Positions 1 to 64,000 of a stretch of 64,000 nt of DNA are shown piece after piece; position 1 is the stretch's first letter, and each line of letters begins with the position of its first letter. The DNA comes from Deltaproteobacteria bacterium. Lineage in GTDB: Bacteria; DRYD01. The notes under the pieces are model-generated. The model was not told the origin of the DNA. It saw nothing but the letters and a program-made list of their open reading frames with translations, and did no database searches. The DNA lies in contig JAPYWL010000003.1 of NCBI GenBank assembly GCA_028276365.1, forward strand, positions 18,360-82,359. The letters are read 5' to 3'. A program made the position numbers and the translations under genes.

Positions 1-446
1 TCAACATATTTTATTTTTATCTTATTGCTTCTTCTAATTAAAGCAGAAACAAAAGGAACACTTAAACACCCCTCCCAATCCTCATTAAACTGCTTAGAAT
101 ATTCTATTATCTCAGGATTAATAAAAACCTCTATATCATCAAGTGATTGTATCTCCTTTTTTTCTCTCTTTACTTCTTCTCTATTATCAATATCTCTTTT
201 TATTATAAATACTTTCATATCAAAACCAACCTGAATGGCAGATAAACCCACCCCATCATAGTAATCCATCGTCTTAGCTAAAGATAAAATAAAATTCAAA
301 AACTCCTCCCTCTTTATTAAATTAAGATTAACTTTCTTTGATTTCTTTCTTAATATTTTATTAGGAACAGTAATTATATCAAAAATAATAGCTTTTTTGT
401 TATTAATCACATTATATTTTTTTTCTTGTCCCAAAAAAGAATCCAT
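1..446 (-). CDS. def: Peptide deformylase, C-terminal end cut by window edge
   Basis: This gene reads from an ATG at 446 down to the left edge with no stop, about 148 residues. It removes the formyl group from the N-terminal methionine of new proteins in the cytoplasm. Two of the three family motifs are visible: GVGLSAIQVG at residues 65-74 (motif G-x-G-L-[AS]-A-x-Q) and EGCLSVP at 125-131, whose Cys binds the catalytic metal. The third motif, HExxH, should lie just outside the window. A GGGAG ribosome site stands 6-7 nt before the ATG. An N-terminal tail of about 15 residues and a charged insertion (about 85-105) make it longer than average. It lies 42 nt downstream of the nagZ-like gene on the same strand. 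Identification is firm. Confidence 0.93.
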   Translation of the reverse strand, partial: MDSFLGQEKKYNVINNKKAIIFDIITVPNKILRKKSKKVNLNLIKREEFLNFILSLAKTMDYYDGVGLSAIQVGFDMKVFIIKRDIDNREEVKREKKEIQSLDDIEVFINPEIIEYSKQFNEDWEGCLSVPFVSALIRRSNKIKIKYV

Positions 447-488
447 CTAATTCTCCCTGCTATTTTAAAAACTTTTTATTTTAAATAT

Positions 489-1919
489 TTATAAAATTTT
501 TTTCAGCAATCTTAGATGAATATTAGAAAATCCAAAAATATCAAGTTTAAAATCTACCTTTAAATTATTAAAAAATGGATTAGCAAAGGTAATTAAATTA
601 ATTTCCTTTACTCCCCTATCTCTTAATATATTAACAAATTCTATAAAATTAGAATCCTTATAAATAGGCAAATAAAATAAATTAACTACTTCTTTTATTT
701 TATCTACATAATTTCTATTTAAATTAATATTCCAATTATTCATATTAATATAACAAACTTCCCTTTTATTAATAAAATTCTTTATTTTATCCACAATTCC
801 TATTTCTTCTAAATATGAATTAAAAAACACAAAATTAACAGAACCATTATTAAAATTAAATTTGAATCTTTTTATATCACCTTCAATATTGATTTTAAAA
901 TTAAATTCATTATAAAACCAGTTTTTCAGATCAATATAATCTCTATCTAAATCATTATTAAAATTTTCATTAATAAAATTAATAAAATTATTTACTTTAT
1001 TATACTTATTTAACAAAACTTTTAAAAAATGTTCATTTTTAAGAGCATAATCAGAAATAATATTAATAGCTTCTTCTTTTAACTCATCTTTCCCTAAAAC
1101 CAGCAACACATCAACTCCAGCAATTAAAGAATTAATAAGAACATCTTTAAAATCAAAATTCTTTAAAGCCAACATATTTAAAGCATCACTAAAAACAATT
1201 CCTTTATAATCTTGTTTATTAATTAAATTTAAAATCTTCTTAGATAAAGTAGCAGGTAAATTATCAACATCTTTATAAACCACATGAGCTGTCATTACTG
1301 AATCTAAATTTTCTAAATTATTAATAAAAACATTTAATTCATTATAATCTAAATTAGTTTCAGGCAAAGAAAGATGACTATCAGCAAAAGTAGAACCATG
1401 CCCTGGAAAATGCTTACCACAATTATAAATCCCAACCTTTTTATATCCCTTAATAAAAAACTTAGATAACTCTAAAACTTTTTTATAGTCATTAGAAAAA
1501 CTTCTAACCCCTATTATTGGATTTTCTAAATTAGAATTAACATCCAAAACAGGAGAAAAATTCAAATTAAAACCAGCCATTTTTAAAATTAATCCATTAA
1601 AATAAGCCAACTTAAAAGCATCCTCTTTATTATTAATAACCCATTGACTACAAATAGCAGGATAATCTTCAAAATCAAACCTAAAAACTACCCCACCCTC
1701 TTGATCTATACTCCTTAACAAATTTAACCCAAATTTACTTTTATAAATCTCCTTATAATAATTATTTAAATCTTTAATTTCATCAAAATTTAGATTCTTT
1801 AAATCTTTATAAAATAAAATATATCCCGCAAAAGTATATTTAAAAACAAAATCTTTATTATCTATATCTATTAAAATTAATCTTGAAACTATATTACTTA
1901 TTTCCTTTTTACTTATCAT
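489..1919 (-). CDS. nagZ: Glycoside hydrolase family 3, NagZ-like beta-N-acetylhexosaminidase
   Basis: Family 3 glycosidase of 476 residues. NagZ enzymes cleave N-acetylglucosamine from muropeptides during cell-wall recycling. Visible landmarks are RSIDQEGG (69-76), the KHFPGHG substrate loop (169-175), and FSDALNM (243-249), whose Asp is the usual nucleophile of family 3. The TIM-barrel part fills residues 1 to about 320, followed by a C-terminal domain of about 150 residues that resembles the second GH3 domain but is diverged. No signal peptide is seen, so a cytoplasmic site is inferred. The start ATG has only a weak GAGG 2 nt away. It follows the DUF721-like gene by 24 nt and may share its transcript. 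A different beta-glycoside substrate cannot be excluded. Confidence 0.85.
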   Translation of the reverse strand: MISKKEISNIVSRLILIDIDNKDFVFKYTFAGYILFYKDLKNLNFDEIKDLNNYYKEIYKSKFGLNLLRSIDQEGGVVFRFDFEDYPAICSQWVINNKEDAFKLAYFNGLILKMAGFNLNFSPVLDVNSNLENPIIGVRSFSNDYKKVLELSKFFIKGYKKVGIYNCGKHFPGHGSTFADSHLSLPETNLDYNELNVFINNLENLDSVMTAHVVYKDVDNLPATLSKKILNLINKQDYKGIVFSDALNMLALKNFDFKDVLINSLIAGVDVLLVLGKDELKEEAINIISDYALKNEHFLKVLLNKYNKVNNFINFINENFNNDLDRDYIDLKNWFYNEFNFKINIEGDIKRFKFNFNNGSVNFVFFNSYLEEIGIVDKIKNFINKREVCYINMNNWNINLNRNYVDKIKEVVNLFYLPIYKDSNFIEFVNILRDRGVKEINLITFANPFFNNLKVDFKLDIFGFSNIHLRLLKKIL

Positions 1920-1943
1920 AACCTCTAATTTTTACACATCTTT

Positions 1944-2381
1944 TTATTTATTAATTTTATTTTTGATAGAATTTTTTATTATATTATTTCTTATTCTGTT
2001 TAAAATTAATTTGTAATAATTATAATATCCAATATTTTTTACAAATTCCTTATTAGTTCCCTTATTAATTATAAAATTAGCTTTAAATTCATTTAATCTA
2101 TTTTTTTTAGGTATATCATTTAAAATTATAATTTCTTTAATTAATTGATTAATTCCATTAGAAACTAAATAATTATTTAAATACTTTAATAATTTCTGTT
2201 TATTCTGAATTGCTAATAAATAAGAGGAATAATCATAAAAAATCAAAATTAGCTTGGAATCTCTAAAAGACTTTACCTTACAATTCTTAAAAAGTTTTGT
2301 ATTTTTAAGTAAAAAAATAATCTTAAAAATATGATTATAATTATTGATTAAATTACTAAAAATATTCTTAATATTGTACAT
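1944..2381 (-). CDS. Divergent DUF721/DciA-like protein
   Basis: A 145-residue basic protein. Residues from about 40 to 100 resemble the DUF721 (DciA-like) fold: a strand pair ending in a short run (KLILIFYDYSSYLLAI), followed by a helix KQKLLKYLNNYL and a final strand. DciA-type proteins load the replicative helicase in many bacteria. The family's usual W-x-x-I-V-G segment before the strands is not recognisable, so the match is weak. I use the ATG at 2381, one base after the secD stop codon, rather than the TTG at 2396, which would overlap secD. The one-base spacing implies translational coupling with secD. The tail is rich in Asn, Lys and Ile. It could instead be an unrelated small nucleic-acid-binding protein. 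Confidence 0.4.
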   Translation of the reverse strand: MYNIKNIFSNLINNYNHIFKIIFLLKNTKLFKNCKVKSFRDSKLILIFYDYSSYLLAIQNKQKLLKYLNNYLVSNGINQLIKEIIILNDIPKKNRLNEFKANFIINKGTNKEFVKNIGYYNYYKLILNRIRNNIIKNSIKNKINK

Positions 2382-2382
2382 A

Positions 2383-3645
2383 TCACTTAATCTCAATTAA
2401 TTTAGGATTATAATAAAAAGTTAAATACATAAAAGACTTAGTGATATAAATAGCAGTAAAGAAACTAATAACATTACCCCAAAGCAAAGCAAATCCAAAT
2501 CCCTGAATAATAGAAGTTCCAAAAATCATAAGAATAAGAGCTGCAATTATAGTAGTTAAATGACTATCCAAAATAGTATCAAAAGAACGTTTAAAAGCCA
2601 AATCTATAGCAGTATTTAAAGGCTTATTATCTCTTATTTCTTCTTTCAATCTTTCAAAAATTATTATATTAGCATCAACAGCCATACCAATAGATAAAAT
2701 AATTCCCGCAATAGACCCTAAAGTTAAAACAGTATTACTAATAGAAATAATAGTTAAAAACAAAGCAGTATAACTAAGCAAAGCAAAATCAGCTAATAAA
2801 CCAGGAACTCTATAAAAAATAAGCATAAATATACAAACAATTAGTAATGCAATAACACCTGCTATTAAGCTTCTTTTTAAATGTTTCTCACCTAAAGATG
2901 GCCCAATAGTATAAGCTTCTAATATCTTCGGCGGATACTGTAACTTCCCTGAATTTAAATAGATAGCTAAATCCTTTGCTTCCTTTAAAACACTTTCCTT
3001 ATCTTTATTATAACCTAATTCAATTATTCCACTACCACCCGTTATAACAGATCTAACAATAGGAGCAGAAATTTCTTTATCATCAAAATAAATATAAATA
3101 GGCTTATTTAAATACTGTCTAGTAATTTCTTCAAAAATTTTAGCTCCTTTATTATCCAAACTAAAAGCTACATAAGGTTGCCCCGCATTATTAAACTCAA
3201 CTCTCGCACTAATAATACTATCCCCAGTTAATACAGTCTTTTTATAAACATTACCAGTATTAGGATCATATTCTTCCACTTTAAATTCTAATCTCCCAAC
3301 TTTTGTCACCTTTTCTATAGCATCATTAGTATCCGATACTTCAGGAATCTCTATAATAATCCTATTATTACCTGCTTGTTGAATCACTACCTCCTGAGTA
3401 CCCGTAGGATTTAATCTCTTTTCTAAAATATTAATTACTTGCTGGATCTCTGCATTTGAAATCTGTTTCAATTTAGGATCATAAATTTCTAACATTAAAT
3501 GAATTCCATATCTTAAATCCAATCCCAATTTTATAGGGACCCCTCCTTTTTTTGATAAAACAGGAGAAAATAAATAATAAATCATAAATAATGTACCTAA
3601 AATTATTAAAATACTATAAATAATACTAATCTCTTTTTTTAGCAT
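2383..3645 (-). CDS. secD: Protein translocase subunit SecD
   Basis: SecD of 420 residues, part of the SecDF membrane complex that uses the proton gradient to help export through SecYEG. The protein has one N-terminal membrane helix, the periplasmic P1 region with LGLDLRYGIHLMLEI (the DLRGG-like motif 1), then five membrane helices with GMAVDANIIIFERLKEE, the conserved D-A-N-[IV] motif of TM4. The true start is the ATG at 3645, 8 nt after GGAGGGG; the upstream in-frame TTG would overlap that ribosome site. The stop is TGA, which shows TGA is not read as Trp here. No secF follows; the next gene is the DUF721-like protein. The P1 region is short, as in many non-proteobacterial SecD. Confidence 0.93.
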   Translation of the reverse strand: MLKKEISIIYSILIILGTLFMIYYLFSPVLSKKGGVPIKLGLDLRYGIHLMLEIYDPKLKQISNAEIQQVINILEKRLNPTGTQEVVIQQAGNNRIIIEIPEVSDTNDAIEKVTKVGRLEFKVEEYDPNTGNVYKKTVLTGDSIISARVEFNNAGQPYVAFSLDNKGAKIFEEITRQYLNKPIYIYFDDKEISAPIVRSVITGGSGIIELGYNKDKESVLKEAKDLAIYLNSGKLQYPPKILEAYTIGPSLGEKHLKRSLIAGVIALLIVCIFMLIFYRVPGLLADFALLSYTALFLTIISISNTVLTLGSIAGIILSIGMAVDANIIIFERLKEEIRDNKPLNTAIDLAFKRSFDTILDSHLTTIIAALILMIFGTSIIQGFGFALLWGNVISFFTAIYITKSFMYLTFYYNPKLIEIK

Positions 3646-3658
3646 ATACCCCTCCAAA

Positions 3659-3704
3659 ATATCTTAAAATTATTTTTAGATATATCTTAAAATTATTTTT
3701 AGAT
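3659..3704. repeat. Two tandem copies of a 23-nt AT-rich unit upstream of secD
   Basis: The unit ATATCTTAAAATTATTTTTA with three further bases occurs twice in direct tandem (3659-3681 and 3682-3704), followed by a partial third copy. It fills most of the gap between the core-metE stop and the secD ribosome site. It may be an operator for secD or simply slippage in AT-rich spacer DNA. Confidence 0.7.
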
Positions 3705-3723
3705 ATTAAAATTATCAGCTTAT

Positions 3724-4875
3724 TTAAAAATATTTTTCTTTAATTTCATTAACTGCTTGAGTCATATTAAATAATTTTTTAAACGCTATCTCCCAAGTTC
3801 TTGTCCTTAATCCACAATCTGGAGAAATATAAATTCTAGCAGGATCCTGAATTATATCTAAAGCATACAATATCCTGTCTTTTATAAGTTCCTTAGATTC
3901 TATAAAATCAGTATGAACATCAATAACCCCTAATCCTACTATAAACTTAGAATTCTTAAAATATTTCAAAATTTCATATCCTTTCCTATTAATTTTACCC
4001 AATTCAATACTATCCCTATTAGCATATTCAAAATGAAATTCATCTATTACCCCTTCTAATTCATATAAATTAGGAAATAATAAAGAATAATCAGAAAAAC
4101 AAATATGAATGGAAAAGAATAAATCACTATTTTCATTTTTTAAATCTTGAACAGTTTTTTTAATAGCATCAACAAATAGATTTATTTCATTTCTCTTAGT
4201 AGTAGCAGCAGGCTCATCAATTTGAATATACTTAACCCCTAAATCTAATAATGATTTTATATTTTCTTTAATAATATAGGCCATATCATTTAAAAAATTA
4301 GCTCTATTATTATAAGATACATTCTCAGCAATAGAAACATTTTTAAAATAATATTCATCAAAAGACCAATCAACTAAAGTATAAGGCCCCGTTAATGGAA
4401 TCTTAACATCTTTTTTAGCAATAAATAAAATATTTTTAGCTTCATCAAGATGATAGTAGTTCTTTAGTTTAGGTTTATCAATAACAGCAGCCTTTTTATA
4501 ATATTTATAATCAAAACTAACAACATTATCCTTAAATTCAAAACCATAAATATTTTTAATAGGATATTCATACATTTCCACTCTATGCTGCTCCCCATCA
4601 TATACTAAATCCAACCCAGCTTTTTCTAATAATCTAATAGCATATAGAGAAGAATAATATATTATTCTTTCTTTCTCTTCATTAGAAAAATTAACTTTTT
4701 TAGAAAGTAAATTAATTAATTCTGAAACATCCTGAATATCTAAAAAATTAGCCCATTCAATAGCTTGATTAATATCATCCTCTGTAATTGGTAAATTTCT
4801 AAAAGGCTTAACTCTCCAAGAAGGCTTAGCTAAAGAACCTATCTCATGTGTTAATAATATTTTTCTATCTTTCAT
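3724..4875 (-). CDS. Core-MetE type methionine synthase (cobalamin-independent catalytic domain only)
   Basis: A 383-residue protein matching only the C-terminal catalytic half of MetE. It should transfer a methyl group to homocysteine to make methionine. Putative zinc ligands are in place: His257 and Cys259 in SIHICFSDY, Glu283 in HFEYANRD and Cys354 in SPDCGLRTRT. The substrate region YIQIDEPA (217-223) and the LTGPYTL strand (161-167) are also typical. The long N-terminal MetE domain is absent and nothing upstream encodes it, so this is the short core-MetE form known from anaerobes and archaea, which probably accepts methyl groups from a corrinoid protein rather than from methyltetrahydrofolate. 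It sits between ruvX (18 nt upstream) and secD. Confidence 0.85.
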   Translation of the reverse strand: MKDRKILLTHEIGSLAKPSWRVKPFRNLPITEDDINQAIEWANFLDIQDVSELINLLSKKVNFSNEEKERIIYYSSLYAIRLLEKAGLDLVYDGEQHRVEMYEYPIKNIYGFEFKDNVVSFDYKYYKKAAVIDKPKLKNYYHLDEAKNILFIAKKDVKIPLTGPYTLVDWSFDEYYFKNVSIAENVSYNNRANFLNDMAYIIKENIKSLLDLGVKYIQIDEPAATTKRNEINLFVDAIKKTVQDLKNENSDLFFSIHICFSDYSLLFPNLYELEGVIDEFHFEYANRDSIELGKINRKGYEILKYFKNSKFIVGLGVIDVHTDFIESKELIKDRILYALDIIQDPARIYISPDCGLRTRTWEIAFKKLFNMTQAVNEIKEKYF

Positions 4876-4893
4876 ATTACCCCCTGAGAATAA

Positions 4894-5334
4894 TTAAGCA
4901 TTAATATAAGATTTTAAAATCCATACCGCAGATAAACTATCTATTCTTTCTTTTAATCTTCTTTTAATTTTAGGTTTAACTTTTTCATTTTTTAAATTAA
5001 TATAATTAATTAAATCACAAGCTAAAAAAGTAGAATACTCTTCATTAATATAGTTAATTTCAATTAAAATATTATTTTTTTTTAAAAAATTAAGTAAATT
5101 ATTTGAAAAATTTTGGATTTCATTAAAAATAGGTGCTTCTTGATAAGTTTTAGTAAAAACTGGTTTACCTATAACTATTTTCCTTATATCATATTTTAAA
5201 ATAATCTCTTGAATTTTATATAATATCTGATGATTATTAGAGAAAACCCCAATAGGATTTATATTTTTAGAAATAGAATTAGCAATAGCTAATCCTATTT
5301 TTTTTTTACCCCAATCTATTCCTAAGATCCTCAT
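4894..5334 (-). CDS. ruvX: RuvX/YqgF family nuclease (putative pre-16S rRNA nuclease)
   Basis: A 146-residue RNase H-fold protein of the YqgF/RuvX family, whose members mature the 5' end of 16S rRNA and have Holliday junction activity in some species. Conserved acidic sites are visible: Asp6 in MRILGIDWGKKKIGLA, the strand IRKIVIGKP, Glu in INEEYST and Asp in ERIDSLSAVWIL. Length is normal for the family. It follows rpsM by 23 nt on the same strand, so it is probably read through from the ribosomal operon, in the place where rpsK, rpsD, rpoA and rplQ usually stand. Confidence 0.9.
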   Translation of the reverse strand: MRILGIDWGKKKIGLAIANSISKNINPIGVFSNNHQILYKIQEIILKYDIRKIVIGKPVFTKTYQEAPIFNEIQNFSNNLLNFLKKNNILIEINYINEEYSTFLACDLINYINLKNEKVKPKIKRRLKERIDSLSAVWILKSYINA

Positions 5335-5357
5335 AGATTACTATTTTTTATAGATTA

Positions 5358-5729
5358 CTATTTTTTCTTAGTACCAATTCTATTAGGTCTAGGCCCTTTT
5401 CTAGTTCTAGCATTGGTTCTAGTCCTTTGTCCCCTTACAGGTAATCCCTTTTGATGCCTAATACCCCTATAACATCTAATTTCAATTAATCTTCTTATAT
5501 TTTGATTAATCTCTCTTCTTAAATCGCCTTCTACTACATAATTATTATCGATAAATTGCTGAATTTTAGAAACTTCTTCAGGTGTTAAATCCTTAGCTTT
5601 TTTATAAGGATCTATATTACATGCTTTTAATATTTCTTTAGCTCTTGTTTTCCCTATTCCATAGATATATCTTAATGCTATCCAAAGTTGTTTATTTTCA
5701 GGTATATTAACACCAGATATACGAGGCAT
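5358..5729 (-). CDS. rpsM: 30S ribosomal protein S13
   Basis: S13, 123 residues, in the head of the 30S subunit, where its C-terminal tail contacts the P-site tRNA. The start PRISGVNIP, the helix-hairpin-helix [14 protein letters not shown] and the basic tail [28 protein letters not shown]... are diagnostic. It begins 16 nt after the rpmJ stop with an AGGAG-type site. Unusually it is the last ribosomal gene of the cluster: rpsK, rpsD, rpoA and rplQ, which normally follow, are replaced by ruvX. Confidence 0.98.
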
Positions 5730-5745
5730 AATTCAATTTCCTCCT

Positions 5746-5859
5746 TTATCCTTGTACTTGCTTATGTTTTTTATTTTTACAAATAACTCTTACTTTCCCT
5801 TTCCTTTTTATAACCTTACAATAAGCACAAATTTTTTTTACACTCGCCCTTACTTTCAT
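5746..5859 (-). CDS. rpmJ: 50S ribosomal protein L36, zinc-binding form
   Basis: A short gene of 37 codons, beginning [14 protein letters not shown] and ending KHKQVQG. The four zinc ligands Cys11, Cys14, Cys27 and His32 are all present, so this is the C+ form. A perfect AAGGAGG stands 9 nt before the ATG. It lies between L6 and S13. In most bacteria infA comes directly before it and the L18-to-secY block further upstream; here neither is present. Confidence 0.97.
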
Positions 5860-5977
5860 AAAATAATCTACCTCCTTAATTAAACTTCCCTACCTTAATA
5901 TTTTATATAACTTCCTAAAAAATAATCCCTGTAAAAATTATATAATAAAAAAATAAAAAAATAAAAGAAAATTAAAT

Positions 5978-6547
5978 TTATTTACCTTTAGCTCCCTTCT
6001 TACTTTCTTTTAAAATTAATTCCTCATCAGCATACCTAATACCCTTACCTTTATAAGAATCTGGTTTTCTATAATTTCTTATATCAGCTGCTACCTGACC
6101 AACCAATTCCTTATCTATACCTTCTACAACTATTTTTTGATTACCTTCTACTTTTAAAGCAATACCTTCAGGAGGGTAATAAATAATAGAATGTGAATAT
6201 CCTACTAATAACTCAATTCCTTTATCTTTTTGATTAACTTTCCAACCTAAACCAACTACCAATAGTTCCTTCTTAAATCCTTCATTAACTCCCTTAACCA
6301 TAGAATTAACAATACTCCATACAGTACCTAACATTTTATTAGCAAATCTATCAATTTTTTTATTAGAAATATTTTCTAGTTTCTTAGAAATAAATATACT
6401 ACCATCCTTAACTTGGATATCAACATAAGTTAAATTTAATTTCTTAGATAATTTACCTTTAGGACCATTAACAATTACTTCATTTTCCTTTACTTCTAGA
6501 GTAGTATTTTTAGGTAAAATAATAGGTTTTTTAACAAGCTTTGACAT
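5978..6547 (-). CDS. rplF: 50S ribosomal protein L6
   Basis: L6, 189 residues, a two-domain protein near the factor-binding site of the large subunit. VNGPKGKLSKKL in the first repeat and NYRKPDSYKGKGIRYADEEL in the second are family signatures. The C-terminal tail is about ten residues longer than usual and Lys-rich. GGAGGG precedes the ATG. Next on the strand there are 118 nt without a gene and then rpmJ, rather than rplR (L18). Confidence 0.98.
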   Translation of the reverse strand: MSKLVKKPIILPKNTTLEVKENEVIVNGPKGKLSKKLNLTYVDIQVKDGSIFISKKLENISNKKIDRFANKMLGTVWSIVNSMVKGVNEGFKKELLVVGLGWKVNQKDKGIELLVGYSHSIIYYPPEGIALKVEGNQKIVVEGIDKELVGQVAADIRNYRKPDSYKGKGIRYADEELILKESKKGAKGK

Positions 6548-6583
6548 AATTAATGCCCTCCTTGAAAAAATAGTATATTACTA

Positions 6584-6979
6584 TTAATAAACATAACCAA
6601 TAACTTCTCCTCCAACTTTTTCTCTATAAGCTTGTTTATGAGATATAACACCCTTAGAAGTAGAAACAATAGTAATACCTATTCCTTTAAAAACAAGTGG
6701 TATATTATCATAAGAAGCATAAATTCTTCTACCTGGCTTACTTATTTTTATTAAATCATTTATAACAGATTTTCCCTTATAATATTTTAAATAAACAACA
6801 AAATCATATTTATAATCATTAACAGGTTCTATTTTATAATCTAAAATATAACCCTCTTTCTTAAGAATATCTAATATTCTTTTTTTAAAGCTAGATCCCG
6901 GTATTCTAACAGTTTCCTTTTTTCTGGTTATAGCATTTTTAATTCTAGCAAACATATCAGCAATAGGATCAGTAATCAT
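6584..6979 (-). CDS. rpsH: 30S ribosomal protein S8
   Basis: S8, 131 residues, binds the central domain of 16S rRNA. It opens MITDPIADMFARIKNAI and ends STSKGVISHKQAYREKVGGEVIGYVY, both typical. The ATG at 6979 is chosen because AAGGAGG stands 9 nt before it; the in-frame TTG at 7000 lies upstream of that site and would overlap the S14 gene. Gap to S14 is 14 nt. Confidence 0.97.
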   Translation of the reverse strand: MITDPIADMFARIKNAITRKKETVRIPGSSFKKRILDILKKEGYILDYKIEPVNDYKYDFVVYLKYYKGKSVINDLIKISKPGRRIYASYDNIPLVFKGIGITIVSTSKGVISHKQAYREKVGGEVIGYVY

Positions 6980-6993
6980 AGTAAATAACCTCC

Positions 6994-7179
6994 TTACCAA
7001 CTAGCTTTTCTAACACCAGGTAATAAAGCATTATAAGCCATTTTCCTAAGACACATCCTACAAATTCCAAACATTCTAAAATAGCCTCTAGGTCTACCAC
7101 AAACTTGACATCTATTTCTAAATCTTACTTTAAATTTAGGTTCTCTTTTCCATTTTTCTAATTGCCCTTTCCTTGGCAT
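6994..7179 (-). CDS. rpsZ: 30S ribosomal protein S14, zinc-ribbon (type Z)
   Basis: S14 of 61 residues, the short zinc-binding form. Ligands are Cys24, Cys27, Cys40 and Cys43 in CQVCGRPRG...GICRMC. The end is LPGVRKASW, as in most homologues. It lies between rplE and rpsH as usual. Together with zinc-type L36 and L24 it suggests no adaptation to zinc starvation in this operon. Confidence 0.98.
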
Positions 7180-7227
7180 AAAAAACCCCCTTTTTAGTTC
7201 TTTTATTAAACTATTTCTCTAATTAAT

Positions 7228-7779
7228 TCATTTTTGAAAAGGAAAACCTAACAATCTCAGTAATTCATAAGCTTCTTTATCAGTTTTAGCAGTAGTAACA
7301 ATAGTTACATCCATACCCCTAACTTTATCAATATCATCATACGATAACTCAGGAAAAATTAATTGTTCTTTAATTCCAAGAGTATAATTCCCTTTCCCAT
7401 CAAATTTCTTAGATATCCCTTTAAAGTCTCTTATACGAGGTAATACTATTGAAATTAATTTATCTAAGAAAGCCCACATCCTAGCTTTCCTTAAAGTAAC
7501 CTTAAGACCTATCTTCATCCCTTTCCTTAATTTAAAATTAGATATAGATTTTCTAGCAGAAATAACTAAAGGAGTCTGCCCCGTTATTATCTGTAATTGT
7601 TTTTGAACTTTCTTTATTATATCCTGATTTTGTGTTGCGTCACCTACTCCCATATTTACTACTACTTTCTCTATTTTAGGTATCTCCATAATATTCTTAT
7701 AATTAAAAATACTTTGTAATTCCTTAACTACCTCATCCTTATATTTCCTATATAATCTTAATTCACTTTGTTTAATCAT
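7228..7779 (-). CDS. rplE: 50S ribosomal protein L5
   Basis: L5, 183 residues, binds 5S r[26 protein letters not shown], the run [24 protein letters not shown] and the end [27 protein letters not shown] are diagnostic. The ATG at 7779 follows GGAGG by 9 nt; the upstream ATG at 7794 overlaps the ribosome site itself and is unlikely. It is followed by the zinc-type S14. Confidence 0.97.
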
Positions 7780-7802
7780 AAAAATCTCCTCCATTAGCTA
7801 TA

Positions 7803-8147
7803 CTATTTTTCTTGCTTTTTAATTTCTTGATTACATTTTTTACAAATTCTTATCTTTTTTAATTTACCTTGATCCTGAATTAATTTAAATCCAACCCTCG
7901 TAGGTTTAGTACAATTAGGACAAATAAGCATTACTTTAGAAACATCAATAGGTTTTTCTATTTTTATAATTTTAGGTTCCTTTTTAGGAGTATCTTCTAA
8001 AGTGGGAATTTTTACATGCTTTTTAACTATATTTATTCCTTGTAGTAAAACAGAATTATTTTTCCTAAATACTTTAATAACCTTAGAAACTTCTCCCTTA
8101 TATTTACCTTTAATAACTATAACCTTATCTCCTGTATAAATTTTCAT
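7803..8147 (-). CDS. rplX: 50S ribosomal protein L24, with C-terminal zinc ribbon
   Basis: L24, 114 residues. The KOW motif (GDKVIVIKGKYKGEVSKV) is at residues 6-23 and the conserved QGINIVKKHVK follows. The C-terminal part carries CPNC near residue 76 and CKKC near 101, so this is the cysteine-containing form. It is an early assembly protein of the large subunit. Neighbours rplN and rplE are in standard order. Confidence 0.97.
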   Translation of the reverse strand: MKIYTGDKVIVIKGKYKGEVSKVIKVFRKNNSVLLQGINIVKKHVKIPTLEDTPKKEPKIIKIEKPIDVSKVMLICPNCTKPTRVGFKLIQDQGKLKKIRICKKCNQEIKKQEK

Positions 8148-8162
8148 ATTTTCTCACCTACC

Positions 8163-8531
8163 CTATACTACTTCAGTAGCTAAAGACAAAATTTTAGCAA
8201 AACCCTTTTCTCTTAATTCCCTTGGAATAGGTCCAAAAATTCTAGTACCCTTTGGATTCCCTTGCTCATCAATTAAAACAACAGCATTATCATCAAACCT
8301 AACATAACTTCCATCATCTCTTCTATACTTCTTTTTCATTCTAACAATAACAGCAGTAACTACATCTCCTTTTTCTACACTAGAATGAGGAATTGCATCT
8401 TTTACTGCTACTTTAACAATATCCCCAATATAAGCATATTTTCTATACCAATTATTATACATTCCAATCAATTGAACCACTTTAGCTCCTGAATTGTCTG
8501 CTACCACTAATTTAGCCATTCTTGGTAACAT
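8163..8531 (-). CDS. rplN: 50S ribosomal protein L14
   Basis: L14, 122 residues, at the subunit interface. [15 protein letters not shown] near the start and the end [26 protein letters not shown] are characteristic. The first ATG (8531) has AGGGGG 8 nt before it, so it is preferred to the ATG four codons later. Standard position between rpsQ and rplX. Confidence 0.97.
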
Positions 8532-8566
8532 AAATTATTCCCCCTTTTATAATAAAATTTCTTCAC

Positions 8567-8824
8567 TTAAATTTTCTTTGCTTTTTCTAATATTTTTATA
8601 ACAACCCATCTCTTTAATTTACTTAAAGGTCTACTTTCTAAAATCAAAACCCTATCTCCTTCTTCACACTCATTATTTTCATCATGAGCATAATACTTTT
8701 TATAAGTTTTAACAACCTTTTTATAAATTGGATGTTTTTTCAAATATTCAACTTTCACAACTACAGTCTTATCCATTTTATTACTAATAACAACTCCCTC
8801 TAATTTTTTTTTATTAGTTCTCAT
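8567..8824 (-). CDS. rpsQ: 30S ribosomal protein S17
   Basis: S17, 85 residues, an OB-fold rRNA-binding protein. [30 protein letters not shown] and [27 protein letters not shown] match the family. The ATG at 8824 is chosen: AAGGAG lies 11 nt before it, whereas the in-frame GTG at 8836 overlaps that site. The ribosome site lies over the end of rpmC, so the two genes are probably translationally coupled. Confidence 0.96.
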
Positions 8825-8832
8825 AAATAGAA

Positions 8833-9048
8833 TCACTCCTTAATTTCTTTATTTTTTTTAACAGATAAAAAATACTTTATTCTAGCTATTTTTTTTCTTA
8901 ATAAAGAAAGAATATGGGGTTTAAAATCAGGAGAAATATTCATTTTTAATTTATTATCAAAATATTCTTTTTTAGTTTTTCTTAATTCATTAACTAAATC
9001 TTGATATTCTAAGGATCTAAGAAATTCCAATTCCTTCTTAGATTTCAT
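8833..9048 (-). CDS. rpmC: 50S ribosomal protein L29
   Basis: L29, 71 residues, a two-helix protein near the exit tunnel. [33 protein letters not shown] and the second helix [15 protein letters not shown] fit the family. The ATG at 9048 is 8-9 nt after AAAGGAGG; the GTG at 9060 overlaps that site. It lies between rplP and rpsQ as usual. Confidence 0.94.
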
Positions 9049-9071
9049 TAGAAAACTCACCTCCTTTTAAA

Positions 9072-9479
9072 TTATTCTTTTTCCACGATTTTCGTTTTAA
9101 TAGGAAGTTTATAAGACGCCTGAGTTAATACTTCATATGCATCCTCTTTTTTTAAGCCAGTTAATTCGAACATAACAACCCCAGGTCTAACAACTGCTAC
9201 ATATTTTTCTACATCAGCTTTACCTCCACCCATCCTAGATTCTGCAGGTTTCTTGGTAACTGGCTTATGAGGGAAGATTCTAATCCACAATTTTCCACCT
9301 TTTTTAAGATTCTTAGAAATAACAATTCTAGCAGCCTCTATCTGATTAGCAGTAATCCAACTAGGTTCTAATGCCATTAAACCATAATCTCCAAATGCTA
9401 CATAATTACATTTAGTAGCTTTCCTTTTCATTCTCCCTCTTCTTTCTTTTCTAAATTTTCTTCTTTTTGGTGCTAACAT
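9072..9479 (-). CDS. rplP: 50S ribosomal protein L16
   Basis: L16, 135 residues, part of the A-site region of the large subunit. [44 protein letters not shown] and [21 protein letters not shown] are diagnostic. The ATG at 9479 gives the canonical N-terminus and follows AAGGGG; the upstream TTG would put seven extra residues over the ribosome site. Confidence 0.97.
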
Positions 9480-9519
9480 ATCTATAACACCCCTTTTCAA
9501 TTTTAATATAAAAAATAAA

Positions 9520-10287
9520 CTAAATCTCCTTTGGCATAGAAGCTAATTTTAATTTCTCTAGTACTTCAAATTGTTTCTTAGTTTCTTCATCTTTAAATGT
9601 CATACCTTTATATATCCAAACTTTAACACCAATAACTCCCCATTTTGTCATAGCCTCATCTAAAGCATAATCAATATCAGCCATTAAAGTTTGTAAAGGT
9701 ACCTTACCTAAAATTATTCTTTCTCTTCTAGCTAATTCAGCACCATCTAATCTACCAGCAACTTCTATTCTAACTCCTTGTGCTCCTACTCTAATAACCC
9801 TAATAGCAGCAGCACGCATAGCTCTTCTAAAACTAACCCGCTGCTCTAACTGTCTTGCTATACTATGTGCAACTAATTTGGCACTCAAATCAGGATGCTC
9901 CACTTCTTTTACTTCTATAACAGCTTCCTTACCAAACTCCTTAAATATAGCATTCTTTAAAGCTTCTATATCGCTTCCTCTCTTACCTATTATTATTGCA
10001 GGCTTAGATGTATAAATAGTTATATGTAAATTATTAGATTTCCTACCTATAATTATCTTTTCAATAGAAGCAGGATTAGGATCCTTGAATTTAGCACTAC
10101 CCTCCTTGACTTTTAACCCCATCTTTTTTATTATACTTTTTCTTATATAACTAAATATAAAATTCCTTATTTTATGATCTTCAATAACAGCAGCTTGATA
10201 ATCCTTTTTCTTAGGGAAAAACCAAATACTATCCCAGTACTTATTTATCCCTAATCTTAAAGCCTTAGGATGTACTTTCTGACCCAA
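9520..10287 (-). CDS. rpsC: 30S ribosomal protein S3, TTG start
   Basis: S3, 255 residues, lines the mRNA entry site of the 30S subunit. It begins [19 protein letters not shown], carries a KH domain with [17 protein letters not shown], and a C-terminal domain with [19 protein letters not shown]. The start is a TTG at 10287, 8 nt after a perfect AAGGAGG (10296-10302). The alternative GTG at 10296 uses the last G of that ribosome site and would add three residues (MFF). A TTG start for a highly expressed ribosomal gene is noteworthy. It follows rplV by 30 nt. Confidence 0.95.
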
Positions 10288-10295
10288 AAAAAACA

Positions 10296-10302
10296 CCTCC
10301 TT
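10296..10302 (-). promoter_or_regulatory. Shine-Dalgarno site fixing the TTG start of rpsC
   Basis: AAGGAGG at 10296-10302 is 8 nt before the TTG at 10287. The GTG at 10296 shares its last G, so it cannot be the main start. Confidence 0.85.
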
Positions 10303-10317
10303 ACTTTATTTTCTTAT

Positions 10318-10866
10318 TTATTTCCCAACTTTTACTTCCTTAGATTCCTTTACTTTTCTTTTTTTAATTTTAGTTCTTTCACCAACTTTTAAAGTAATAT
10401 GAGAAGTATGTTTTAAAATCCTAGTTCCTGAGCCCCGAGCTTTAGTATCCCATCTTTTTATATATGGCCCCTTATTAACAAAAACTTCATAAACAAACAA
10501 ATTGTTAATATCAACATCTTTATATTTATCAGATAAATATTCAGCATTGGCTTTAACAGAAAGCAATAATTTTTCAACCATTCTTGCAGCTTTCCTTGGA
10601 ATGAAAGCTACTATGTTAATAGCTTCATCTAAGGATTTTCCTCTAATTAAATCTAAAATAGGCTTTACTTTTTTATAAGAAGTCCTTAAATATCTAGCAA
10701 ATCCATTAAAAGTAAAAGGAGTCACTTTAAAAGAATTCCATTTATTTTCCCAATATTTTTGATGAGCAATTCTTTTAGCTTCCTTTAAATCCTTTGCTTT
10801 AATTAATTCAAATTTTTTATTATTATCAGCATCTTTATAAACTATTTTATAAGTATATAAATACAT
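10318..10866 (-). CDS. rplV: 50S ribosomal protein L22 with a 55-residue N-terminal extension
   Basis: L22, 182 residues instead of about 110-120. The normal protein starts near residue 56 (ARYLRTSYKKVKPILDLIRGKSLDEA) and runs through the tunnel loop region RWDTKARGSGTRILKHTSHITLKV. Residues 1-55 form an extra small domain, YKIVYKDADNNKKFELIKAKDLKEAKRIA..., which looks like a strand-strand-helix unit. The extension is real as far as can be seen: the AAGGGGG site is 10-12 nt before the first ATG and there is no in-frame Met near residue 56. L22 touches the exit tunnel, so the extra domain may reach the ribosome surface (inference). Confidence 0.95.
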   Translation of the reverse strand: MYLYTYKIVYKDADNNKKFELIKAKDLKEAKRIAHQKYWENKWNSFKVTPFTFNGFARYLRTSYKKVKPILDLIRGKSLDEAINIVAFIPRKAARMVEKLLLSVKANAEYLSDKYKDVDINNLFVYEVFVNKGPYIKRWDTKARGSGTRILKHTSHITLKVGERTKIKKRKVKESKEVKVGK

Positions 10867-10901
10867 AATAAAAAGCCCCCTTTAATATTACTTTCTGTAT
10901 T

Positions 10902-11183
10902 TTATTTTTTCTCTTTAGAAGCTCCTTTTTTCTCAGGATGTCCCTTAAAAGTTCTAGTAGGAGCAAACTCACCAAGCTTATGTCCAATCATTTGTTCAGT
11001 AACATAAACAGGAACATGCCCTTTACCATTATGTACCAAAAAAGTAAGTCCAACCATTTCAGGAACAATTGTACTTCGTCTTGACCAAGTTTTAATAGTT
11101 TTTTCACCTGTTTGAATTGCTTTTAATACTTTTTTATATAATTTTTCATCAACAAATGGTCCTTTCTTAGAGCTTCTACCCAT
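10902..11183 (-). CDS. rpsS: 30S ribosomal protein S19
   Basis: S19, 93 residues, in the 30S head. [15 protein letters not shown] and [32 protein letters not shown] are diagnostic. A GGAGGGG site precedes the ATG. It lies between rplB and rplV as in the standard S10 operon. Confidence 0.98.
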
Positions 11184-11200
11184 AAAATATTCCCCTCCTA

Positions 11201-12037
11201 CTACTTGTTCTTAGGTCTTCTACTTATTATAAACTTACTAGAGCTTTTCTTTTCTTTTCTTGTTTTATAACCTACAGTAGGTTTACCCCATGGAGTAACA
11301 CTAGGCCTACCTGGATGAGTTCTACCTTCTCCTCCACCATGTGGATGATCCACAACATTCATACACGTACCTCTTACATGAGGTCGCCTATCAAGATACC
11401 TCATTCTGCCAGCTTTACCAATAACTAAATTATGATGCTCTTGATTAGAAACTCTACCAATAGTAGCCCTACATTTAGCATTAATCTTTCTAATTTCTCC
11501 AGATGGTAATCTAACAATAGCATAATCCTCTTCTTTTCCTATTAACTGAGCTACACTCCCTGCTGATCTTGCTAATTGTCCACCCTTACCTGGATATAAT
11601 TCAACATTATGAATAAAAGTACCAACAGGTATATTCCTTAAAGGTAAACAATTACCTACTTTTATTTCTACGTTTTCCCCAGATTCAATAACATCTCCAA
11701 CTTTTAAACCTTCAGGAGTAATAATATATCTTTTTTCGCCATCCTCATACTCTACTAACGAAATCCAAGCACTTCTATTAGGATCATATTCTATAGTTTT
11801 AACAACAGCCTTAACATTATCTTTATTTCTCTTAAAATCTATTATTCTTACTCTTCTCTTATGACCTCCTCCTCTAAATCTAACCGTAACTTTACCTTGA
11901 TTATTTCTTCCTCCCTTTTTCTTTTTTATAACAGTTAAAGGTTTATAAGGACTATCAGTAGTTAATTCGCTTTTAAAATCATAATAAACTACAAATCTTC
12001 TACCCGGAGAAGTAGGATTAACTTTTTTTAAAGCCAT
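11201..12037 (-). CDS. rplB: 50S ribosomal protein L2
   Basis: L2, 278 residues, needed for subunit joining and the peptidyl transferase centre. [15 protein letters not shown] at the start, [19 protein letters not shown] in the middle and the [21 protein letters not shown] loop with the conserved His are all present. AGGAGG precedes the ATG. Standard place between rplW and rpsS. Confidence 0.98.
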
Positions 12038-12056
12038 ATTTTTTCCTCCTTATTTT

Positions 12057-12413
12057 TTATTTTTTCTCTAATAAATTCTCAATAAAATCTATTTTATATC
12101 CCTCTTTAAGAGTAATAATAGCTTTCTTATAACCCTTAGCTTTATGTTTATAATATATATTTCTATTTGATTGGAACTTATACCTACTTCTATAGTAAGT
12201 AGTTTTAGGAGGAATATTAACAATATTTATTTTATCAACCTTAACATTAAATAATTTTTGAACCGCATTTTTTACATCCACTTTAGTAGCTCTTTTATCT
12301 ATTTCAAATACATATTTTTTCTTACTACCTTGATTTAATAAATTTAATGCTTTCTCAGTTAATATTGGCTTTTTTAATACTTCATATAAATTAATCTCTG
12401 TTTTAGATTTCAT
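12057..12413 (-). CDS. rplW: 50S ribosomal protein L23
   Basis: L23, 118 residues, at the tunnel exit, where it docks trigger factor and the signal recognition particle. Residues 12-30 (VLKKPILTEKALNLLNQ) and KYVFEIDKRATKVDVKNAVQKLFNVKVDKINIVN match the family. It carries about ten extra residues at the N-terminus. A GGAGG site stands before the ATG, overlapping the 13-nt gap from rplD. Confidence 0.97.
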   Translation of the reverse strand: MKSKTEINLYEVLKKPILTEKALNLLNQGSKKKYVFEIDKRATKVDVKNAVQKLFNVKVDKINIVNIPPKTTYYRSRYKFQSNRNIYYKHKAKGYKKAIITLKEGYKIDFIENLLEKK

Positions 12414-12426
12414 AAAATTTACCTCC

Positions 12427-13107
12427 TTAGCTATTAACTTTATCTTTAATTAAATTATTATTAACATATTCAATAAATAATTCATTTAATCTCTCCCAAG
12501 CTTTTTTATCTAAGATAACTTTTTTAGCACTTAAAATATCTTCTACATTTAAATTATCAGCTTTTAGAACTTTCCTTGTAGATTCATGATTCCTAACACT
12601 TTTTATAAGATTTAAAACTTTTTCATCTTTTTCCCCATATAAATAAACTATTTTATCTAAATTTAAATTTAAAGCTTTAGCTAAATTTTCCACATTTTTA
12701 GTTTTAATTTCTTTAAAAGGATATTCTTCTAAAACTATAAAATCATCTATCTTTAAACCAATTAAAGAATATAAAGCTAATTTTCTTTGTTTCTTATTCA
12801 TTTTAATAGAAAAATCACGAGGTTGAGGACCAAATACTACTCCACCTTTTCTCCAAATAGGAGACCTAATACTACCATGTCTAGCCCTACCAGTATGTTT
12901 TTGAGCCCATGGTTTTCTACCTCCTCCTCGAACCTCACCCCTTCTCTTTGTCTTAACAGTACCTAATCTTCTATTAGCCCATTGTCTTACTAAATGCATA
13001 TGAACTAATTCCTTTATAAATTCTCTTTTAAAATCAACTTTTAATTCATAAATACCTTGATTATTGAAATTATCATCAATTTTATAAACCTTTATAACTT
13101 TTTCCAT
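12427..13107 (-). CDS. rplD: 50S ribosomal protein L4
   Basis: L4, 226 residues, reaching into the exit tunnel. The tunnel loop TKRRGEVRGGGRKPWAQKHTGRARHGSIRSPIWRKGGVVFGP (residues 53-95) is complete. The C-terminal tail is slightly longer than usual. It lies between rplC and rplW. In proteobacteria L4 also represses this operon; nothing in the leader here shows whether that holds. Confidence 0.97.
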   Translation of the reverse strand: MEKVIKVYKIDDNFNNQGIYELKVDFKREFIKELVHMHLVRQWANRRLGTVKTKRRGEVRGGGRKPWAQKHTGRARHGSIRSPIWRKGGVVFGPQPRDFSIKMNKKQRKLALYSLIGLKIDDFIVLEEYPFKEIKTKNVENLAKALNLNLDKIVYLYGEKDEKVLNLIKSVRNHESTRKVLKADNLNVEDILSAKKVILDKKAWERLNELFIEYVNNNLIKDKVNS

Positions 13108-13141
13108 AACTATTATTCCTCCTTATTTTTAAAATTAATTA

Positions 13142-13768
13142 CTAATTAGATAATTTAATTATCTTTAATAAAGAATTATTAGCTCCAGGGACACTTCCTT
13201 TTATTAATAATAGATTTTTTTCTTTAATAACATCAACTATTTCAAGATTTCTAATAGTAACAGTTTCATCACCATATTTACCAGGTCTCCTTTTACCAGG
13301 TCTAGTAGGTCCAATCCTAGAAGTAGCATTACTACCAGCTTTTCTATGATGCTTACTACCATGAGACATAGGACCTCTACTAGCATTCCATCTTTTAATC
13401 ATTCCACTAAAGCCTCTACCTTTTGTTTTTCCAGTAACCTTTATTAAATCTCCAGCTTTAAATAAATCTACATCTATAACATCTCCAACTTTATATTTTT
13501 TAGCTATTTCTTCATTAACTTTAATTTCTCCAATTATTTTATAATACTCATTTAATCCAGCTTTTTCAAATACTCCCTTAAGAGGTTTATCTAATTTAGA
13601 AGGATCTACTTGAACAAAAGCAAGCTTTAAAGAATAATAACCATCTTTATCTTTATTTTTTATTTGTATTACTTTACATGGCCCAGCTAAAACCACACTA
13701 ACCGGAATTAATTTATCCCCTTTATATATTTCCGTCATTCCCACCTTTAATCCAAATAATCCTAACAT
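13142..13768 (-). CDS. rplC: 50S ribosomal protein L3
   Basis: L3, 208 residues, an early assembly protein. GLKVGMTEIYKGDKLIPVSVV, GKTKGRGFSGMIKRW and GPMSHGSKHHRKAGSNATSRIGP are recognisable. The segment GPTRPGKRRPGKYGDETVTI replaces the commoner GRVFKGKKMAGRMG form. AAGGAGG precedes the ATG. Directly upstream, where rpsJ should end, an MFS transporter gene intervenes. Confidence 0.97.
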   Translation of the reverse strand: MLGLFGLKVGMTEIYKGDKLIPVSVVLAGPCKVIQIKNKDKDGYYSLKLAFVQVDPSKLDKPLKGVFEKAGLNEYYKIIGEIKVNEEIAKKYKVGDVIDVDLFKAGDLIKVTGKTKGRGFSGMIKRWNASRGPMSHGSKHHRKAGSNATSRIGPTRPGKRRPGKYGDETVTIRNLEIVDVIKEKNLLLIKGSVPGANNSLLKIIKLSN

Positions 13769-13799
13769 ATTATATACCTCCTTTTTCTAACACTATTCC

Positions 13800-15062
13800 T
13801 TAATTTATTTTATAATAAAAAAAGGTAACTATAGAAAAACAAATAATAAATAAGGAAAAAATTTTATAAACAGTTAATAAATTAATAAAGTAGGCAATAT
13901 TACCTAATACAAAAGCTCCTAAAAAACCTAAAGATACATTCAATAAAGAATATAACGAAACAACTTTAGCAATATAAGAAGAATCCGTTACAATCTGAAC
14001 TCTATTATTAGATACTCCAAAAATAACTGATTGCAAAAATCCAACAAAAGGAATAAAGTAATATATATAATTAGGAATAAAAGAAATAACAAGAAATAAA
14101 GTACCATATAAAAACATAATGACCTCTTCAGAAAAATTAACAACAAAACTGGGACTAAATGAAGCTACAAAAATAGCACCAATAATTGCTCCTATGCCTA
14201 ACAAAGAAAGTATCCAAGAAAAATTAGAAATACTTCCCTTTAAAACATTCTTAGTAAAAACTTGTAATAAAGATAATAAAGATAACCCTAAAAAATTAAT
14301 TATAGCTATACTTATAAAACTTTTAAGTATTAATTTATTGTTATATATGTATTTTATAACCTCTTTTATTTCCTTAATTATAGTGTTTCTTAGGTCATTT
14401 TTATCATTTTTATTATTATAATGGATTTCAGGTAAATTTTTAGAAAAAATTAATAATAAAATAAGAGGTAGAAAAGAAATAGTATTAAATAAAAATCCCA
14501 TATATAATCCAAATTTTTTAGCTAAGAATGCTGCAAAAATAGGGCCAATAACTCTTGATAAATTAAACGTCAATCCCTGTAAACTAAAAGCACTAGTTAA
14601 ATCTTTTTCTTGGCTAATATTTTTTATTAAAGTACTTCTAGCAGGAAAATAAAAACTCATGGTAATCCCACTAATAAAACCTAATATTAACAAATAAATT
14701 CCATTTATTTTATTAGTATAAACTAAATAAGTTATAAAACAAGCATTAAAAAAATCAACAAATTGAATAATAATTAAAACTTTTCTATACCCTAACCTAT
14801 CTATAACAATTCCACTAACAAAAGAAAAAATAAGAGATGGTAAAAATCTAATTAAATTAAAATTACCAGTAAATTGAGAAGCTAAATTAGGGTTAGGGAA
14901 AATAATATTAATTAACCATTGCCTTAAAGTATAATCAACCCAGTTACCTATTAGCGATATACCTTGAAAAAACCAAAAATAAAAATAAAACGGGTTTTTT
15001 AAAGCCCTAAAAGGATTTTCTATTGGAAAATTACTATCTTTGTTAGTTATATTTATACTCAT
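13800..15062 (-). CDS. MFS transporter inserted between rpsJ and rplC
   Basis: A 420-residue protein with about 12 membrane helices. The pattern NPFYFYFWFFQGISLIGNWVDYTLRQWL, GIVIDRLGYRKVLIIIQ (the MFS loop 2-3 motif region) and ISGITMSFYFPARSTLIKNI place it in the MFS_3 group of the major facilitator superfamily, whose members export varied small molecules. The substrate cannot be told. It lies 24 nt downstream of rpsJ and 31 nt upstream of rplC on the same strand, so it is embedded in the S10 operon. Unlike its neighbours it has no Shine-Dalgarno sequence, which should keep its yield low even if it is on the ribosomal transcript. Base composition looks like the rest of the window. Confidence 0.9.
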   Translation of the reverse strand: MSINITNKDSNFPIENPFRALKNPFYFYFWFFQGISLIGNWVDYTLRQWLINIIFPNPNLASQFTGNFNLIRFLPSLIFSFVSGIVIDRLGYRKVLIIIQFVDFFNACFITYLVYTNKINGIYLLILGFISGITMSFYFPARSTLIKNISQEKDLTSAFSLQGLTFNLSRVIGPIFAAFLAKKFGLYMGFLFNTISFLPLILLLIFSKNLPEIHYNNKNDKNDLRNTIIKEIKEVIKYIYNNKLILKSFISIAIINFLGLSLLSLLQVFTKNVLKGSISNFSWILSLLGIGAIIGAIFVASFSPSFVVNFSEEVIMFLYGTLFLVISFIPNYIYYFIPFVGFLQSVIFGVSNNRVQIVTDSSYIAKVVSLYSLLNVSLGFLGAFVLGNIAYFINLLTVYKIFSLFIICFSIVTFFYYKIN

Positions 15063-15086
15063 ATTTTGATTTACTAATTTTTTATA

Positions 15087-15401
15087 CTAAATTGTTTTAA
15101 TAACAACTTCAACACCTTCTGGTAAATCTATTTTTTTAATTTCCTCAATAGTTTTAGGAGTGTAATCAGATATTTCAAGTAATCTTTTATGAATTTTTAA
15201 TTCAAAATGTTCTCCTGATCTTTTATCAACGTGAGGAGAACGTGTAACACAAAAAAGTCTTCGTTTTACTGGTAAATAAACAGGTCCTATTACTTTAGCA
15301 CCTGTTCCTAATGCCATATCTATTATTTTATTAACAGATTTATCTAATAATTTATGATCCCAACTCATTAATTTTATTCTTATCTTAGGTAATTTACTCA
15401 T
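15087..15401 (-). CDS. rpsJ: 30S ribosomal protein S10
   Basis: S10, 104 residues, in the 30S head; also NusE in antitermination. KIRIKLMSWDHKLLDKSVNKI, GAKVIGPVYLPVKRRLFCVTRSPHVDKRSGEHFE are diagnostic. GGAGG stands 10 nt before the ATG. It is the first gene of the ribosomal cluster; fusA and tuf, which often precede it, are absent, and a 194-nt spacer separates it from the gluzincin gene. Confidence 0.98.
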   Translation of the reverse strand: MSKLPKIRIKLMSWDHKLLDKSVNKIIDMALGTGAKVIGPVYLPVKRRLFCVTRSPHVDKRSGEHFELKIHKRLLEISDYTPKTIEEIKKIDLPEGVEVVIKTI

Positions 15402-15595
15402 ACTTTAAAAACCTCCATCTATTATAAATATCTTTGTAATTATTTTATTCAATAAAAAATCTTTTTTTCCTTTTTATAATTAAATAAAATGAATTAATCT
15501 CTATTACAGGAAATCAGTTTAAGTGAAAATAAAGGCTGAATTTTATTATCTTTCTTAGTTATTTTTTAAATTAATCCTAATACTTTTTTAAATTC

Positions 15596-17389
15596 CTAAA
15601 CTAAAATGGAATTATCGTTATTTTGGTCTTTACTAATAATCTTAGCATAATCTTGCATATCTTTAACTTTTTGCTCATTTATCTTTTCTATATAAGAATA
15701 AATTAAATTCATTTTATTATTAAAAACAAAAATGCCCCCACCATAAATAGGGTAATCCTTAGATTTTACTTTAATAGATTTCGGATATCTATAAGTTAGT
15801 TCAATATTTATACCTTCATTAAACCCTGGAACAATAAAAACAGAAATATCATCTATACTAAGATAATCAAAATCTAAAGAATAATCCTTTAATATTTTTA
15901 ATATAACTTCTTTTAATTCCTTTTCAAATTCTTTGTCATCATTATTTTTTTTATTTAAAATAGAATACAAATTGGTAACTTTGGAATTTTTTGAATTATT
16001 TATTTCGTTTAAAATATCATTAATATTTAGATTTTCAAATATTTTATTTTCATTAGCAGATTTTAGTAAATAAGAAGTTAATTCAGAATTATTAAATAAA
16101 ATATCAGCAATTATAATCGATTTCATAAACTCAGGAATAGTAGTAGTAGCTGGATTAGAAATTTTAGTACCTTTTATAAATATATTATAAAACCTATCTG
16201 CTACCTCATTTAAACTATACTTATCCTTATTATCACTATAAAATTTTATAAATGCTTTATAAAAAGCATTTGATAAAGATTTTGATTGTAAATGAACTTC
16301 TTTTTCTTCTTTTTTTAAGTCAGAATATTTTTTATATTCAAAAGATTCAGATATATCCCTAATTGGTTTTTCATCTTTGATTTTTGATAATTCATCTGGT
16401 AACATATAAGGATTATTATTTAATAGTTCTTTTGTTTGTTTTATATTGGTATAAATAGTTTTTCCAAAATACTCAGCTATTTGAGAAAGTATATTAGTTT
16501 TAGTTAAATCTATTTTATTATCTTGGATATACTTTTGGATATTAGGATCAGAGGCAGCACTTAAAAAAGCATTAATATCTCCAAAAGCCTCATGAACAGC
16601 TCCTGATTCAAAGTGAAATTGATTATCAATATATCCTGGTCTTAAGTTATCTAACAATTTATGACCCAACTCATGAATTAGTACATCAGTATCGTTAGAC
16701 GCATTAATTACTTCCTGAGTACTTAGATTAAAAACACTACCAAGAACTAATTTATTTGAAATAGGATCATAGTAAGCATTCTTTAAAAAATCCTTATTAG
16801 ATTGTCCATAAAGATCTACTTTAAATGGTTTAATAAAATTCTCTTGAGCATAATTCTTTACTCTATTTATATCCTTTTCTATATTATAAACAGTAGATAA
16901 AACATCATACATTATTGTTTTTGGCTTAAAAACTAATTTATTATCTATTTTATTTAAATCTCCCAGTTCTTGTTTAATCTTATCATACTGGGTTAAAACC
17001 ATAGAAATATTATCAGTTTTTATTATAAAAGCTTTCTGGGGTATACCTTTCATTATTTGTTTTACTATATTATTAATTTTATCTTGAGGTATATAATTTT
17101 TTTTCTCTTTAATATCAATATTTTCTAAATTTATTACTTGCTTTTTAGTTTGGAATAAATTACTTTTAATTTTATCAAAAATTTTCTTTAAATCATTTTC
17201 AATATTTTTTTTAATTTCATCATTTAAAATAAATTCGCCAATAGTTAATTTAGTGGGCAAGACATCCTGATAATAATTATCAATATTTTGAGGATGATAA
17301 TTTATAAGCACATTATTTAACTCTTTTTTATTTTGACTATATTTTAACATTAAATAATTTAAATTAACTAATTTAGATAAATCAAACAT
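15596..17389 (-). CDS. Gluzincin-type metallopeptidase without a signal peptide
   Basis: A 597-residue protein with a zinc-peptidase core: HELGH at residues 239-243 and GAVHEAFGDINAFLSA, whose Glu267 sits 24 residues after the second His. This HExxH...E arrangement with an EAFGD turn resembles the M4 and M36 (thermolysin/fungalysin) families. Those enzymes are normally secreted with a propeptide, but here the N-terminus has no signal peptide or membrane helix; residues 1-200 are helical, charged and Lys/Asn-rich. The C-terminal 100 residues form a separate predicted beta-rich region. A cytoplasmic or non-classically exported protein is inferred. It follows the EEP gene by 72 nt. The function is not known; substrate and inhibitor elements cannot be read from the sequence. 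Confidence 0.65.
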   Translation of the reverse strand: MFDLSKLVNLNYLMLKYSQNKKELNNVLINYHPQNIDNYYQDVLPTKLTIGEFILNDEIKKNIENDLKKIFDKIKSNLFQTKKQVINLENIDIKEKKNYIPQDKINNIVKQIMKGIPQKAFIIKTDNISMVLTQYDKIKQELGDLNKIDNKLVFKPKTIMYDVLSTVYNIEKDINRVKNYAQENFIKPFKVDLYGQSNKDFLKNAYYDPISNKLVLGSVFNLSTQEVINASNDTDVLIHELGHKLLDNLRPGYIDNQFHFESGAVHEAFGDINAFLSAASDPNIQKYIQDNKIDLTKTNILSQIAEYFGKTIYTNIKQTKELLNNNPYMLPDELSKIKDEKPIRDISESFEYKKYSDLKKEEKEVHLQSKSLSNAFYKAFIKFYSDNKDKYSLNEVADRFYNIFIKGTKISNPATTTIPEFMKSIIIADILFNNSELTSYLLKSANENKIFENLNINDILNEINNSKNSKVTNLYSILNKKNNDDKEFEKELKEVILKILKDYSLDFDYLSIDDISVFIVPGFNEGINIELTYRYPKSIKVKSKDYPIYGGGIFVFNNKMNLIYSYIEKINEQKVKDMQDYAKIISKDQNNDNSILV

Positions 17390-17461
17390 ATAAAGCCCCC
17401 TTTCTTTATATTTAATTATATTTTTTTATAAAAATCCTAATTATTTTTTCTATTCTCTTTA

Positions 17462-18328
17462 TTAATTATTTTTATTATCTAATTGAAACTCAATACTAAC
17501 AGGTCTATGATCAGAAGCTATAGCAGTATCAGGTAGCTCCTGTTTTTCAAGAACATCAAAACTTCCCTGAACAACATATTTTTTTAAATTATCAGTTATT
17601 GTTATATAATCTATTATAGACGGTTTTCCTTTTAATTCTTTATAATCATTAGGCATATCAAAGTCTTTATTATCTTTTTCTGGTAAATGATAAACAGTAT
17701 AATGAGTAGGGGTATTAGTATCTTTTGAGAGTAAATCAATTTTTCTAACATCAGTAAATCCATTATTTTGGATTAAAGTTAAAGTTTTAGAAGGAGGTAA
17801 ATCATTAAAATCACCTGCTAATATAGTAGGTAAATTATCTTTTTTAGCTAACTCAATAGATCTTTTAGCTTCTTTTAATCTTTGTTCAACAGAATGAGGA
17901 TCCATTTTAGCTTTAAAATGAACTCCCATTATTTTAACATTAAATCCTGAAGCTAATTCTACTATAGCTTCAACAGGGGGTCTATAAAATGTAGTCTCAT
18001 TTTCATTGATAGTATATTTCTTTATAGGGAATTTTTTATCAATTAATAAAGCAACAGCAATTCCACGCCCATCACTTTTACCTACTATTATATTATACCT
18101 ATCCTTTAAACCCGCTAAGTTTAAAACTTGTTCAACTATTTCTCTATTTTCTACTTCTTCTAAAACTAAAATATCAGAATCTAAAGTTTTTAATACATTA
18201 GCTAAAGCTTTTAATTCATTATCAGGTTTAGGAGGCCCATCATCTTTATTAGGATCATCAACTTTATCAAATAAATTTTCTACATTATATGTAGTTATTT
18301 TTATTTTATTTACTCCATTTTCTATCAC
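17462..18328 (-). CDS. Endonuclease/exonuclease/phosphatase (EEP) family protein, GTG start
   Basis: A 288-residue EEP-fold protein. ITTYNVENLFD (residues 10-20), LVLEEVENREIVEQ, GVHFKAK, TILAGDFNDLPPS, and the final ASDHRPVSIEF carry the Asn, Glu, His, Asp-x-Asn and Ser-Asp-His residues of a Mg-dependent phosphodiesterase. The family includes nucleases and phosphoesterases, and this sequence alone does not separate them. There is no signal peptide. The start is GTG at 18328, 6 nt after GAGGTG; no in-frame ATG is near. It is divergently transcribed from pepF across 159 nt. Confidence 0.85.
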   Translation of the reverse strand: MIENGVNKIKITTYNVENLFDKVDDPNKDDGPPKPDNELKALANVLKTLDSDILVLEEVENREIVEQVLNLAGLKDRYNIIVGKSDGRGIAVALLIDKKFPIKKYTINENETTFYRPPVEAIVELASGFNVKIMGVHFKAKMDPHSVEQRLKEAKRSIELAKKDNLPTILAGDFNDLPPSKTLTLIQNNGFTDVRKIDLLSKDTNTPTHYTVYHLPEKDNKDFDMPNDYKELKGKPSIIDYITITDNLKKYVVQGSFDVLEKQELPDTAIASDHRPVSIEFQLDNKNN

Positions 18329-18347
18329 AATTTCACCTCATTTCTAC

Positions 18348-18374
18348 TTTTCTAAATACATTTTTCTAAATACA
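18348..18374. repeat. Two tandem 14-nt units in the EEP/pepF divergent promoter region
   Basis: TTTTCTAAATACA repeats with a 14-nt period between the divergent starts of the EEP gene and pepF. Its place just 5' of the EEP ribosome site would suit an operator, but it may be chance slippage. Confidence 0.6.
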
Positions 18375-18487
18375 TTTTAAAATTACAATGAAAATTAAAT
18401 TCATATTAAAAAAAATGTAAAAAATAAGTTAAAAAATTAATAGGAATATAAAAAGGGTTTCAAAACTCTATTTAAAATAATATTAAC

Positions 18488-20269
18488 ATGGAAAAAGAAT
18501 TAGAAAATGAAATCAATTTGCCAATTTGGTCCTTAAATGATATCTACCAATCTTTTAATGAATTTAACAAAGAACTACAAACTTTAGAAAATAAAATTGA
18601 AAAAATAAAAAATGAAATAAATAACCAAGATTTAGTTAATAATTTCATAGCTAAATTTCTAAAGATTCTAAATTTATATACTGATATATTTGAAACAAAC
18701 AGAAAATTAAACGCTTATTTATATTGTATTTTAAGTTGTGATTCTACAAACGAAGAAGCTAATAAATATCAAGGGAAATTACTAACAATCAATTCTATTT
18801 TAAAAACAATTCAAACCCAATTGGAAAGTATAATTTTTCAAAATAAAGATTTAATTATATCAAACTTAAATGAAAATAAAGATTTAAAAGAATATGAATA
18901 TTTTATAAAGAAATCTTTAGAAAATTTTGAACATAAAATGACATTAAATGAAGAAGAGCTATATAACTTAATTAGTATATCCTCAAACTCAGAATGGAAA
19001 TCATTATATGATCTAATTATAAGCAATATAAAAATAACTCTAAAAGATCAAGTTTTATCAATAAGCCAACTAAGGAATTTATATCACAACAAAAATAGAT
19101 CTCTTAGAGAAATTGTTTATAAAACAGAACTAGAAGAATTAGAAAAATATCATCATATTTTTGCTAAAATACTGAACTCAATAAAATGGGATTCAATAAT
19201 AATTTCTAAAAAAAGAAAATTTAACTCATTATTAGAAGCTACTTTATTTTATAATAGATTAGATTTAGAAACTTTTAATGTAATTTTAAATACTACATTT
19301 GAAAACCTAAATATAATAAGAAAATACTTTAAAATAAAGGCTAAATTGTTAAATTTAGAAAAATTAGAGTGGTATGATATATTTGCCCCAATTAACAATG
19401 AAGATAACCTAAACAACGAATATAAAGAATTAACGTATAATCAAGCAAAAAGTTTAATAATAAATGCTTTTCAAAATTTTAGTGATAATTTAAGTAATTT
19501 AGCTAAGCAAGCATTTGATAATAATTGGATAGATGCTAAACCAAGATTAGGTAAAAGTGACGGTGGATTTTGTATTTACGTCATACCCTTTAAATCCAGA
19601 ATTTTAGTTAATTATGATAATTCTATTAAGTCAGTTTTTACATTAGCTCACGAATTGGGTCATGCCTTTCATAATTATCTTTTATCTAATAATTTACCAA
19701 TATACAGGAATTCTCCATTGATTTTAGCAGAAACAGCCTCATTATTAGCTGAAAATATCTTAAGAAATTATATAAATAACATATCAACCTCTAAAGAACT
19801 TAAAATTACAATATTAGATGGCTTCCTATTAACCGTTAGCCAAGTAGTAATAGATATACTTTCTAGATTCTTATTTGAAAAAAAATTAGTAGAAATTAGA
19901 AAAGAAAGAAGCTTAAGTGCTAATGATCTTATAAACCTAATGCTCGATTCACAACAAGAAGTATATTTAGATTCTATCAATTCTTTTCATAAGTATATGT
20001 GGATATTAAAACCTCATTATTATCACTCTAATTTTTATAACTATCCTTACTTAATTGGATTACTAATAAGTTTAAGCTTATACCAATTATATTTAGAAAA
20101 ACAAATAAATATAAAAGATTATGAAGAAATATTAACTAATACAGGAAAAGAAAATCCTTACAATCTGTTAATTAAATATAATATAAATATAAAGCAAAAA
20201 AATTTTTGGGAAAAAGCATTTGAATTTATAAATAAGGAAATATTGGAATTTGAAAAATTAGCTAATTAA
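18488..20269 (+). CDS. pepF: Oligoendopeptidase F (M3B family)
   Basis: A 593-residue cytoplasmic zinc oligopeptidase that breaks down short peptides. The catalytic HELGHAFHNYL is at about 388-398, with the third ligand Glu in LILAETASLLAEN some 25 residues on, and HKYMWILKPHYYHSNFYNYPY matches the conserved C-terminal HxPHFY-NFYVYQYA-like region of PepF. Length is normal. It has no clear ribosome site; an AAAAGGG lies about 30 nt upstream. The amino-acid permease starts 12 nt after its stop, which suggests a peptide and amino-acid use operon. Confidence 0.92.
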   Translation: MEKELENEINLPIWSLNDIYQSFNEFNKELQTLENKIEKIKNEINNQDLVNNFIAKFLKILNLYTDIFETNRKLNAYLYCILSCDSTNEEANKYQGKLLTINSILKTIQTQLESIIFQNKDLIISNLNENKDLKEYEYFIKKSLENFEHKMTLNEEELYNLISISSNSEWKSLYDLIISNIKITLKDQVLSISQLRNLYHNKNRSLREIVYKTELEELEKYHHIFAKILNSIKWDSIIISKKRKFNSLLEATLFYNRLDLETFNVILNTTFENLNIIRKYFKIKAKLLNLEKLEWYDIFAPINNEDNLNNEYKELTYNQAKSLIINAFQNFSDNLSNLAKQAFDNNWIDAKPRLGKSDGGFCIYVIPFKSRILVNYDNSIKSVFTLAHELGHAFHNYLLSNNLPIYRNSPLILAETASLLAENILRNYINNISTSKELKITILDGFLLTVSQVVIDILSRFLFEKKLVEIRKERSLSANDLINLMLDSQQEVYLDSINSFHKYMWILKPHYYHSNFYNYPYLIGLLISLSLYQLYLEKQINIKDYEEILTNTGKENPYNLLIKYNINIKQKNFWEKAFEFINKEILEFEKLAN

Positions 20270-20281
20270 AAAACCAAAATT

Positions 20282-21652
20282 ATGAAAAATAAAATCAATC
20301 TTTTTGATGCTATAAATATAGTAGTAGGCTCAATGATAGGATCAGGTATATTCTTAGTTCCATCAATTATAGCTAATTATTTACCTAATGGTTGGTATAT
20401 GATAGCTTTATGGATAATAGCAGGTTTAATAACAATAGCAGGGGCATTAACATATGCAGAAATAGCTAACAAAATTCCCGCACAAGGGGGACAATATGTA
20501 TACTTAAAAGAGCTTTATAATAGCTTTATTGGATTTTTATTTGCATGGACTTTATTTTTTGTTATCCAAAGTGGAACAATAGCAGCAGTTGCTATAGCTT
20601 TCTCTAAATATTTAGGTACTTTCTTTAATTTTATATCAGAAAACAACTACATAATAAACTACGGTTTTTTTAAACTAAATACTGCTCAAATCATAGCTAT
20701 TATCTCAATTTGGATATTAACTTATATAAACATAAAAGGAATAAAATTAGGAGCACTGTTTCAAAATATATTTACTGTTTCTAAGGTTCTTGCTATAGTT
20801 ATTTTGATAATATTAGCTTTTAGCTATAAAGAAGGTAGTTTTAATAATTTAAATTCAATAAATATAGATAAAATCAATATAGACATAATGTTACTATTAC
20901 CAGCAATAGCTTTAAGTTTTTCAAAGATTTTCTTTGCATATGATGCTTGGTATAGTGTAACTTACGTTTCTCAAGAAGTAGAAAAACCTCAAATAAATAT
21001 CCCATTAAGTATGGTAATAGGTACATTAATAGTAACATTTATATATGTTTTAACCAATTTAGCATATATATATGTTATACCAATTAACGAAATGGGAAAA
21101 ATACCAGATAATAGAATAGCACAAGAAGTAGCATCAAGAGTTCTACCTGATATTGGCCCAGTTTTAATAGCTATAGGAATTATAATATCAACATTAGGAT
21201 GTAATAATGGATTAATACTCTCAGGTCCAAGAGTTATTGCAGTATTAGCTCAAGATAAATTATTTAATCCTTATTTAGCAAAAGTACATTATACTTACCA
21301 AACCCCCTACATAGCTCTTATTTTTCAAGCCATATGGACAACTATATTAATAGTCTTAGGTACATATAGCCAGTTACTAACGTATGTAACCTTTGCTTCC
21401 ATATCATTTAACGTATTAACAGTAATTGGAATATTTATATTAAGAAAAAAATATAAATACGAAAATCAGAATTATAAAACTTTTTTATATCCAATAACAC
21501 CCATAGTCTATATAATTTTTGGTATCTTATTTATAGCTTATCTAATTAAAGGGGATTTAATATCAACATTAGCGGGATTATTTATAATACTTAGTGGAAC
21601 CCCAATATACTTATATTACAAAAATAAAAATATAAAAAATTCAAAAAAATAA
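20282..21652 (+). CDS. APC-family amino-acid permease
   Basis: A 456-residue membrane protein with about 12 helices. FDAINIVVGSMIGSGIFLVP (TM1) and AGALTYAEIANKIPAQGGQYVYLKE (TM2-3) are the classic amino acid/polyamine/organocation superfamily signatures. The closest recognisable type is the LAT/YbaT-like group; the substrate cannot be told. It is 12 nt downstream of pepF and lacks its own ribosome site, so it is probably coupled to pepF. Such pairing fits uptake or exchange of amino acids in a peptide-fermenting organism (inference). Confidence 0.9.
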   Translation: MKNKINLFDAINIVVGSMIGSGIFLVPSIIANYLPNGWYMIALWIIAGLITIAGALTYAEIANKIPAQGGQYVYLKELYNSFIGFLFAWTLFFVIQSGTIAAVAIAFSKYLGTFFNFISENNYIINYGFFKLNTAQIIAIISIWILTYINIKGIKLGALFQNIFTVSKVLAIVILIILAFSYKEGSFNNLNSINIDKINIDIMLLLPAIALSFSKIFFAYDAWYSVTYVSQEVEKPQINIPLSMVIGTLIVTFIYVLTNLAYIYVIPINEMGKIPDNRIAQEVASRVLPDIGPVLIAIGIIISTLGCNNGLILSGPRVIAVLAQDKLFNPYLAKVHYTYQTPYIALIFQAIWTTILIVLGTYSQLLTYVTFASISFNVLTVIGIFILRKKYKYENQNYKTFLYPITPIVYIIFGILFIAYLIKGDLISTLAGLFIILSGTPIYLYYKNKNIKNSKK

Positions 21653-21677
21653 AGTAAAGTTATCTATTATTAAAAAA

Positions 21678-22928
21678 TTAATCTTCTACTTCTTGATTAC
21701 TTATAGATAATAGTACCTTGGATATTTTTGATTTTTTAATTTCTAAAATTTTTATCTGTATATTTTTATAATTTATTATTTCATCTTGTTTTGGTATTCT
21801 ACCTAATTTGCTATAAATAAATCCACTTAAAGTAGTATAATCATAATTTTCAGATTCTAAATTAATTCCAATAATTTCTTGTAAAGTATAGATATCTATT
21901 TTAGGATTTACAACAAACTCAGTATCACTAATTTTTTTTATTTCAATATCTTCTTCCTCTTTGTCATGTTCATCTTTAATAGGCCCGAATATTTCCTTAA
22001 AAATGTCTTCAATAGTAACTAAACCACTAGTTCCCCCATATTCATCTACAACAATAGCAACCGAAGCTCTATTTATTTGCATTATCCTTAATAACTCATT
22101 TATAGGCTTATTTTCAGGTACTAACATAGGTAATTTAACAATATCTCTTAATCTCAAGTGCTCCTGGTTATAGGCTAAATATCTTAAAATATCTTTTATA
22201 AATACAATACCTATAATATTATCAATAGTATCTTCATAAACTGGATACTTAGAATACCCTTTTCTTATTACTGTAGAAATAACTTCAGAGATGGTTTTAT
22301 TAGCTTCTAAAGCAGTTAACTCTACACGTGGCACCATTATCTCTTTTACTAAAGTTTCATTTAAACTTATTATTTTTTCTATAATTTCTTTCTGATCATC
22401 ACTTAAATTTGGATTATTAATACTAACTACCAAATCACTGTAATATTTATTAGATATATTAACTGTATCATCAGAAAATAATCTAATAAACGGATTCATC
22501 AAATCATTAATAAAACCTCCAAGATAACTAAAAAGATGATTAAACTTAAATGCTAATTCACTAAACTTCAAAAATTTTAAATAATTTACAAAAATATAGT
22601 TTCTTAAAATGAATTCAATAAAAAAAATAAGTAAAAATAAAACTAAAAGAAATACAATAAAAATAAGTTCTCCTTTAAAATAAAAAAAACTAAAAACTAA
22701 AAAAAATAAAGTAAATAAAAAAGTAAAAAATTTATTTCCTAAAACATATCTTTCACGATTATTAAGATATTCATCTTTTATCTTAAATAAATGCTGATAG
22801 TCTTTTACAATATAATTAATAGAAAAAAGCATAAGAAAATAAGAAATCCTTAAAAGGAGAATGAATATTATAAATAATAAAAAAATGAAAATTTTAATAA
22901 GTAAGCTCGCGTTCTCTATTTCTCCCAT
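21678..22928 (-). CDS. CorC/CNNM-type protein with CBS pair (first paralogue)
   Basis: A 416-residue protein. Four membrane segments occupy residues 10-140 but lack the well conserved DUF21 motifs seen in the next gene. Then come two CBS domains (about 195-310; EIMVPRVELTALEANKTI..., VVDEYGGTSGLVTIEDIFKEIFG) and a C-terminal CorC_HlyC transporter-associated domain from about 330. Members export Mg2+ or Co2+ or are annotated as hemolysins. It follows its paralogue by 48 nt on the same strand. The diverged membrane part suggests it may work as a partner of the second protein. Confidence 0.88.
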   Translation of the reverse strand: MGEIENASLLIKIFIFLLFIIFILLLRISYFLMLFSINYIVKDYQHLFKIKDEYLNNRERYVLGNKFFTFLFTLFFLVFSFFYFKGELIFIVFLLVLFLLIFFIEFILRNYIFVNYLKFLKFSELAFKFNHLFSYLGGFINDLMNPFIRLFSDDTVNISNKYYSDLVVSINNPNLSDDQKEIIEKIISLNETLVKEIMVPRVELTALEANKTISEVISTVIRKGYSKYPVYEDTIDNIIGIVFIKDILRYLAYNQEHLRLRDIVKLPMLVPENKPINELLRIMQINRASVAIVVDEYGGTSGLVTIEDIFKEIFGPIKDEHDKEEEDIEIKKISDTEFVVNPKIDIYTLQEIIGINLESENYDYTTLSGFIYSKLGRIPKQDEIINYKNIQIKILEIKKSKISKVLLSISNQEVED

Positions 22929-22976
22929 ATTTGCTATAACAGATACTGTATTCTTTTTTTTAATTTTAAACTTTAA

Positions 22977-24281
22977 CTATTTATATATTTTGATATATTT
23001 AATAGAATTTCCTTTTACGTCTAATAATCTAATTTTTAAATTTCCAATTTTTAATATTTCATTATTTTTAGGTTTTTTGCCTGCTAACAGATCATAAACT
23101 AAATTAGTAACTAATATATTACTTTTATAAATATTATTTTGTATTAAAATATCTTTTATTTCTTGGGGCAATTCATCTACATTTAAATTAGTATTAATAA
23201 TATATCCATCATAAGTTTTAAAGAAATCCAGTTTTTGTAAATCAAACTCATCCAAGATAGTCCCAATAACTATACTTAAAATATCATCAAAAGTAATAAT
23301 CCCCTTAGTTCCCCCAAATTCATCTACAACAATAGCCATTAAATTCTGAGTTTTTTGCATTTCCTGTAAAACATTAAATAAATTCCCATTCTCAGGAACA
23401 TATAAAACTTTTCTATTAACTAATTCTACTAAATCTTTTAAATAAAAAACTTTCTTTTTTATAGCTACAAAGAAATCTTTAATATGAAATATCCCAACAA
23501 TATTATCAATATCATCCTTATAAACAGGATACCTACTATGTAAATTATTTACTATTACATCTATAACATTTTCTATTCTCATTTCCTGATTTAAAGCTAC
23601 TATGTTTGTTCTATGAATCATAACATCCTTAACTTTTTTTTCATTTAATTTCAAAACCCCATTAATAATATCACTTAACTTTTCATTAATTACTCCTTTA
23701 TTTGATAATTCAAATAATATTTCTTTTATCTCATCAATAGAATATTTTAAATTATGCCCTTCAGAAATATCTAAGCCCAAATAACTAGCTATTTTATTTT
23801 GAGTTACCTTAACTAATAAAGTTAAAGGTAAAAACATATAATTAAAAAATTCTAAAAAAGGAGAAAAAATAATAATTATACGTTCTGGTTTATAAACTGC
23901 AAATAACTTAGGGACCTGCTCCCCCAATACCAAATGAAGGAAAGTAACAAATATAAAAGATAAAACTATACTAACTGAATGGATGTTAGAAAAATGAATA
24001 CCAAAAATATTAAATATTTTTTCAATAATAAAAGAAAAAGTAGGTTCAGCTAACCACCCTAAAATTAAACTTGCTAATGTTATCCCAACCTGACACGTAG
24101 CTAAATAGTGATCTAAATTCTTATATTGTTTATAAGGTAAATTAAATTTTATTTTTTTCAATTTCAATTCATTAGAAGCTACTAATGAGAATTCAGCTAA
24201 TACAAAAAAAGCATTAAAAGCTATTAATAAAAATAATAAAAATAATTTTTGATATAAACCTAAATTTTCCAAAACTTCCAT
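22977..24281 (-). CDS. CorC/CNNM-type Mg2+/Co2+ transporter-like protein (second paralogue)
   Basis: A 434-residue CNNM/CorB-like protein. The DUF21 membrane domain is well conserved (FFVLAEFSLVASNELKLKK, CQVGITLASLILGWLAEP, LGEQVPKLFAVYKPE). Two CBS domains follow (about 215-335; VMIHRTNIVAL, VVDEFGGTKGIITFDDILSIVIG) and a C-terminal CorC_HlyC domain. Homologues move Mg2+ across the inner membrane, driven by Na+ in CNNM proteins. It stands 27 nt after the dgkA-type gene. Tandem unequal paralogues are common in bacteria. Confidence 0.9.
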   Translation of the reverse strand: MEVLENLGLYQKLFLLFLLIAFNAFFVLAEFSLVASNELKLKKIKFNLPYKQYKNLDHYLATCQVGITLASLILGWLAEPTFSFIIEKIFNIFGIHFSNIHSVSIVLSFIFVTFLHLVLGEQVPKLFAVYKPERIIIIFSPFLEFFNYMFLPLTLLVKVTQNKIASYLGLDISEGHNLKYSIDEIKEILFELSNKGVINEKLSDIINGVLKLNEKKVKDVMIHRTNIVALNQEMRIENVIDVIVNNLHSRYPVYKDDIDNIVGIFHIKDFFVAIKKKVFYLKDLVELVNRKVLYVPENGNLFNVLQEMQKTQNLMAIVVDEFGGTKGIITFDDILSIVIGTILDEFDLQKLDFFKTYDGYIINTNLNVDELPQEIKDILIQNNIYKSNILVTNLVYDLLAGKKPKNNEILKIGNLKIRLLDVKGNSIKYIKIYK

Positions 24282-24308
24282 AAAAATTAAATTACCAAAA
24301 TCAAAAAA

Positions 24309-25055
24309 TTAAATTTTAAATAAATCCATTACTTTAAGTATAATCAAAGTAATAATTATTCCAAATAAGGTACCGTTAATTAACTCAGCTAAAGTATGGA
24401 TTTTAGCTTCATATCTACTTTGAATAACCAATAAAGCTAAAGTTATTGTCATAAGAATCATATACGGTTGATTCCAACTATGAATTATTATAAAAGTAGC
24501 AGTAGAAGACGCTAAAGCAGCATGCACGCTTATTAACCCCCCTTGAACATTCACCTTCTTATTAATCAATCTCATATACAAAACCTTTATTAACATACTT
24601 AATAATAAAACCAATACAAATACAAAAATAAACATATACTCAGGTATATTCGATAATTTTTCTATTAAAATTGGAGTATTTTCTTTAAATTTTTTTGTCA
24701 TTATAATATAAGCAATAATAACAGATAATACGGAAACTACTAAAACACTAGAAGAGGAAATATCCTTTATCACTTTTATTTGCTCATCATATTCTTCTGA
24801 TATTTTATCACTTATAAGTTCTATTGAAGTATTTATAGCTTCTAATGAAAATACTAACCCTATACAAAATAGAATAACTATTAACTCTAAATAACTTAAA
24901 TTCAAAAAAAATATTAATATTAAAACAGAGATAGCAACTATTAAATGAATTCTCATATTTCTCTCTTGATAAAAAATTTCCATTAGCCCATTAACAGCAT
25001 TAGAAAAACTCTCTATTATACTTTTACTTTTCTTTTCTCTTTTAAACTTACTCAT
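24309..25055 (-). CDS. DgkA-PAP2 fusion: undecaprenol/diacylglycerol kinase with phosphatase-like domain
   Basis: A 248-residue membrane protein of two parts. Residues 1-120 are DgkA-like: three helices with EAINTSIELISDKISEEYDEQIKVIKDISSSSVLV, which holds the catalytic Glu and the E-x-x-N-T-[AS]-I-E motif. Residues 130-248 resemble a membrane PAP2 phosphatase, with GGLISVHAALASSTAT and QSRYEAKIHTLAELINGTLFG; the S-x-H and R-x-x-x-x-x-H elements are degenerate but placed correctly. The fusion could phosphorylate and dephosphorylate undecaprenol carriers for wall synthesis. It lies between asd and the CorC genes. The phosphatase activity is uncertain. Confidence 0.82.
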   Translation of the reverse strand: MSKFKREKKSKSIIESFSNAVNGLMEIFYQERNMRIHLIVAISVLILIFFLNLSYLELIVILFCIGLVFSLEAINTSIELISDKISEEYDEQIKVIKDISSSSVLVVSVLSVIIAYIIMTKKFKENTPILIEKLSNIPEYMFIFVFVLVLLLSMLIKVLYMRLINKKVNVQGGLISVHAALASSTATFIIIHSWNQPYMILMTITLALLVIQSRYEAKIHTLAELINGTLFGIIITLIILKVMDLFKI

Positions 25056-25137
25056 AAATACTATACCAATTCTTTATAATAAAAAATAAATTTTCTTTAA
25101 TTATTTGGTTTAATTAGATAATATAAAATAATTAAAA

Positions 25138-26100
25138 TTAAACTTTATTTTTGTAAAAATTAGCTATAATCTGTTTAGCAATAATATAAGCATTATAAGC
25201 AGCACCCCTTAATAGGTTATCACTAACACTCCAAAATCCTAACAAATTACTTTCTAATTTCCTTATTCTAGCTATATGAACTTCATTAGTGTTAGAAACA
25301 TTATAAGGAACAGGTAAATTAGAATTATTTAGCCAAATCTTAAGAGCTTTTGTAATATCCCCAAATTCAATTAACTCATCAATTAATTTATTATAATTAA
25401 AATCTCTTTTAGTTTTAACATAAACCACTTGACTATGAGCTCTAATAACGGGAACCCTAACAGTAAAAGGGAAAACCTTAAAATTAGAGTTAAGTATCTT
25501 ATTAGATTCAAGAATAATCTTTTTCTCTTCAGTACAAATAATATTTTCTAAGTTAGAATCATCAAAAGATCCTATAACAGGAAACAAATTATAAGCTATA
25601 GGATAAGGTAAATTTTTAGCAGTAAAATCGTTATTTTTAATTTGATACTTAAATTCTTCTAAAGCTTTTTTACCTGCCCCAGAAACAGATTGATAAGTAG
25701 CAACATAAACCTCTTCTATACCATAGTTATCTAAAATAGGCTTTAGTGGAATAACAAGCTGTATAGTAGAACAATTAGGATTAGCTATTACCTTTTTATC
25801 AGGCTTTATTTTATTTAAATATTGATTATCTAACTCGGGTACAACTAAATTAACATCAGGATCTAATCTAAAAAAAGAACTATTATCAATAACAAAGGTA
25901 TCAGCATATATTTTAGGAGCTATATATGCACTAACTTCATTATCAACACATAAAAAAACTATATCCTGACTCCTTAATTTATCAAAATCAATATTATCAT
26001 TAGAACCTATAGGGTAAATTTCCCAATCTTCATTATTTTGAATTAATTTAGCTAATTCACTACCAACTAACCCATTTATTCCTACTATAGATACTCTCAT
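25138..26100 (-). CDS. asd: Aspartate-semialdehyde dehydrogenase
   Basis: A 320-residue cytoplasmic enzyme making aspartate semialdehyde, the branch point to lysine/diaminopimelate, threonine and methionine. The NADP-binding start VSIVGINGLVGSELAKLI, the catalytic Cys in ANPNCSTIQLVIPL, YQSVSGAGKKALEE and VRVPVIRAHSQVVYV are diagnostic. There is no Shine-Dalgarno sequence: the 12 nt before the ATG are nearly all U and A, and directly before them stands the pseudoknot element at 26113-26177. Control of translation or transcription by that element is the likely regulation. The upstream gene is murG, and both serve the cell wall if the flux goes to diaminopimelate. Confidence 0.95.
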   Translation of the reverse strand: MRVSIVGINGLVGSELAKLIQNNEDWEIYPIGSNDNIDFDKLRSQDIVFLCVDNEVSAYIAPKIYADTFVIDNSSFFRLDPDVNLVVPELDNQYLNKIKPDKKVIANPNCSTIQLVIPLKPILDNYGIEEVYVATYQSVSGAGKKALEEFKYQIKNNDFTAKNLPYPIAYNLFPVIGSFDDSNLENIICTEEKKIILESNKILNSNFKVFPFTVRVPVIRAHSQVVYVKTKRDFNYNKLIDELIEFGDITKALKIWLNNSNLPVPYNVSNTNEVHIARIRKLESNLLGFWSVSDNLLRGAAYNAYIIAKQIIANFYKNKV

Positions 26101-26112
26101 AAAAAATAATAA

Positions 26113-26177
26113 GCTGGAGTATTTGTATTCCGCCCTACTTCAAAAATTTTAATATTTTAAACTACCCAGCAGGCGGT
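26113..26177 (-). promoter_or_regulatory. Pseudoknot RNA element, copy 1, upstream of asd
   Basis: Read on the minus strand: stem-1 strand CCGCC, one nucleotide, stem-2 strand GCUGGG, a 30-nt AU-rich insert that can form its own weak hairpin, stem-1 partner GGCGG, the A-rich link AAUACAAAUA, and stem-2 partner CUCCAGC (five Watson-Crick pairs and a G-U). The last base is 12 nt before the asd ATG. Three other copies in this window share the pattern. The insert marks this copy as the long variant. The downstream run UUAUUAUUUUUU means that stem 2 alone could also work as a terminator-like hairpin. Confidence 0.75.
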
Positions 26178-26215
26178 CTTTTTAATAAAGCTAATCTCTC
26201 TTTATAACTTACATA

Positions 26216-27439
26216 TCAATTTATTATATTAGTATTTGCTTTAATATAAGATTTACCTTTATTATAGATTAGTTCCTCAAATTTTTTAAAATCAAAACTG
26301 AAATCTTTATTAATATTATTATTTTTATTTATTTTATTTATATTTTCTTTGATTTTTGAGATAAATAGATTAAAATCAATTTCTTTATTTTTTTCCTCTT
26401 TAATAACATCAATATTAGGATTATATTTAGAAACAGTTATTGCATTATAATATTGATGATCATCAGCTGCATAAGGATAAGGTATCAATATAGCATTTTT
26501 ATTTAAGTATAATATTTCAGTAGTAGCAATTCCCCCTGCCCTACTTATTACTATATCACTACTTAAATAAAAATCTATTATCTCATTAACATATTCCAAA
26601 ATAATTATTTCAATATCATTATTACCGTATTTTACCTTAAAAATCATTTTATTATTATCCAAAAACTTATCATGATTTAAATTCCTTTTATTATTTGGTA
26701 CTAATTTAATTAGATCATTTTTTACATCATTAAAATTTTTCTTTCCACAAATTATAGATATTTTTTTTATACTTTGTAATTCATTACTAAACTCATTATT
26801 ATTGGATAATAAAAAATCAATAAATTTAATTGCTAAATTACTAATAGATTTAGCTCCTAAACTACCACCTATAAAAAGTAAATTAATCCCCCCCTTATCT
26901 AAATTACTAGTATTACTATCTATTAAATAAAACTCTTTTCTTAATGGATTAGGAAAAATATAACATTTATTATGATAAATTTTATTAATATAATTTAAAG
27001 ACTCTTTAAAAGGGAGTATAATAATATCAGCAATATTAGCTAACAATTTATTAGCCTTACCTACTAAAACATTTTGTTCCATAATAATTAATTTTTTATT
27101 TTTTAACTTAGCAGCAAAACCCGCAGGAATGCTATTAGAACTACCTAAAGTTATTACTACATCTATTGATAATTTATCTATCAAATTAGCTATAAATAAA
27201 ACATCACTAAAAAACACTGAAATATTACTAAAGAAATTTTTTAAATAAAAATGATAAAACGGTTTTATATAAAAAGAAGTTACATTATATTTAGCTTCTA
27301 ATTCAGAAACTTGAGAAACATTAACAGAATTAATAGGTAAAATCAAAAAGTACTTATTATTATTAAGATTTTGGATAATAGAATAAGCAGGATAAAAGTG
27401 TCCCCCTGTACTTCCAGCACTAAATAAAATATTTCTCAT
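26216..27439 (-). CDS. murG: UDP-GlcNAc:lipid I N-acetylglucosaminyltransferase MurG
   Basis: MurG, 407 residues, adds GlcNAc to lipid I on the inner face of the membrane to give lipid II. The N-terminal Gly-rich loop SAGSTGGHFYPAYSI, the MEQN motif (IIMEQNVLVGKANKLL), FIGGSLGAKSISNLA and the C-terminal VISRAGGIATTEILYLNKNAILIPYPYAADDHQYYNA are all present. It is about 40 residues longer than E. coli MurG, through Asn/Lys-rich insertions near 225-265 and 345-375. The asd pseudoknot lies 39 nt after its stop. Confidence 0.95.
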   Translation of the reverse strand: MRNILFSAGSTGGHFYPAYSIIQNLNNNKYFLILPINSVNVSQVSELEAKYNVTSFYIKPFYHFYLKNFFSNISVFFSDVLFIANLIDKLSIDVVITLGSSNSIPAGFAAKLKNKKLIIMEQNVLVGKANKLLANIADIIILPFKESLNYINKIYHNKCYIFPNPLRKEFYLIDSNTSNLDKGGINLLFIGGSLGAKSISNLAIKFIDFLLSNNNEFSNELQSIKKISIICGKKNFNDVKNDLIKLVPNNKRNLNHDKFLDNNKMIFKVKYGNNDIEIIILEYVNEIIDFYLSSDIVISRAGGIATTEILYLNKNAILIPYPYAADDHQYYNAITVSKYNPNIDVIKEEKNKEIDFNLFISKIKENINKINKNNNINKDFSFDFKKFEELIYNKGKSYIKANTNIIN

Positions 27440-27456
27440 TTATACCAAAAACTTTC

Positions 27457-28518
27457 TTAATATTCTATTATATATTTTCCTAATTTTATCAATAAATCCT
27501 TTTTCACCTGATTTAAATTTAGTTTTCCTTCATTATTATTCATTAACTTTTCATTAGTAATTTGTATATTAATTTTATAAAAACCATCTAAAAAATAAGT
27601 ATAAAAAAGCAAAGCATTACTATCAAAAACATAATAATTCAAAATAGGATCATATAAAAAATTAGATAAATCTATATCTTCTAAATTCAATTTTTCCTTT
27701 GAAATAGAAATTTTTATTTCTAATTTAAAATTATCTTTATAATCTTTAAAATTATCTTTATAATCATCTTCTGATTCATTTTTTTGTATATCATTTTTGT
27801 ATAGAATATCTTGAGTTTTAATTAAATTTATAATGATTTCATTATCATCAATTTTAACTATCTTAATTGAATAATATGATAATAAATCTTGATTATATTT
27901 TTCCTGTTTTAGATTTGATAATATCAATTCCTTTAATTGTATATTTTGGATATTTTTTAGCTTACTTTTGTAAAACTTATTAAATAAGTATAATATTTTT
28001 TCATTACCTTTAGATAAATCAATAGGAGATAAATTAGAAATATTAGTAATATAAGGAGAAGCCCCCTTTGATAGTAAATAATTAGTAATAATTAAGTTCT
28101 GGTTCATAACTGAATAATGTAAAGGAGTATTACCAAAAATATCCTTAGCGTTTATATCATAAAAATTTAATAATATCTTTAAAGCAGAAAAATTATTTAA
28201 TTTACAAGCCCAATGCAAAGGTGTTAAATTATTATCATCTTTTAAATTTAGTGAAATAAAATAATTACTCATAAATTTTAGAACATCTATTTTATTATAC
28301 ATTATAGCCCAAATAACTGGATTATATCCATTATAATCTTTTCTTACTAAAATAAAGTTATCTTCTTCTAAAATTTTTCTAATACCTTTTATATCATTTT
28401 TTATTATTAATTCTTTAAAATTTTTTAAATATTCATCCTCATAATATCCAAAAGCAAAGCCACTAAACATTATTATTAAAAAGCAATAAAACAAAAATAA
28501 AGTTAATTTTTTAAACAT
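27457..28518 (-). CDS. Secreted ankyrin-repeat protein
   Basis: A 353-residue protein with an N-terminal signal peptide or membrane helix (LTLFLFYCFLIIMFSGFAFG, residues 5-24). Residues about 30-165 hold four ankyrin repeats, clearest at NLTPLHWACKLNNFSALKILLNFYDIN and GNTPLHYSVMNQNLIITNYLLSKGASP. The C-terminal half is an unrecognised, Lys/Asp/Ile-rich region with a short duplicated stretch KDNFKDYKDNFK. A periplasmic protein-binding role is inferred from export and repeats. GGAGGGGG precedes the ATG. It lies 17 nt upstream of murG and may be cotranscribed. Confidence 0.75.
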   Translation of the reverse strand: MFKKLTLFLFYCFLIIMFSGFAFGYYEDEYLKNFKELIIKNDIKGIRKILEEDNFILVRKDYNGYNPVIWAIMYNKIDVLKFMSNYFISLNLKDDNNLTPLHWACKLNNFSALKILLNFYDINAKDIFGNTPLHYSVMNQNLIITNYLLSKGASPYITNISNLSPIDLSKGNEKILYLFNKFYKSKLKNIQNIQLKELILSNLKQEKYNQDLLSYYSIKIVKIDDNEIIINLIKTQDILYKNDIQKNESEDDYKDNFKDYKDNFKLEIKISISKEKLNLEDIDLSNFLYDPILNYYVFDSNALLFYTYFLDGFYKINIQITNEKLMNNNEGKLNLNQVKKDLLIKLGKYIIEY

Positions 28519-28530
28519 AACTCCCCCTCC

Positions 28531-28944
28531 TTACTTACTAAATTTAAAAAAGATAGTAAAGATAAAAAAAGAAAAGGTTATAAAATACTCAATAATAGAC
28601 CCCGTTTTTAATAATTTTAAAGAAATACGGGGATAATAAGAAAAAAATAAGGGAATCCCGTTTATAGTTAGTAAATCTGCTAATAGATGAGAAAAATACC
28701 CTATACTTATTGGCAATAATATAAAGCCTAAATTCTCATAAAACACAGCTAAAAATAATAAAAAAAGAGGAATAATAAAATGATGAGTAAATCCTCTATG
28801 AGAAAACCAAAAATTATTTTTTAAATACCTTCCCCATATTATATCTACATCAGGTATTAATGAACCAACTATAGATAATAATGGATTAACATTAAAAAGC
28901 AATCCAAAACTAAAACCTATAAGTATATGTGATTTCTTTGTCAT
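28531..28944 (-). CDS. YdjM-type membrane metal-dependent hydrolase
   Basis: A 137-residue membrane protein of the YdjM/DUF457 family. Conserved residues are His6, LIPDVDIIWGRYL (Asp pair), FSHRGFTHHF with its His-Arg-Gly-x-Thr-His core, and GYFSHLLADLLTINGIPL. The pattern H...DxD...HRGxTH...HxxxD suggests a metal site within the membrane. Family members are annotated as inner-membrane hydrolases with unknown substrates. It is 12 nt from the ankyrin gene and 5 nt from the Fe-S reductase gene, within one co-directional run. Confidence 0.8.
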   Translation of the reverse strand: MTKKSHILIGFSFGLLFNVNPLLSIVGSLIPDVDIIWGRYLKNNFWFSHRGFTHHFIIPLFLLFLAVFYENLGFILLPISIGYFSHLLADLLTINGIPLFFSYYPRISLKLLKTGSIIEYFITFSFFIFTIFFKFSK

Positions 28945-28949
28945 ATTAT

Positions 28950-30869
28950 TTAATCTACTTCTATGAATTCTACAATGTCCTTAACAAATACTTGATTCTT
29001 TAATCCCTTAGAATTAATAGCATCTTCAAACATCATTAAACAATATGGACAAGAAGTAGAAACTATTTTAGCCTTTACCTTTAAGACTTCCTCCAATCTT
29101 TCATGATTTATTTTTTTAGTGGTTTTATCTTCTTTAAAATACATTCCCCCACCTGCTCCACAACAAAAAGAATTCGATCTATTCCTATATAACTCTCTAT
29201 AATCTGAGATATTTTTAACAATAATCCTTGGTTCATCATATATATCATTATGCCTACCTAAATAACAAGCATCATGATAAGTAATTAAATCTTTCTCTTT
29301 TTTTAACTTTATTTTTCCTTGTTTCAATAAACTACTTAATAAAACCGAATGATGAATAACTTCATAATTAAAATTATTATCAAGTTGAGGATATTCATTT
29401 TTAAAAGTATTAAAACAGTGAGCACAATTAACTAAAATTTTTGAGAACTTATATTTCTTAAAGTTTTCAATATTATTATTAGCTTGTAATTGAAATAGGT
29501 ATTCATTACCAGTTCTTCTAGCAATATCTCCACTACAAGTCTCATTTAAAGAAATAGCAAAATTAATATTTAATTTTTTTAAAATTTTTATTAAATTAAT
29601 AGCAATATTTTGAGCTCTTTCATTATATATAGTAGCACAACCTAAGAAATATAAATATTCAGTTTCTTTTACATCCTCTATAAAATTTATATCTAATTCT
29701 TGTTTAAGTTTATTAAGAAATTGTTTTTTAGCTATGTTAGTACCTCTAAAAGGATGATCCCTAACTTCAATAGAATTAAAAATTTCTTGAATATAATTAG
29801 GAATCTCAGATTTATCCATAACTAAATTTTGCCTAAATCTTATTATTTTACTTAGCGGATTAATAAAAACAGGACAAGCACTAACACAAGCTCCACATGT
29901 AGTACAACTCCATATAGAATCAACTGATATAGAATTATTTATTATAGATTTATCTTTAAAATTTTGATAATGTTCTAATAAATTAACTATAATGGATTTA
30001 GGGGATAAAGGTTTATTAGTTAAGAAAGCAGGACAAGCATCCTGACACCTACCACACTCAGTACAACTAAACACTTCTAATAAATCCCTTGAATTTAAAT
30101 CATTTATGTTATCTATTCCAAATTTTTCAGTTTTTTCTAAATCAATAAATTCAATCTTATTACTAACTTTATGACCATAAGCGTCATCAGAAGTTAAAAT
30201 AGAAATAGGAGCTAAAATCATATGTATCATCTTACTCTTACTTAAACTATAAATAAACCCAAAAACTAATAAATTATTTATTAACCATAAGAAATTATAT
30301 AAAAATTGATAAATGTTTCTATCATTAATGAAAAAAGTCAAAATAGAAAAAGATAAATTAGAAGTTAAATAAATATCGTTAATAAATTCATTATTAAACA
30401 AATAAAACTTAATTCCTTGAATAAAAAACGAATTAATAGCTATTAAAAATAATAAAATTAAACTAATAAAATAATTATCTTTAATTGAATTTTTAATAAT
30501 TCTTTCAACTTTTAATAAATATCTTCTAACTAAAGCTAAAAAAATCCCAATTAATAAAAGCAAAACAGATATATCTAACAACAAATTATAAAATTTAATA
30601 TTAAAAAAAAGTAAAAAGATACTAAATAAAAAAATTAAAATCCCTAAAAAAGCACTTGAATGCATTAACTTAGTTCTAAAATTTGATATTCTACTTTGAT
30701 AAATAATATTTAAAATTAAATTCTTAAAAAAATTTAAATACCCATATTTCTTAAACTTATAATCTTGTTCAAATATAATCTTAAATTTTTCCTTAGATTT
30801 AAAAAATAATAAATAGAAAGCAGAAAATAAAACAATTATTATAAATAAAAACTTAATTAAAGTAATCAT
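28950..30869 (-). CDS. Membrane-bound (Fe-S) oxidoreductase, HdrD/GlpC-like with CCG domains
   Basis: A 639-residue protein. Residues 1-215 hold about six membrane helices resembling a NarI-like cytochrome b subunit. Two 4Fe-4S motifs follow, CTECGRCQDACP (about 269-280) and CTTCGACVSACP (about 323-334). Two CCG domains come next, with FLGCATIYNERAQN...NCAHCFNTFKNEY and HDACYLGRHND...SFCCGAGGGMYF...CPYCLMMFED. This layout is that of the heterodisulfide-reductase-like proteins linked to electron-transfer flavoproteins, which pass electrons from acyl-CoA or lactate oxidation to quinone. No etf genes are in the window, so the donor is unknown. Confidence 0.85.
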   Translation of the reverse strand: MITLIKFLFIIIVLFSAFYLLFFKSKEKFKIIFEQDYKFKKYGYLNFFKNLILNIIYQSRISNFRTKLMHSSAFLGILIFLFSIFLLFFNIKFYNLLLDISVLLLLIGIFLALVRRYLLKVERIIKNSIKDNYFISLILLFLIAINSFFIQGIKFYLFNNEFINDIYLTSNLSFSILTFFINDRNIYQFLYNFLWLINNLLVFGFIYSLSKSKMIHMILAPISILTSDDAYGHKVSNKIEFIDLEKTEKFGIDNINDLNSRDLLEVFSCTECGRCQDACPAFLTNKPLSPKSIIVNLLEHYQNFKDKSIINNSISVDSIWSCTTCGACVSACPVFINPLSKIIRFRQNLVMDKSEIPNYIQEIFNSIEVRDHPFRGTNIAKKQFLNKLKQELDINFIEDVKETEYLYFLGCATIYNERAQNIAINLIKILKKLNINFAISLNETCSGDIARRTGNEYLFQLQANNNIENFKKYKFSKILVNCAHCFNTFKNEYPQLDNNFNYEVIHHSVLLSSLLKQGKIKLKKEKDLITYHDACYLGRHNDIYDEPRIIVKNISDYRELYRNRSNSFCCGAGGGMYFKEDKTTKKINHERLEEVLKVKAKIVSTSCPYCLMMFEDAINSKGLKNQVFVKDIVEFIEVD

Positions 30870-30881
30870 AAAATAATTTCA

Positions 30882-31718
30882 TTATAAATTAGCTTTATTA
30901 GAAGCAATTAGTTTATAATAAAACTCCAAATCTTGTTTTTTATCAATATTAAAAGCCAATTCAGCGTAATTAGTTAAAATAGCATGAGCTTTTACATTAA
31001 ATAATTTATTAATTCTTTCCTCTAATTCAATAATAGTTAAATTTTTAAGAATCAATTTAAACAATATATCATATCCAAAAATCTCAGCTAATTTTAATGG
31101 TTTCTTTCTATTTTTTAGTATATTTTCTAATAAATCTAAAAAATTCCTAATAATTTGACTCCTAATAATAAATAAAGAAGTATTACAAAAAGAATCATTT
31201 TTAAACCTAACAAATGTTCTTAATTTTGAAGCCCTATTAGAATATCTTACTTCATAAACTTCTTTACTAACAATAGGTAAAAATATATCACCCTCTATAT
31301 AATCCAACCTAAAAATTATATCATTTATACTTTCATAAGTAATAAAAGGAGTATCAGTAGCAACAAATAATAAATAAATATCAAATTCTGTTTCTTTTAA
31401 ATTTAAAATTCTATTAATCACATTTTTTATAGTATCTAATAACTTTTCACCACTATTTATTACCTCATACTTTGGTAAATAATTTTTAATATTTTGTAAA
31501 TTTTCATAATGGATATTATTAAAATAATTTAAATAATTTTCAGGTAAAGTTATAAATCTTTTTAAAATCTTATTTTCATCATATTTAGAAAATATTTCAA
31601 ATATCTTTTCCAAAATAGTTAAATTAGAATGTATTAAAAGAGATTTTAAGTTATTATTAAGTAATCCTCCACTAAGCAATATTAAGTAATACTTTTTAAG
31701 ATATAAAGGTTCAAACAT
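30882..31718 (-). CDS. NTP-transferase (MobA-like) domain protein
   Basis: A 278-residue protein with a diverged nucleotidyltransferase fold. Landmarks are LILLSGGLLNN at the start (in place of the usual LAGGxGxR), FVATDTPFITYESI (about 118-131; the metal-binding Asp of MobA-like enzymes) and the end AELAFNIDKKQDLEFYYKL, typical of a MobA-like group annotated only as NTP transferase domain-containing. Loss of the Gly-rich Arg loop makes catalytic activity doubtful. It starts 12 nt upstream of the Fe-S gene and 4 nt after cutA, so it belongs to the same transcript. Confidence 0.6.
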   Translation of the reverse strand: MFEPLYLKKYYLILLSGGLLNNNLKSLLIHSNLTILEKIFEIFSKYDENKILKRFITLPENYLNYFNNIHYENLQNIKNYLPKYEVINSGEKLLDTIKNVINRILNLKETEFDIYLLFVATDTPFITYESINDIIFRLDYIEGDIFLPIVSKEVYEVRYSNRASKLRTFVRFKNDSFCNTSLFIIRSQIIRNFLDLLENILKNRKKPLKLAEIFGYDILFKLILKNLTIIELEERINKLFNVKAHAILTNYAELAFNIDKKQDLEFYYKLIASNKANL

Positions 31719-31722
31719 TGCT

Positions 31723-32064
31723 TTAAGTAGTAACCTCTACCATCCACTTAAGATAATCTAAATTACCTGCTTTAATATCAATTACAATTATCTCAGGAAC
31801 AGTATAAGAATGATATTTTTTAATAGTTTCTTCTAACTCTTCTAATTTTTCTTCAGTAGTTTTTATAATCAATAGAGCTTCTTCCTGAATTTCTACATTA
31901 CCCTTCCAAGTAAATATAGATTTTAAATTATTAATAATATTAACACAAGCAGCAAGTCTATTATTAATTAATATCCTTGCGATATTTTCAGCTTCTATAA
32001 TATTTGGGCAGGTTACAAATAAAACTTTAAAAGGAGAATTTTGTAAATTATCTAATTTCTTCAT
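31723..32064 (-). CDS. cutA: CutA-like divalent cation tolerance protein
   Basis: CutA1 family, 113 residues, a trimeric ferredoxin-fold protein linked to copper and other divalent metal tolerance. VTCPNIIEAENIARILINNRLAACVNIINNLKSIFTWKGNVEIQEEALLIIKT and YHSYTVPEIIVIDIKAGNLDYLKWM are diagnostic. There is no Shine-Dalgarno sequence; 18 nt of almost pure U/A separate the ATG from the pseudoknot element at 32083-32119. The NTP-transferase gene follows after 4 nt. Confidence 0.93.
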   Translation of the reverse strand: MKKLDNLQNSPFKVLFVTCPNIIEAENIARILINNRLAACVNIINNLKSIFTWKGNVEIQEEALLIIKTTEEKLEELEETIKKYHSYTVPEIIVIDIKAGNLDYLKWMVEVTT

Positions 32065-32082
32065 AATAAAAATATAAAATAA

Positions 32083-32119
32083 GCTGGGATATTTATATTC
32101 CGCCTACCCAGCAAGCGGT
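32083..32119 (-). promoter_or_regulatory. Pseudoknot RNA element, copy 2, upstream of cutA
   Basis: The cleanest copy. On the minus strand: A, stem-1 strand CCGCU, U, stem-2 strand GCUGGG, UA, stem-1 partner GGCGG, link AAUAUAAAUAU, stem-2 partner CCCAGC, then a U-rich stretch to the cutA ATG 18 nt later. Stem 1 has four G-C pairs and a U-G; stem 2 has six Watson-Crick pairs. The strand order (1, 2, 1', 2') is that of an H-type pseudoknot with an A-rich third loop able to lie in the minor groove of stem 1. Confidence 0.8.
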
Positions 32120-32148
32120 ATTACATTATTTTTAATTATTATATTATT

Positions 32149-32673
32149 TTATTTTAAATCTGTTAAATCCGGTAAATTTTGTATTAAAGTTTGTAATTTA
32201 TTAGCCATTTCTACTAATTCCTGTTTCATTATTCCCTTCATTTTATAATACTGATAAACTTTATTAGATAATTCAGATATGAAACTTAATACATTTAAAA
32301 AAGATTGTTCTTGAATATCATTCCAAACCTTTTTTAATTCACTCTTAGATAAAGATAATTCTAAATTAATATTTGATAACTTAGTTAAATAATTATCTAT
32401 TTCATTTAATAAATTTTCATCCTTAGTGTTTAGATATTCTTTTAATTTTAAAAGTATAGCATTAACCTGAACTTTGTACTCATTAAACTTAGGGTTTTCA
32501 ATATTCATTTTTTTTATATCATAATCCAAAGCTAAAATATAATTAAGTATTAATTGATTTAAAGAATGAACATAAGAAGAAATTAAATTAAAATTTTTAG
32601 TTTTAACAGCAGTTTGTAGAGTACTTATAACTCGCTGAATTTCTTCATTTGCTTTATTTAATTCATTATCCAT
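32149..32673 (-). CDS. Hypothetical helical protein
   Basis: A 174-residue protein that I do not recognise. It is predicted to be nearly all helical, with heptad-like Leu/Ile/Val spacing (for example EIQRVISTLQTAV and LLKLKEYLNTKDENLLNEIDNYL), no Cys, no signal peptide and no membrane segment. A helical bundle or coiled coil in the cytoplasm is likely. It starts 19 nt after the PDO gene stop and ends 30 nt before the cutA pseudoknot, so it is probably cotranscribed with PDO and might serve the same pathway. Confidence 0.7.
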   Translation of the reverse strand: MDNELNKANEEIQRVISTLQTAVKTKNFNLISSYVHSLNQLILNYILALDYDIKKMNIENPKFNEYKVQVNAILLKLKEYLNTKDENLLNEIDNYLTKLSNINLELSLSKSELKKVWNDIQEQSFLNVLSFISELSNKVYQYYKMKGIMKQELVEMANKLQTLIQNLPDLTDLK

Positions 32674-32692
32674 AATTCCACTACTTAATAAA

Positions 32693-33406
32693 TTAATGTT
32701 TATGAAGTGGATTCAATTGATGATCTACAAAATGTTTAATAAACTCAGCATATTTGTTTTCAGGTAAAGCTCCTTCTATATCATCTTCAAATACTTTTTG
32801 ATCTTTTGTTATTAGCTTTAAAACAGTTTTAGGAACACCCATTATATTATATTTAATAGCATAATCTTGAAATTCAGAAACTTCCACATTAATAGCTTTA
32901 ATATTATCACTAACAACCGAAAAAGCAGTGGAATTAATAGTCATAATAGGACAATATGGACAAGTAGGAGTAACAAATACCCATAATTCTAAAACTGCCC
33001 CATTACTCTTTAACATATTATCTATTTCTTTTACAGTATTTATAGTTTTTTCACTTATAGGTAGTTGATCATTAGCTACCATAAGAATAGAATTTAATAA
33101 CCAAGTGAACTCATAACCAGCAGGAATCCCCAAAAACTTAAAATTATAATCCTTATTTGATCTTAATATTATAGCCGGTACTTCCTTTGAAATACCATAC
33201 TTATTAGCTAACTCCACATCAACTAAAGGATTATATAAAACTAATTTTAAATTATCTAAGATTTCAGTTAATTCTTTCAGTAATTGTTCCGTATCAGGAC
33301 AATACTCACAACCTATTTTTTGGGAAAATAATAGCACTTCAGTTAGTTTTGCTAAACTTCCTACTTGTCTTTTTATTTCCTGTCTATCTTGTTCAGTAAT
33401 AAACAT
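32693..33406 (-). CDS. Two-domain protein disulfide oxidoreductase (PDO, glutaredoxin-like)
   Basis: A 237-residue protein of two thioredoxin folds. The first has CEYC (in KIGCEYCPDTEQLL), the second CPYC (in FVTPTCPYCPIM), and KYNIMGVPKTVL holds the cis-Pro. The arrangement is that of PDO from hyperthermophilic archaea and Aquifex/Thermotoga, where it shuffles cytoplasmic disulfides or reduces ribonucleotide reductase. I prefer the second ATG (33406): AGGAGGG is 7 nt before it, and only 1-2 nt before the first ATG at 33412. A pseudoknot element lies 24 nt upstream of this start. Confidence 0.9.
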   Translation of the reverse strand: MFITEQDRQEIKRQVGSLAKLTEVLLFSQKIGCEYCPDTEQLLKELTEILDNLKLVLYNPLVDVELANKYGISKEVPAIILRSNKDYNFKFLGIPAGYEFTWLLNSILMVANDQLPISEKTINTVKEIDNMLKSNGAVLELWVFVTPTCPYCPIMTINSTAFSVVSDNIKAINVEVSEFQDYAIKYNIMGVPKTVLKLITKDQKVFEDDIEGALPENKYAEFIKHFVDHQLNPLHKH

Positions 33407-33413
33407 ATTCATT

Positions 33414-33420
33414 CCCTCCT
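33414..33420 (-). promoter_or_regulatory. Shine-Dalgarno site deciding the PDO start
   Basis: AGGAGGG lies 7 nt before the ATG at 33406 and too close to the ATG at 33412. It lies 10 nt 3' of the pseudoknot copy 3, so folding of that element could block or free it. Confidence 0.8.
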
Positions 33421-33430
33421 TTCTAGTAAT

Positions 33431-33469
33431 GCTGTAATCATTTATATTCCGCTATTACAGCTTAGCGGT
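33431..33469 (-). promoter_or_regulatory. Pseudoknot RNA element, copy 3, upstream of the PDO gene
   Basis: On the minus strand: A, stem-1 strand CCGCUA, A, stem-2 strand GCUGUAA, stem-1 partner UAGCGG, link AAUAUAAAUGA, stem-2 partner UUACAGC. Stem 1 has six pairs and stem 2 seven. Compared with copy 2, GGG/CCC in stem 2 has become UAA/UUA and U-G in stem 1 has become U-A: both strands change together and the pairing is kept. The element begins 47 nt after the fabH stop. Confidence 0.8.
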
Positions 33470-33515
33470 AATTCCTTTTAATTTATATAATTTATAAAAA
33501 AAATTATAAAAAATT

Positions 33516-34514
33516 TTATAATCTCCATAAAACATTAGCCCAAGTAAAACCAGCACCAAATGCAGAAAACAAAACTAAATCTCCCTCTTTAACTAGTCCA
33601 TTTTGTAATGCTTCATAAAAAACAATAGGTACTGAAGCAGCCGAAGTATTACCATATTTATCTATATTATTATAAACCCTATTAGCTTCTATTCCTAAAT
33701 TTTCCATAATTCCATTTATAATTCTTATATTAGCTTGATGAAAAATATATAATTTTATATCATTAGGTTTTAAATTATTTTTACTTAACAATTCCCTTAT
33801 TTTATCAGGTACTAATGTAATAGCTATTTTAAAAACCTCTCTACCTACCATCTTTAGATATCTATTATTTAGATTTTCACAATTAGGAGGCTCCTTAACT
33901 CCACCCACAGGAATATATATTAAATCAAATTTAGTTCCATCACTACCTACATTAGCATCAATTAATCCCTTAGTACTATCTTCATCATAAGATAAAATAA
34001 AACTACCTGCTCCATCTCCTAATAATATACAAACAGTTCTATCTTTCCAATCAACTAATTTAGAAATAGTTTCTGAGCCAACCAAAAGTATATTTTTATA
34101 TATCCCACTTTTAATTAATGAGCTAGCAGTAATTAATGCATAAACAAAAGCAGTACATCCAGAAAATACATCCATAGAACCAGTATTATCTGAAATTAAA
34201 TTAGTCTTAGTTTTTAATTTTCCATGTAAAACAGAAGCAGTAGCAGGAACTATATAATCCGGAGAATTCGTAGCTAAAATAATTAAATCAATTTTATCTA
34301 TATTATTTGTTTTTAAATTATTAATAGCATTCAAAGAAGCATTTAAAGCTAAATCAGAGGTAGATGAATCTTCATCAGAAATATATCTATATTTTATACC
34401 TGTTCTTTGAGTTATCCATTCGTCTGTAGTATCTACCATTTTCTCTAAATCATAATTAGATAATACTTTAGATGGTAAATATATTCCTATAGAAGATACT
34501 TTAACCCCAAACAT
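33516..34514 (-). CDS. fabH: Beta-ketoacyl-ACP synthase III
   Basis: FabH, 332 residues, starts fatty acid synthesis by joining acetyl-CoA with malonyl-ACP in the cytoplasm. DEWITQRTGIKYR, the catalytic Cys120 in DVFSGCTAFVYAL, FHQANIRII with the active His and DKYGNTSAASVPI with the active Asn are all present. It lies alone without other fab genes, 17 nt after ftsA on the same strand. The PDO pseudoknot starts soon after its stop. Confidence 0.95.
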   Translation of the reverse strand: MFGVKVSSIGIYLPSKVLSNYDLEKMVDTTDEWITQRTGIKYRYISDEDSSTSDLALNASLNAINNLKTNNIDKIDLIILATNSPDYIVPATASVLHGKLKTKTNLISDNTGSMDVFSGCTAFVYALITASSLIKSGIYKNILLVGSETISKLVDWKDRTVCILLGDGAGSFILSYDEDSTKGLIDANVGSDGTKFDLIYIPVGGVKEPPNCENLNNRYLKMVGREVFKIAITLVPDKIRELLSKNNLKPNDIKLYIFHQANIRIINGIMENLGIEANRVYNNIDKYGNTSAASVPIVFYEALQNGLVKEGDLVLFSAFGAGFTWANVLWRL

Positions 34515-34531
34515 AACTTTTTTATCCTATT

Positions 34532-35941
34532 TTAAAAGAAATTTTTAAAAAAATCTGATATTTTCTCAATTATACCTTTAACTTTATTAGATTTAACTAA
34601 GTTAATTTCATATTTATTACGTTTATAATCTTGATAGATTTTATCAACAAAAACTTCAACCATACCATATAAATTAGTTAACCTATAATCACCAAAATAT
34701 TGTTTATTAATTTTAAAAGGAGTAGTTCTAATTTCAAAGATATTATATATTATTTTATCGATTCCTTTAATTTCAGCTCCTCCTCCAACAAGTAATATAT
34801 TAGAAATTAAAGAATAACTAAAAGAATTAGCTAAAGCTGACTTAAGAAGTTTTGCTATTTCTTCAACCCTAGGAATAATAACAGTATCAATAAGTGAATG
34901 GATTTGAACTTTTTCTTTTTGAATTACATTAGAGTTAGAATAAAAAAATGGATTAATCTCCATATACTCATCATCTTTATAAATTTTAGAGATATTAATA
35001 TTTAATAAGATATTTTCAGCCTCTTCCAGTGTAACACCTAAAGCAAAAGAAATATCCTTTAAAATATTTTTTAACCCCCTTTTAATATAAACTTTAAGAT
35101 AAGGAGCAGCTTCCAAAATTACAATAAGCTCTGTTATGCTATATCCCAAATCAATAATAGCTAAAGGAGGTAAATCCCTCAGTTTCTTAGAACTAAAACT
35201 ACTATGACTTATAGCTTTATTATAAGCCAATACATTTGGAATAAAAAACAAAGCATTCTTTGAATTTAGATTAATATTATCAGTTACTTCAAATCCTAAT
35301 TTTTCAAAAGGTTTAGCAATATTTTTTTTATGGTCTCCTTTTATAGAAGAAATAAAAAGCTCTATCTCTATATTATTCTTAGCAGTTAATCCAATCGGAT
35401 TATAAGTTTTATCAACAGAATCAATAATAAATAATCTTGGTAGTATAGAGATAATATTTTCAAAATCTTCAGGTAAAGTAACTATATTATCAGCTTGAAT
35501 TTTTCCTATCTTAGCTTTCTTAGATAAATAATCATCAAGAAAAGTGTGTGTTATTTCCTGATTATTAACATCTATTTTAAGATTACTAACAACAGAATAT
35601 AAATTAGCTCCACCTACTGATAAAAAAATAACATCTATATTTCTACCTGTTTCCTTTTTTATATCATTAATTAAAGAATTAATAAAATCTTCGTAAAGGG
35701 AATAATCTATAACCCTTTGATAATTTATTCCTTCAGTATCAGCTAAACCTAATGCTAAGACTTCATAAAAATTATTTTTATCTTCATTTTTAAGTATTTC
35801 AGTAGTATTTTTTTCTATATTATTTTTTTCTATATTATTTTTTTCAAAAGGATTAAAACTTTTGAAACTACTATCAGATAGATATATAAGTGTATACTTT
35901 GTAAATCTACTTCCTATATCTAAAAATAGAACATTCGTCAT
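34532..35941 (-). CDS. ftsA: FtsA-like actin-family cell division protein
   Basis: A 469-residue actin-fold ATPase. FLDIGSRFTKYTLIYL is the first phosphate loop. The inserted SHS2/1C-type domain shows GINYQRVIDYSLYEDFINSLINDIKKETG...VIFLSVGGANLYSV, as in FtsA. IIDLGYSITELIVI and ILLVGGGAEIKGIDKII are the later nucleotide loops. The end, IIEKISDFFKNFF, is an amphipathic helix like the FtsA membrane anchor. FtsA links the FtsZ ring to the membrane. No ftsZ is nearby, and the sequence is diverged, so a PilM-like assembly role is the alternative. Residues 36-47 carry a small repeat of EKNNI. Confidence 0.75.
   Translation of the reverse strand: MTNVLFLDIGSRFTKYTLIYLSDSSFKSFNPFEKNNIEKNNIEKNTTEILKNEDKNNFYEVLALGLADTEGINYQRVIDYSLYEDFINSLINDIKKETGRNIDVIFLSVGGANLYSVVSNLKIDVNNQEITHTFLDDYLSKKAKIGKIQADNIVTLPEDFENIISILPRLFIIDSVDKTYNPIGLTAKNNIEIELFISSIKGDHKKNIAKPFEKLGFEVTDNINLNSKNALFFIPNVLAYNKAISHSSFSSKKLRDLPPLAIIDLGYSITELIVILEAAPYLKVYIKRGLKNILKDISFALGVTLEEAENILLNINISKIYKDDEYMEINPFFYSNSNVIQKEKVQIHSLIDTVIIPRVEEIAKLLKSALANSFSYSLISNILLVGGGAEIKGIDKIIYNIFEIRTTPFKINKQYFGDYRLTNLYGMVEVFVDKIYQDYKRNKYEINLVKSNKVKGIIEKISDFFKNFF
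35804..35850 (-). repeat. 15-nt coding tandem repeat in ftsA
   Basis: Three near-identical 15-nt units coding for EKNNI, EKNNI and EKNTT lie in a low-complexity loop of FtsA. The unit length is a multiple of three, so copy-number change would keep the frame. Confidence 0.75.
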
Positions 35942-36018
35942 TTTTTTTAATAATTAAATTTTAAGTCACTATACTAATATAAATTTATACTTTTAATAAA
36001 AAATCTCCTTTTTTTTTA

Positions 36019-38619
36019 TTATACAGAAATATATTGAATAGGTTCATCTACAGTAGCTAATTCTATTAATTTTAATCCCTTAGAAACTAAGCCATTATGA
36101 CTAGCAGAATCATCAGGAAACGATACAATAGCCTGTAAAATAGTACCATAATCCATTAAATTATTATACAATCTATTAGCAACAATGATAGCTTTAGATT
36201 TTTCAGTATGAGGTAACATCAAAATAAATATTTTATTAGATTTATCAAAAGCAGCTAAATCCACTCCAAACCTTATATTTTTTTTTATATCATTCCCTAA
36301 TTTAGAAACTATATTATTAACAATATCATTATCAACAGCTTGAGTTAATATAATAGCTTTTAAAAAAATTAAAGACATAGGTAAAGAATATCTTCTACAT
36401 CTTTTAATCTCTTTTTCTAAGTCAAACATAAAATCGTTATAAGTATATAAATTAGTAATAGGATCTATTCTAGGCTCTCTAGATGAATCAACATTTTTAG
36501 TTTCAGATTTAATTTCTGATTGATCAATAGTAGCGATAGTTACCCTATTTTTACCATTCTTTTTAGAAATATAAGCAGCCTCATCCGCTTTTTTAAATAA
36601 ATCATTTTTTGTTTTAGCATGTATAGGATAAGTAGCTACCCCCAAAGAAGCTGTAATTACATAATTCTCAGGTAAGCCAGAATATTTATGAGAATTTATA
36701 TTAACTCTAATTCTTTCAGCTATTTTATAAGCACTATCTACATCAGTAAAAGGTAAAACAATAACAAATTCCTCCCCTCCCCATCTAGCTGCTACATCTA
36801 TACCATCCCTTATATTATTTTTTATTATCTTAGCTGTTTCCCTTAAAACCTTATCGCCTACTAAATGCCCAAATGTATCATTAATTTTTTTAAAATTATC
36901 TAAATCACAGACTATTAATGATAAAGGTTGAGAGTAACGTTCAGAACGCTTTAATTCATTTACAATAGTATTTTCAAAATATTTCCTATTATACAATGTG
37001 GTTGTTTCATCTAATATACTTGATTCATGAAATATAAAAGAATCAATATGATTAATTATTCTAGGAATTATTACTCCTACTTTTTGATTAATTTCTATTA
37101 TCTTCAAAAAATTAATAGAATGAGCAAATTTTAATAAGATAATTCCTTTTAAATTTCTTTTATCAATTACAGGTATAATATAATTAACTCCATTTTTTAA
37201 AACTCTTTCTAATAAACTAGGGAACAATTCATTAAACATATTATACAATCTATTAGATAAACTTCTGATAGATATTAATTCAGTGGATATTAACTTTCTT
37301 TCTATTATTTCTTTAGAATCATAATTAACAAGAATTTGTATTTTCTTTAATTCATCTGGAACATTCCCATAATTAGAAATGGTGTATAAAGTATTAGAAG
37401 TAGAATTGTATAAAAGCAAAGATATAAACTCTGAATTAGGAATTACCTTTGATAAATTACCAACTAAAAGTGAGCATAAATATTCCAAATTATCTGCTTC
37501 TTCTGCAGCTTTATCTATTTGCCTTTGCATTAATATTAATTCCCTTTGAGAATTATACAAATAAATCAATACAGAAAGTAAAGAAACAAAAAATAATATC
37601 AATAATAAAAATATTATTTTTAATAGAAAATCCCTTAACTCTTTTTTCATCTTTTCCTTAACTTTATATTCTAAAATCTCTAAGTTTTGATTATATTTTA
37701 TTTTCTTAGCTAAATCTATATATTTTAAAGCATTCTTTAAATCATCTTGGATAAAGTAAATATTAGCTAAATAATAATATCCTTCAAATTTCGCATTATC
37801 ATCAGGATTATTTATTAATTTTTGCTCAATTATTTTTTTAGCATTTTCAAAATCTTTTAATTTAACAAGTAATTCAACCAATCTAACATAATTTAAATAT
37901 AAATTAGGTTGAAGTTTAATCATTTTTTCAAGTACTTCCTTCGCTTTTTCATATTGCTCAGCTTTATAATAAGCATTATATAACTGATAAAGATAATAAC
38001 CAGAATTGGGCAATAAATTAACTATCTCCTGATATTGTCTTATACCATCATTATATTTTCTTAAATCTACATAAATTTGAGCTAAAACTCTTCTAGCTAT
38101 AACAAACGTAGGCTCTATTTTAACAGATTGTTCTAAATATTCTATTGCTTTATTATTATCCCCTAATGTAAAATATAAATTGCCTAAAATATAATAACTT
38201 ATGTAATTTTCTTTATTTTTATTTATACTCATTTCCAAATACTTTTTAGCATTCTCCATATCTGAAATATTAAAATAACAATATCCTAATAACATATAAT
38301 AATCAGAAATCAATTTGTCATTTTTAGTAGATAAATAATATTCCTCAAATTCAATTAATTTTTCAATTGCTTGCTCATACTTTAACTTCAAAATTAATTC
38401 ATTATAAATTTTAGTTAAAGTTATATCCTTATTTAAAAAATTTAAACCAACAAATTTAGCTTCGTAAGTACCAATTAACGGATAATTACCTGATATTATA
38501 GTTTCAAACGTAAAACCAAAAACATTACTAAGATTAATAAAAAAAAACAAAATTATAAAAATATTCAACATTAAGATTCCTCTAAAAATCTTAAAAATAA
38601 AATATCTAAAAAATATCAT
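36019..38619 (-). CDS. TPR-transmembrane-GGDEF protein with a second, degenerate GGDEF domain
   Basis: An 866-residue membrane protein. An N-terminal hydrophobic stretch (residues 5-35) is followed by about six TPR units (70-320) outside the cell or in the periplasm, a membrane helix at about 333-355 (FLLKIIFLLLILFFVSLLSVL), a GAF-like region (370-520), then a GGDEF domain with intact RWGGEEFVIVLPF near 620-632. A second GGDEF-like domain follows from about 700, in which the signature is replaced by AAFDKSNKIFILMLP. The first domain should make cyclic di-GMP. The start overlaps the end of the upstream TPR gene by 14 nt, so the two are coupled. Confidence 0.85.
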   Translation of the reverse strand: MIFFRYFIFKIFRGILMLNIFIILFFFINLSNVFGFTFETIISGNYPLIGTYEAKFVGLNFLNKDITLTKIYNELILKLKYEQAIEKLIEFEEYYLSTKNDKLISDYYMLLGYCYFNISDMENAKKYLEMSINKNKENYISYYILGNLYFTLGDNNKAIEYLEQSVKIEPTFVIARRVLAQIYVDLRKYNDGIRQYQEIVNLLPNSGYYLYQLYNAYYKAEQYEKAKEVLEKMIKLQPNLYLNYVRLVELLVKLKDFENAKKIIEQKLINNPDDNAKFEGYYYLANIYFIQDDLKNALKYIDLAKKIKYNQNLEILEYKVKEKMKKELRDFLLKIIFLLLILFFVSLLSVLIYLYNSQRELILMQRQIDKAAEEADNLEYLCSLLVGNLSKVIPNSEFISLLLYNSTSNTLYTISNYGNVPDELKKIQILVNYDSKEIIERKLISTELISIRSLSNRLYNMFNELFPSLLERVLKNGVNYIIPVIDKRNLKGIILLKFAHSINFLKIIEINQKVGVIIPRIINHIDSFIFHESSILDETTTLYNRKYFENTIVNELKRSERYSQPLSLIVCDLDNFKKINDTFGHLVGDKVLRETAKIIKNNIRDGIDVAARWGGEEFVIVLPFTDVDSAYKIAERIRVNINSHKYSGLPENYVITASLGVATYPIHAKTKNDLFKKADEAAYISKKNGKNRVTIATIDQSEIKSETKNVDSSREPRIDPITNLYTYNDFMFDLEKEIKRCRRYSLPMSLIFLKAIILTQAVDNDIVNNIVSKLGNDIKKNIRFGVDLAAFDKSNKIFILMLPHTEKSKAIIVANRLYNNLMDYGTILQAIVSFPDDSASHNGLVSKGLKLIELATVDEPIQYISV

Positions 38620-39355
38620 ACTTTTTTAACATATCTCTTAATTTAATTAAATATTCATATTCCCTTATATTTATATTTTCCAAATCCTCTATGTTTTCAT
38701 CTATATTTTCCAATAAAGAATTATCTTCTTTAAATAACTCATAGAAAATTTCTAAAATATACTGTTTATTTTCATACTTGTTTAAATTATTTAATAAAAT
38801 TTTTAAAATCTCCTTGTAATCCATATTATCTATTTCTTTCAAAAAATACAATTCTAATATAAAAATATTTTCATTTTTATGAAATATTGTTTTTAGTATA
38901 TAAATTAAATTAAATAAAGAAAATCTATCAAAGTTATTGTAAAATGTTAGTAAAGCATATTCTAATAAAACAATATCATCTAAAATTTTGGAAACAATAG
39001 TAATAAATTTATTTTGTGCTAATTCCTTATTTAATCTTAAAGCTTCGTTAATATCAATTAAAACCAAAATAATATTAGCTGGCTTTTTAAAGCCTTTAGA
39101 ATAACTTAAATTAGCAAAATACCTTGCTCTCTCATAATTGCCTTTTCTAAACTCTATTATAGAATACAAAAATTCATATATACCTCTTAAACTCAGATTC
39201 CTATCTCTTAAAGCTAAATCACTATAGTTACTACATATTTTTTCCAATACTATATCAAATGTTTTATCATCCTTTAATAACATCTCCAATAAAAAATCTA
39301 TATCATTTTGATTAATAGCTTTTTCTATAGCTTTAGTTACTAATTGAATATCCAT
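38606..39355 (-). CDS. TPR-like hypothetical protein
   Basis: A 249-residue, all-helical protein. GIYEFLYSIIEFRKGNYERARYFANLSYSKGFKKPANI has the spacing of a TPR pair; the rest is acidic and Leu/Ile-rich without clear motifs. There is no signal peptide, so it is probably cytoplasmic. It overlaps the TPR-GGDEF gene by 14 nt, which suggests it works with that signalling protein, perhaps as an adaptor. I do not recognise a named family. Confidence 0.65.
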   Translation of the reverse strand: MDIQLVTKAIEKAINQNDIDFLLEMLLKDDKTFDIVLEKICSNYSDLALRDRNLSLRGIYEFLYSIIEFRKGNYERARYFANLSYSKGFKKPANIILVLIDINEALRLNKELAQNKFITIVSKILDDIVLLEYALLTFYNNFDRFSLFNLIYILKTIFHKNENIFILELYFLKEIDNMDYKEILKILLNNLNKYENKQYILEIFYELFKEDNSLLENIDENIEDLENINIREYEYLIKLRDMLKKYDIF

Positions 39356-39513
39356 AATGAAAATCTCTAAAAAATAATTTTCTATATATTAGTTATATAA
39401 ATTTTTTTTAAAATCCTTCAAACTATTTAACCTTTTTATCCCAATTTAATACAATCTTACAGAATTATTCACATCCCTATTTACATACTTATTATGGATC
39501 ATACAACAAGTTT

Positions 39514-40620
39514 TTAGTAATCTAATTTTACCCCCCTTCTAGAAGCTAAAAGATAATCTATATACTTTTTTACACCTTTATAAATTGAGGTAAATTTAAA
39601 ATCAATATTATATCTTTTAAAAATTTCAATTAATTTTTTATTATTAGCTTTGGTAAAAATTTGATATTTATTTTTAAGCTCTTTTGGAAATTCAATTTCT
39701 TTTATATATACATTATCTTTATTTAATTTTTTTTGAATATAATTTTTAACAATATTAGCAGCCTCAAAAAAAGAAACAGATTTAGAAGTTCCACAATCAT
39801 AAATTCCACTTAATTCTTTCAAATTCTCGTTTTCAATTATAATTTTAAATAAAAAAATATTTACTTTAACTACATCATCTACAAAAATAAAATCCCTATA
39901 AAAATCCTTACTTCCCTCAAATATTTTTATAGTATTATCTTTTAGGATTTGATTAAAGAAATGAAAAATAACAGAAGCCATAAAACCCTTATGCTCTTCA
40001 TAGAACCCATATACATTAAAATACCTTAACCCTATAACTACATTTTCTAAATCTTGATTAATTACATAATTATCAAATAAAAACTTAGATAAAGCATAAT
40101 AATTAAGAGGATTATAAAAATAATTATAAAATTTTTTAGATTTTTTCATAGTATTACCATAAACAGAAGCAGAAGAAGCATAAATCATCGGAATTAAATA
40201 TTTTCTGGAAAAATTTAGTAACTCCTTACTATATTCGAAATTATTTTTAATTAAATAATTTAAATCTTTCTCTAAGGTATTAGTACAAGCTCCTTGATGA
40301 AAAATAAACCGTATTTTATCTAGATTATATTTAGTTAATAAATTTTCATTTTTAATCAATTCTAAAAAATTCTCTTTTTGAAAATAATTTATAAATTTTA
40401 ATTTAGCTAATCTTTTAATTTTTATTTTATTTAAATTGTCATATTCATCTTTATTAAAGATATTATCAACTATTATTAAATTAGAAAATCCTAAGGAATT
40501 TAAAGCTAAAGCTAAATTAAATCCAATAAATCCCAATCCCCCAGTTAATAGTATATACTTTTCCTTATTAAATTTATTAATCAACTCTTTATTAAAATTA
40601 AAAATATCAATATTTTTCAT
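39514..40620 (-). CDS. hldD: ADP-L-glycero-D-manno-heptose 6-epimerase
   Basis: A 368-residue short-chain dehydrogenase-type epimerase. LTGGLGFIGFNLALAL is the NAD loop; FIFHQGACTNTLEKD, SSASVYGN, YYALSKFLFD (Tyr-x-x-x-Lys pair), HKGFMASVIFHFFNQI and FYRDFIFVDDVVKVN are the specific HldD signature blocks. It makes the L,D-heptose of the LPS inner core, so it points to an outer membrane with heptose-containing LPS. It lies alone, after rny, with no other heptose genes in the window. The insertions are Lys/Asn-rich, like the rest of the proteome. Confidence 0.9.
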   Translation of the reverse strand: MKNIDIFNFNKELINKFNKEKYILLTGGLGFIGFNLALALNSLGFSNLIIVDNIFNKDEYDNLNKIKIKRLAKLKFINYFQKENFLELIKNENLLTKYNLDKIRFIFHQGACTNTLEKDLNYLIKNNFEYSKELLNFSRKYLIPMIYASSASVYGNTMKKSKKFYNYFYNPLNYYALSKFLFDNYVINQDLENVVIGLRYFNVYGFYEEHKGFMASVIFHFFNQILKDNTIKIFEGSKDFYRDFIFVDDVVKVNIFLFKIIIENENLKELSGIYDCGTSKSVSFFEAANIVKNYIQKKLNKDNVYIKEIEFPKELKNKYQIFTKANNKKLIEIFKRYNIDFKFTSIYKGVKKYIDYLLASRRGVKLDY

Positions 40621-40639
40621 AAAAATTTATTTAAAAAAT

Positions 40640-42460
40640 TTATTTAGCAGTTTGAACAGCTATTATTTTTCTTATAACAGTAACTCTAATTAGGCCTGGA
40701 TATTTTAAATTATTTTCAATAGCTTTAGAAATATCTTTAGCCAATTTATATACGTCGTTATCTAGTACCATATCAGGTTTAACAAAAACAATAACTTCTT
40801 TACCTCCTTGTAAAACATAAGCCTTTTCAACACCAGCAAAAGACATAGCCAATTCTTCTAATTTCTGTAATCTTTGGATATATAACTGATAAGTTTCCCT
40901 TCTAGCTCCAGGTCTAGAAGCAGATATAGCATCAGCTATCTGTACTATTAAATCCTCTAAAGTTTCTTGAGGTACTTCATTATGATGACTTGCAATAGCT
41001 CGAACCACTTCATCTTTTTCCCCGTATATTTTAGCAATTTTAGCACCCGCAATAGCATGAGGTTCTCCATTAGTTTCCTCTAAAACTTTACCTATATCAT
41101 GTAATAAAGCTGCTCTTCTACATATTTCTACATCTGCTCCCAATTCTGTTGCTAATAATGTAGCTATCTGAGAAACTTGAATACTATGCTTTAGTAAATT
41201 TTGGCCATAACTTGCTCTATACTTCATCTTACCCAATAAATTAATCAAATCTGGATGTAAATCATAAACTTTAGATTGAATAGCAGCATTCTCGCCTTCC
41301 TCTTGGATTTTTAAATTTATTTCTTTTTCTATTTGATCATAAACTTCTTGAATAGCAATAGGATTTATTTTACCAATACTTATAAGCTTTTCTAAAGTTA
41401 ATCTAGCTTTCTCCCTCCTTATAGGATCAAAAGAAGAAACTAAAACCACATCAGAATTATCATCTATAATTAAGTCAACACCCGTTATTTCTTCAAAAGC
41501 TTTTATATTTCTTCCTTCTTTTCCTATTATTCTACCTTTTAATTCCTCAGATGGCAAAACAATAGGGGAAGTAGTATTTTCAGAAACAGTATCAGCTGTA
41601 ATTCTACTTAAAGTATTTAAAAGAATTCTTTTAGCTTTAAATTCAGCATTTCTTAGATATTCTTGCTCTATTTTTTGAGATACTATTAACAATTCAGTTT
41701 TTAAATTTTCTTCAGTTTTTTTTATTACTATTTCTTTAGCCGCTTCAGGAGTTAAATTAGATATTTTTAATAATTCTTCTTCTATTTTATTTTTCAATTG
41801 ATTAACATACTCCATTTTTTGCTCTATCTCTTTTTCTTTAATTAGAATTTCTTCTTGCTTTTGTTGTAATTCTTCTTTTTTAATATCTATTTCTTTAAAT
41901 TTAAGGGATAATTGTTTTTCTTTTTCCCAAAGCTCAATTTTCATATTTTCAATTTTATCCCATTCTTTATTTATTAACTCAAATTTTTCTATAGCTTTTT
42001 TATTTATTTCTTCAGCTTCTTTTTTAGCTTTCTCTATTAATTTCTCATTATCCCAAATTATTTTTTCCTTTTCATCTTTAAGTTTTTGAATTTCCTTATT
42101 TAGATTACTAATTTCATTATCTAGTTTTTGAAGCTCTTTTATTTTTAAATTTATATCATTTTCTAAAGAATTTAACTTTCTTTCTAACAATTCTTTCTTA
42201 TTATTTAGTTCTTCAATATTAGTTTTTAAAGCTTTTTCCTGACTAATTAAATCATTGAGTTTTTGTTCTAAATTCTTAAATTCCTGTATTTCTTGGGAGT
42301 TAATAAAGTTTTGAGATAATTTCAAATTATCCTCTTTTTTATATTCTTCTTGTTTTAATTCTCTTTTTTCTAACTTAGATAATTTATAAAAAATAAATCC
42401 TAAAAAAATTAAAAGAATTACTATAAAAAATATTAATAACACAATTAAAAAATTACTCAT
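40640..42460 (-). CDS. rny: Ribonuclease Y
   Basis: RNase Y, 606 residues, a membrane-anchored endoribonuclease that starts mRNA decay. An N-terminal membrane helix (4-25) leads into a long coiled coil (35-290), then the KH domain GRIIGKEGRNIKAFEEITGVDLIIDD (about 309-335) and an HD domain with LLHDIGKVLEE and SHHNEVP. The C-terminal region ends with PGLIRVTVIRKI, as in Bacillus. Presence of RNase Y, found in many phyla but not in most proteobacteria, helps to narrow the lineage. It starts with AAGGGGGC before the ATG. Confidence 0.96.
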   Translation of the reverse strand: MSNFLIVLLIFFIVILLIFLGFIFYKLSKLEKRELKQEEYKKEDNLKLSQNFINSQEIQEFKNLEQKLNDLISQEKALKTNIEELNNKKELLERKLNSLENDINLKIKELQKLDNEISNLNKEIQKLKDEKEKIIWDNEKLIEKAKKEAEEINKKAIEKFELINKEWDKIENMKIELWEKEKQLSLKFKEIDIKKEELQQKQEEILIKEKEIEQKMEYVNQLKNKIEEELLKISNLTPEAAKEIVIKKTEENLKTELLIVSQKIEQEYLRNAEFKAKRILLNTLSRITADTVSENTTSPIVLPSEELKGRIIGKEGRNIKAFEEITGVDLIIDDNSDVVLVSSFDPIRREKARLTLEKLISIGKINPIAIQEVYDQIEKEINLKIQEEGENAAIQSKVYDLHPDLINLLGKMKYRASYGQNLLKHSIQVSQIATLLATELGADVEICRRAALLHDIGKVLEETNGEPHAIAGAKIAKIYGEKDEVVRAIASHHNEVPQETLEDLIVQIADAISASRPGARRETYQLYIQRLQKLEELAMSFAGVEKAYVLQGGKEVIVFVKPDMVLDNDVYKLAKDISKAIENNLKYPGLIRVTVIRKIIAVQTAK

Positions 42461-42533
42461 AAATTTTAGCCCCCTTTTATAATTAAATAAAAACTTTTAA
42501 ATTTTAAATTTAGTTTTTTATTTTTAATTTTTT

Positions 42534-43607
42534 TTATTTTTCTTTTTTGTTGAAAGAATCTATAATTTTTTGGATAATAGCTAAATCCTTAAAGTGCTTG
42601 GAGAATTCTTTAGGAGGATAGCCTGCATAAATTTTGTTAGGTTCCAAATTTTTAGTAGCAATAGTATTTCCCGCTAAAATAGTATTAGGTCCTACTTTAA
42701 CTCCGTCTTTAATACCACTCATAGCAGCTAATATACAGTTATCATATATTCTAGCACTACCTGCTATACCTACTTTGCTAACTATCCTACAATTTTTACC
42801 TACCTTAACATTATGCCCTATCTGAACTTGATTATCTATTTTAGTATTTTGGTCTATAAAAGTATAGCCTATAGTAGCTCTATCTATACTAACATTAGCA
42901 CCTATTTCTACATTATCTTTTATCACTACACCTCCTATCTGATATATTTTCTCTAAATTATCAGTATATCCAAACCCATCAGATCCTATTGTGGTATTTG
43001 AATGTATAATAACATTATCAGCTATATAAACATTATCATATATACTTACATTTGAATAAATCCTAACATTATTACCTATATACACATTATTTCCTATATA
43101 AACAAAAGGATATATCCTGGTATTATCCCCAATAACTACATTATTCCCAATAAAATAGCCATTATTTAATAAAATATTTGTTGATTCCTTCTGTTTAAAA
43201 TCTTTTTGTATATCCTCATAGAAAACCTCTAATAGTTTAAAAAATAAATTTTCAAGATTAAAATCAGATAAAGTTATTATTTGCTTATTACTTATTTTTT
43301 GTTTAAATAGGTTAATCTTGGAAATCTTGTTAGTAAACCAATCGTAAATTTCATTACTCACAATAAATAAACTAGGAATAATATCATTTAATTCTAATAA
43401 TTCATTATCTTCCAAAAAAACTCTCTTTTTAAAAATAATTGATAAAATCAAATTTTTAGAATTAAACAATTCATTTTTATTAAAAAAATAATTAGAATTT
43501 ATCCCCTCAGGGGGAATTATAGTAAATTTTTCAAAGGAATTAAATAAATCAATAAATTCCTTAATATATTCTTTTAATATTTTTATATCTAAAAAATATA
43601 ACTTCAT
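42534..43607 (-). CDS. lpxD: UDP-3-O-acylglucosamine N-acyltransferase
   Basis: LpxD-like, 357 residues. The C-terminal two thirds (about 145-320) is a left-handed beta-helix built from hexapeptide repeats (such as [22 protein letters not shown]), and the catalytic His is in [50 protein letters not shown] is the LpxD signature. The N-terminal uridine-binding domain is diverged. It adds the amide-linked fatty acid of lipid A. Its place beside OmpH-like genes is the same as in proteobacterial skp-lpxD clusters, which supports a lipid A outer membrane. Confidence 0.93.
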
Positions 43608-43657
43608 AAAACATTTTACTATATTATATTTTTTTAATTTCTTTAATTAAAAATTTA

Positions 43658-44980
43658 CTACTTATGCTTTTTAATTCTTTGAATAAGTGCATCAGTTAAA
43701 TTTACAACATTATTCTTATTATAACTAATATAATTAATAAATACATAATCCACATCATATAATTTAGCTATTTCGTCAATATAAGGTTCTATATTTTTTA
43801 AGATCTGATAATTTAAATTATTTAATTTCTCATTTAAATTAGATATTTTATTATTTAAATTTATTAATTTTTGAGTATATAACAAGTTATATTTTTGAGC
43901 TAACTTTTGTTGATATTGTCTAATTTTTTCGTTAGCTTTTTGAAACTCCTGGTTATAATTTGTATATAATTCTTTTAATGCTTCATTATTTTGAGATTTT
44001 ATAATTTCCCTTAAATTTTTATTATATTCCTGTTCTAATTTACTAACATAATTATTATATTCATCTATTATTTGTTGCTTTTTAATATTGTAATCTTTAT
44101 GATACTGATTAAGTATTTTTTTCACTTCTTGTTTATATTGCTGCTCATATTTATTAGCTATTTCTTTTTGTGTTTGATATAATTCTTTTTCTATCTCTTG
44201 AGACTTAGATTTATATAATTCCTCTTGCCTTGATTTTATTAATTCTAATTTATTTAATAGCTCTTCTCTCTTAGGATCGTATATTGAAGTATTAGTTAGT
44301 TTTAAATTTATATTAGTTATCTCATTTTTATAAATCTCATTTAGTGATACTTTATAATTATCTAATTCAGTTTTATACTTTTTATATAAATTATCTATTT
44401 CAGATTTTATTTTTTGATGATAATTTTGTTGAATATTATAAATGTTTTGATTCAATTGAGAATATAATTCTTTTTCATAATTATAAATAATATATTGAGT
44501 TTGTTTTCTTTTTTGTATTATATTTTTTTCAATTTTATTTTTTAATTCTATAATTTTATTTTTCAATTGTTGATCTATTTCCTTACTTTTTAGTAAATTT
44601 TCAGATAACTGTTTTTCTAACTTTTTTTGATTAGATAATATATTATTAGAATATATTTCCATTTCTTTTATAAATTGTAATTCCAAACTTTTATCCAAAT
44701 TATATATTTCATTATAGGAATTTTTAATTTCCTGTTTTGTTTGAATTAATGCTAAATATATATCCTCAAAAGAATAAATTACTTTTGAAATATCAATAAC
44801 CCCATATTTATAATCAATACTTAATTTTTGATTATTTTTATAAGCAAATATATATTTAGATAAAGATAAAACAAATAAAGTAAATAGAATTAAAAAAATA
44901 AAAATAATTAAATAATCACTTAAATTCTTTTTTGGAGTTTTTAGTATGATACTTTTTAGAAATATATTTTTGAATTTCAT
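43658..44980 (-). CDS. Long coiled-coil OmpH/Skp-like membrane-anchored protein
   Basis: A 440-residue protein. A membrane helix lies at about 23-48 (YLIIFIFLILFTLFVLSLSKYIF). The remainder is an extended, Gln/Lys/Asn-rich coiled coil up to about 410, closing with YDVDYVFINYISYNKNNVVNLTDALIQRI, the end typical of the OmpH/Skp chaperone family (a final strand pair and D-[IL]-[TI] helix). It is much longer than Skp (about 160 residues). It probably works in the periplasm on outer membrane proteins. The ATG overlaps the previous gene by 65 nt and has AGGAGG 14 nt upstream. Confidence 0.75.
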   Translation of the reverse strand: MKFKNIFLKSIILKTPKKNLSDYLIIFIFLILFTLFVLSLSKYIFAYKNNQKLSIDYKYGVIDISKVIYSFEDIYLALIQTKQEIKNSYNEIYNLDKSLELQFIKEMEIYSNNILSNQKKLEKQLSENLLKSKEIDQQLKNKIIELKNKIEKNIIQKRKQTQYIIYNYEKELYSQLNQNIYNIQQNYHQKIKSEIDNLYKKYKTELDNYKVSLNEIYKNEITNINLKLTNTSIYDPKREELLNKLELIKSRQEELYKSKSQEIEKELYQTQKEIANKYEQQYKQEVKKILNQYHKDYNIKKQQIIDEYNNYVSKLEQEYNKNLREIIKSQNNEALKELYTNYNQEFQKANEKIRQYQQKLAQKYNLLYTQKLINLNNKISNLNEKLNNLNYQILKNIEPYIDEIAKLYDVDYVFINYISYNKNNVVNLTDALIQRIKKHK

Positions 44981-45653
44981 AAGTTAAATCAATACCTCCT
45001 AATAATACATTGGATTTATCAAAAATAATTAAGATATCATTTTGTTTATCTTTATACAATTTTTGAAAATCTATATCCTTTAAATTTAAATTATTTTTGA
45101 TATTAGACAAATCAACATAAGCTATATTAAAAGAGTAATTCAAATTTGAAGTTAAATCCAAATTCTTATTTGAATCTAAGGTTTGAATTACCTCATTAGT
45201 AAGATCTTTATAACCATATACAATACTATCACTAGTTAGAATAATACCAATATTCTCTTTATTAGCAGTAGTTATTACAGCTCTTTCTAAATTTTTGTAG
45301 AATTCACTTAAATATTCCTGTTTTTTATTTTCTAAAATAACAGATAACTTATTAGCTGTTTCTTTTAACTCTTTCTCATTTTTAGTTAATGAAATTTTAT
45401 TTAATTGATCCTTATATTCTAGTTCCAAATTATAAATTTTATCCTGAATTTGTTTATAATATTTACTATCTCTTATCTTTGTTAAATCCACCCTTCCAAT
45501 TAATACCTTAGAATTCTCATTTTTTAATTGATTTGATTTATTACAACTATTTAATACAAAAGAAAAAGAAAGAAAATATAAAATAAAAAAAATAAAACTT
45601 ATATTCCTAGTTATATTTTTGTTTTTTTCTACTTTCAAACCTAATTTAATCAT
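44916..45653 (-). CDS. OmpH/Skp-like lipoprotein, duplicated domain
   Basis: A 245-residue lipoprotein. The signal peptide ends in FSFVLNSC, with the lipobox LNSC at about 34-37. Two OmpH-like units follow: one from IGRVDLTKIRDSKYYKQIQDK to GIILTSDSIVYGYKDLTNEV, and a short second one from IAYVDLSNIKN to IIFDKSNVLLGGIDLTYEI. Skp-like proteins carry unfolded outer membrane proteins across the periplasm; a lipid anchor is unusual. Its end overlaps the next OmpH-like gene by 65 nt. Together with lpxD the three form an envelope cluster. Confidence 0.7.
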   Translation of the reverse strand: MIKLGLKVEKNKNITRNISFIFFILYFLSFSFVLNSCNKSNQLKNENSKVLIGRVDLTKIRDSKYYKQIQDKIYNLELEYKDQLNKISLTKNEKELKETANKLSVILENKKQEYLSEFYKNLERAVITTANKENIGIILTSDSIVYGYKDLTNEVIQTLDSNKNLDLTSNLNYSFNIAYVDLSNIKNNLNLKDIDFQKLYKDKQNDILIIFDKSNVLLGGIDLTYEIQKYISKKYHTKNSKKEFK

Positions 45654-45763
45654 AACTACTGATTTCTAATATAATATTTCTGCAATTAAAATATAATTAC
45701 CTTTTATAAATTTTATCTGTTAAATATAAAGGATTTTAAGAATAGATTAATAATTTAAATAAT

Positions 45764-46573
45764 ATGATAGGATTAATTTTATTAGGCTATGGAAAATCAG
45801 AACGTTTCTTAAAATCAATATCAAATAATGATTTAATAAATAATCCCTCATTAATCAATACAAAATTATACAATTATATTTTAAATTCTTTAAAAAATAA
45901 CTTTAATAAAATTTTTCTTAATATAACAGAGAAAAAAAGTATAGCAGATTTTTCTATTGATGTATTTTCTAAAATCAGCGATTTAATAAAAAGTGTAGTT
46001 TTTGTATGTGACTTAAATTTAGATATAAAAAAATATGAAAATATTTTTAATGAAGTTTTAATAACAGAAGGCGGTAATCTAAGACAAATTAGTTCATACA
46101 AAGGGCTCCAAAAATTAAAAGAATCGAAATATTTTAATGAAATAGAATATATAATTATTCACGACTTAGCTAGGCCCTTAATAACTCTAAAAATGCTTAA
46201 TGATTTAATAGATAATATAAAAGACTATGATGGATGTACTTTATATATAAATCCAATGGATTCCGTAGCATTTGAATTTGATAAAAATTTAAGCTATATT
46301 AATAGGGAAAAAATCTTATTAATACAAACTCCACAAATATTTAAAAAAGAAGCAATAATAAATGCTCATGAACTAGCTAAATCTGAAAAAGATACCTTTA
46401 GTGATGATTTATCTATATTAGAATTTTATACCACTTTTAAAATAAATTACATACTTGGTCATAAATTTAATATTAAAATAACTGATATTAATGATTACTT
46501 TATTGTATTTAATCTACTAAATTTTTTAATTAACAATAATTTATATAACGATTACTTAGCAGGAAAAATATAA
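45764..46573 (+). CDS. ispD: 2-C-methyl-D-erythritol 4-phosphate cytidylyltransferase (diverged)
   Basis: A 269-residue IspD-like enzyme of the MEP isoprenoid pathway. EYIIIHDLARPLIT (IHDAARP motif), INPMDSVAFEF, INREKILLIQTPQIFKKEAIINAH and FSDDLSILEF (TDD motif) then GHKFNIKITDINDY are in the right order. The N-terminal loop is odd: LILLGYGKSERFLKS instead of AAGxGxRMG, lacking the second Gly run, though Arg and Lys are nearby. It is longer than usual by about 35 residues through Asn/Lys-rich insertions. It is divergently transcribed from the OmpH-like gene. Confidence 0.8.
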   Translation: MIGLILLGYGKSERFLKSISNNDLINNPSLINTKLYNYILNSLKNNFNKIFLNITEKKSIADFSIDVFSKISDLIKSVVFVCDLNLDIKKYENIFNEVLITEGGNLRQISSYKGLQKLKESKYFNEIEYIIIHDLARPLITLKMLNDLIDNIKDYDGCTLYINPMDSVAFEFDKNLSYINREKILLIQTPQIFKKEAIINAHELAKSEKDTFSDDLSILEFYTTFKINYILGHKFNIKITDINDYFIVFNLLNFLINNNLYNDYLAGKI

Positions 46574-46700
46574 AAAATTTAAAAATTAAAAAATTTTAAT
46601 AAATTATTATCATTTTTTTCATTTTTTAACAAATTTAAAATAAAAATTAAATAATTTTTTTATATTAGTAATAGCTACAAAAGTAGAAAGGAAGATAACT

Positions 46701-47645
46701 ATGAATTTGCTATTTTTTATCCTAATTACACTAATTCTAGTTATAATAATATACATTTTGTTGAAAAATAAAAATAATAAGAAAATTGGAGAAAATTTAA
46801 AAACAAATAAAGAACCAGAAAAAATAGAATTAAAACAAATTAATGATAAACAAAAAAGAATAGGAAATTATATAGTTATAAAGTTTTTAGGAGAAGGGGC
46901 AACTAGTAAAGTTTTCTTAGTAAAAAAAGATAATTCCTTATTTGCTTTAAAACAACTAAATATAATAGACGATGAATTAAAAAAAAGATTTGATAGAGAA
47001 ATAGCAATACTAAAAGAATTAAAACATAAAAATATAGTTAGCATAATAGACAGTGGGATATATGAAGAAAAACCTTTTATAGTCATAGACTATGTAGATG
47101 GAGATTCTTTAGATAGGATAGCACCTAAATTAAATATCATCCAAAAATTAGATATTCTCATTTCAGCAGCTAATGGAATAGCATATCTACACTCTAAAGG
47201 TATAATCCATAGAGATATAAAACCTGAAAACATACTCGTTAGTAAAGATCTAAGTACAGTAAAAATAGCAGATTTAGGGATTTCAAAAGTAGTTTATTGG
47301 AAACCTATAACCCAGGAAGGTCAAATCTTAGGAACCCCCGCTTATATGGCTCCTGAGCTACTTGAAGGTAAATCAGATGACCCAAGAATCGATATCTACG
47401 CATTTGGAATAACTATGTATGAAGTACTTACACATAATGTACCCTTTGATGGAAAACCTTCTGAAATTATCTTAAAACATATTAAAGAAGAACCTAAATT
47501 ACCTTCATTGTTAAATCCTGAGATTCCGCAAGCTTTAGATAAAATTATAATGAAATGTCTAGAAAAAAAACCAGAACGTAGATATAAATCAATGCTAACA
47601 CTTGTAGAAGATCTTATAATGGTTAGAAAAAATCTAAAAATCTAA
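46701..47645 (+). CDS. Membrane-anchored Ser/Thr protein kinase (Hanks type)
   Basis: A 314-residue kinase. A membrane helix occupies residues 2-22, then a short linker, then a complete kinase domain from about 55: GEGATSKVFLV (Gly loop), Lys84 in FALKQL, HRDIKPENIL (170-179), ADLGIS (DFG position, with Leu) and GTPAYMAPE (211-219). All catalytic residues are present. There is no external sensor domain after the helix, unlike PknB, so the signal must come from within the cell or from partner proteins. GAAAGGAAG is 7-8 nt before the ATG. Confidence 0.92.
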   Translation: MNLLFFILITLILVIIIYILLKNKNNKKIGENLKTNKEPEKIELKQINDKQKRIGNYIVIKFLGEGATSKVFLVKKDNSLFALKQLNIIDDELKKRFDREIAILKELKHKNIVSIIDSGIYEEKPFIVIDYVDGDSLDRIAPKLNIIQKLDILISAANGIAYLHSKGIIHRDIKPENILVSKDLSTVKIADLGISKVVYWKPITQEGQILGTPAYMAPELLEGKSDDPRIDIYAFGITMYEVLTHNVPFDGKPSEIILKHIKEEPKLPSLLNPEIPQALDKIIMKCLEKKPERRYKSMLTLVEDLIMVRKNLKI

Positions 47646-47690
47646 AAAACTTATAATCACAAAACAAAATCACTAAAATAAATATTAACT

Positions 47691-48920
47691 ATGAAAAATA
47701 AAATAAACAAAAAATCAAATTTAATTAAAATTATTTCTTTTTTAACCTTTTTTATTATTATCTTTAATTTAAAAAAAATATATTCCATAAATTATTCTCT
47801 AAATATTGAATATGATATTTATCAAATAAATTATACAAAAATATATTATGTAAAAAGCAGTGATAATTTATTGAGCTCATTTAGTATATTAAACAATATA
47901 GGAGCATATTATGATGAATTAAGTGGGCAGGCTCACTTATGTGAGCATATATTTTTCAAAAATAAATATAATAATACATATATAAAATATACTCCATCTA
48001 ATTCTGGAGCTTATTACAATGCAGCTACATTTAATGACTTCATCATTTTTTATTTCACTTCAAATAATAAATACATCTTAAAAAACATAGATACTTTCTT
48101 ATATTCAGCTTTTAACCCATCTTTTAATGAAATTGATGTAAATACAGAAAAAAATGTAGTTATAACAGAATTAAATACAGGTTATCAAGATGAAAATATC
48201 TATAAAATTTTCTCAAAATATTATAAGCCAACAGGTGGAACCGTAAATGATATAAAAAAAATAGATTACAATATTTTATATAACTATTGGAAAAGTAACT
48301 ATAAGCCAGAAAATTTGACTATTATTATTTATTCTTCCCTGCCTTTTCATTACTTTGAGAATTCTATTACAAATTATTTTAAGGGAGAAATAAAATATAT
48401 CAAAAAAGAAAAAATATATTTAAAAAATTACCAAGAAATAAAAAATAGCCTATATAATCCTGATAGCAATTTTTATAAAAATTTTATAAATTTTATAAAT
48501 AAGGAAATAAAAGATTTTAATACCTTAGAAAATCAAGATTATTTCTATTTTTATATAGAAACTAAAAACAATATAATTTATTATGATCTATTAAGTGAAA
48601 TAATTAACAAAAAATATGAAGATTCAAACATTATGAATAACGATAACTTAGAAATATCATCAAGTTTTATACCTACAAAATTAGCTAACTACTTCATTAT
48701 TAAAATAAAAAAGACCCAACAAAAAGAGGCTAATTTCTATAAAAATTACCTTTTTAATATTATAAATAGTATTGATTATAAAGATTTAGAGTATGCTTAC
48801 CTAAAATCTTATAGCGATTATTTATACTTTTTTTCCAGTAATTTTGATTTTATTCAGTTTTTCTCTTTTTTAGTTGGATTAAATATATTAGGAGAAATAA
48901 AAAAATTTCTAAACCCTTAA
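47691..48920 (+). CDS. M16-like zinc peptidase, exported
   Basis: A 409-residue protein with an N-terminal signal or anchor helix (11-30). HLCEH at 82-86 is the inverted zinc motif HxxEH of family M16, and Glu160 in EKNVVITELNTG is the distal ligand 74 residues on. SGAYYNAATFNDFIIFYF fits the conserved AxTxxxxTxY stretch. The length is that of one M16 half; the second half, which normally supplies substrate-binding Arg and Tyr, is poorly recognisable. It starts 45 nt after the kinase gene with no ribosome site. The sequence is strongly enriched in Tyr, Asn and Ile. Confidence 0.75.
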   Translation: MKNKINKKSNLIKIISFLTFFIIIFNLKKIYSINYSLNIEYDIYQINYTKIYYVKSSDNLLSSFSILNNIGAYYDELSGQAHLCEHIFFKNKYNNTYIKYTPSNSGAYYNAATFNDFIIFYFTSNNKYILKNIDTFLYSAFNPSFNEIDVNTEKNVVITELNTGYQDENIYKIFSKYYKPTGGTVNDIKKIDYNILYNYWKSNYKPENLTIIIYSSLPFHYFENSITNYFKGEIKYIKKEKIYLKNYQEIKNSLYNPDSNFYKNFINFINKEIKDFNTLENQDYFYFYIETKNNIIYYDLLSEIINKKYEDSNIMNNDNLEISSSFIPTKLANYFIIKIKKTQQKEANFYKNYLFNIINSIDYKDLEYAYLKSYSDYLYFFSSNFDFIQFFSFLVGLNILGEIKKFLNP

Positions 48921-48948
48921 AAATACTTATCAATTAACATCACATTGT

Positions 48949-49713
48949 TTAATCTATTATCTTATTGAATCCACTAGACAATTTTTTTTCAAAATATAAT
49001 CTCTGTAAAACTAAATTAATAATGTTATTAAATTCGTTAAAAATTTCAGAACTATTTTGAGTATTAGGTTTTATTAATTTTGAAATAGAAGATATATTTA
49101 ATATAAAATCCAAATTATTTATAGAATATTTATAAATATTATTTTTTATTCTATTGATTATTTTTATTGATTTTTCTTTATCAACATCAATTAAACACAA
49201 AACAAATATATCTTGATAAAATCTCCCCACTATATCTATATTACTTCTTATAGAAGAAGAAATTATATTTCCTATCTTCTTAGTAATAAATAAAACTTCA
49301 TTATAATCCAAATTTCTTATCAAATTATAAAAATTATCTATTTCAATTAATGAAAATATAAGGTTTTTCTTAATTCTATAAAAATAAGAATAAATTTGTT
49401 CAAATTTAAGATAAAACCCATTTATATTTAATAACCCCGTTTCATTATCCGTATACCCCTCAGTTTTTAGTGATAAAATCAAAACTAAAAAATCATTTAT
49501 TTCTATTGTTTTTATTTGATAAATTTTGTTATCTAATATACAATTATCTTTATATAATAAATCAGCAAAATCTACTTTGATTTTTTTTAGTAAGCTTTCT
49601 ACCACAACATTATAGTATAAATATTCCTTCGTTTTTTTATCAAGTATTACAACTAAATCACTTAAATTATTTAATATTTCTTTATATAAATCATCTAATT
49701 TTAAAACACTCAT
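48949..49713 (-). CDS. Degenerate GGDEF-domain protein
   Basis: A 254-residue cytoplasmic protein. Residues 1-85 are a small, PAS-like region (LVVILDKKTKEYLYYN...). Residues 90-245 follow the GGDEF fold: DNETGLLNINGFYLKFEQI (the usual D-x-x-T-x-L-x-N-R), FSLIEIDNFYNLIRNLDYNEVL (D-x-D-x-F-K), and IVGRFYQDIFVLCLI, where GGDEF is replaced by FYQDI. The enzyme site is lost, so it probably binds a nucleotide or acts only as a partner. It is 3 nt after the ferritin gene. Confidence 0.7.
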   Translation of the reverse strand: MSVLKLDDLYKEILNNLSDLVVILDKKTKEYLYYNVVVESLLKKIKVDFADLLYKDNCILDNKIYQIKTIEINDFLVLILSLKTEGYTDNETGLLNINGFYLKFEQIYSYFYRIKKNLIFSLIEIDNFYNLIRNLDYNEVLFITKKIGNIISSSIRSNIDIVGRFYQDIFVLCLIDVDKEKSIKIINRIKNNIYKYSINNLDFILNISSISKLIKPNTQNSSEIFNEFNNIINLVLQRLYFEKKLSSGFNKIID

Positions 49714-49716
49714 TTT

Positions 49717-50205
49717 TTACGATTTCCCATTACTTGATTTTTCATTTAATATAAGAAAAGCTAAATTGATATCGTTAATAGTTTTAATTTTATCTAGTAA
49801 ATTTTTAAACTGTGATTCTTCTTCAACCTGTTCTTCTAAGAACCAGCTTAGAAATTGAGCAGTTAAGTAATCTTTTTTTTGTAAAGATAAATCATATATA
49901 TATGAAATCCTTTTAGTTACTTCTTTTTCAGAATTTAAAGCAAATTCTATAGGTTCTAATAAGTTAGAAAAATCGGTTTTAGCTTCTGCTATGTTCTTTA
50001 AATTAATAAATTGGTCTCTATCTAGTAGATAATTTTTTATTTTCATAGCGTGCTCATGTTCTTCTAAAGATTGTTCATAAAAAAGTTTAGCAAAATAATT
50101 TAACCCTTTTAATTGATAATATATAGAAGCTCCTAAGTAATTATAAGATGCCTGTAACTCATTATTTATTTGACTTTCTAATAATTCCTTTATCTCTTTA
50201 TCCAC
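49717..50205 (-). CDS. ftnA: Ferritin (non-haem iron storage)
   Basis: A 162-residue ferritin of the bacterial FtnA type. The four-helix bundle has LLESQINNELQASYNYLGASIYY (Glu15-like ligand), EQSLEEHEHAMKIKNYLLDR (E-x-x-H ligands) and TAQFLSWFLEEQVEEESQFKNLL (the third helix E-Q-[VL]-x-E-E). It stores iron in the cytoplasm and limits free iron, which fits a cell rich in Fe-S proteins. An AAAGGAGAAA site precedes the start. The degenerate GGDEF gene follows. Confidence 0.95.
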   Translation of the reverse strand: MDKEIKELLESQINNELQASYNYLGASIYYQLKGLNYFAKLFYEQSLEEHEHAMKIKNYLLDRDQFINLKNIAEAKTDFSNLLEPIEFALNSEKEVTKRISYIYDLSLQKKDYLTAQFLSWFLEEQVEEESQFKNLLDKIKTINDINLAFLILNEKSSNGKS

Positions 50206-50414
50206 AAACTTTTCTCCTTTCCTTTAATTTATGAATTCATATAATTTATAAATTCATAATAAATTTTTCTCCCTTATTCTTAGTTTCCCTTTTTAAATTT
50301 CTAAAATTTTTACATTCAATTTATTATTATCTTATTATAAAAAGGATTTTTTCTATTTTTTGGCTAAATAAATAATAAAATAGGTTATATAATAAAAAGT
50401 TATACAATAAAAAT

Positions 50415-50978
50415 ATGCTATCTAAGATAATAGATAATAAAGAACTCCAAATAATAAAAGGTGATATAACAGAGCAAAGTGATATAGATGTTATAGTTAA
50501 TTCAGCAAATGCTTATCTAAGAGTAGGTGGTGGAGTTTCTGGAGCTATTCACAAAAAAGCAGGTTATGAGCTAGAAATTGAAGCTATTAACACTGCTAAA
50601 AAACTTAATAAATACCCTCTAAAAGTTTCAGAATGTATTATTACTAATGCCTATAATCTCCCCAATAAAAAAGTTATCCACGTATTAGGACCAGTTTATA
50701 ATCAAGATAAACCTGAAGATTTTTATTTACAGCAATCGTATATAAATTGCCTAAAATTAGCAGATGAACAAAATCTTAGCTCAATTGCTTTCCCTTCTAT
50801 ATCTACAGGTATATTTGGATATCCAATAAAAGAAGCTGCTTATATAGCTATTAAATCAATTATCCAAACATTACCTACATTAAAAAATATAAAACTAGTA
50901 AGAATCGTTTTATTCTCAGATAATAATTATAATATCTATAAAGATACTCTAAATACTCTCATAAACTCTGAAACCTAA
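50415..50978 (+). CDS. Macrodomain (ADP-ribose-binding) protein
   Basis: A 187-residue single macrodomain. IIKGDITEQSDIDVIVNSANAYLRVGGGVSGAIHKKAG holds the ADP-ribose loop, and IAFPSISTGIFGYPIKEAAYIA the second. Members remove or bind ADP-ribose and O-acetyl-ADP-ribose. It is most like the MacroD/YmdB type, though here Ala/Gly residues replace some catalytic groups, so hydrolysis is not sure. It is transcribed away from ferritin across a 209-nt AT-rich gap and has no ribosome site. Confidence 0.92.
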   Translation: MLSKIIDNKELQIIKGDITEQSDIDVIVNSANAYLRVGGGVSGAIHKKAGYELEIEAINTAKKLNKYPLKVSECIITNAYNLPNKKVIHVLGPVYNQDKPEDFYLQQSYINCLKLADEQNLSSIAFPSISTGIFGYPIKEAAYIAIKSIIQTLPTLKNIKLVRIVLFSDNNYNIYKDTLNTLINSET

Positions 50979-51027
50979 ATTTAAATTCTTAAGTTAAAAT
51001 CAAGGGGATAATAAAAGGGGGAGGTAT

Positions 51028-51261
51028 ATGGAACAAGAATCCCTTATTTCTTTAACTATAACTATTGGTTTGTCAGCAATTGTGATTATAACTTTTATAA
51101 TATTAAAATTGATAGAAAATAAACCCCAAAATAATTCAGAAGATAAAAAAGATAATACAGATAATAGTTCAGATGCTGGGATAGAAGCAGGTTTTACTGA
51201 GCCAACTATTCACGATTCTAATTCCTCAGATTATTACGACAGTAATGGATATGGATATTAA
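51028..51261 (+). CDS. Small membrane protein with acidic, Tyr/Gly-ending tail
   Basis: A 77-residue protein of unknown function. Residues 8-28 form one membrane helix (LTITIGLSAIVIITFIILKLI). The rest is a disordered tail rich in Asn, Asp and Ser, ending YYDSNGYGY. A strong GGGGGAGG site stands 4-5 nt before the ATG, far better than most genes around it, which argues that it is real and well translated. It lies 49 nt after the macrodomain gene. Confidence 0.75.
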   Translation: MEQESLISLTITIGLSAIVIITFIILKLIENKPQNNSEDKKDNTDNSSDAGIEAGFTEPTIHDSNSSDYYDSNGYGY

Positions 51262-51317
51262 ATTATTTTTATACCTAAACTTTTACCAAACAATCAAACA
51301 AAAAATAATCTATAATT

Positions 51318-53945
51318 TTAATTTCTCTGTTTAATTTTATAAAGGATATCTTTAAAAAATTCTTGATTGGAAAAATTATTAATAATAACTTTTTTAAAAT
51401 TACCTAAATTAATCAACTTTAAGTTATAATTGCTAAAAATATCTAATAATTCCTTAAGAGTAGAATTAAAAATAATAATTACTTTATTAGTATCCTGAAC
51501 ATTATAAATTCCAATGTAATTAGGATTTTTAATTTTTATTAAATCGTGAACTATTAATAAATCATCTTCTTCTAACAAATTTATGTTTATAATGTTATTA
51601 TCTTCAAATTTAATAGAATCTAAAAGTAACTGATAATATTTCTTTTTAAGATTAATTATACTTTGCTTTAAATTTTTAGAATCACTAATTATCTTAGAAA
51701 TATAATCTTTAATTTTATCAATATCAGTATTAGTTAAAGCAGCTAAATTATTAACAATTGAATAAAATTTATCAAAAATAGATAATAAAGGCAAATTAGA
51801 AACTGCTTCAATTCTTCTAACTCCGAGCTGTAAGCTTTTTTCAGATATTATTTTAAATACTCCTATAAAAGAAGTGTTTTTAACATGAGTACCCCCACAA
51901 AGCTCATAAGAAATAAACTCATCATCCATTATCTTAACAGTTCTAACATTCTCAGGATACTTCTCAGTAAATAAAGCAATGGCTCCTTCTTCTAACGCTA
52001 CATTTAACGGTTTATATTCTATTAATACATCCAGTTCTTTTAATATTATTTCATTAACTAATTCTTCAATATTTTTTAATTCATTATCATTGATAGCTTG
52101 GAAATGAGTAAAATCAAATCTTAATCTATCGTAATCTACTAAAGATCCTGCTTGATATACATGAGTACCTAATACTTTTCTTAAAGCAGAATGTAGTAAA
52201 TGCGTAGCAGTGTGATGAATAGCAGTCAATTTTCTCCTATAAAAATCTACTTCTAAATAAGCTTTATCACCTAACTTTACATAACCTTGTAATAACTTCC
52301 CTATATGAAATATAAAACCTTCTACATGTTTTTGAGTATCTATAACTTGGAACTTAAAATTATCATTAAATATAATTCCCTTATCCCCTACCTGTCCCCC
52401 TGCTTCAGCATAAAACGGAGTAACGTCAGTTATTAATATAATATCATCTTCTGGATTAGATATTTCATTTAGTAATTCTAAAGTTTTATTGGAATTGATT
52501 TTTAATATTGCTATAATGTTTGCTTGTTCTTTTAGTTTATCATATCCCACAAATTCAGTTTTAAACTGTCTATTTATGGAAAATACTTTAATATCATTTT
52601 TATTTTGTCTTGACTGAATCTTTTGTAATTCCATTTCTTTGTTAAACTCATCCACATCAACTCGTAAACCATTATTTTTAGCTAGTTCTATAGTTAATTC
52701 CAAAGGAAAACCAAGGGTATCATATAAATAGAAAGCTTTTTTCCCATCTATTACTTTTATATTATTCTTAATCAGTTCTTCCTTTATCTTGTTAAAATAA
52801 TTAATTCCTTTAGATATATTTTTGATAAAAGCTTTTTCTTCTGAATTAAGTATCTTTTTTGAGAATTCAGATCTAAGATAAACTTCAGGATAAACATCCT
52901 TAAAAATCTCAATAACACTATCTACTATTTCATGACTAAATTCTTTAGAAATTCCTAAAAACTTTGAATAAAGAATAGCTCGTCTTATTAATTTTCTAAG
53001 TACATAACCCCTACCATCATTAGATGGAATAACTCCATCAGATATTAAAAATACAGCTCCCCTTAAATGATCCGCTACTATATTAAGATAAATATCCCTT
53101 TTTGATAAATAATTATTCAAATCAAATTGAATATTAAAATCATTATAAACTTTTTCAACATCTTTTTCAATAAACTGTTCTATTTTAATCAAAATAGGAT
53201 AAAATAAATCTGTATGGTACTGAGTAGGTTTATTTTGAAGTATTCTAGCTAATCTTTCAAGTCCCATACCAGTATCTATATTCTTTTGAGGTAAATCAAT
53301 TAATTCCCCTTTTTCATTTTTAAAATATTGAGTGAATACAATATTCCAAATTTCAATAAATCTTTCTTTTTTTTCACATTCTAAGCACTCACTACCAGGT
53401 TTACAATTAACATTAGGGCAATAGAAATTTTCATAAAATATTTCAGTAGAAGGGCCACAAGGTCCAGTTAATCCTGCAGGTCCCCAAAAATTATCACTTA
53501 ATCGAACAATTTTTTCTGAAGGAACTATAGATCTCCAAATCTCTTCTGCTTCGTCATCATCAGTATGAACACTAACCCATAACTTATTAGGATCCAATTT
53601 ATATACATTAGTTAATAAATCCCAGGCATAATGTATTGATTCATATTTGAAATAATCTCCAAAAGAAAAATTCCCAAGCATCTCAAAAAAAGTATGATGC
53701 CTTAAAGTATAACCCACATTATCTATATCATCCATTCTAAAACATTTTTGACACGTAGCTATCCTTAAATATTTAGGCTTAACTTTTCCAGAAAATTCCG
53801 CTTTAAAAGGAACCATACCTGCTGCTACAAATAACAACGAAGGATCATTATCCGGTATTAAACTATAACTATTTAAAACTTTATGATTATTATTCTCAAA
53901 ATATCTTAAAAAAGTAGATCTAATATTTTTATGATCCCAATTCAT
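51318..53945 (-). CDS. alaS: Alanyl-tRNA synthetase, with a degenerate C-terminal domain
   Basis: AlaRS, 875 residues. The aminoacylation domain is complete (RSTFLRYFENNNHKVLNSYSLIPDNDPSLLFVAAGMVPFK, RHHTFFEMLGNFSFGDYF, GPCGPSTEIFYE). The editing domain has HHTATH and CGGTH zinc/water ligands. An unusual cluster CPNVNCKPGSECLEC near 180-195 is a second possible zinc site. The C-terminal C-Ala (DHHA1) domain is short and lacks the Gly-rich GGxGGGxxxxAQ-like motif; in its place is LINLGNFKKVIINNFSNQEFF. The canonical domain helps tRNA binding, so this loss is notable. Only 49 nt separate it from truD on its 3' side. Confidence 0.95.
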   Translation of the reverse strand: MNWDHKNIRSTFLRYFENNNHKVLNSYSLIPDNDPSLLFVAAGMVPFKAEFSGKVKPKYLRIATCQKCFRMDDIDNVGYTLRHHTFFEMLGNFSFGDYFKYESIHYAWDLLTNVYKLDPNKLWVSVHTDDDEAEEIWRSIVPSEKIVRLSDNFWGPAGLTGPCGPSTEIFYENFYCPNVNCKPGSECLECEKKERFIEIWNIVFTQYFKNEKGELIDLPQKNIDTGMGLERLARILQNKPTQYHTDLFYPILIKIEQFIEKDVEKVYNDFNIQFDLNNYLSKRDIYLNIVADHLRGAVFLISDGVIPSNDGRGYVLRKLIRRAILYSKFLGISKEFSHEIVDSVIEIFKDVYPEVYLRSEFSKKILNSEEKAFIKNISKGINYFNKIKEELIKNNIKVIDGKKAFYLYDTLGFPLELTIELAKNNGLRVDVDEFNKEMELQKIQSRQNKNDIKVFSINRQFKTEFVGYDKLKEQANIIAILKINSNKTLELLNEISNPEDDIILITDVTPFYAEAGGQVGDKGIIFNDNFKFQVIDTQKHVEGFIFHIGKLLQGYVKLGDKAYLEVDFYRRKLTAIHHTATHLLHSALRKVLGTHVYQAGSLVDYDRLRFDFTHFQAINDNELKNIEELVNEIILKELDVLIEYKPLNVALEEGAIALFTEKYPENVRTVKIMDDEFISYELCGGTHVKNTSFIGVFKIISEKSLQLGVRRIEAVSNLPLLSIFDKFYSIVNNLAALTNTDIDKIKDYISKIISDSKNLKQSIINLKKKYYQLLLDSIKFEDNNIININLLEEDDLLIVHDLIKIKNPNYIGIYNVQDTNKVIIIFNSTLKELLDIFSNYNLKLINLGNFKKVIINNFSNQEFFKDILYKIKQRN

Positions 53946-53994
53946 CTAAAATCACCCCTTAACTTATCTTTAATTTTTAAGTTTAATTTTATTC

Positions 53995-55293
53995 TTAATT
54001 TAAAAGATAATAAAATAAATTAGTAGCAAAAGATCCCTTAGGTAAAAAAAACTTTAATTTTAATTTTTTATAATTTTCAAATACCTCATCATCAGATAAG
54101 CTAAATTCTTTTATAATAGGTCTTATAAAATAATTTCTATAATTTTCATACTTTTCATCGTAAATAATTAAATCTAAATTCTTAGGAAAAATAAATTCAA
54201 AATTATCCCAATTTTTAAAAATCTCTTTTACTTCCTTATTATTAATTTTATTTATTATATTTTGATTAATAAAATCTTTTTCATTTTCCGGAATATTTAA
54301 TTGAATTTTTTTACTAATAAAATCTGATGAATTGTTTAAAATACTTTGTTTTATAAAATGATTTAATTTAGAATTAAAAATAAAAGATTTATAAGCATCT
54401 TTAAAGATGGTTGTAAATTTATAAGGGAAGTTCTTCCAAGCCTTTTTATAGTTCCTTTCCTTTAATAAAATACTTAAAAATACTTTTTCAATATCCATAT
54501 ATTGAGGAAGTCTTAAATTCCTAACTTCATCTATTTTATTATCTAATAGTAATTCTTTTATCTTTCTTCTTTTAGACTTAACTTTAAAATTTTCATTATT
54601 AGAATATATACACAATAAAAGATAGCTTGCTTCATAATACATTTTATTATTCAACGCTAAACCTATTAAATGATTTATTAATCTTTTTCCAAAACGTTGA
54701 ATATCGTAATAATTAGGTAAATAATTAGCTTCTAAAATTTTTAGTCTTTTTATTAAAAAATTTTGAAATTCTGTCGGGATTTTCCTTATTGTAATCAAAA
54801 ATTCATTCCCTAATAACACCCTCTTTATACTATCTAAATTATTATAAACTATTCCTATAAAACTTAAAATAAAATCCTTATTATAAGATTCAAATCTTAA
54901 ATTATCATCAAAATTATTTAACATAGCATTAATAATTTTTTCTTTATTTTTAGGATTTAATCTTAGAAATAAACTTTGATAAGTTATAGCATATTTATCT
55001 TTTTCACCTAAAAACAGAAAATCACTAATAGGAATTTTAAAAATCTTTGATAATCTTAGCAAAACATTAAATATAGTTGTATTTTCTTTTCTCAAAATAA
55101 ATAATAAAAAATAATTATTATTACCATTTAAAAAATTACCACTCTCTAAAAAATTATTTAAATTATTAACCAATAAATTTTTAGTTTTAATAATCCTTAA
55201 ATAAAAATTATAGAAAAAACTAAGATTTATTTTTTCATTAACAATAAAATCCTTTAATTGATACTTTATTATTCCTTTATCATGAATAATCAT
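53995..55293 (-). CDS. truD: tRNA pseudouridine synthase TruD-like
   Basis: A 432-residue protein of the TruD family, which in E. coli makes pseudouridine 13 in tRNA-Glu. FLGEKDKYAITYQSLFLRL holds the catalytic Asp (motif G-x-K-D-[KR]-x-A-x-T-x-Q). NYYDIQRFGKRL corresponds to N-[YF]-[FY]-x-x-Q-R-F-G. The sequence is otherwise diverged, Asn/Lys-rich, and its N-terminal VNEKI matches the F-x-V-x-E-x strand. It lies 18 nt after the small DUF6812-like gene and 49 nt before alaS. Confidence 0.85.
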   Translation of the reverse strand: MIIHDKGIIKYQLKDFIVNEKINLSFFYNFYLRIIKTKNLLVNNLNNFLESGNFLNGNNNYFLLFILRKENTTIFNVLLRLSKIFKIPISDFLFLGEKDKYAITYQSLFLRLNPKNKEKIINAMLNNFDDNLRFESYNKDFILSFIGIVYNNLDSIKRVLLGNEFLITIRKIPTEFQNFLIKRLKILEANYLPNYYDIQRFGKRLINHLIGLALNNKMYYEASYLLLCIYSNNENFKVKSKRRKIKELLLDNKIDEVRNLRLPQYMDIEKVFLSILLKERNYKKAWKNFPYKFTTIFKDAYKSFIFNSKLNHFIKQSILNNSSDFISKKIQLNIPENEKDFINQNIINKINNKEVKEIFKNWDNFEFIFPKNLDLIIYDEKYENYRNYFIRPIIKEFSLSDDEVFENYKKLKLKFFLPKGSFATNLFYYLLN

Positions 55294-55311
55294 CTAACTT
55301 TAAAAAATAAT

Positions 55312-55554
55312 TTACAAAGCTTCATCAATAGGGAAAATCAAAGTAGTTCTATTTTTATTAACTACCATAAAATTAACTCTATCTATTTCCAAAGAAGTAG
55401 CATTATCATAGATAATACAATCAGTTAGAGGAATAAATTGATTAGGTTTATTAAATTCATCAAGGATCCTTGCACCAGGAATTAAATACATATATCCTTC
55501 TATTTTATAATTATCAATATATATAATAACTCTTTTTGGCTCTTTTTTAACCAT
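55312..55554 (-). CDS. Small conserved protein, DUF6812-like
   Basis: An 80-residue protein. KVIIYIDNYKIEGYMYL-type strands, then GARILDEFNKPNQFIPLTDCIIYD, then VNFMVVNKNRTTLIFP: this resembles a small conserved family of unknown function found in many anaerobic bacteria (I believe DUF6812). It is predicted to be all-beta and cytoplasmic. It sits between mutS (28 nt) and truD (18 nt). Confidence 0.65.
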   Translation of the reverse strand: MVKKEPKRVIIYIDNYKIEGYMYLIPGARILDEFNKPNQFIPLTDCIIYDNATSLEIDRVNFMVVNKNRTTLIFPIDEAL

Positions 55555-55582
55555 TAATATCCCTCTACTTTAATAACGTTTG

Positions 55583-58054
55583 TTATTTTATTAGCTTAGT
55601 TTGTATAATTTTAATTCCTGTAAATTTTTCAAAATTCAATAAAACATTTTGAGCGATATTAAGAACCTCGGGATTAACTCCAGCTATTTTAGCTACATGA
55701 AGCCCATAACTCTTATCAGCAAATCCTGGCTTTATCTTATAAGTAAAAATTATACTATCTTCTTTTTCAATTACTTCTACATGATAATTTTTAATAGAGC
55801 TAATATATTTTTCCAAGTTAGAAAGTTGATGAAAATGAGTAGCTAACAAAGTTCTACATTTTTTAGTTTTAGCAAAGTACTCACATAACGCCCAAGCAAT
55901 AGCCATTCCATCATATGTACTCGTCCCCCGACCTATTTCATCTAAAATTACTAAAGATTTTTCCGTAGAATTATCAATTATATAAGCAGTTTCTAACATC
56001 TCCACCATAAAAGTGGATCTCTTTTTTATTATATCATCTCCACTACCCATCCTTGTTAAAATCCTATCCACAATACCTATAACAGCTTGTTCAGCAGGTA
56101 TAAAACATCCTATATGAGCTAATAATACATTTATTGCTACAGTCTTTAAAAATGTAGATTTACCTCCCATATTCGGACCAGTTAATATTAATACATATTC
56201 ATCCTTATTTAGATTGATATCATTAGCTATAAAATATTCAAAATACTTTTCATATATTGGATGTCTTAAGCCTTTGATTTTTAAAATTTTATCTTCCACT
56301 AATATTGGTCTTATATAATTATTCTCTATAGAAATATAAGCAAAATTGACAAAAATATCTAATAAAGCTATATTTTCAATTAAATCTAATAAAAACTTTT
56401 GCTTATTATTTATATAATCACTTATTTCATAAACAACTACATTTTGTATTTCATTTATCTTATCTAAGGAAGAGGCTAATTTTTCTTCAAACTCTTTCAA
56501 TTCTTTGGTAGTAAATCTTTCAGCATTTGTTAAAGTTTGTTTTCTTTCAAAATAAGAAGGCACTAAATTTAAATTAGCTTTTGTTACCTCTATATAGTAC
56601 CCAAAAACTTGATTATATCCTATTTTTAACGATTTTATACCTGTTTTTACCCTTAGCTCATTTTCATAAGTACTTAGCCATCTTTTACTGTTTAATAATA
56701 TCTCAATATATTCATCTAAATCCTGATGAAACCCCTTATTTATAAATATTTCTATCTCATTATATTTAAAAACCTCATCTAAAATAGATTTATTTAGTAA
56801 ATCCTGGATATCTTTAACTTGATTATAATTTATTATAATATTTTCAATAATTTCTTTAGCAAGCTTAGGTAAAATATTACTGCTATTTAACTCTATTAAT
56901 AAATCTATTAAATTTATAATATTATTAAAAAATTTCTTTAAAATCTGAAACTCTTTAAAAGAAGCTTTATATACTAAAAATTTAGGTAAAATTCTTTCAA
57001 TATCTGTTAAATCTTTCAAATTCTCCCTTATAGAAATAATATATCCACTGTTTTTTACAAAAAACTCAACTACATCCATTCTTTGTTCTATTTTTTCTAA
57101 ATTTTTTAATGGTTTTAAAATAAAGAGTTTTAAATTTCTTGATCCAAAATTAGTTAAAGTTTTATCTATAATATTTAACAAACAAGGATTAGTATTAAAC
57201 AAATCCAAATTTTTTATAGTGTTTTCATCTATTAAAAATGAATCACTCTCTATATAACTATAGACCTTAAACTTATAACTATTTATCATTGAGTAATTTA
57301 AAAACTTTATTAATAATTTAAAAGCTGAAATAGCTTCATTTTTTTCCAAAGTATATAAAGATAATTCATCAAATAAATATTTCTCTACTTCAATAGAAAT
57401 AGTATCATTTACATTTAACGAATTAAATGCAATATTATTTATTTTAAATATCTCATTTAATTTTTCCAAATATTTACTTTCTATTCTATTAGAAATTAAG
57501 ACTTCTGAAGGTTTTATAGAATCAATTAAGTTAATTAAATCTTTAAAATTAGATTTAGAAACAAAAATTTTTAAAGCACTTACATCCGAAAATAAAAAAA
57601 CAAAAGAATCTTTTATATAATCTATTACCATTAAAAAATTATAAGCATTATTTTCTAAGTATTCATTTTGGATAATAGTACCTGGAGTTATAACTTGTAT
57701 AACATCTCTTTTAACCACTTGACCTTTAGCATCCTTAGGATCCTCTAATTGCTCAGCTATTGCTACTTTATACCCCGCTTTTATAAGATTTTTTATATAA
57801 TTATCTACTGAATGAAAAGGTACACCTGCTAATGGAATAGAATAACCGTCAGGTAACGTCTTTTTAGTAAGGATAACATTATTTATATTAGCAAATATTT
57901 TAGCATCCTCAAAATAAGTTTCATAAAAATCCCCCACTCTAAATAATAATATACAATCTCTATATTTATTTTTTATGGTTATGTACTGTTTAAAAAGTGG
58001 AGTTAAAGAAGAAATCCTTATTTGATTATAATCTTGTATAACTTTCTCTTTCAT
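55583..58054 (-). CDS. mutS: DNA mismatch repair protein MutS
   Basis: MutS, 823 residues, recognises mismatches. The mismatch-binding Phe-x-Glu lies in FRVGDFYETYFEDA (about 39-52); the ATPase has LTGPNMGGKSTFLKTVAIN, STFMVEMLETAYII, LVILDEIGRGTSTYDGMAIAW and TLLATHFHQL. The C-terminal tetramer tail is short. mutL is not in the window. A run of T-rich DNA separates it from sufD, so it probably has its own promoter in that 181-nt gap. Confidence 0.97.
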   Translation of the reverse strand: MKEKVIQDYNQIRISSLTPLFKQYITIKNKYRDCILLFRVGDFYETYFEDAKIFANINNVILTKKTLPDGYSIPLAGVPFHSVDNYIKNLIKAGYKVAIAEQLEDPKDAKGQVVKRDVIQVITPGTIIQNEYLENNAYNFLMVIDYIKDSFVFLFSDVSALKIFVSKSNFKDLINLIDSIKPSEVLISNRIESKYLEKLNEIFKINNIAFNSLNVNDTISIEVEKYLFDELSLYTLEKNEAISAFKLLIKFLNYSMINSYKFKVYSYIESDSFLIDENTIKNLDLFNTNPCLLNIIDKTLTNFGSRNLKLFILKPLKNLEKIEQRMDVVEFFVKNSGYIISIRENLKDLTDIERILPKFLVYKASFKEFQILKKFFNNIINLIDLLIELNSSNILPKLAKEIIENIIINYNQVKDIQDLLNKSILDEVFKYNEIEIFINKGFHQDLDEYIEILLNSKRWLSTYENELRVKTGIKSLKIGYNQVFGYYIEVTKANLNLVPSYFERKQTLTNAERFTTKELKEFEEKLASSLDKINEIQNVVVYEISDYINNKQKFLLDLIENIALLDIFVNFAYISIENNYIRPILVEDKILKIKGLRHPIYEKYFEYFIANDINLNKDEYVLILTGPNMGGKSTFLKTVAINVLLAHIGCFIPAEQAVIGIVDRILTRMGSGDDIIKKRSTFMVEMLETAYIIDNSTEKSLVILDEIGRGTSTYDGMAIAWALCEYFAKTKKCRTLLATHFHQLSNLEKYISSIKNYHVEVIEKEDSIIFTYKIKPGFADKSYGLHVAKIAGVNPEVLNIAQNVLLNFEKFTGIKIIQTKLIK

Positions 58055-58235
58055 ATAATTCTTATTATTTCCTTAGATCTTTCTTATATTAAATTCATTT
58101 TTTAATCACTATTTACCTTCCTAAATTAATATAAAAAACAAAAATAAAAAAATAAACAAAAAATTTATCTTTAACGAATTAATAAAAATTAATAAAAATT
58201 CAAAAAAAATAAAAAAAGTAAAAAAAATCAAAAAA

Positions 58236-59300
58236 TTAAACTAATTCTGGATCATTTTCATTAGTTATTTCTTTATAAACTAAAGAATATATATTATTTG
58301 AAAAATTATCTTGAATTTTATCTAATAGAAATCCATCTGCTATTAATTTAACAGCTTCTTCAGTAGATAATCCCTTAGAAGTTAAATAATATATACTATC
58401 TTGATCTATGTAACTAACAACAGCTCCATGAGTACAAACTACCTCTTGATTAAGTATCTCCAATTCAGGAATTGTATTAATCTTAGCTTTATTAGATAAT
58501 AATAAATTCCTACTATTTTGATAAGCAACAGAATAAGGAGCATCCTTTTCTATCCTTAACATACCAGTATATATACTTTTACTTCTTCCATTAACAATTG
58601 ACCTATAAACACTTAAACTTTTTGAATTAGGTTTTATATGAATATTCTCAGTTCTATAATCCACATGATCTAAATTATCAGTTTTAGTTAGTATATAAAC
58701 AATATAATTAGATTCCTTACCATCTATTAATGTTCTTATATGAGTTTTCTCATATTTAGGATTGAAAGTTAAAAATAATTGCCTTAAATCAGTATTATCA
58801 GTTAAATAAACATAATAAAATGAATGATAATAAGCATTATTTGCGGTATGTTTTGTATATAATTTAACTTTTGCCTGATTATATATAAAAATTTCATTAA
58901 CCTCATTAACTTTAATTGTACTATTATTATTCAAATTATTATTAATAATTAATTCACAATCTGAATATATTTTAATAATATTTCTAACTACATTAAAACT
59001 ACCTGAATAATTAAAATCAAGTTCCCATATTCCTTTATCTTTGATCTCAATATTGTATCCATCTTGAAAATTTAATAAATTAAATAAAGTAATTTTTTCA
59101 GGATATTTTAGAATTAAACTATCAATAAAATCACTATCATTAACTTTTTCTAATTTTTTATAATTTGAAGATAAATTAGTTCTAAAAATTAAATTAGTAT
59201 TTATATTTTGATCAAAAAATAAATCATAATCAGAATATCTCCAAGTATGTTGAGTTTTTAAAGGAGATGGGTAATTTTTATATAACTCTCTTAATTCCAT
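58236..59300 (-). CDS. sufD: Fe-S cluster assembly protein SufD
   Basis: SufD-like, 354 residues, a partner of SufB in the SufBC2D scaffold. The C-terminal beta-helix holds [38 protein letters not shown], including the His of the SufD active pair, and SLSVYRSIVNGRSKSIYTGMLRI corresponds to S-x-x-x-x-R-G-x-x-x-x-x-A-x-F-x-G. The N-terminal half is short and diverged. It is last in the sufCBD operon, 60 nt after sufB. Its stop is followed by about 100 nt of U-rich sequence on its own strand. Confidence 0.9.
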   Translation of the reverse strand: MELRELYKNYPSPLKTQHTWRYSDYDLFFDQNINTNLIFRTNLSSNYKKLEKVNDSDFIDSLILKYPEKITLFNLLNFQDGYNIEIKDKGIWELDFNYSGSFNVVRNIIKIYSDCELIINNNLNNNSTIKVNEVNEIFIYNQAKVKLYTKHTANNAYYHSFYYVYLTDNTDLRQLFLTFNPKYEKTHIRTLIDGKESNYIVYILTKTDNLDHVDYRTENIHIKPNSKSLSVYRSIVNGRSKSIYTGMLRIEKDAPYSVAYQNSRNLLLSNKAKINTIPELEILNQEVVCTHGAVVSYIDQDSIYYLTSKGLSTEEAVKLIADGFLLDKIQDNFSNNIYSLVYKEITNENDPELV

Positions 59301-59360
59301 ATACTTTCACTCCTTAAATTTTAAATTTATTTAAATTTATTTTTTAAAACTAAATTAAAA

Positions 59361-60785
59361 TTATCCTACACTGCCCTCCATTTCTAAAGCTATTAATCTA
59401 TTCATCTCAACAGCATATTCCATAGGCAATTCCTTTATAAACTCTTCAATAAATCCATGTACAATTAAAGTTTTAGCTTCTTCTGGTGTTAATCCTTTAG
59501 AAGTTAAGTAATACAATTGCTGTTCACTTATTTTACTAACTGTGGCTTCATGGGTTATCTGAGAATTATCTGAATCTACTTCAATAACAGGATAAGTATC
59601 AGTTCTACTTTCATAATCTAATAACAAAGCATCACATTGTACATTAACTTTTGAATTGACAGCTTCCTTATAAGCTTTAACTAATCCTCTATAACTAGCT
59701 CTACCACTACCAACAGATATAGATTTAGAAGTAACAGTAGCACTAGTATTAGGAGCAGCTAATATAATTTTAGAGCCTGCATCCTGATGCTGCCCACTCT
59801 TAGCAAAAGCTACAGATAAAATCTTACCTCTAGAACCTTCTCCCAATAAATATATAGCAGGATACTTCATTGTTAATTTACTACCAATATTAGCATCCAC
59901 CCACTCTACTGTAGCATTCTCGTAAGCTACTGCCCTCTTTGTTACTAAATTAAATACATCTATCGACCAATTCTGAATAGTAGTATATCTCACCTTAGAA
60001 TTAGGTAAAGCAATAATTTCAACTACTGCTGTATGTAAAGATTGAGTACTATATATAGGAGCAGTACAACCTTCTATATAATGTACTTCAGCACCCTCCT
60101 CCACTATTATTAAAGTCCTTTCAAATTGCCCCATATTCTTCGCATTTATTCTAAAATAAGCTTGTAATGGAATTTCTACTTTAACCCCCTTAGGAACATA
60201 AACAAATGATCCTCCAGACCATACAGCACTATTTAAAGCTGCAAATTTATTATCCGTTGGAGGAACAACTGTCCCAAAATATTTCCTAACTATATCAGGA
60301 TACTGCTTAACTGCAGAATCCATATCAGTAAATATAACACCTTTCTGTTCTAAATCTTTTCTAATAGAATGATAAACTACTTCAGATTCATATTGAGCAG
60401 TTACTCCTGCTAAAAATTTTCTTTCAGCTTCTGGAATCCCTAGTCTCTCAAAAGTTTTCTTTATATATTCTGGTACTTCATCCCAAGATGTCTTTTGCTC
60501 ATCAGTAGGCCTTATATAATAATAAATATCATCAAAATTTATGCTATTTAATAATTCAGTATTTCCCCAAGTAGGCATTGGCTTACTTACAAATATTCTA
60601 TAAGCATTTAACCTAAATTCAGTCATCCAATCAGGTTCATTTTTTATCTTACTAATTAAATAAACCTTTTCTTCATTTAATCCCTTATCCAACTTTTTTA
60701 CATATATTTCAGGATCTTTAAAATCATACTTATATTCTAAAGCAATCTGCCTTATTTCCGAATAATCTTGATTTCTTTCTTCCAT
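59361..60785 (-). CDS. sufB: Fe-S cluster assembly protein SufB
   Basis: SufB, 474 residues, the scaffold on which [Fe-S] clusters are built. [66 protein letters not shown] and [36 protein letters not shown] are characteristic; the second holds a conserved Cys, Glu and His. The start is the ATG at 60785, 7-8 nt after AGAGGTG; the upstream GTG overlaps that site. It lies between sufC (29-38 nt) and sufD. Confidence 0.97.
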
Positions 60786-60823
60786 CAAAATCACCTCTTT
60801 TTATTAAAAAATTGAATTATTTA

Positions 60824-61582
60824 CTAAGTATTATTTAAAGCTAATTCTTCTATCCAAGCATATCCCTTTTCATCTATGTCTTTAGCTAAAGAGCTATCAC
60901 CAGTTAAAACTATCTTTCCATTTAACATTACATGAACCTTATTAGGTACTAAATATTGTAATAATCTTGAGTAATGAGTTATAAAAATAATAGAAGAATC
61001 TGGCTTAGATTCAACATATTCATAAACATATTTAACAACACTTTTAAGCCCATCAATATCAAGTCCTGAATCTATTTCATCAAGTATAGCTAACTTAGGT
61101 TTATATAATAAAACTTGTAATGCTTCAATTCTTTTACGTTCTCCACCAGAAAATCCTTCATTTAAATATCTCCTCATTGAATCCTCAGGAATCGCAAATT
61201 TCTTAAGTAAATCTATAATAGTAGACCTTATCTTAGGATAAGGTATATCTTCACTAAAATACTTTTTAGTAGTATATCTAAAGAAGTTAGCTAAAGTAAC
61301 TCCAGGAATTTCAATGGGATTTTGAAAAGCTAAATATATCCCTTTTAATGCTCTATCAGTAGTAGATAATTCATTAATTAATTCATTATCAAAAAATATT
61401 TCACCTTCAGTAATTTCATAATCAGGATTCCCCATAATTACATGTCCTAAAGTAGATTTACCACTACCGTTTCTCCCCATTATACAATGAATCTCTCCTT
61501 TATTAACTTCTAAGTTAACCCCATTTAATATTTCCTTATTTAGCTCTTTTACTTTTACTTTTAAGTTATTTATTTTTAACAT
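60824..61582 (-). CDS. sufC: Fe-S cluster assembly ATPase SufC
   Basis: SufC, 252 residues, the ABC ATPase of the SUF scaffold complex. Walker A is in IMGRNGSGKSTLGHVIMG, the signature in GFSGGERKRIEALQVLLYKPKLAILDEIDSGLDIDGLK, with the Walker B Asp and catalytic Glu. It is first in the sufCBD operon; sufS and sufU/iscU are absent from this window. There is no ribosome site before its ATG; instead a hairpin (61594-61612) and a pseudoknot element (61611-61644) precede it, so the operon is likely under RNA-level control. Confidence 0.97.
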   Translation of the reverse strand: MLKINNLKVKVKELNKEILNGVNLEVNKGEIHCIMGRNGSGKSTLGHVIMGNPDYEITEGEIFFDNELINELSTTDRALKGIYLAFQNPIEIPGVTLANFFRYTTKKYFSEDIPYPKIRSTIIDLLKKFAIPEDSMRRYLNEGFSGGERKRIEALQVLLYKPKLAILDEIDSGLDIDGLKSVVKYVYEYVESKPDSSIIFITHYSRLLQYLVPNKVHVMLNGKIVLTGDSSLAKDIDEKGYAWIEELALNNT

Positions 61583-61593
61583 TTTAGTATAAT

Positions 61594-61612
61594 TTACGCC
61601 TTTTAAGCGTAA
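61594..61612 (-). promoter_or_regulatory. Hairpin between the pseudoknot and sufC
   Basis: On the minus strand UUACGC pairs with GCGUAA around the loop UUAAAAG: six pairs and a seven-base loop, ending 11 nt before the sufC ATG. Its first two U residues are also the last bases available to pair in stem 2 of the pseudoknot, so the two structures compete at their border. The loop and next base read AAAAGG, a weak ribosome-site-like string. Confidence 0.6.
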
Positions 61613-61644
61613 CTGGTATTTTTATTCCGCTTCCAGCTAGCGGG
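61611..61644 (-). promoter_or_regulatory. Pseudoknot RNA element, copy 4, upstream of sufC
   Basis: On the minus strand: CC, then stem-1 strand CGCU (with the second C: CCGCU), A, stem-2 strand GCUGG, A, stem-1 partner AGCGG, link AAUAAAAAUA, stem-2 partner CCAGU. Stem 1 has five Watson-Crick pairs; stem 2 has four and a G-U. It lies 28 nt before the ATG with a hairpin between. It is the only copy placed far (282 nt) from the previous gene, which ties the element to the gene that follows it. Confidence 0.75.
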
Positions 61645-61925
61645 AATTTTTATTTTTTAAAACATCTTATAAAAAATACAATCATAATTTTAAAACTTAA
61701 CTTTAATCCCTTATATACAGACTAACTAAATAAAATTTCTTCTATACATTTATTTTATTTTTTAGCTGCACTATTATTGATTTCTTCCATATTTGTAGAA
61801 ATTAATTAAAATTATTTTAATTTTAAAAGTAATTTAAAATTATTTTCTTTTCAATTTCCTCTTTATTATAGAATTATATTTTTTTGACAAAAAATCCTCT
61901 TTTAAAAGAAAAAATAAATTATTAA

Positions 61926-64000
61926 TTAAAAATTAACAAAAAATAAATCAGATAAACTAATATTTTCTTTTTCTAATAACAACGATACTTTATCATCATC
62001 TATGATTAATTTTCTTAAAACTAAATAAAAGAAATATATTAGCTTTTGCCCTACATCATCTAATATTATCTCTATTTTCTCAATTATTTTAATAGATTCT
62101 TCTTTATAATTTTCCACCTGAGTAATTTTATATAAATAATAATTTATATAAGCTATTAAGCCTAAAATAATTGCTTGACTATCTATCTCTTCTTGATTAG
62201 CTAATAAATCCTCCAATTCAGTTAATTTAACCTTTATATTTTCATTATCATTATCTTCTTGATACTTTTTCAATACCAAAAAACTATCAATTATATATAT
62301 TTTTAAAATATTTTCTTTCTTAAATAAAAAGGAATTATCGTTTAAGGTAATATAATTTATCAAAAATAAAACATTTAAAGGTAAATAAAGTGTATTTATA
62401 TATATAATACTTAATATTTTGAGAAACTCTTGAAAATTAGGTATTTTTTCATTTATAACTTTCCTAAATATTTCATTAAATAACAAACTTAAATCTAGTA
62501 GATCATTTTTATTGTCATAAAAAGATAAATAAGCTAATAAAAGTAGCAATTGCTTTTGTTTCTCTGTATCATTAATAAATTCAATTAACTTACTAACTTC
62601 ATTTTTAATTGCATTATATATTTCATTTATTTCATTATTACCATTAACTGACTTAATAAAATTAAGAATAAAATTCTCAAAATCTTTAATATTAGAAATT
62701 AATTTAAATAATTCTTCAAAATTACCTTGATTTATTAAATAAATTAAAGTATCTATATATTCCTCATCCTTTAGTTCCATTTCATTACTATTAACTAAAA
62801 TTATTAATAATTCCTTAGGTAATTTAGATTTTAAAGCAGGATTTTCATTTATAAAATAAAGAATAAAATCAGTTTCATTTATAGTTTCTTTAAACAAATC
62901 TATTATAATATCATCTATTTGATCCTTTTCATTCTTAAACTTATTAATAAGTTTGCTATAAAATTCATTAAAAGTAAAATATAATTTCTCATCTATTAGC
63001 AACCTAAAATACTCTTTAATATTATTTTTTATATTTTCAAATTCATTTTCTAATAAAATTTCAAATAGATAAGTATAAGTATTTTTAGTATTTAAAGAAT
63101 AATTTATATAAGAAGCTATTTTATAATAATTTAATTCTTCAAGAATCTTTATTAATTTTTGTTTTATTTTGGTTAATTTTAGGAATTCAGTAATATTTAG
63201 TATCCTAGTGATCCAAAAAGCTAATTTTAATCTATCCTTACTTAACTCATATATATTATCTATCATTTTCAGCATAGTAAATACAACTAAATCACTTTTA
63301 TGTAAATTCTTTATTATTTCAGTAATAGCATTTTCAAATATTTCTACTTCTATATTAACATTTGTTTTATCAGTAGTTTCAATTTTAATTTCAATTTCTT
63401 GAATTTTATCTGAGACTTTATCTTCTATCAATTTTTCTGCTATCTTTTGCTCTGTTAACTTCTGTTGAATATTTATAGTAGAAGTAGAAGAAAGTATATC
63501 CAATTGTTCTAAAGTATTCTCTAAATTACCTTCTATCTTACCAATCTCCTGTTTAGTTAATTGTTTTGATAACGTAGTTTCTTCAGGTTGTTTTATTAAA
63601 TCTTTAGATTCTTTTGTTTTTTCTAATTTTAAGATAGGCTTTGATTCTAAGATAGTTTTATCAGAATCCTTTAATAATGGCCGTTTAAGTTGATTTTCTG
63701 AAATATTTTGATCTCCTTTAGGTAAAAATCCCTTCCTTACCCCTTGATCTAATTCTTTCTTTTGATCAAACTCTTTTATTAATAATTTTTTCTCTCCAGC
63801 TTTAGGTTCACCAATATCCTTTTTTATATATACGCCAGTACTTCTTCTTTTTAAAGAAGTAAATGTCTCTCTATTTTCTAAAAATCCTTCAGTATCTTTT
63901 AATTTTTGTTCACTTTTATTTTCTATTAAATTATCAGTTAACTGAGAATTATCAATATTTTTTTTGTCTTTTTCAAAATCTAATTTGTCCCCTTCAATTT
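61926..64000 (-). CDS. Large soluble hypothetical protein, N-terminus outside the window
   Basis: The frame is open from the stop at 61926 to the right edge, at least 690 residues, with no in-frame stop or ATG above 63503. A TTG at 63503 can be proposed as start but has no ribosome site, and the sequence above it reads as normal protein (for example KRRSTGVYIKKDIGEPKAGEKK and DQGVRKGFLPKGDQ). Its N-terminal part is disordered, rich in Lys, Glu, Gln, Ser and Leu. The C-terminal 450 residues are helical, Leu/Ile/Asn/Glu-rich, with repeats of helix pairs that suggest a TPR- or HEAT-like solenoid. I do not recognise a family and see no catalytic motif. It is followed by the suf operon. Confidence 0.75.
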   Translation of the reverse strand, partial: IEGDKLDFEKDKKNIDNSQLTDNLIENKSEQKLKDTEGFLENRETFTSLKRRSTGVYIKKDIGEPKAGEKKLLIKEFDQKKELDQGVRKGFLPKGDQNISENQLKRPLLKDSDKTILESKPILKLEKTKESKDLIKQPEETTLSKQLTKQEIGKIEGNLENTLEQLDILSSTSTINIQQKLTEQKIAEKLIEDKVSDKIQEIEIKIETTDKTNVNIEVEIFENAITEIIKNLHKSDLVVFTMLKMIDNIYELSKDRLKLAFWITRILNITEFLKLTKIKQKLIKILEELNYYKIASYINYSLNTKNTYTYLFEILLENEFENIKNNIKEYFRLLIDEKLYFTFNEFYSKLINKFKNEKDQIDDIIIDLFKETINETDFILYFINENPALKSKLPKELLIILVNSNEMELKDEEYIDTLIYLINQGNFEELFKLISNIKDFENFILNFIKSVNGNNEINEIYNAIKNEVSKLIEFINDTEKQKQLLLLLAYLSFYDNKNDLLDLSLLFNEIFRKVINEKIPNFQEFLKILSIIYINTLYLPLNVLFLINYITLNDNSFLFKKENILKIYIIDSFLVLKKYQEDNDNENIKVKLTELEDLLANQEEIDSQAIILGLIAYINYYLYKITQVENYKEESIKIIEKIEIILDDVGQKLIYFFYLVLRKLIIDDDKVSLLLEKENISLSDLFFVNF

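Follow-up and report, generated by a model that had tools for sequence, protein, structure and literature searches.

A compact mRNA pseudoknot between cistrons, before some 68 gene families of one deep bacterial lineage

The four short elements that precede asd, cutA, PDO and sufC in the 64,000-nt stretch of DNA analyzed here (the window) belong to one RNA class. Its members are about 40 nt long, fold as an H-type pseudoknot, and stand between cistrons before some 68 gene families of a single deep lineage; relatives of the element in other phyla are sparse. Based on sequence evidence, we propose that this intercistronic, cis-acting mRNA pseudoknot may set translation of the downstream cistron, a reading to which we assign a probability of roughly 0.45. 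Here, we describe the elements and their fold, then their distribution and genomic setting, and weigh what they might do.

Four elements in the window and their fold

The consensus of the class is A-N3-CCGCY-N0-5-(P2, 4-12 bp)-L2-RGCGG-WAUANAAAW-(P2'), in which CCGCY and RGCGG are the arms of stem 1 (P1), P2 and P2' are the arms of stem 2, WAUANAAAW is the third loop (L3), and the leading adenosine is A(-4). All four window copies lie on the minus strand, each with its gene on the 3' side:

26113..26180, minus strand: asd element; A(-4) 26180; P1 5' arm CCGCC 26176-26172; P2 5' arm GCUGGG 26170-26165; long L2 26164-26135; P1 3' arm GGCGG 26134-26130; L3 AAUACAAAUAC 26129-26119; P2 3' arm UCCAGC 26118-26113
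25138..26100, minus strand: asd, aspartate-semialdehyde dehydrogenase; start codon 12 nt from P2'
32083..32122, minus strand: cutA element; A(-4) 32122; P1 5' arm CCGCU 32118-32114; P2 5' arm GCUGGG 32112-32107; L2 UA; P1 3' arm GGCGG 32104-32100; L3 AAUAUAAAUAU 32099-32089; P2 3' arm CCCAGC 32088-32083
31723..32064, minus strand: cutA; start codon 18 nt from P2'
33431..33472, minus strand: PDO element; A(-4) 33472; P1 5' arm CCGCU 33468-33464; P2 5' arm GCUGUAAU 33461-33454; P1 3' arm AGCGG 33453-33449; L3 AAUAUAAAUG 33448-33439; P2 3' arm AUUACAGC 33438-33431
32693..33406, minus strand: PDO, protein disulfide oxidoreductase, glutaredoxin-like; start codon 24 nt from P2'
61612..61647, minus strand: sufC element; A(-4) 61647; P1 5' arm CCGCU 61643-61639; P2 5' arm GCUGG 61637-61633; P1 3' arm AGCGG 61631-61627; L3 AAUAAAAAUA 61626-61617; P2 3' arm CCAGU 61616-61612
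60824..61582, minus strand: sufC, Fe-S assembly ATPase, followed by sufB; start codon about 29 nt from P2'

The PDO start used here is the second ATG (33406), which has AGGAGGG just before it and agrees with the start of the orthologue in genome G001. A small hairpin, ACGCUUAAAAGGCGU (ACGC..GCGU, window 61583-61611), separates the sufC element from the sufC start codon. The cutA element has the top score among the copies under covariance model R2.

All four copies are present where the initial annotation had placed them, and its spacings to the start codons (12, 18, 24 and 28 nt) match ours to within about a nucleotide. Its count of four is right for the window but not for the genome, which holds about 20 copies by covariance model. 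In the window, the GC-rich strings occur well above chance expectation, and GCGGAATANAAAT matches exactly at the four element sites only. With at most one mismatch, CCGCNNGCTG yields five matches in the window versus 0.61 ± 0.93 expected from shuffles; three of the five have no mismatch, and each of these three is an element.

P1 and P2 together form an H-type pseudoknot, and the fold is established by covariation. In a set of 78 copies, picked by stem-1 and L3 strings alone and thus blind to stem 2, the stem-2 pairing score was 16.8, versus 9.7 ± 0.3 with the 3' arms permuted. This confirms the compensatory change that had been read in stem 2 from the four window copies. The set includes 59 distinct stem-2 arms, all of which compensate, and the fifth pair of its stem 1 varies among C-G, U-A and U-G. 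In a set of 107 copies that have both stems and were aligned by the model, pairing holds in 97.6% of cells (77.4% shuffled), 259 cells changed on both sides (62 ± 10 shuffled), and the covariation score is 0.558, versus 0.178 shuffled and 0.04-0.14 when slid. Because the 107-copy alignment was fitted to stem 2, the 78-copy permutation is the cleaner test.

A structure parser recovered 143 copies. In the set thinned of near-duplicates, A(-4) occurs in 96% of copies by this parser, which favors A at -4; a separate count free of that bias gave 94%. In the thinned set, L3 reads W-A-U-A-N-A-A-A-W and measures 8-14 nt, L1 spans 0-5 nt, and P2 is mostly 6-8 bp. CCGC/GCGG, L3 and A(-4) are strongly conserved, the sequence of P2 is free, and L1 and L2 are not conserved; in all, about 18 positions are strongly conserved. 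L3 has a length that would allow it to run along the shallow groove of P1, with A(-4) as the 5' boundary beside P1, in the three-dimensional arrangement that we envisage.

A third helix, P0, pairs the 5' flank with L2. It is found in copies from outside the family (GGUUAGCC/GGCUAACC, GCUCAAAA/UUUUGAGC and GCCCUA/UAGGGU) and, with other sequences, in copies with a long L2 from the window's genus, where it ends 4-5 nt before P1, directly adjoining A(-4), and scores 16.6 for pairing versus 12.95 ± 0.54 permuted. The form with P0 is perhaps ancestral.

Several loci depart from the common form. In a few, among them L069, L072 and L126, stem 1 and L3 are retained but there is no convincing stem 2; in these three and in L112, CCGCY..RGCGG-AAUANAAAU appears as a plain hairpin with an SD-like sequence directly 3'. 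L112 precedes cutA of genome G004, where the knot has seemingly been lost. G001 contains a near-identical subfamily of about 15 copies (L074, L075, L078, L083, L086, L087, L091, L095-L097, L214, L217-L219), made up of CCGCCTGCAGACC..GGTCTGC with P0 UUAGCC/GGCUAA and then a hairpin, CAAAAGTGTATA..TATACACTTTTG. This subfamily looks recently spread inside one genome.

Distribution within and beyond the family

In the 1.59-Mb genome, the string GCGGAATANAAAT is matched exactly at 16 sites, and all 16 can be read as pseudoknots. The other genome of the genus has 29 matches, four sister-genus genomes have 13, 8, 3 and 7, and unrelated genomes have 0-2 each. We built a first covariance model from the four window copies, with stem 2 paired and stem 1 entered as conserved sequence, and refined it on 65 copies. 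Covariance model copies number 20 in this genome and 37, 29, 27, 12 and 26 in the other family genomes (total ~151, n = 6 genomes). One genome of the sister family, 73% complete, has 0 copies by both GCGGAATANAAAT and the covariance model. Compared by rpsD with named genomes, the family matched other phyla only, at 71% identity at best, and a search of the window's genome for 16S found none.

Among 380 further genomes, the covariance model search found three single matches. The copies outside the family comprise an argG leader (G147), a copy 5' of an E1-type dehydrogenase gene in a second genome of the same phylum, and a copy 5' of a phenylacetate-CoA-ligase-like gene (paaK) in G118 and its relatives (four out of four genomes of that group). 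These isolated copies span two other phylum-level groups and retain A(-4), P1 and a full P2, with a closely similar L3. The class thus extends beyond the family, within which it has expanded, and is sparse in other groups.

There is one weak R2 match in G395. In G025, R2 gave matches at E 0.06-0.16 that do not have the conserved L3 and were taken as chance, and pattern matches outside the family at L047, L048, L054-L057 and L063, which form no convincing pseudoknot, were rejected as class members. Viral contigs gave no match to two strict patterns, which overlook diverged copies.

Rfam 15 gave no match at the gathering threshold in the window or in 15 loci, and nothing relevant at E up to 5. 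This agrees with the initial annotation, which had recognized no known class, and none of the three outcomes that it had named against itself (no covariation, no further copies, an Rfam match) occurred. Neither the core sequence strings nor a description of the element appeared in the literature searched, which lay mostly outside subscription journals and preprints. Cis-acting pseudoknots as such are already known, and to our knowledge a pseudoknot leader is mostly dedicated to a single gene or pathway. As far as we can tell, the element is an undescribed class, and one knot reused between cistrons before dozens of unrelated genes seems new.

Position between cistrons and downstream genes

In copies without an extra hairpin, the distance from P2' to the AUG has a median of 16 nt (IQR 12-19 nt); about 35 family copies have an extra hairpin between the knot and the start codon. 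Within the sister genus, 55 of 86 copies either overlap the end of the co-directional gene before them or begin within 5 nt of it. The commonest offset from the upstream stop codon there is 3 nt, so the last A of that stop codon is A(-4). At acpP, cutA, kbl, a STAS gene and a HIT gene, the downstream gene is orthologous between genera and the upstream neighbors differ. Because the upstream neighbor changes while the downstream gene stays, the element belongs to the downstream cistron. Upstream of the elements, we found no promoter at a fixed distance, and A(-4) alone stands out; the intercistronic placement also disfavors a transcription-start element.

Placement also bears on whether the knot could be an mRNA processing or stability element, which would stop an exonuclease or position an endonuclease and so set the level of the downstream message. 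The intercistronic site, the abundant-protein genes downstream and a compact fold that stays fixed while the stem-2 sequence is free would all suit such a role, and disruption of a pseudoknot is reported to have altered mRNA stability in another system (PMC9458429). However, a decay barrier would not need to lie as close to the start codon as 12-19 nt, and we regard this role as distinctly unlikely.

The element does not sequester the Shine-Dalgarno (SD) sequence. AGGA, GGAG or GAGG occurs in P2' in 0 of 102 copies, pairing of P2' with the ribosome-binding site (RBS) region is below that of permuted arms (7.51 vs 7.99 ± 0.15), and neither P2 arm shows alternative pairing with the RBS or the 5' flank above permuted arms. 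SD use was 9/55 for element genes and 41/142 for control genes in one genus, and 31/86 and 39/131 in the other. Because these frequencies differ in no consistent direction, the knot is not simply an SD substitute.

These results qualify the suggestion in the initial annotation of a small pseudoknot riboswitch or protein-binding leader: a compact knot near start codons is what we find, but a search for the usual platform of a translational riboswitch gave none. A metabolite or ion riboswitch would have to be a very small H-type aptamer, comparable in size to preQ1-I or SAM-II, that senses a general growth signal. Size, H-type topology and an A-rich L3 are as in preQ1-I (PMC11625349), the roughly 18 conserved positions would be consistent with a binding site, and the lone copies before argG, E1-type dehydrogenase and paaK genes of other phyla resemble ordinary regulatory leaders. 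Yet the downstream genes share no pathway, L1 and L2, where preQ1-I seats its ligand, are not conserved, and the SD-free P2', the P2 arms lacking alternative partners and the negative Rfam search also argue against it. We consider a riboswitch very unlikely.

The 141 downstream proteins fall into 68 clusters, for which several gene names were assigned by reading the sequence only. They include ribosomal proteins (S2, S4, S15, L5, L7/L12, L17, L31 and L32), trigger factor (tig), ribosome recycling factor (frr), the omega subunit (rpoZ), RecA, SSB, ACP (acpP), GAPDH (gapA), malate dehydrogenase (mdh), asparaginyl-tRNA synthetase, Jag, CutA, Asd and SufC, as well as acetyl-CoA synthetase-type enzymes, a branching enzyme and a Csm2. 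The loose theme of thiol, Fe-S, metal and aspartate-family metabolism first seen in the four window genes therefore fails, as the downstream genes across the family are a broad housekeeping set. The element precedes rpsD in all six family genomes, always between rpsK and rpsD, and is found at jag in five of six and at cutA in five of six. Ribosomal-protein genes are mildly enriched (8/68 clusters; P of about 0.002, assuming 52 in 1500 genes).

This gene set raises the possibility of a protein-binding leader, in which the surface of P1, L3 and A(-4) would be the site of an RNA-binding regulator, e.g., S4 or Jag/EloR, whose binding would either allow or prevent translation of a regulon related to growth. 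The candidate regulators' own genes carry the element (rpsD 6/6, jag 5/6), Jag belongs to an RNA-binding protein family, ribosomal-protein genes are enriched as above, and small pseudoknot sites on ribosomal-protein mRNAs are generally known, as for S4 in the Escherichia coli alpha operon. The set is, however, far broader than known ribosomal-protein regulons and turns over between genera, so that we see this as possible but unlikely. If the element does bind a ligand or protein, a very large regulon would thereby be defined in an uncultured group.

Seven downstream families are common to both genera (P of about 2e-5 under rough assumptions). The window's genus has the element at recA, and three sister-genus genomes with a readable start, one of them with a degenerate form, lack it there; thus, gain and loss occur. 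At L328 (G005), 5' of recA, a degenerate copy, CCGCT..AGGCGGAGTATAAAAT, is followed by a strong SD and is apparently a decaying element. The same leader precedes CRISPR type III-A csm2 at L189 (G005) and L101 (G003), odd company for housekeeping genes.

The about 15 near-identical G001 copies (CCGCCTGCAGACC..GGTCTGC plus hairpin) are what a spreading repeat would look like, and the whole class could in principle be a functionless DNA repeat, mobile or selfish, whose folding is fortuitous. Against this, the 59 distinct stem-2 arms all compensate, orthologous positions are kept across genera (the seven shared families), and copies are found on the coding strand, a short way ahead of start codons. 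A functionless repeat is hardly credible.

Proposed role and comparison with known systems

We prefer an open start region and action on initiation because there is no fixed promoter, no SD occlusion and no simple SD replacement. The element would act inside operons on the downstream cistron, from just before its start codon. The rigid knot would leave the start region single-stranded, could mark an internal ribosome-entry region or insulate it from the upstream cistron, and might be recognized either by a dedicated RNA-binding factor or directly by the ribosome. To judge from sequence, the effect on translation would most likely be activation or insulation rather than occlusion. The hairpin between knot and start in about 35 copies makes a strict ribosome-docking model less compelling, and the conserved L3, P1 and A(-4) also fit a ligand- or protein-binding site. 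More tentatively, and on balance doubtfully, the knots may amount to a genome-wide, gene-independent initiation signal, in which a triplex-type intercistronic knot, read by either the ribosome or a dedicated factor, would work together with the SD as a routine component of the translation of internal genes in this bacterial family. Whichever reading holds, this is a small element with covariation, and reporter constructs could test it directly.

Among known RNAs, preQ1-I is a small H-type pseudoknot with an A-rich L3, which has the SD in or docked to the knot, or else a terminator (PMC11625349). The element is likewise a very small H-type pseudoknot mRNA leader with an A-rich third loop directly before a start codon. 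Unlike preQ1-I, it does not conserve L1 and L2 (the preQ1-I ligand pocket), its P2' is free in sequence and never contains the SD, it has no Rfam match, and dozens of copies precede unrelated genes; no queuosine-pathway gene was recognized among the named members of the 68 clusters. Should its action be at translation initiation, it would be a bacterial intercistronic element that differs from the known SD-occluding leaders, the preQ1 classes among them (PMC11625349).

The dicistrovirus intergenic-region (IGR) IRES is also an intergenic pseudoknot RNA directly before the start codon of a second cistron, but it is viral, about 150-200 nt long and has three knots. Initiation from it in E. coli is reported not to depend on its structure (PMC9458429).

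Type III toxin-antitoxin RNAs (ToxI/CptI) resemble the element as compact pseudoknots (about 35-45 nt) whose A-rich linker is conserved. In contrast to these, copies of the element are single, dispersed intercistronic leaders, with no tandem repeats and no ToxN-like gene seen adjacent. ToxN (PF13958) had no match in the six family genomes, and control genomes gave no match either.

Pseudoknot sites on ribosomal-protein mRNAs are established for S4 (E. coli alpha operon) and S15 (rpsO). Here too, the knot lies beside the translation start, and the genes for S4 and S15 carry the element; those leaders serve one operon each, whereas this element precedes some 68 gene families.
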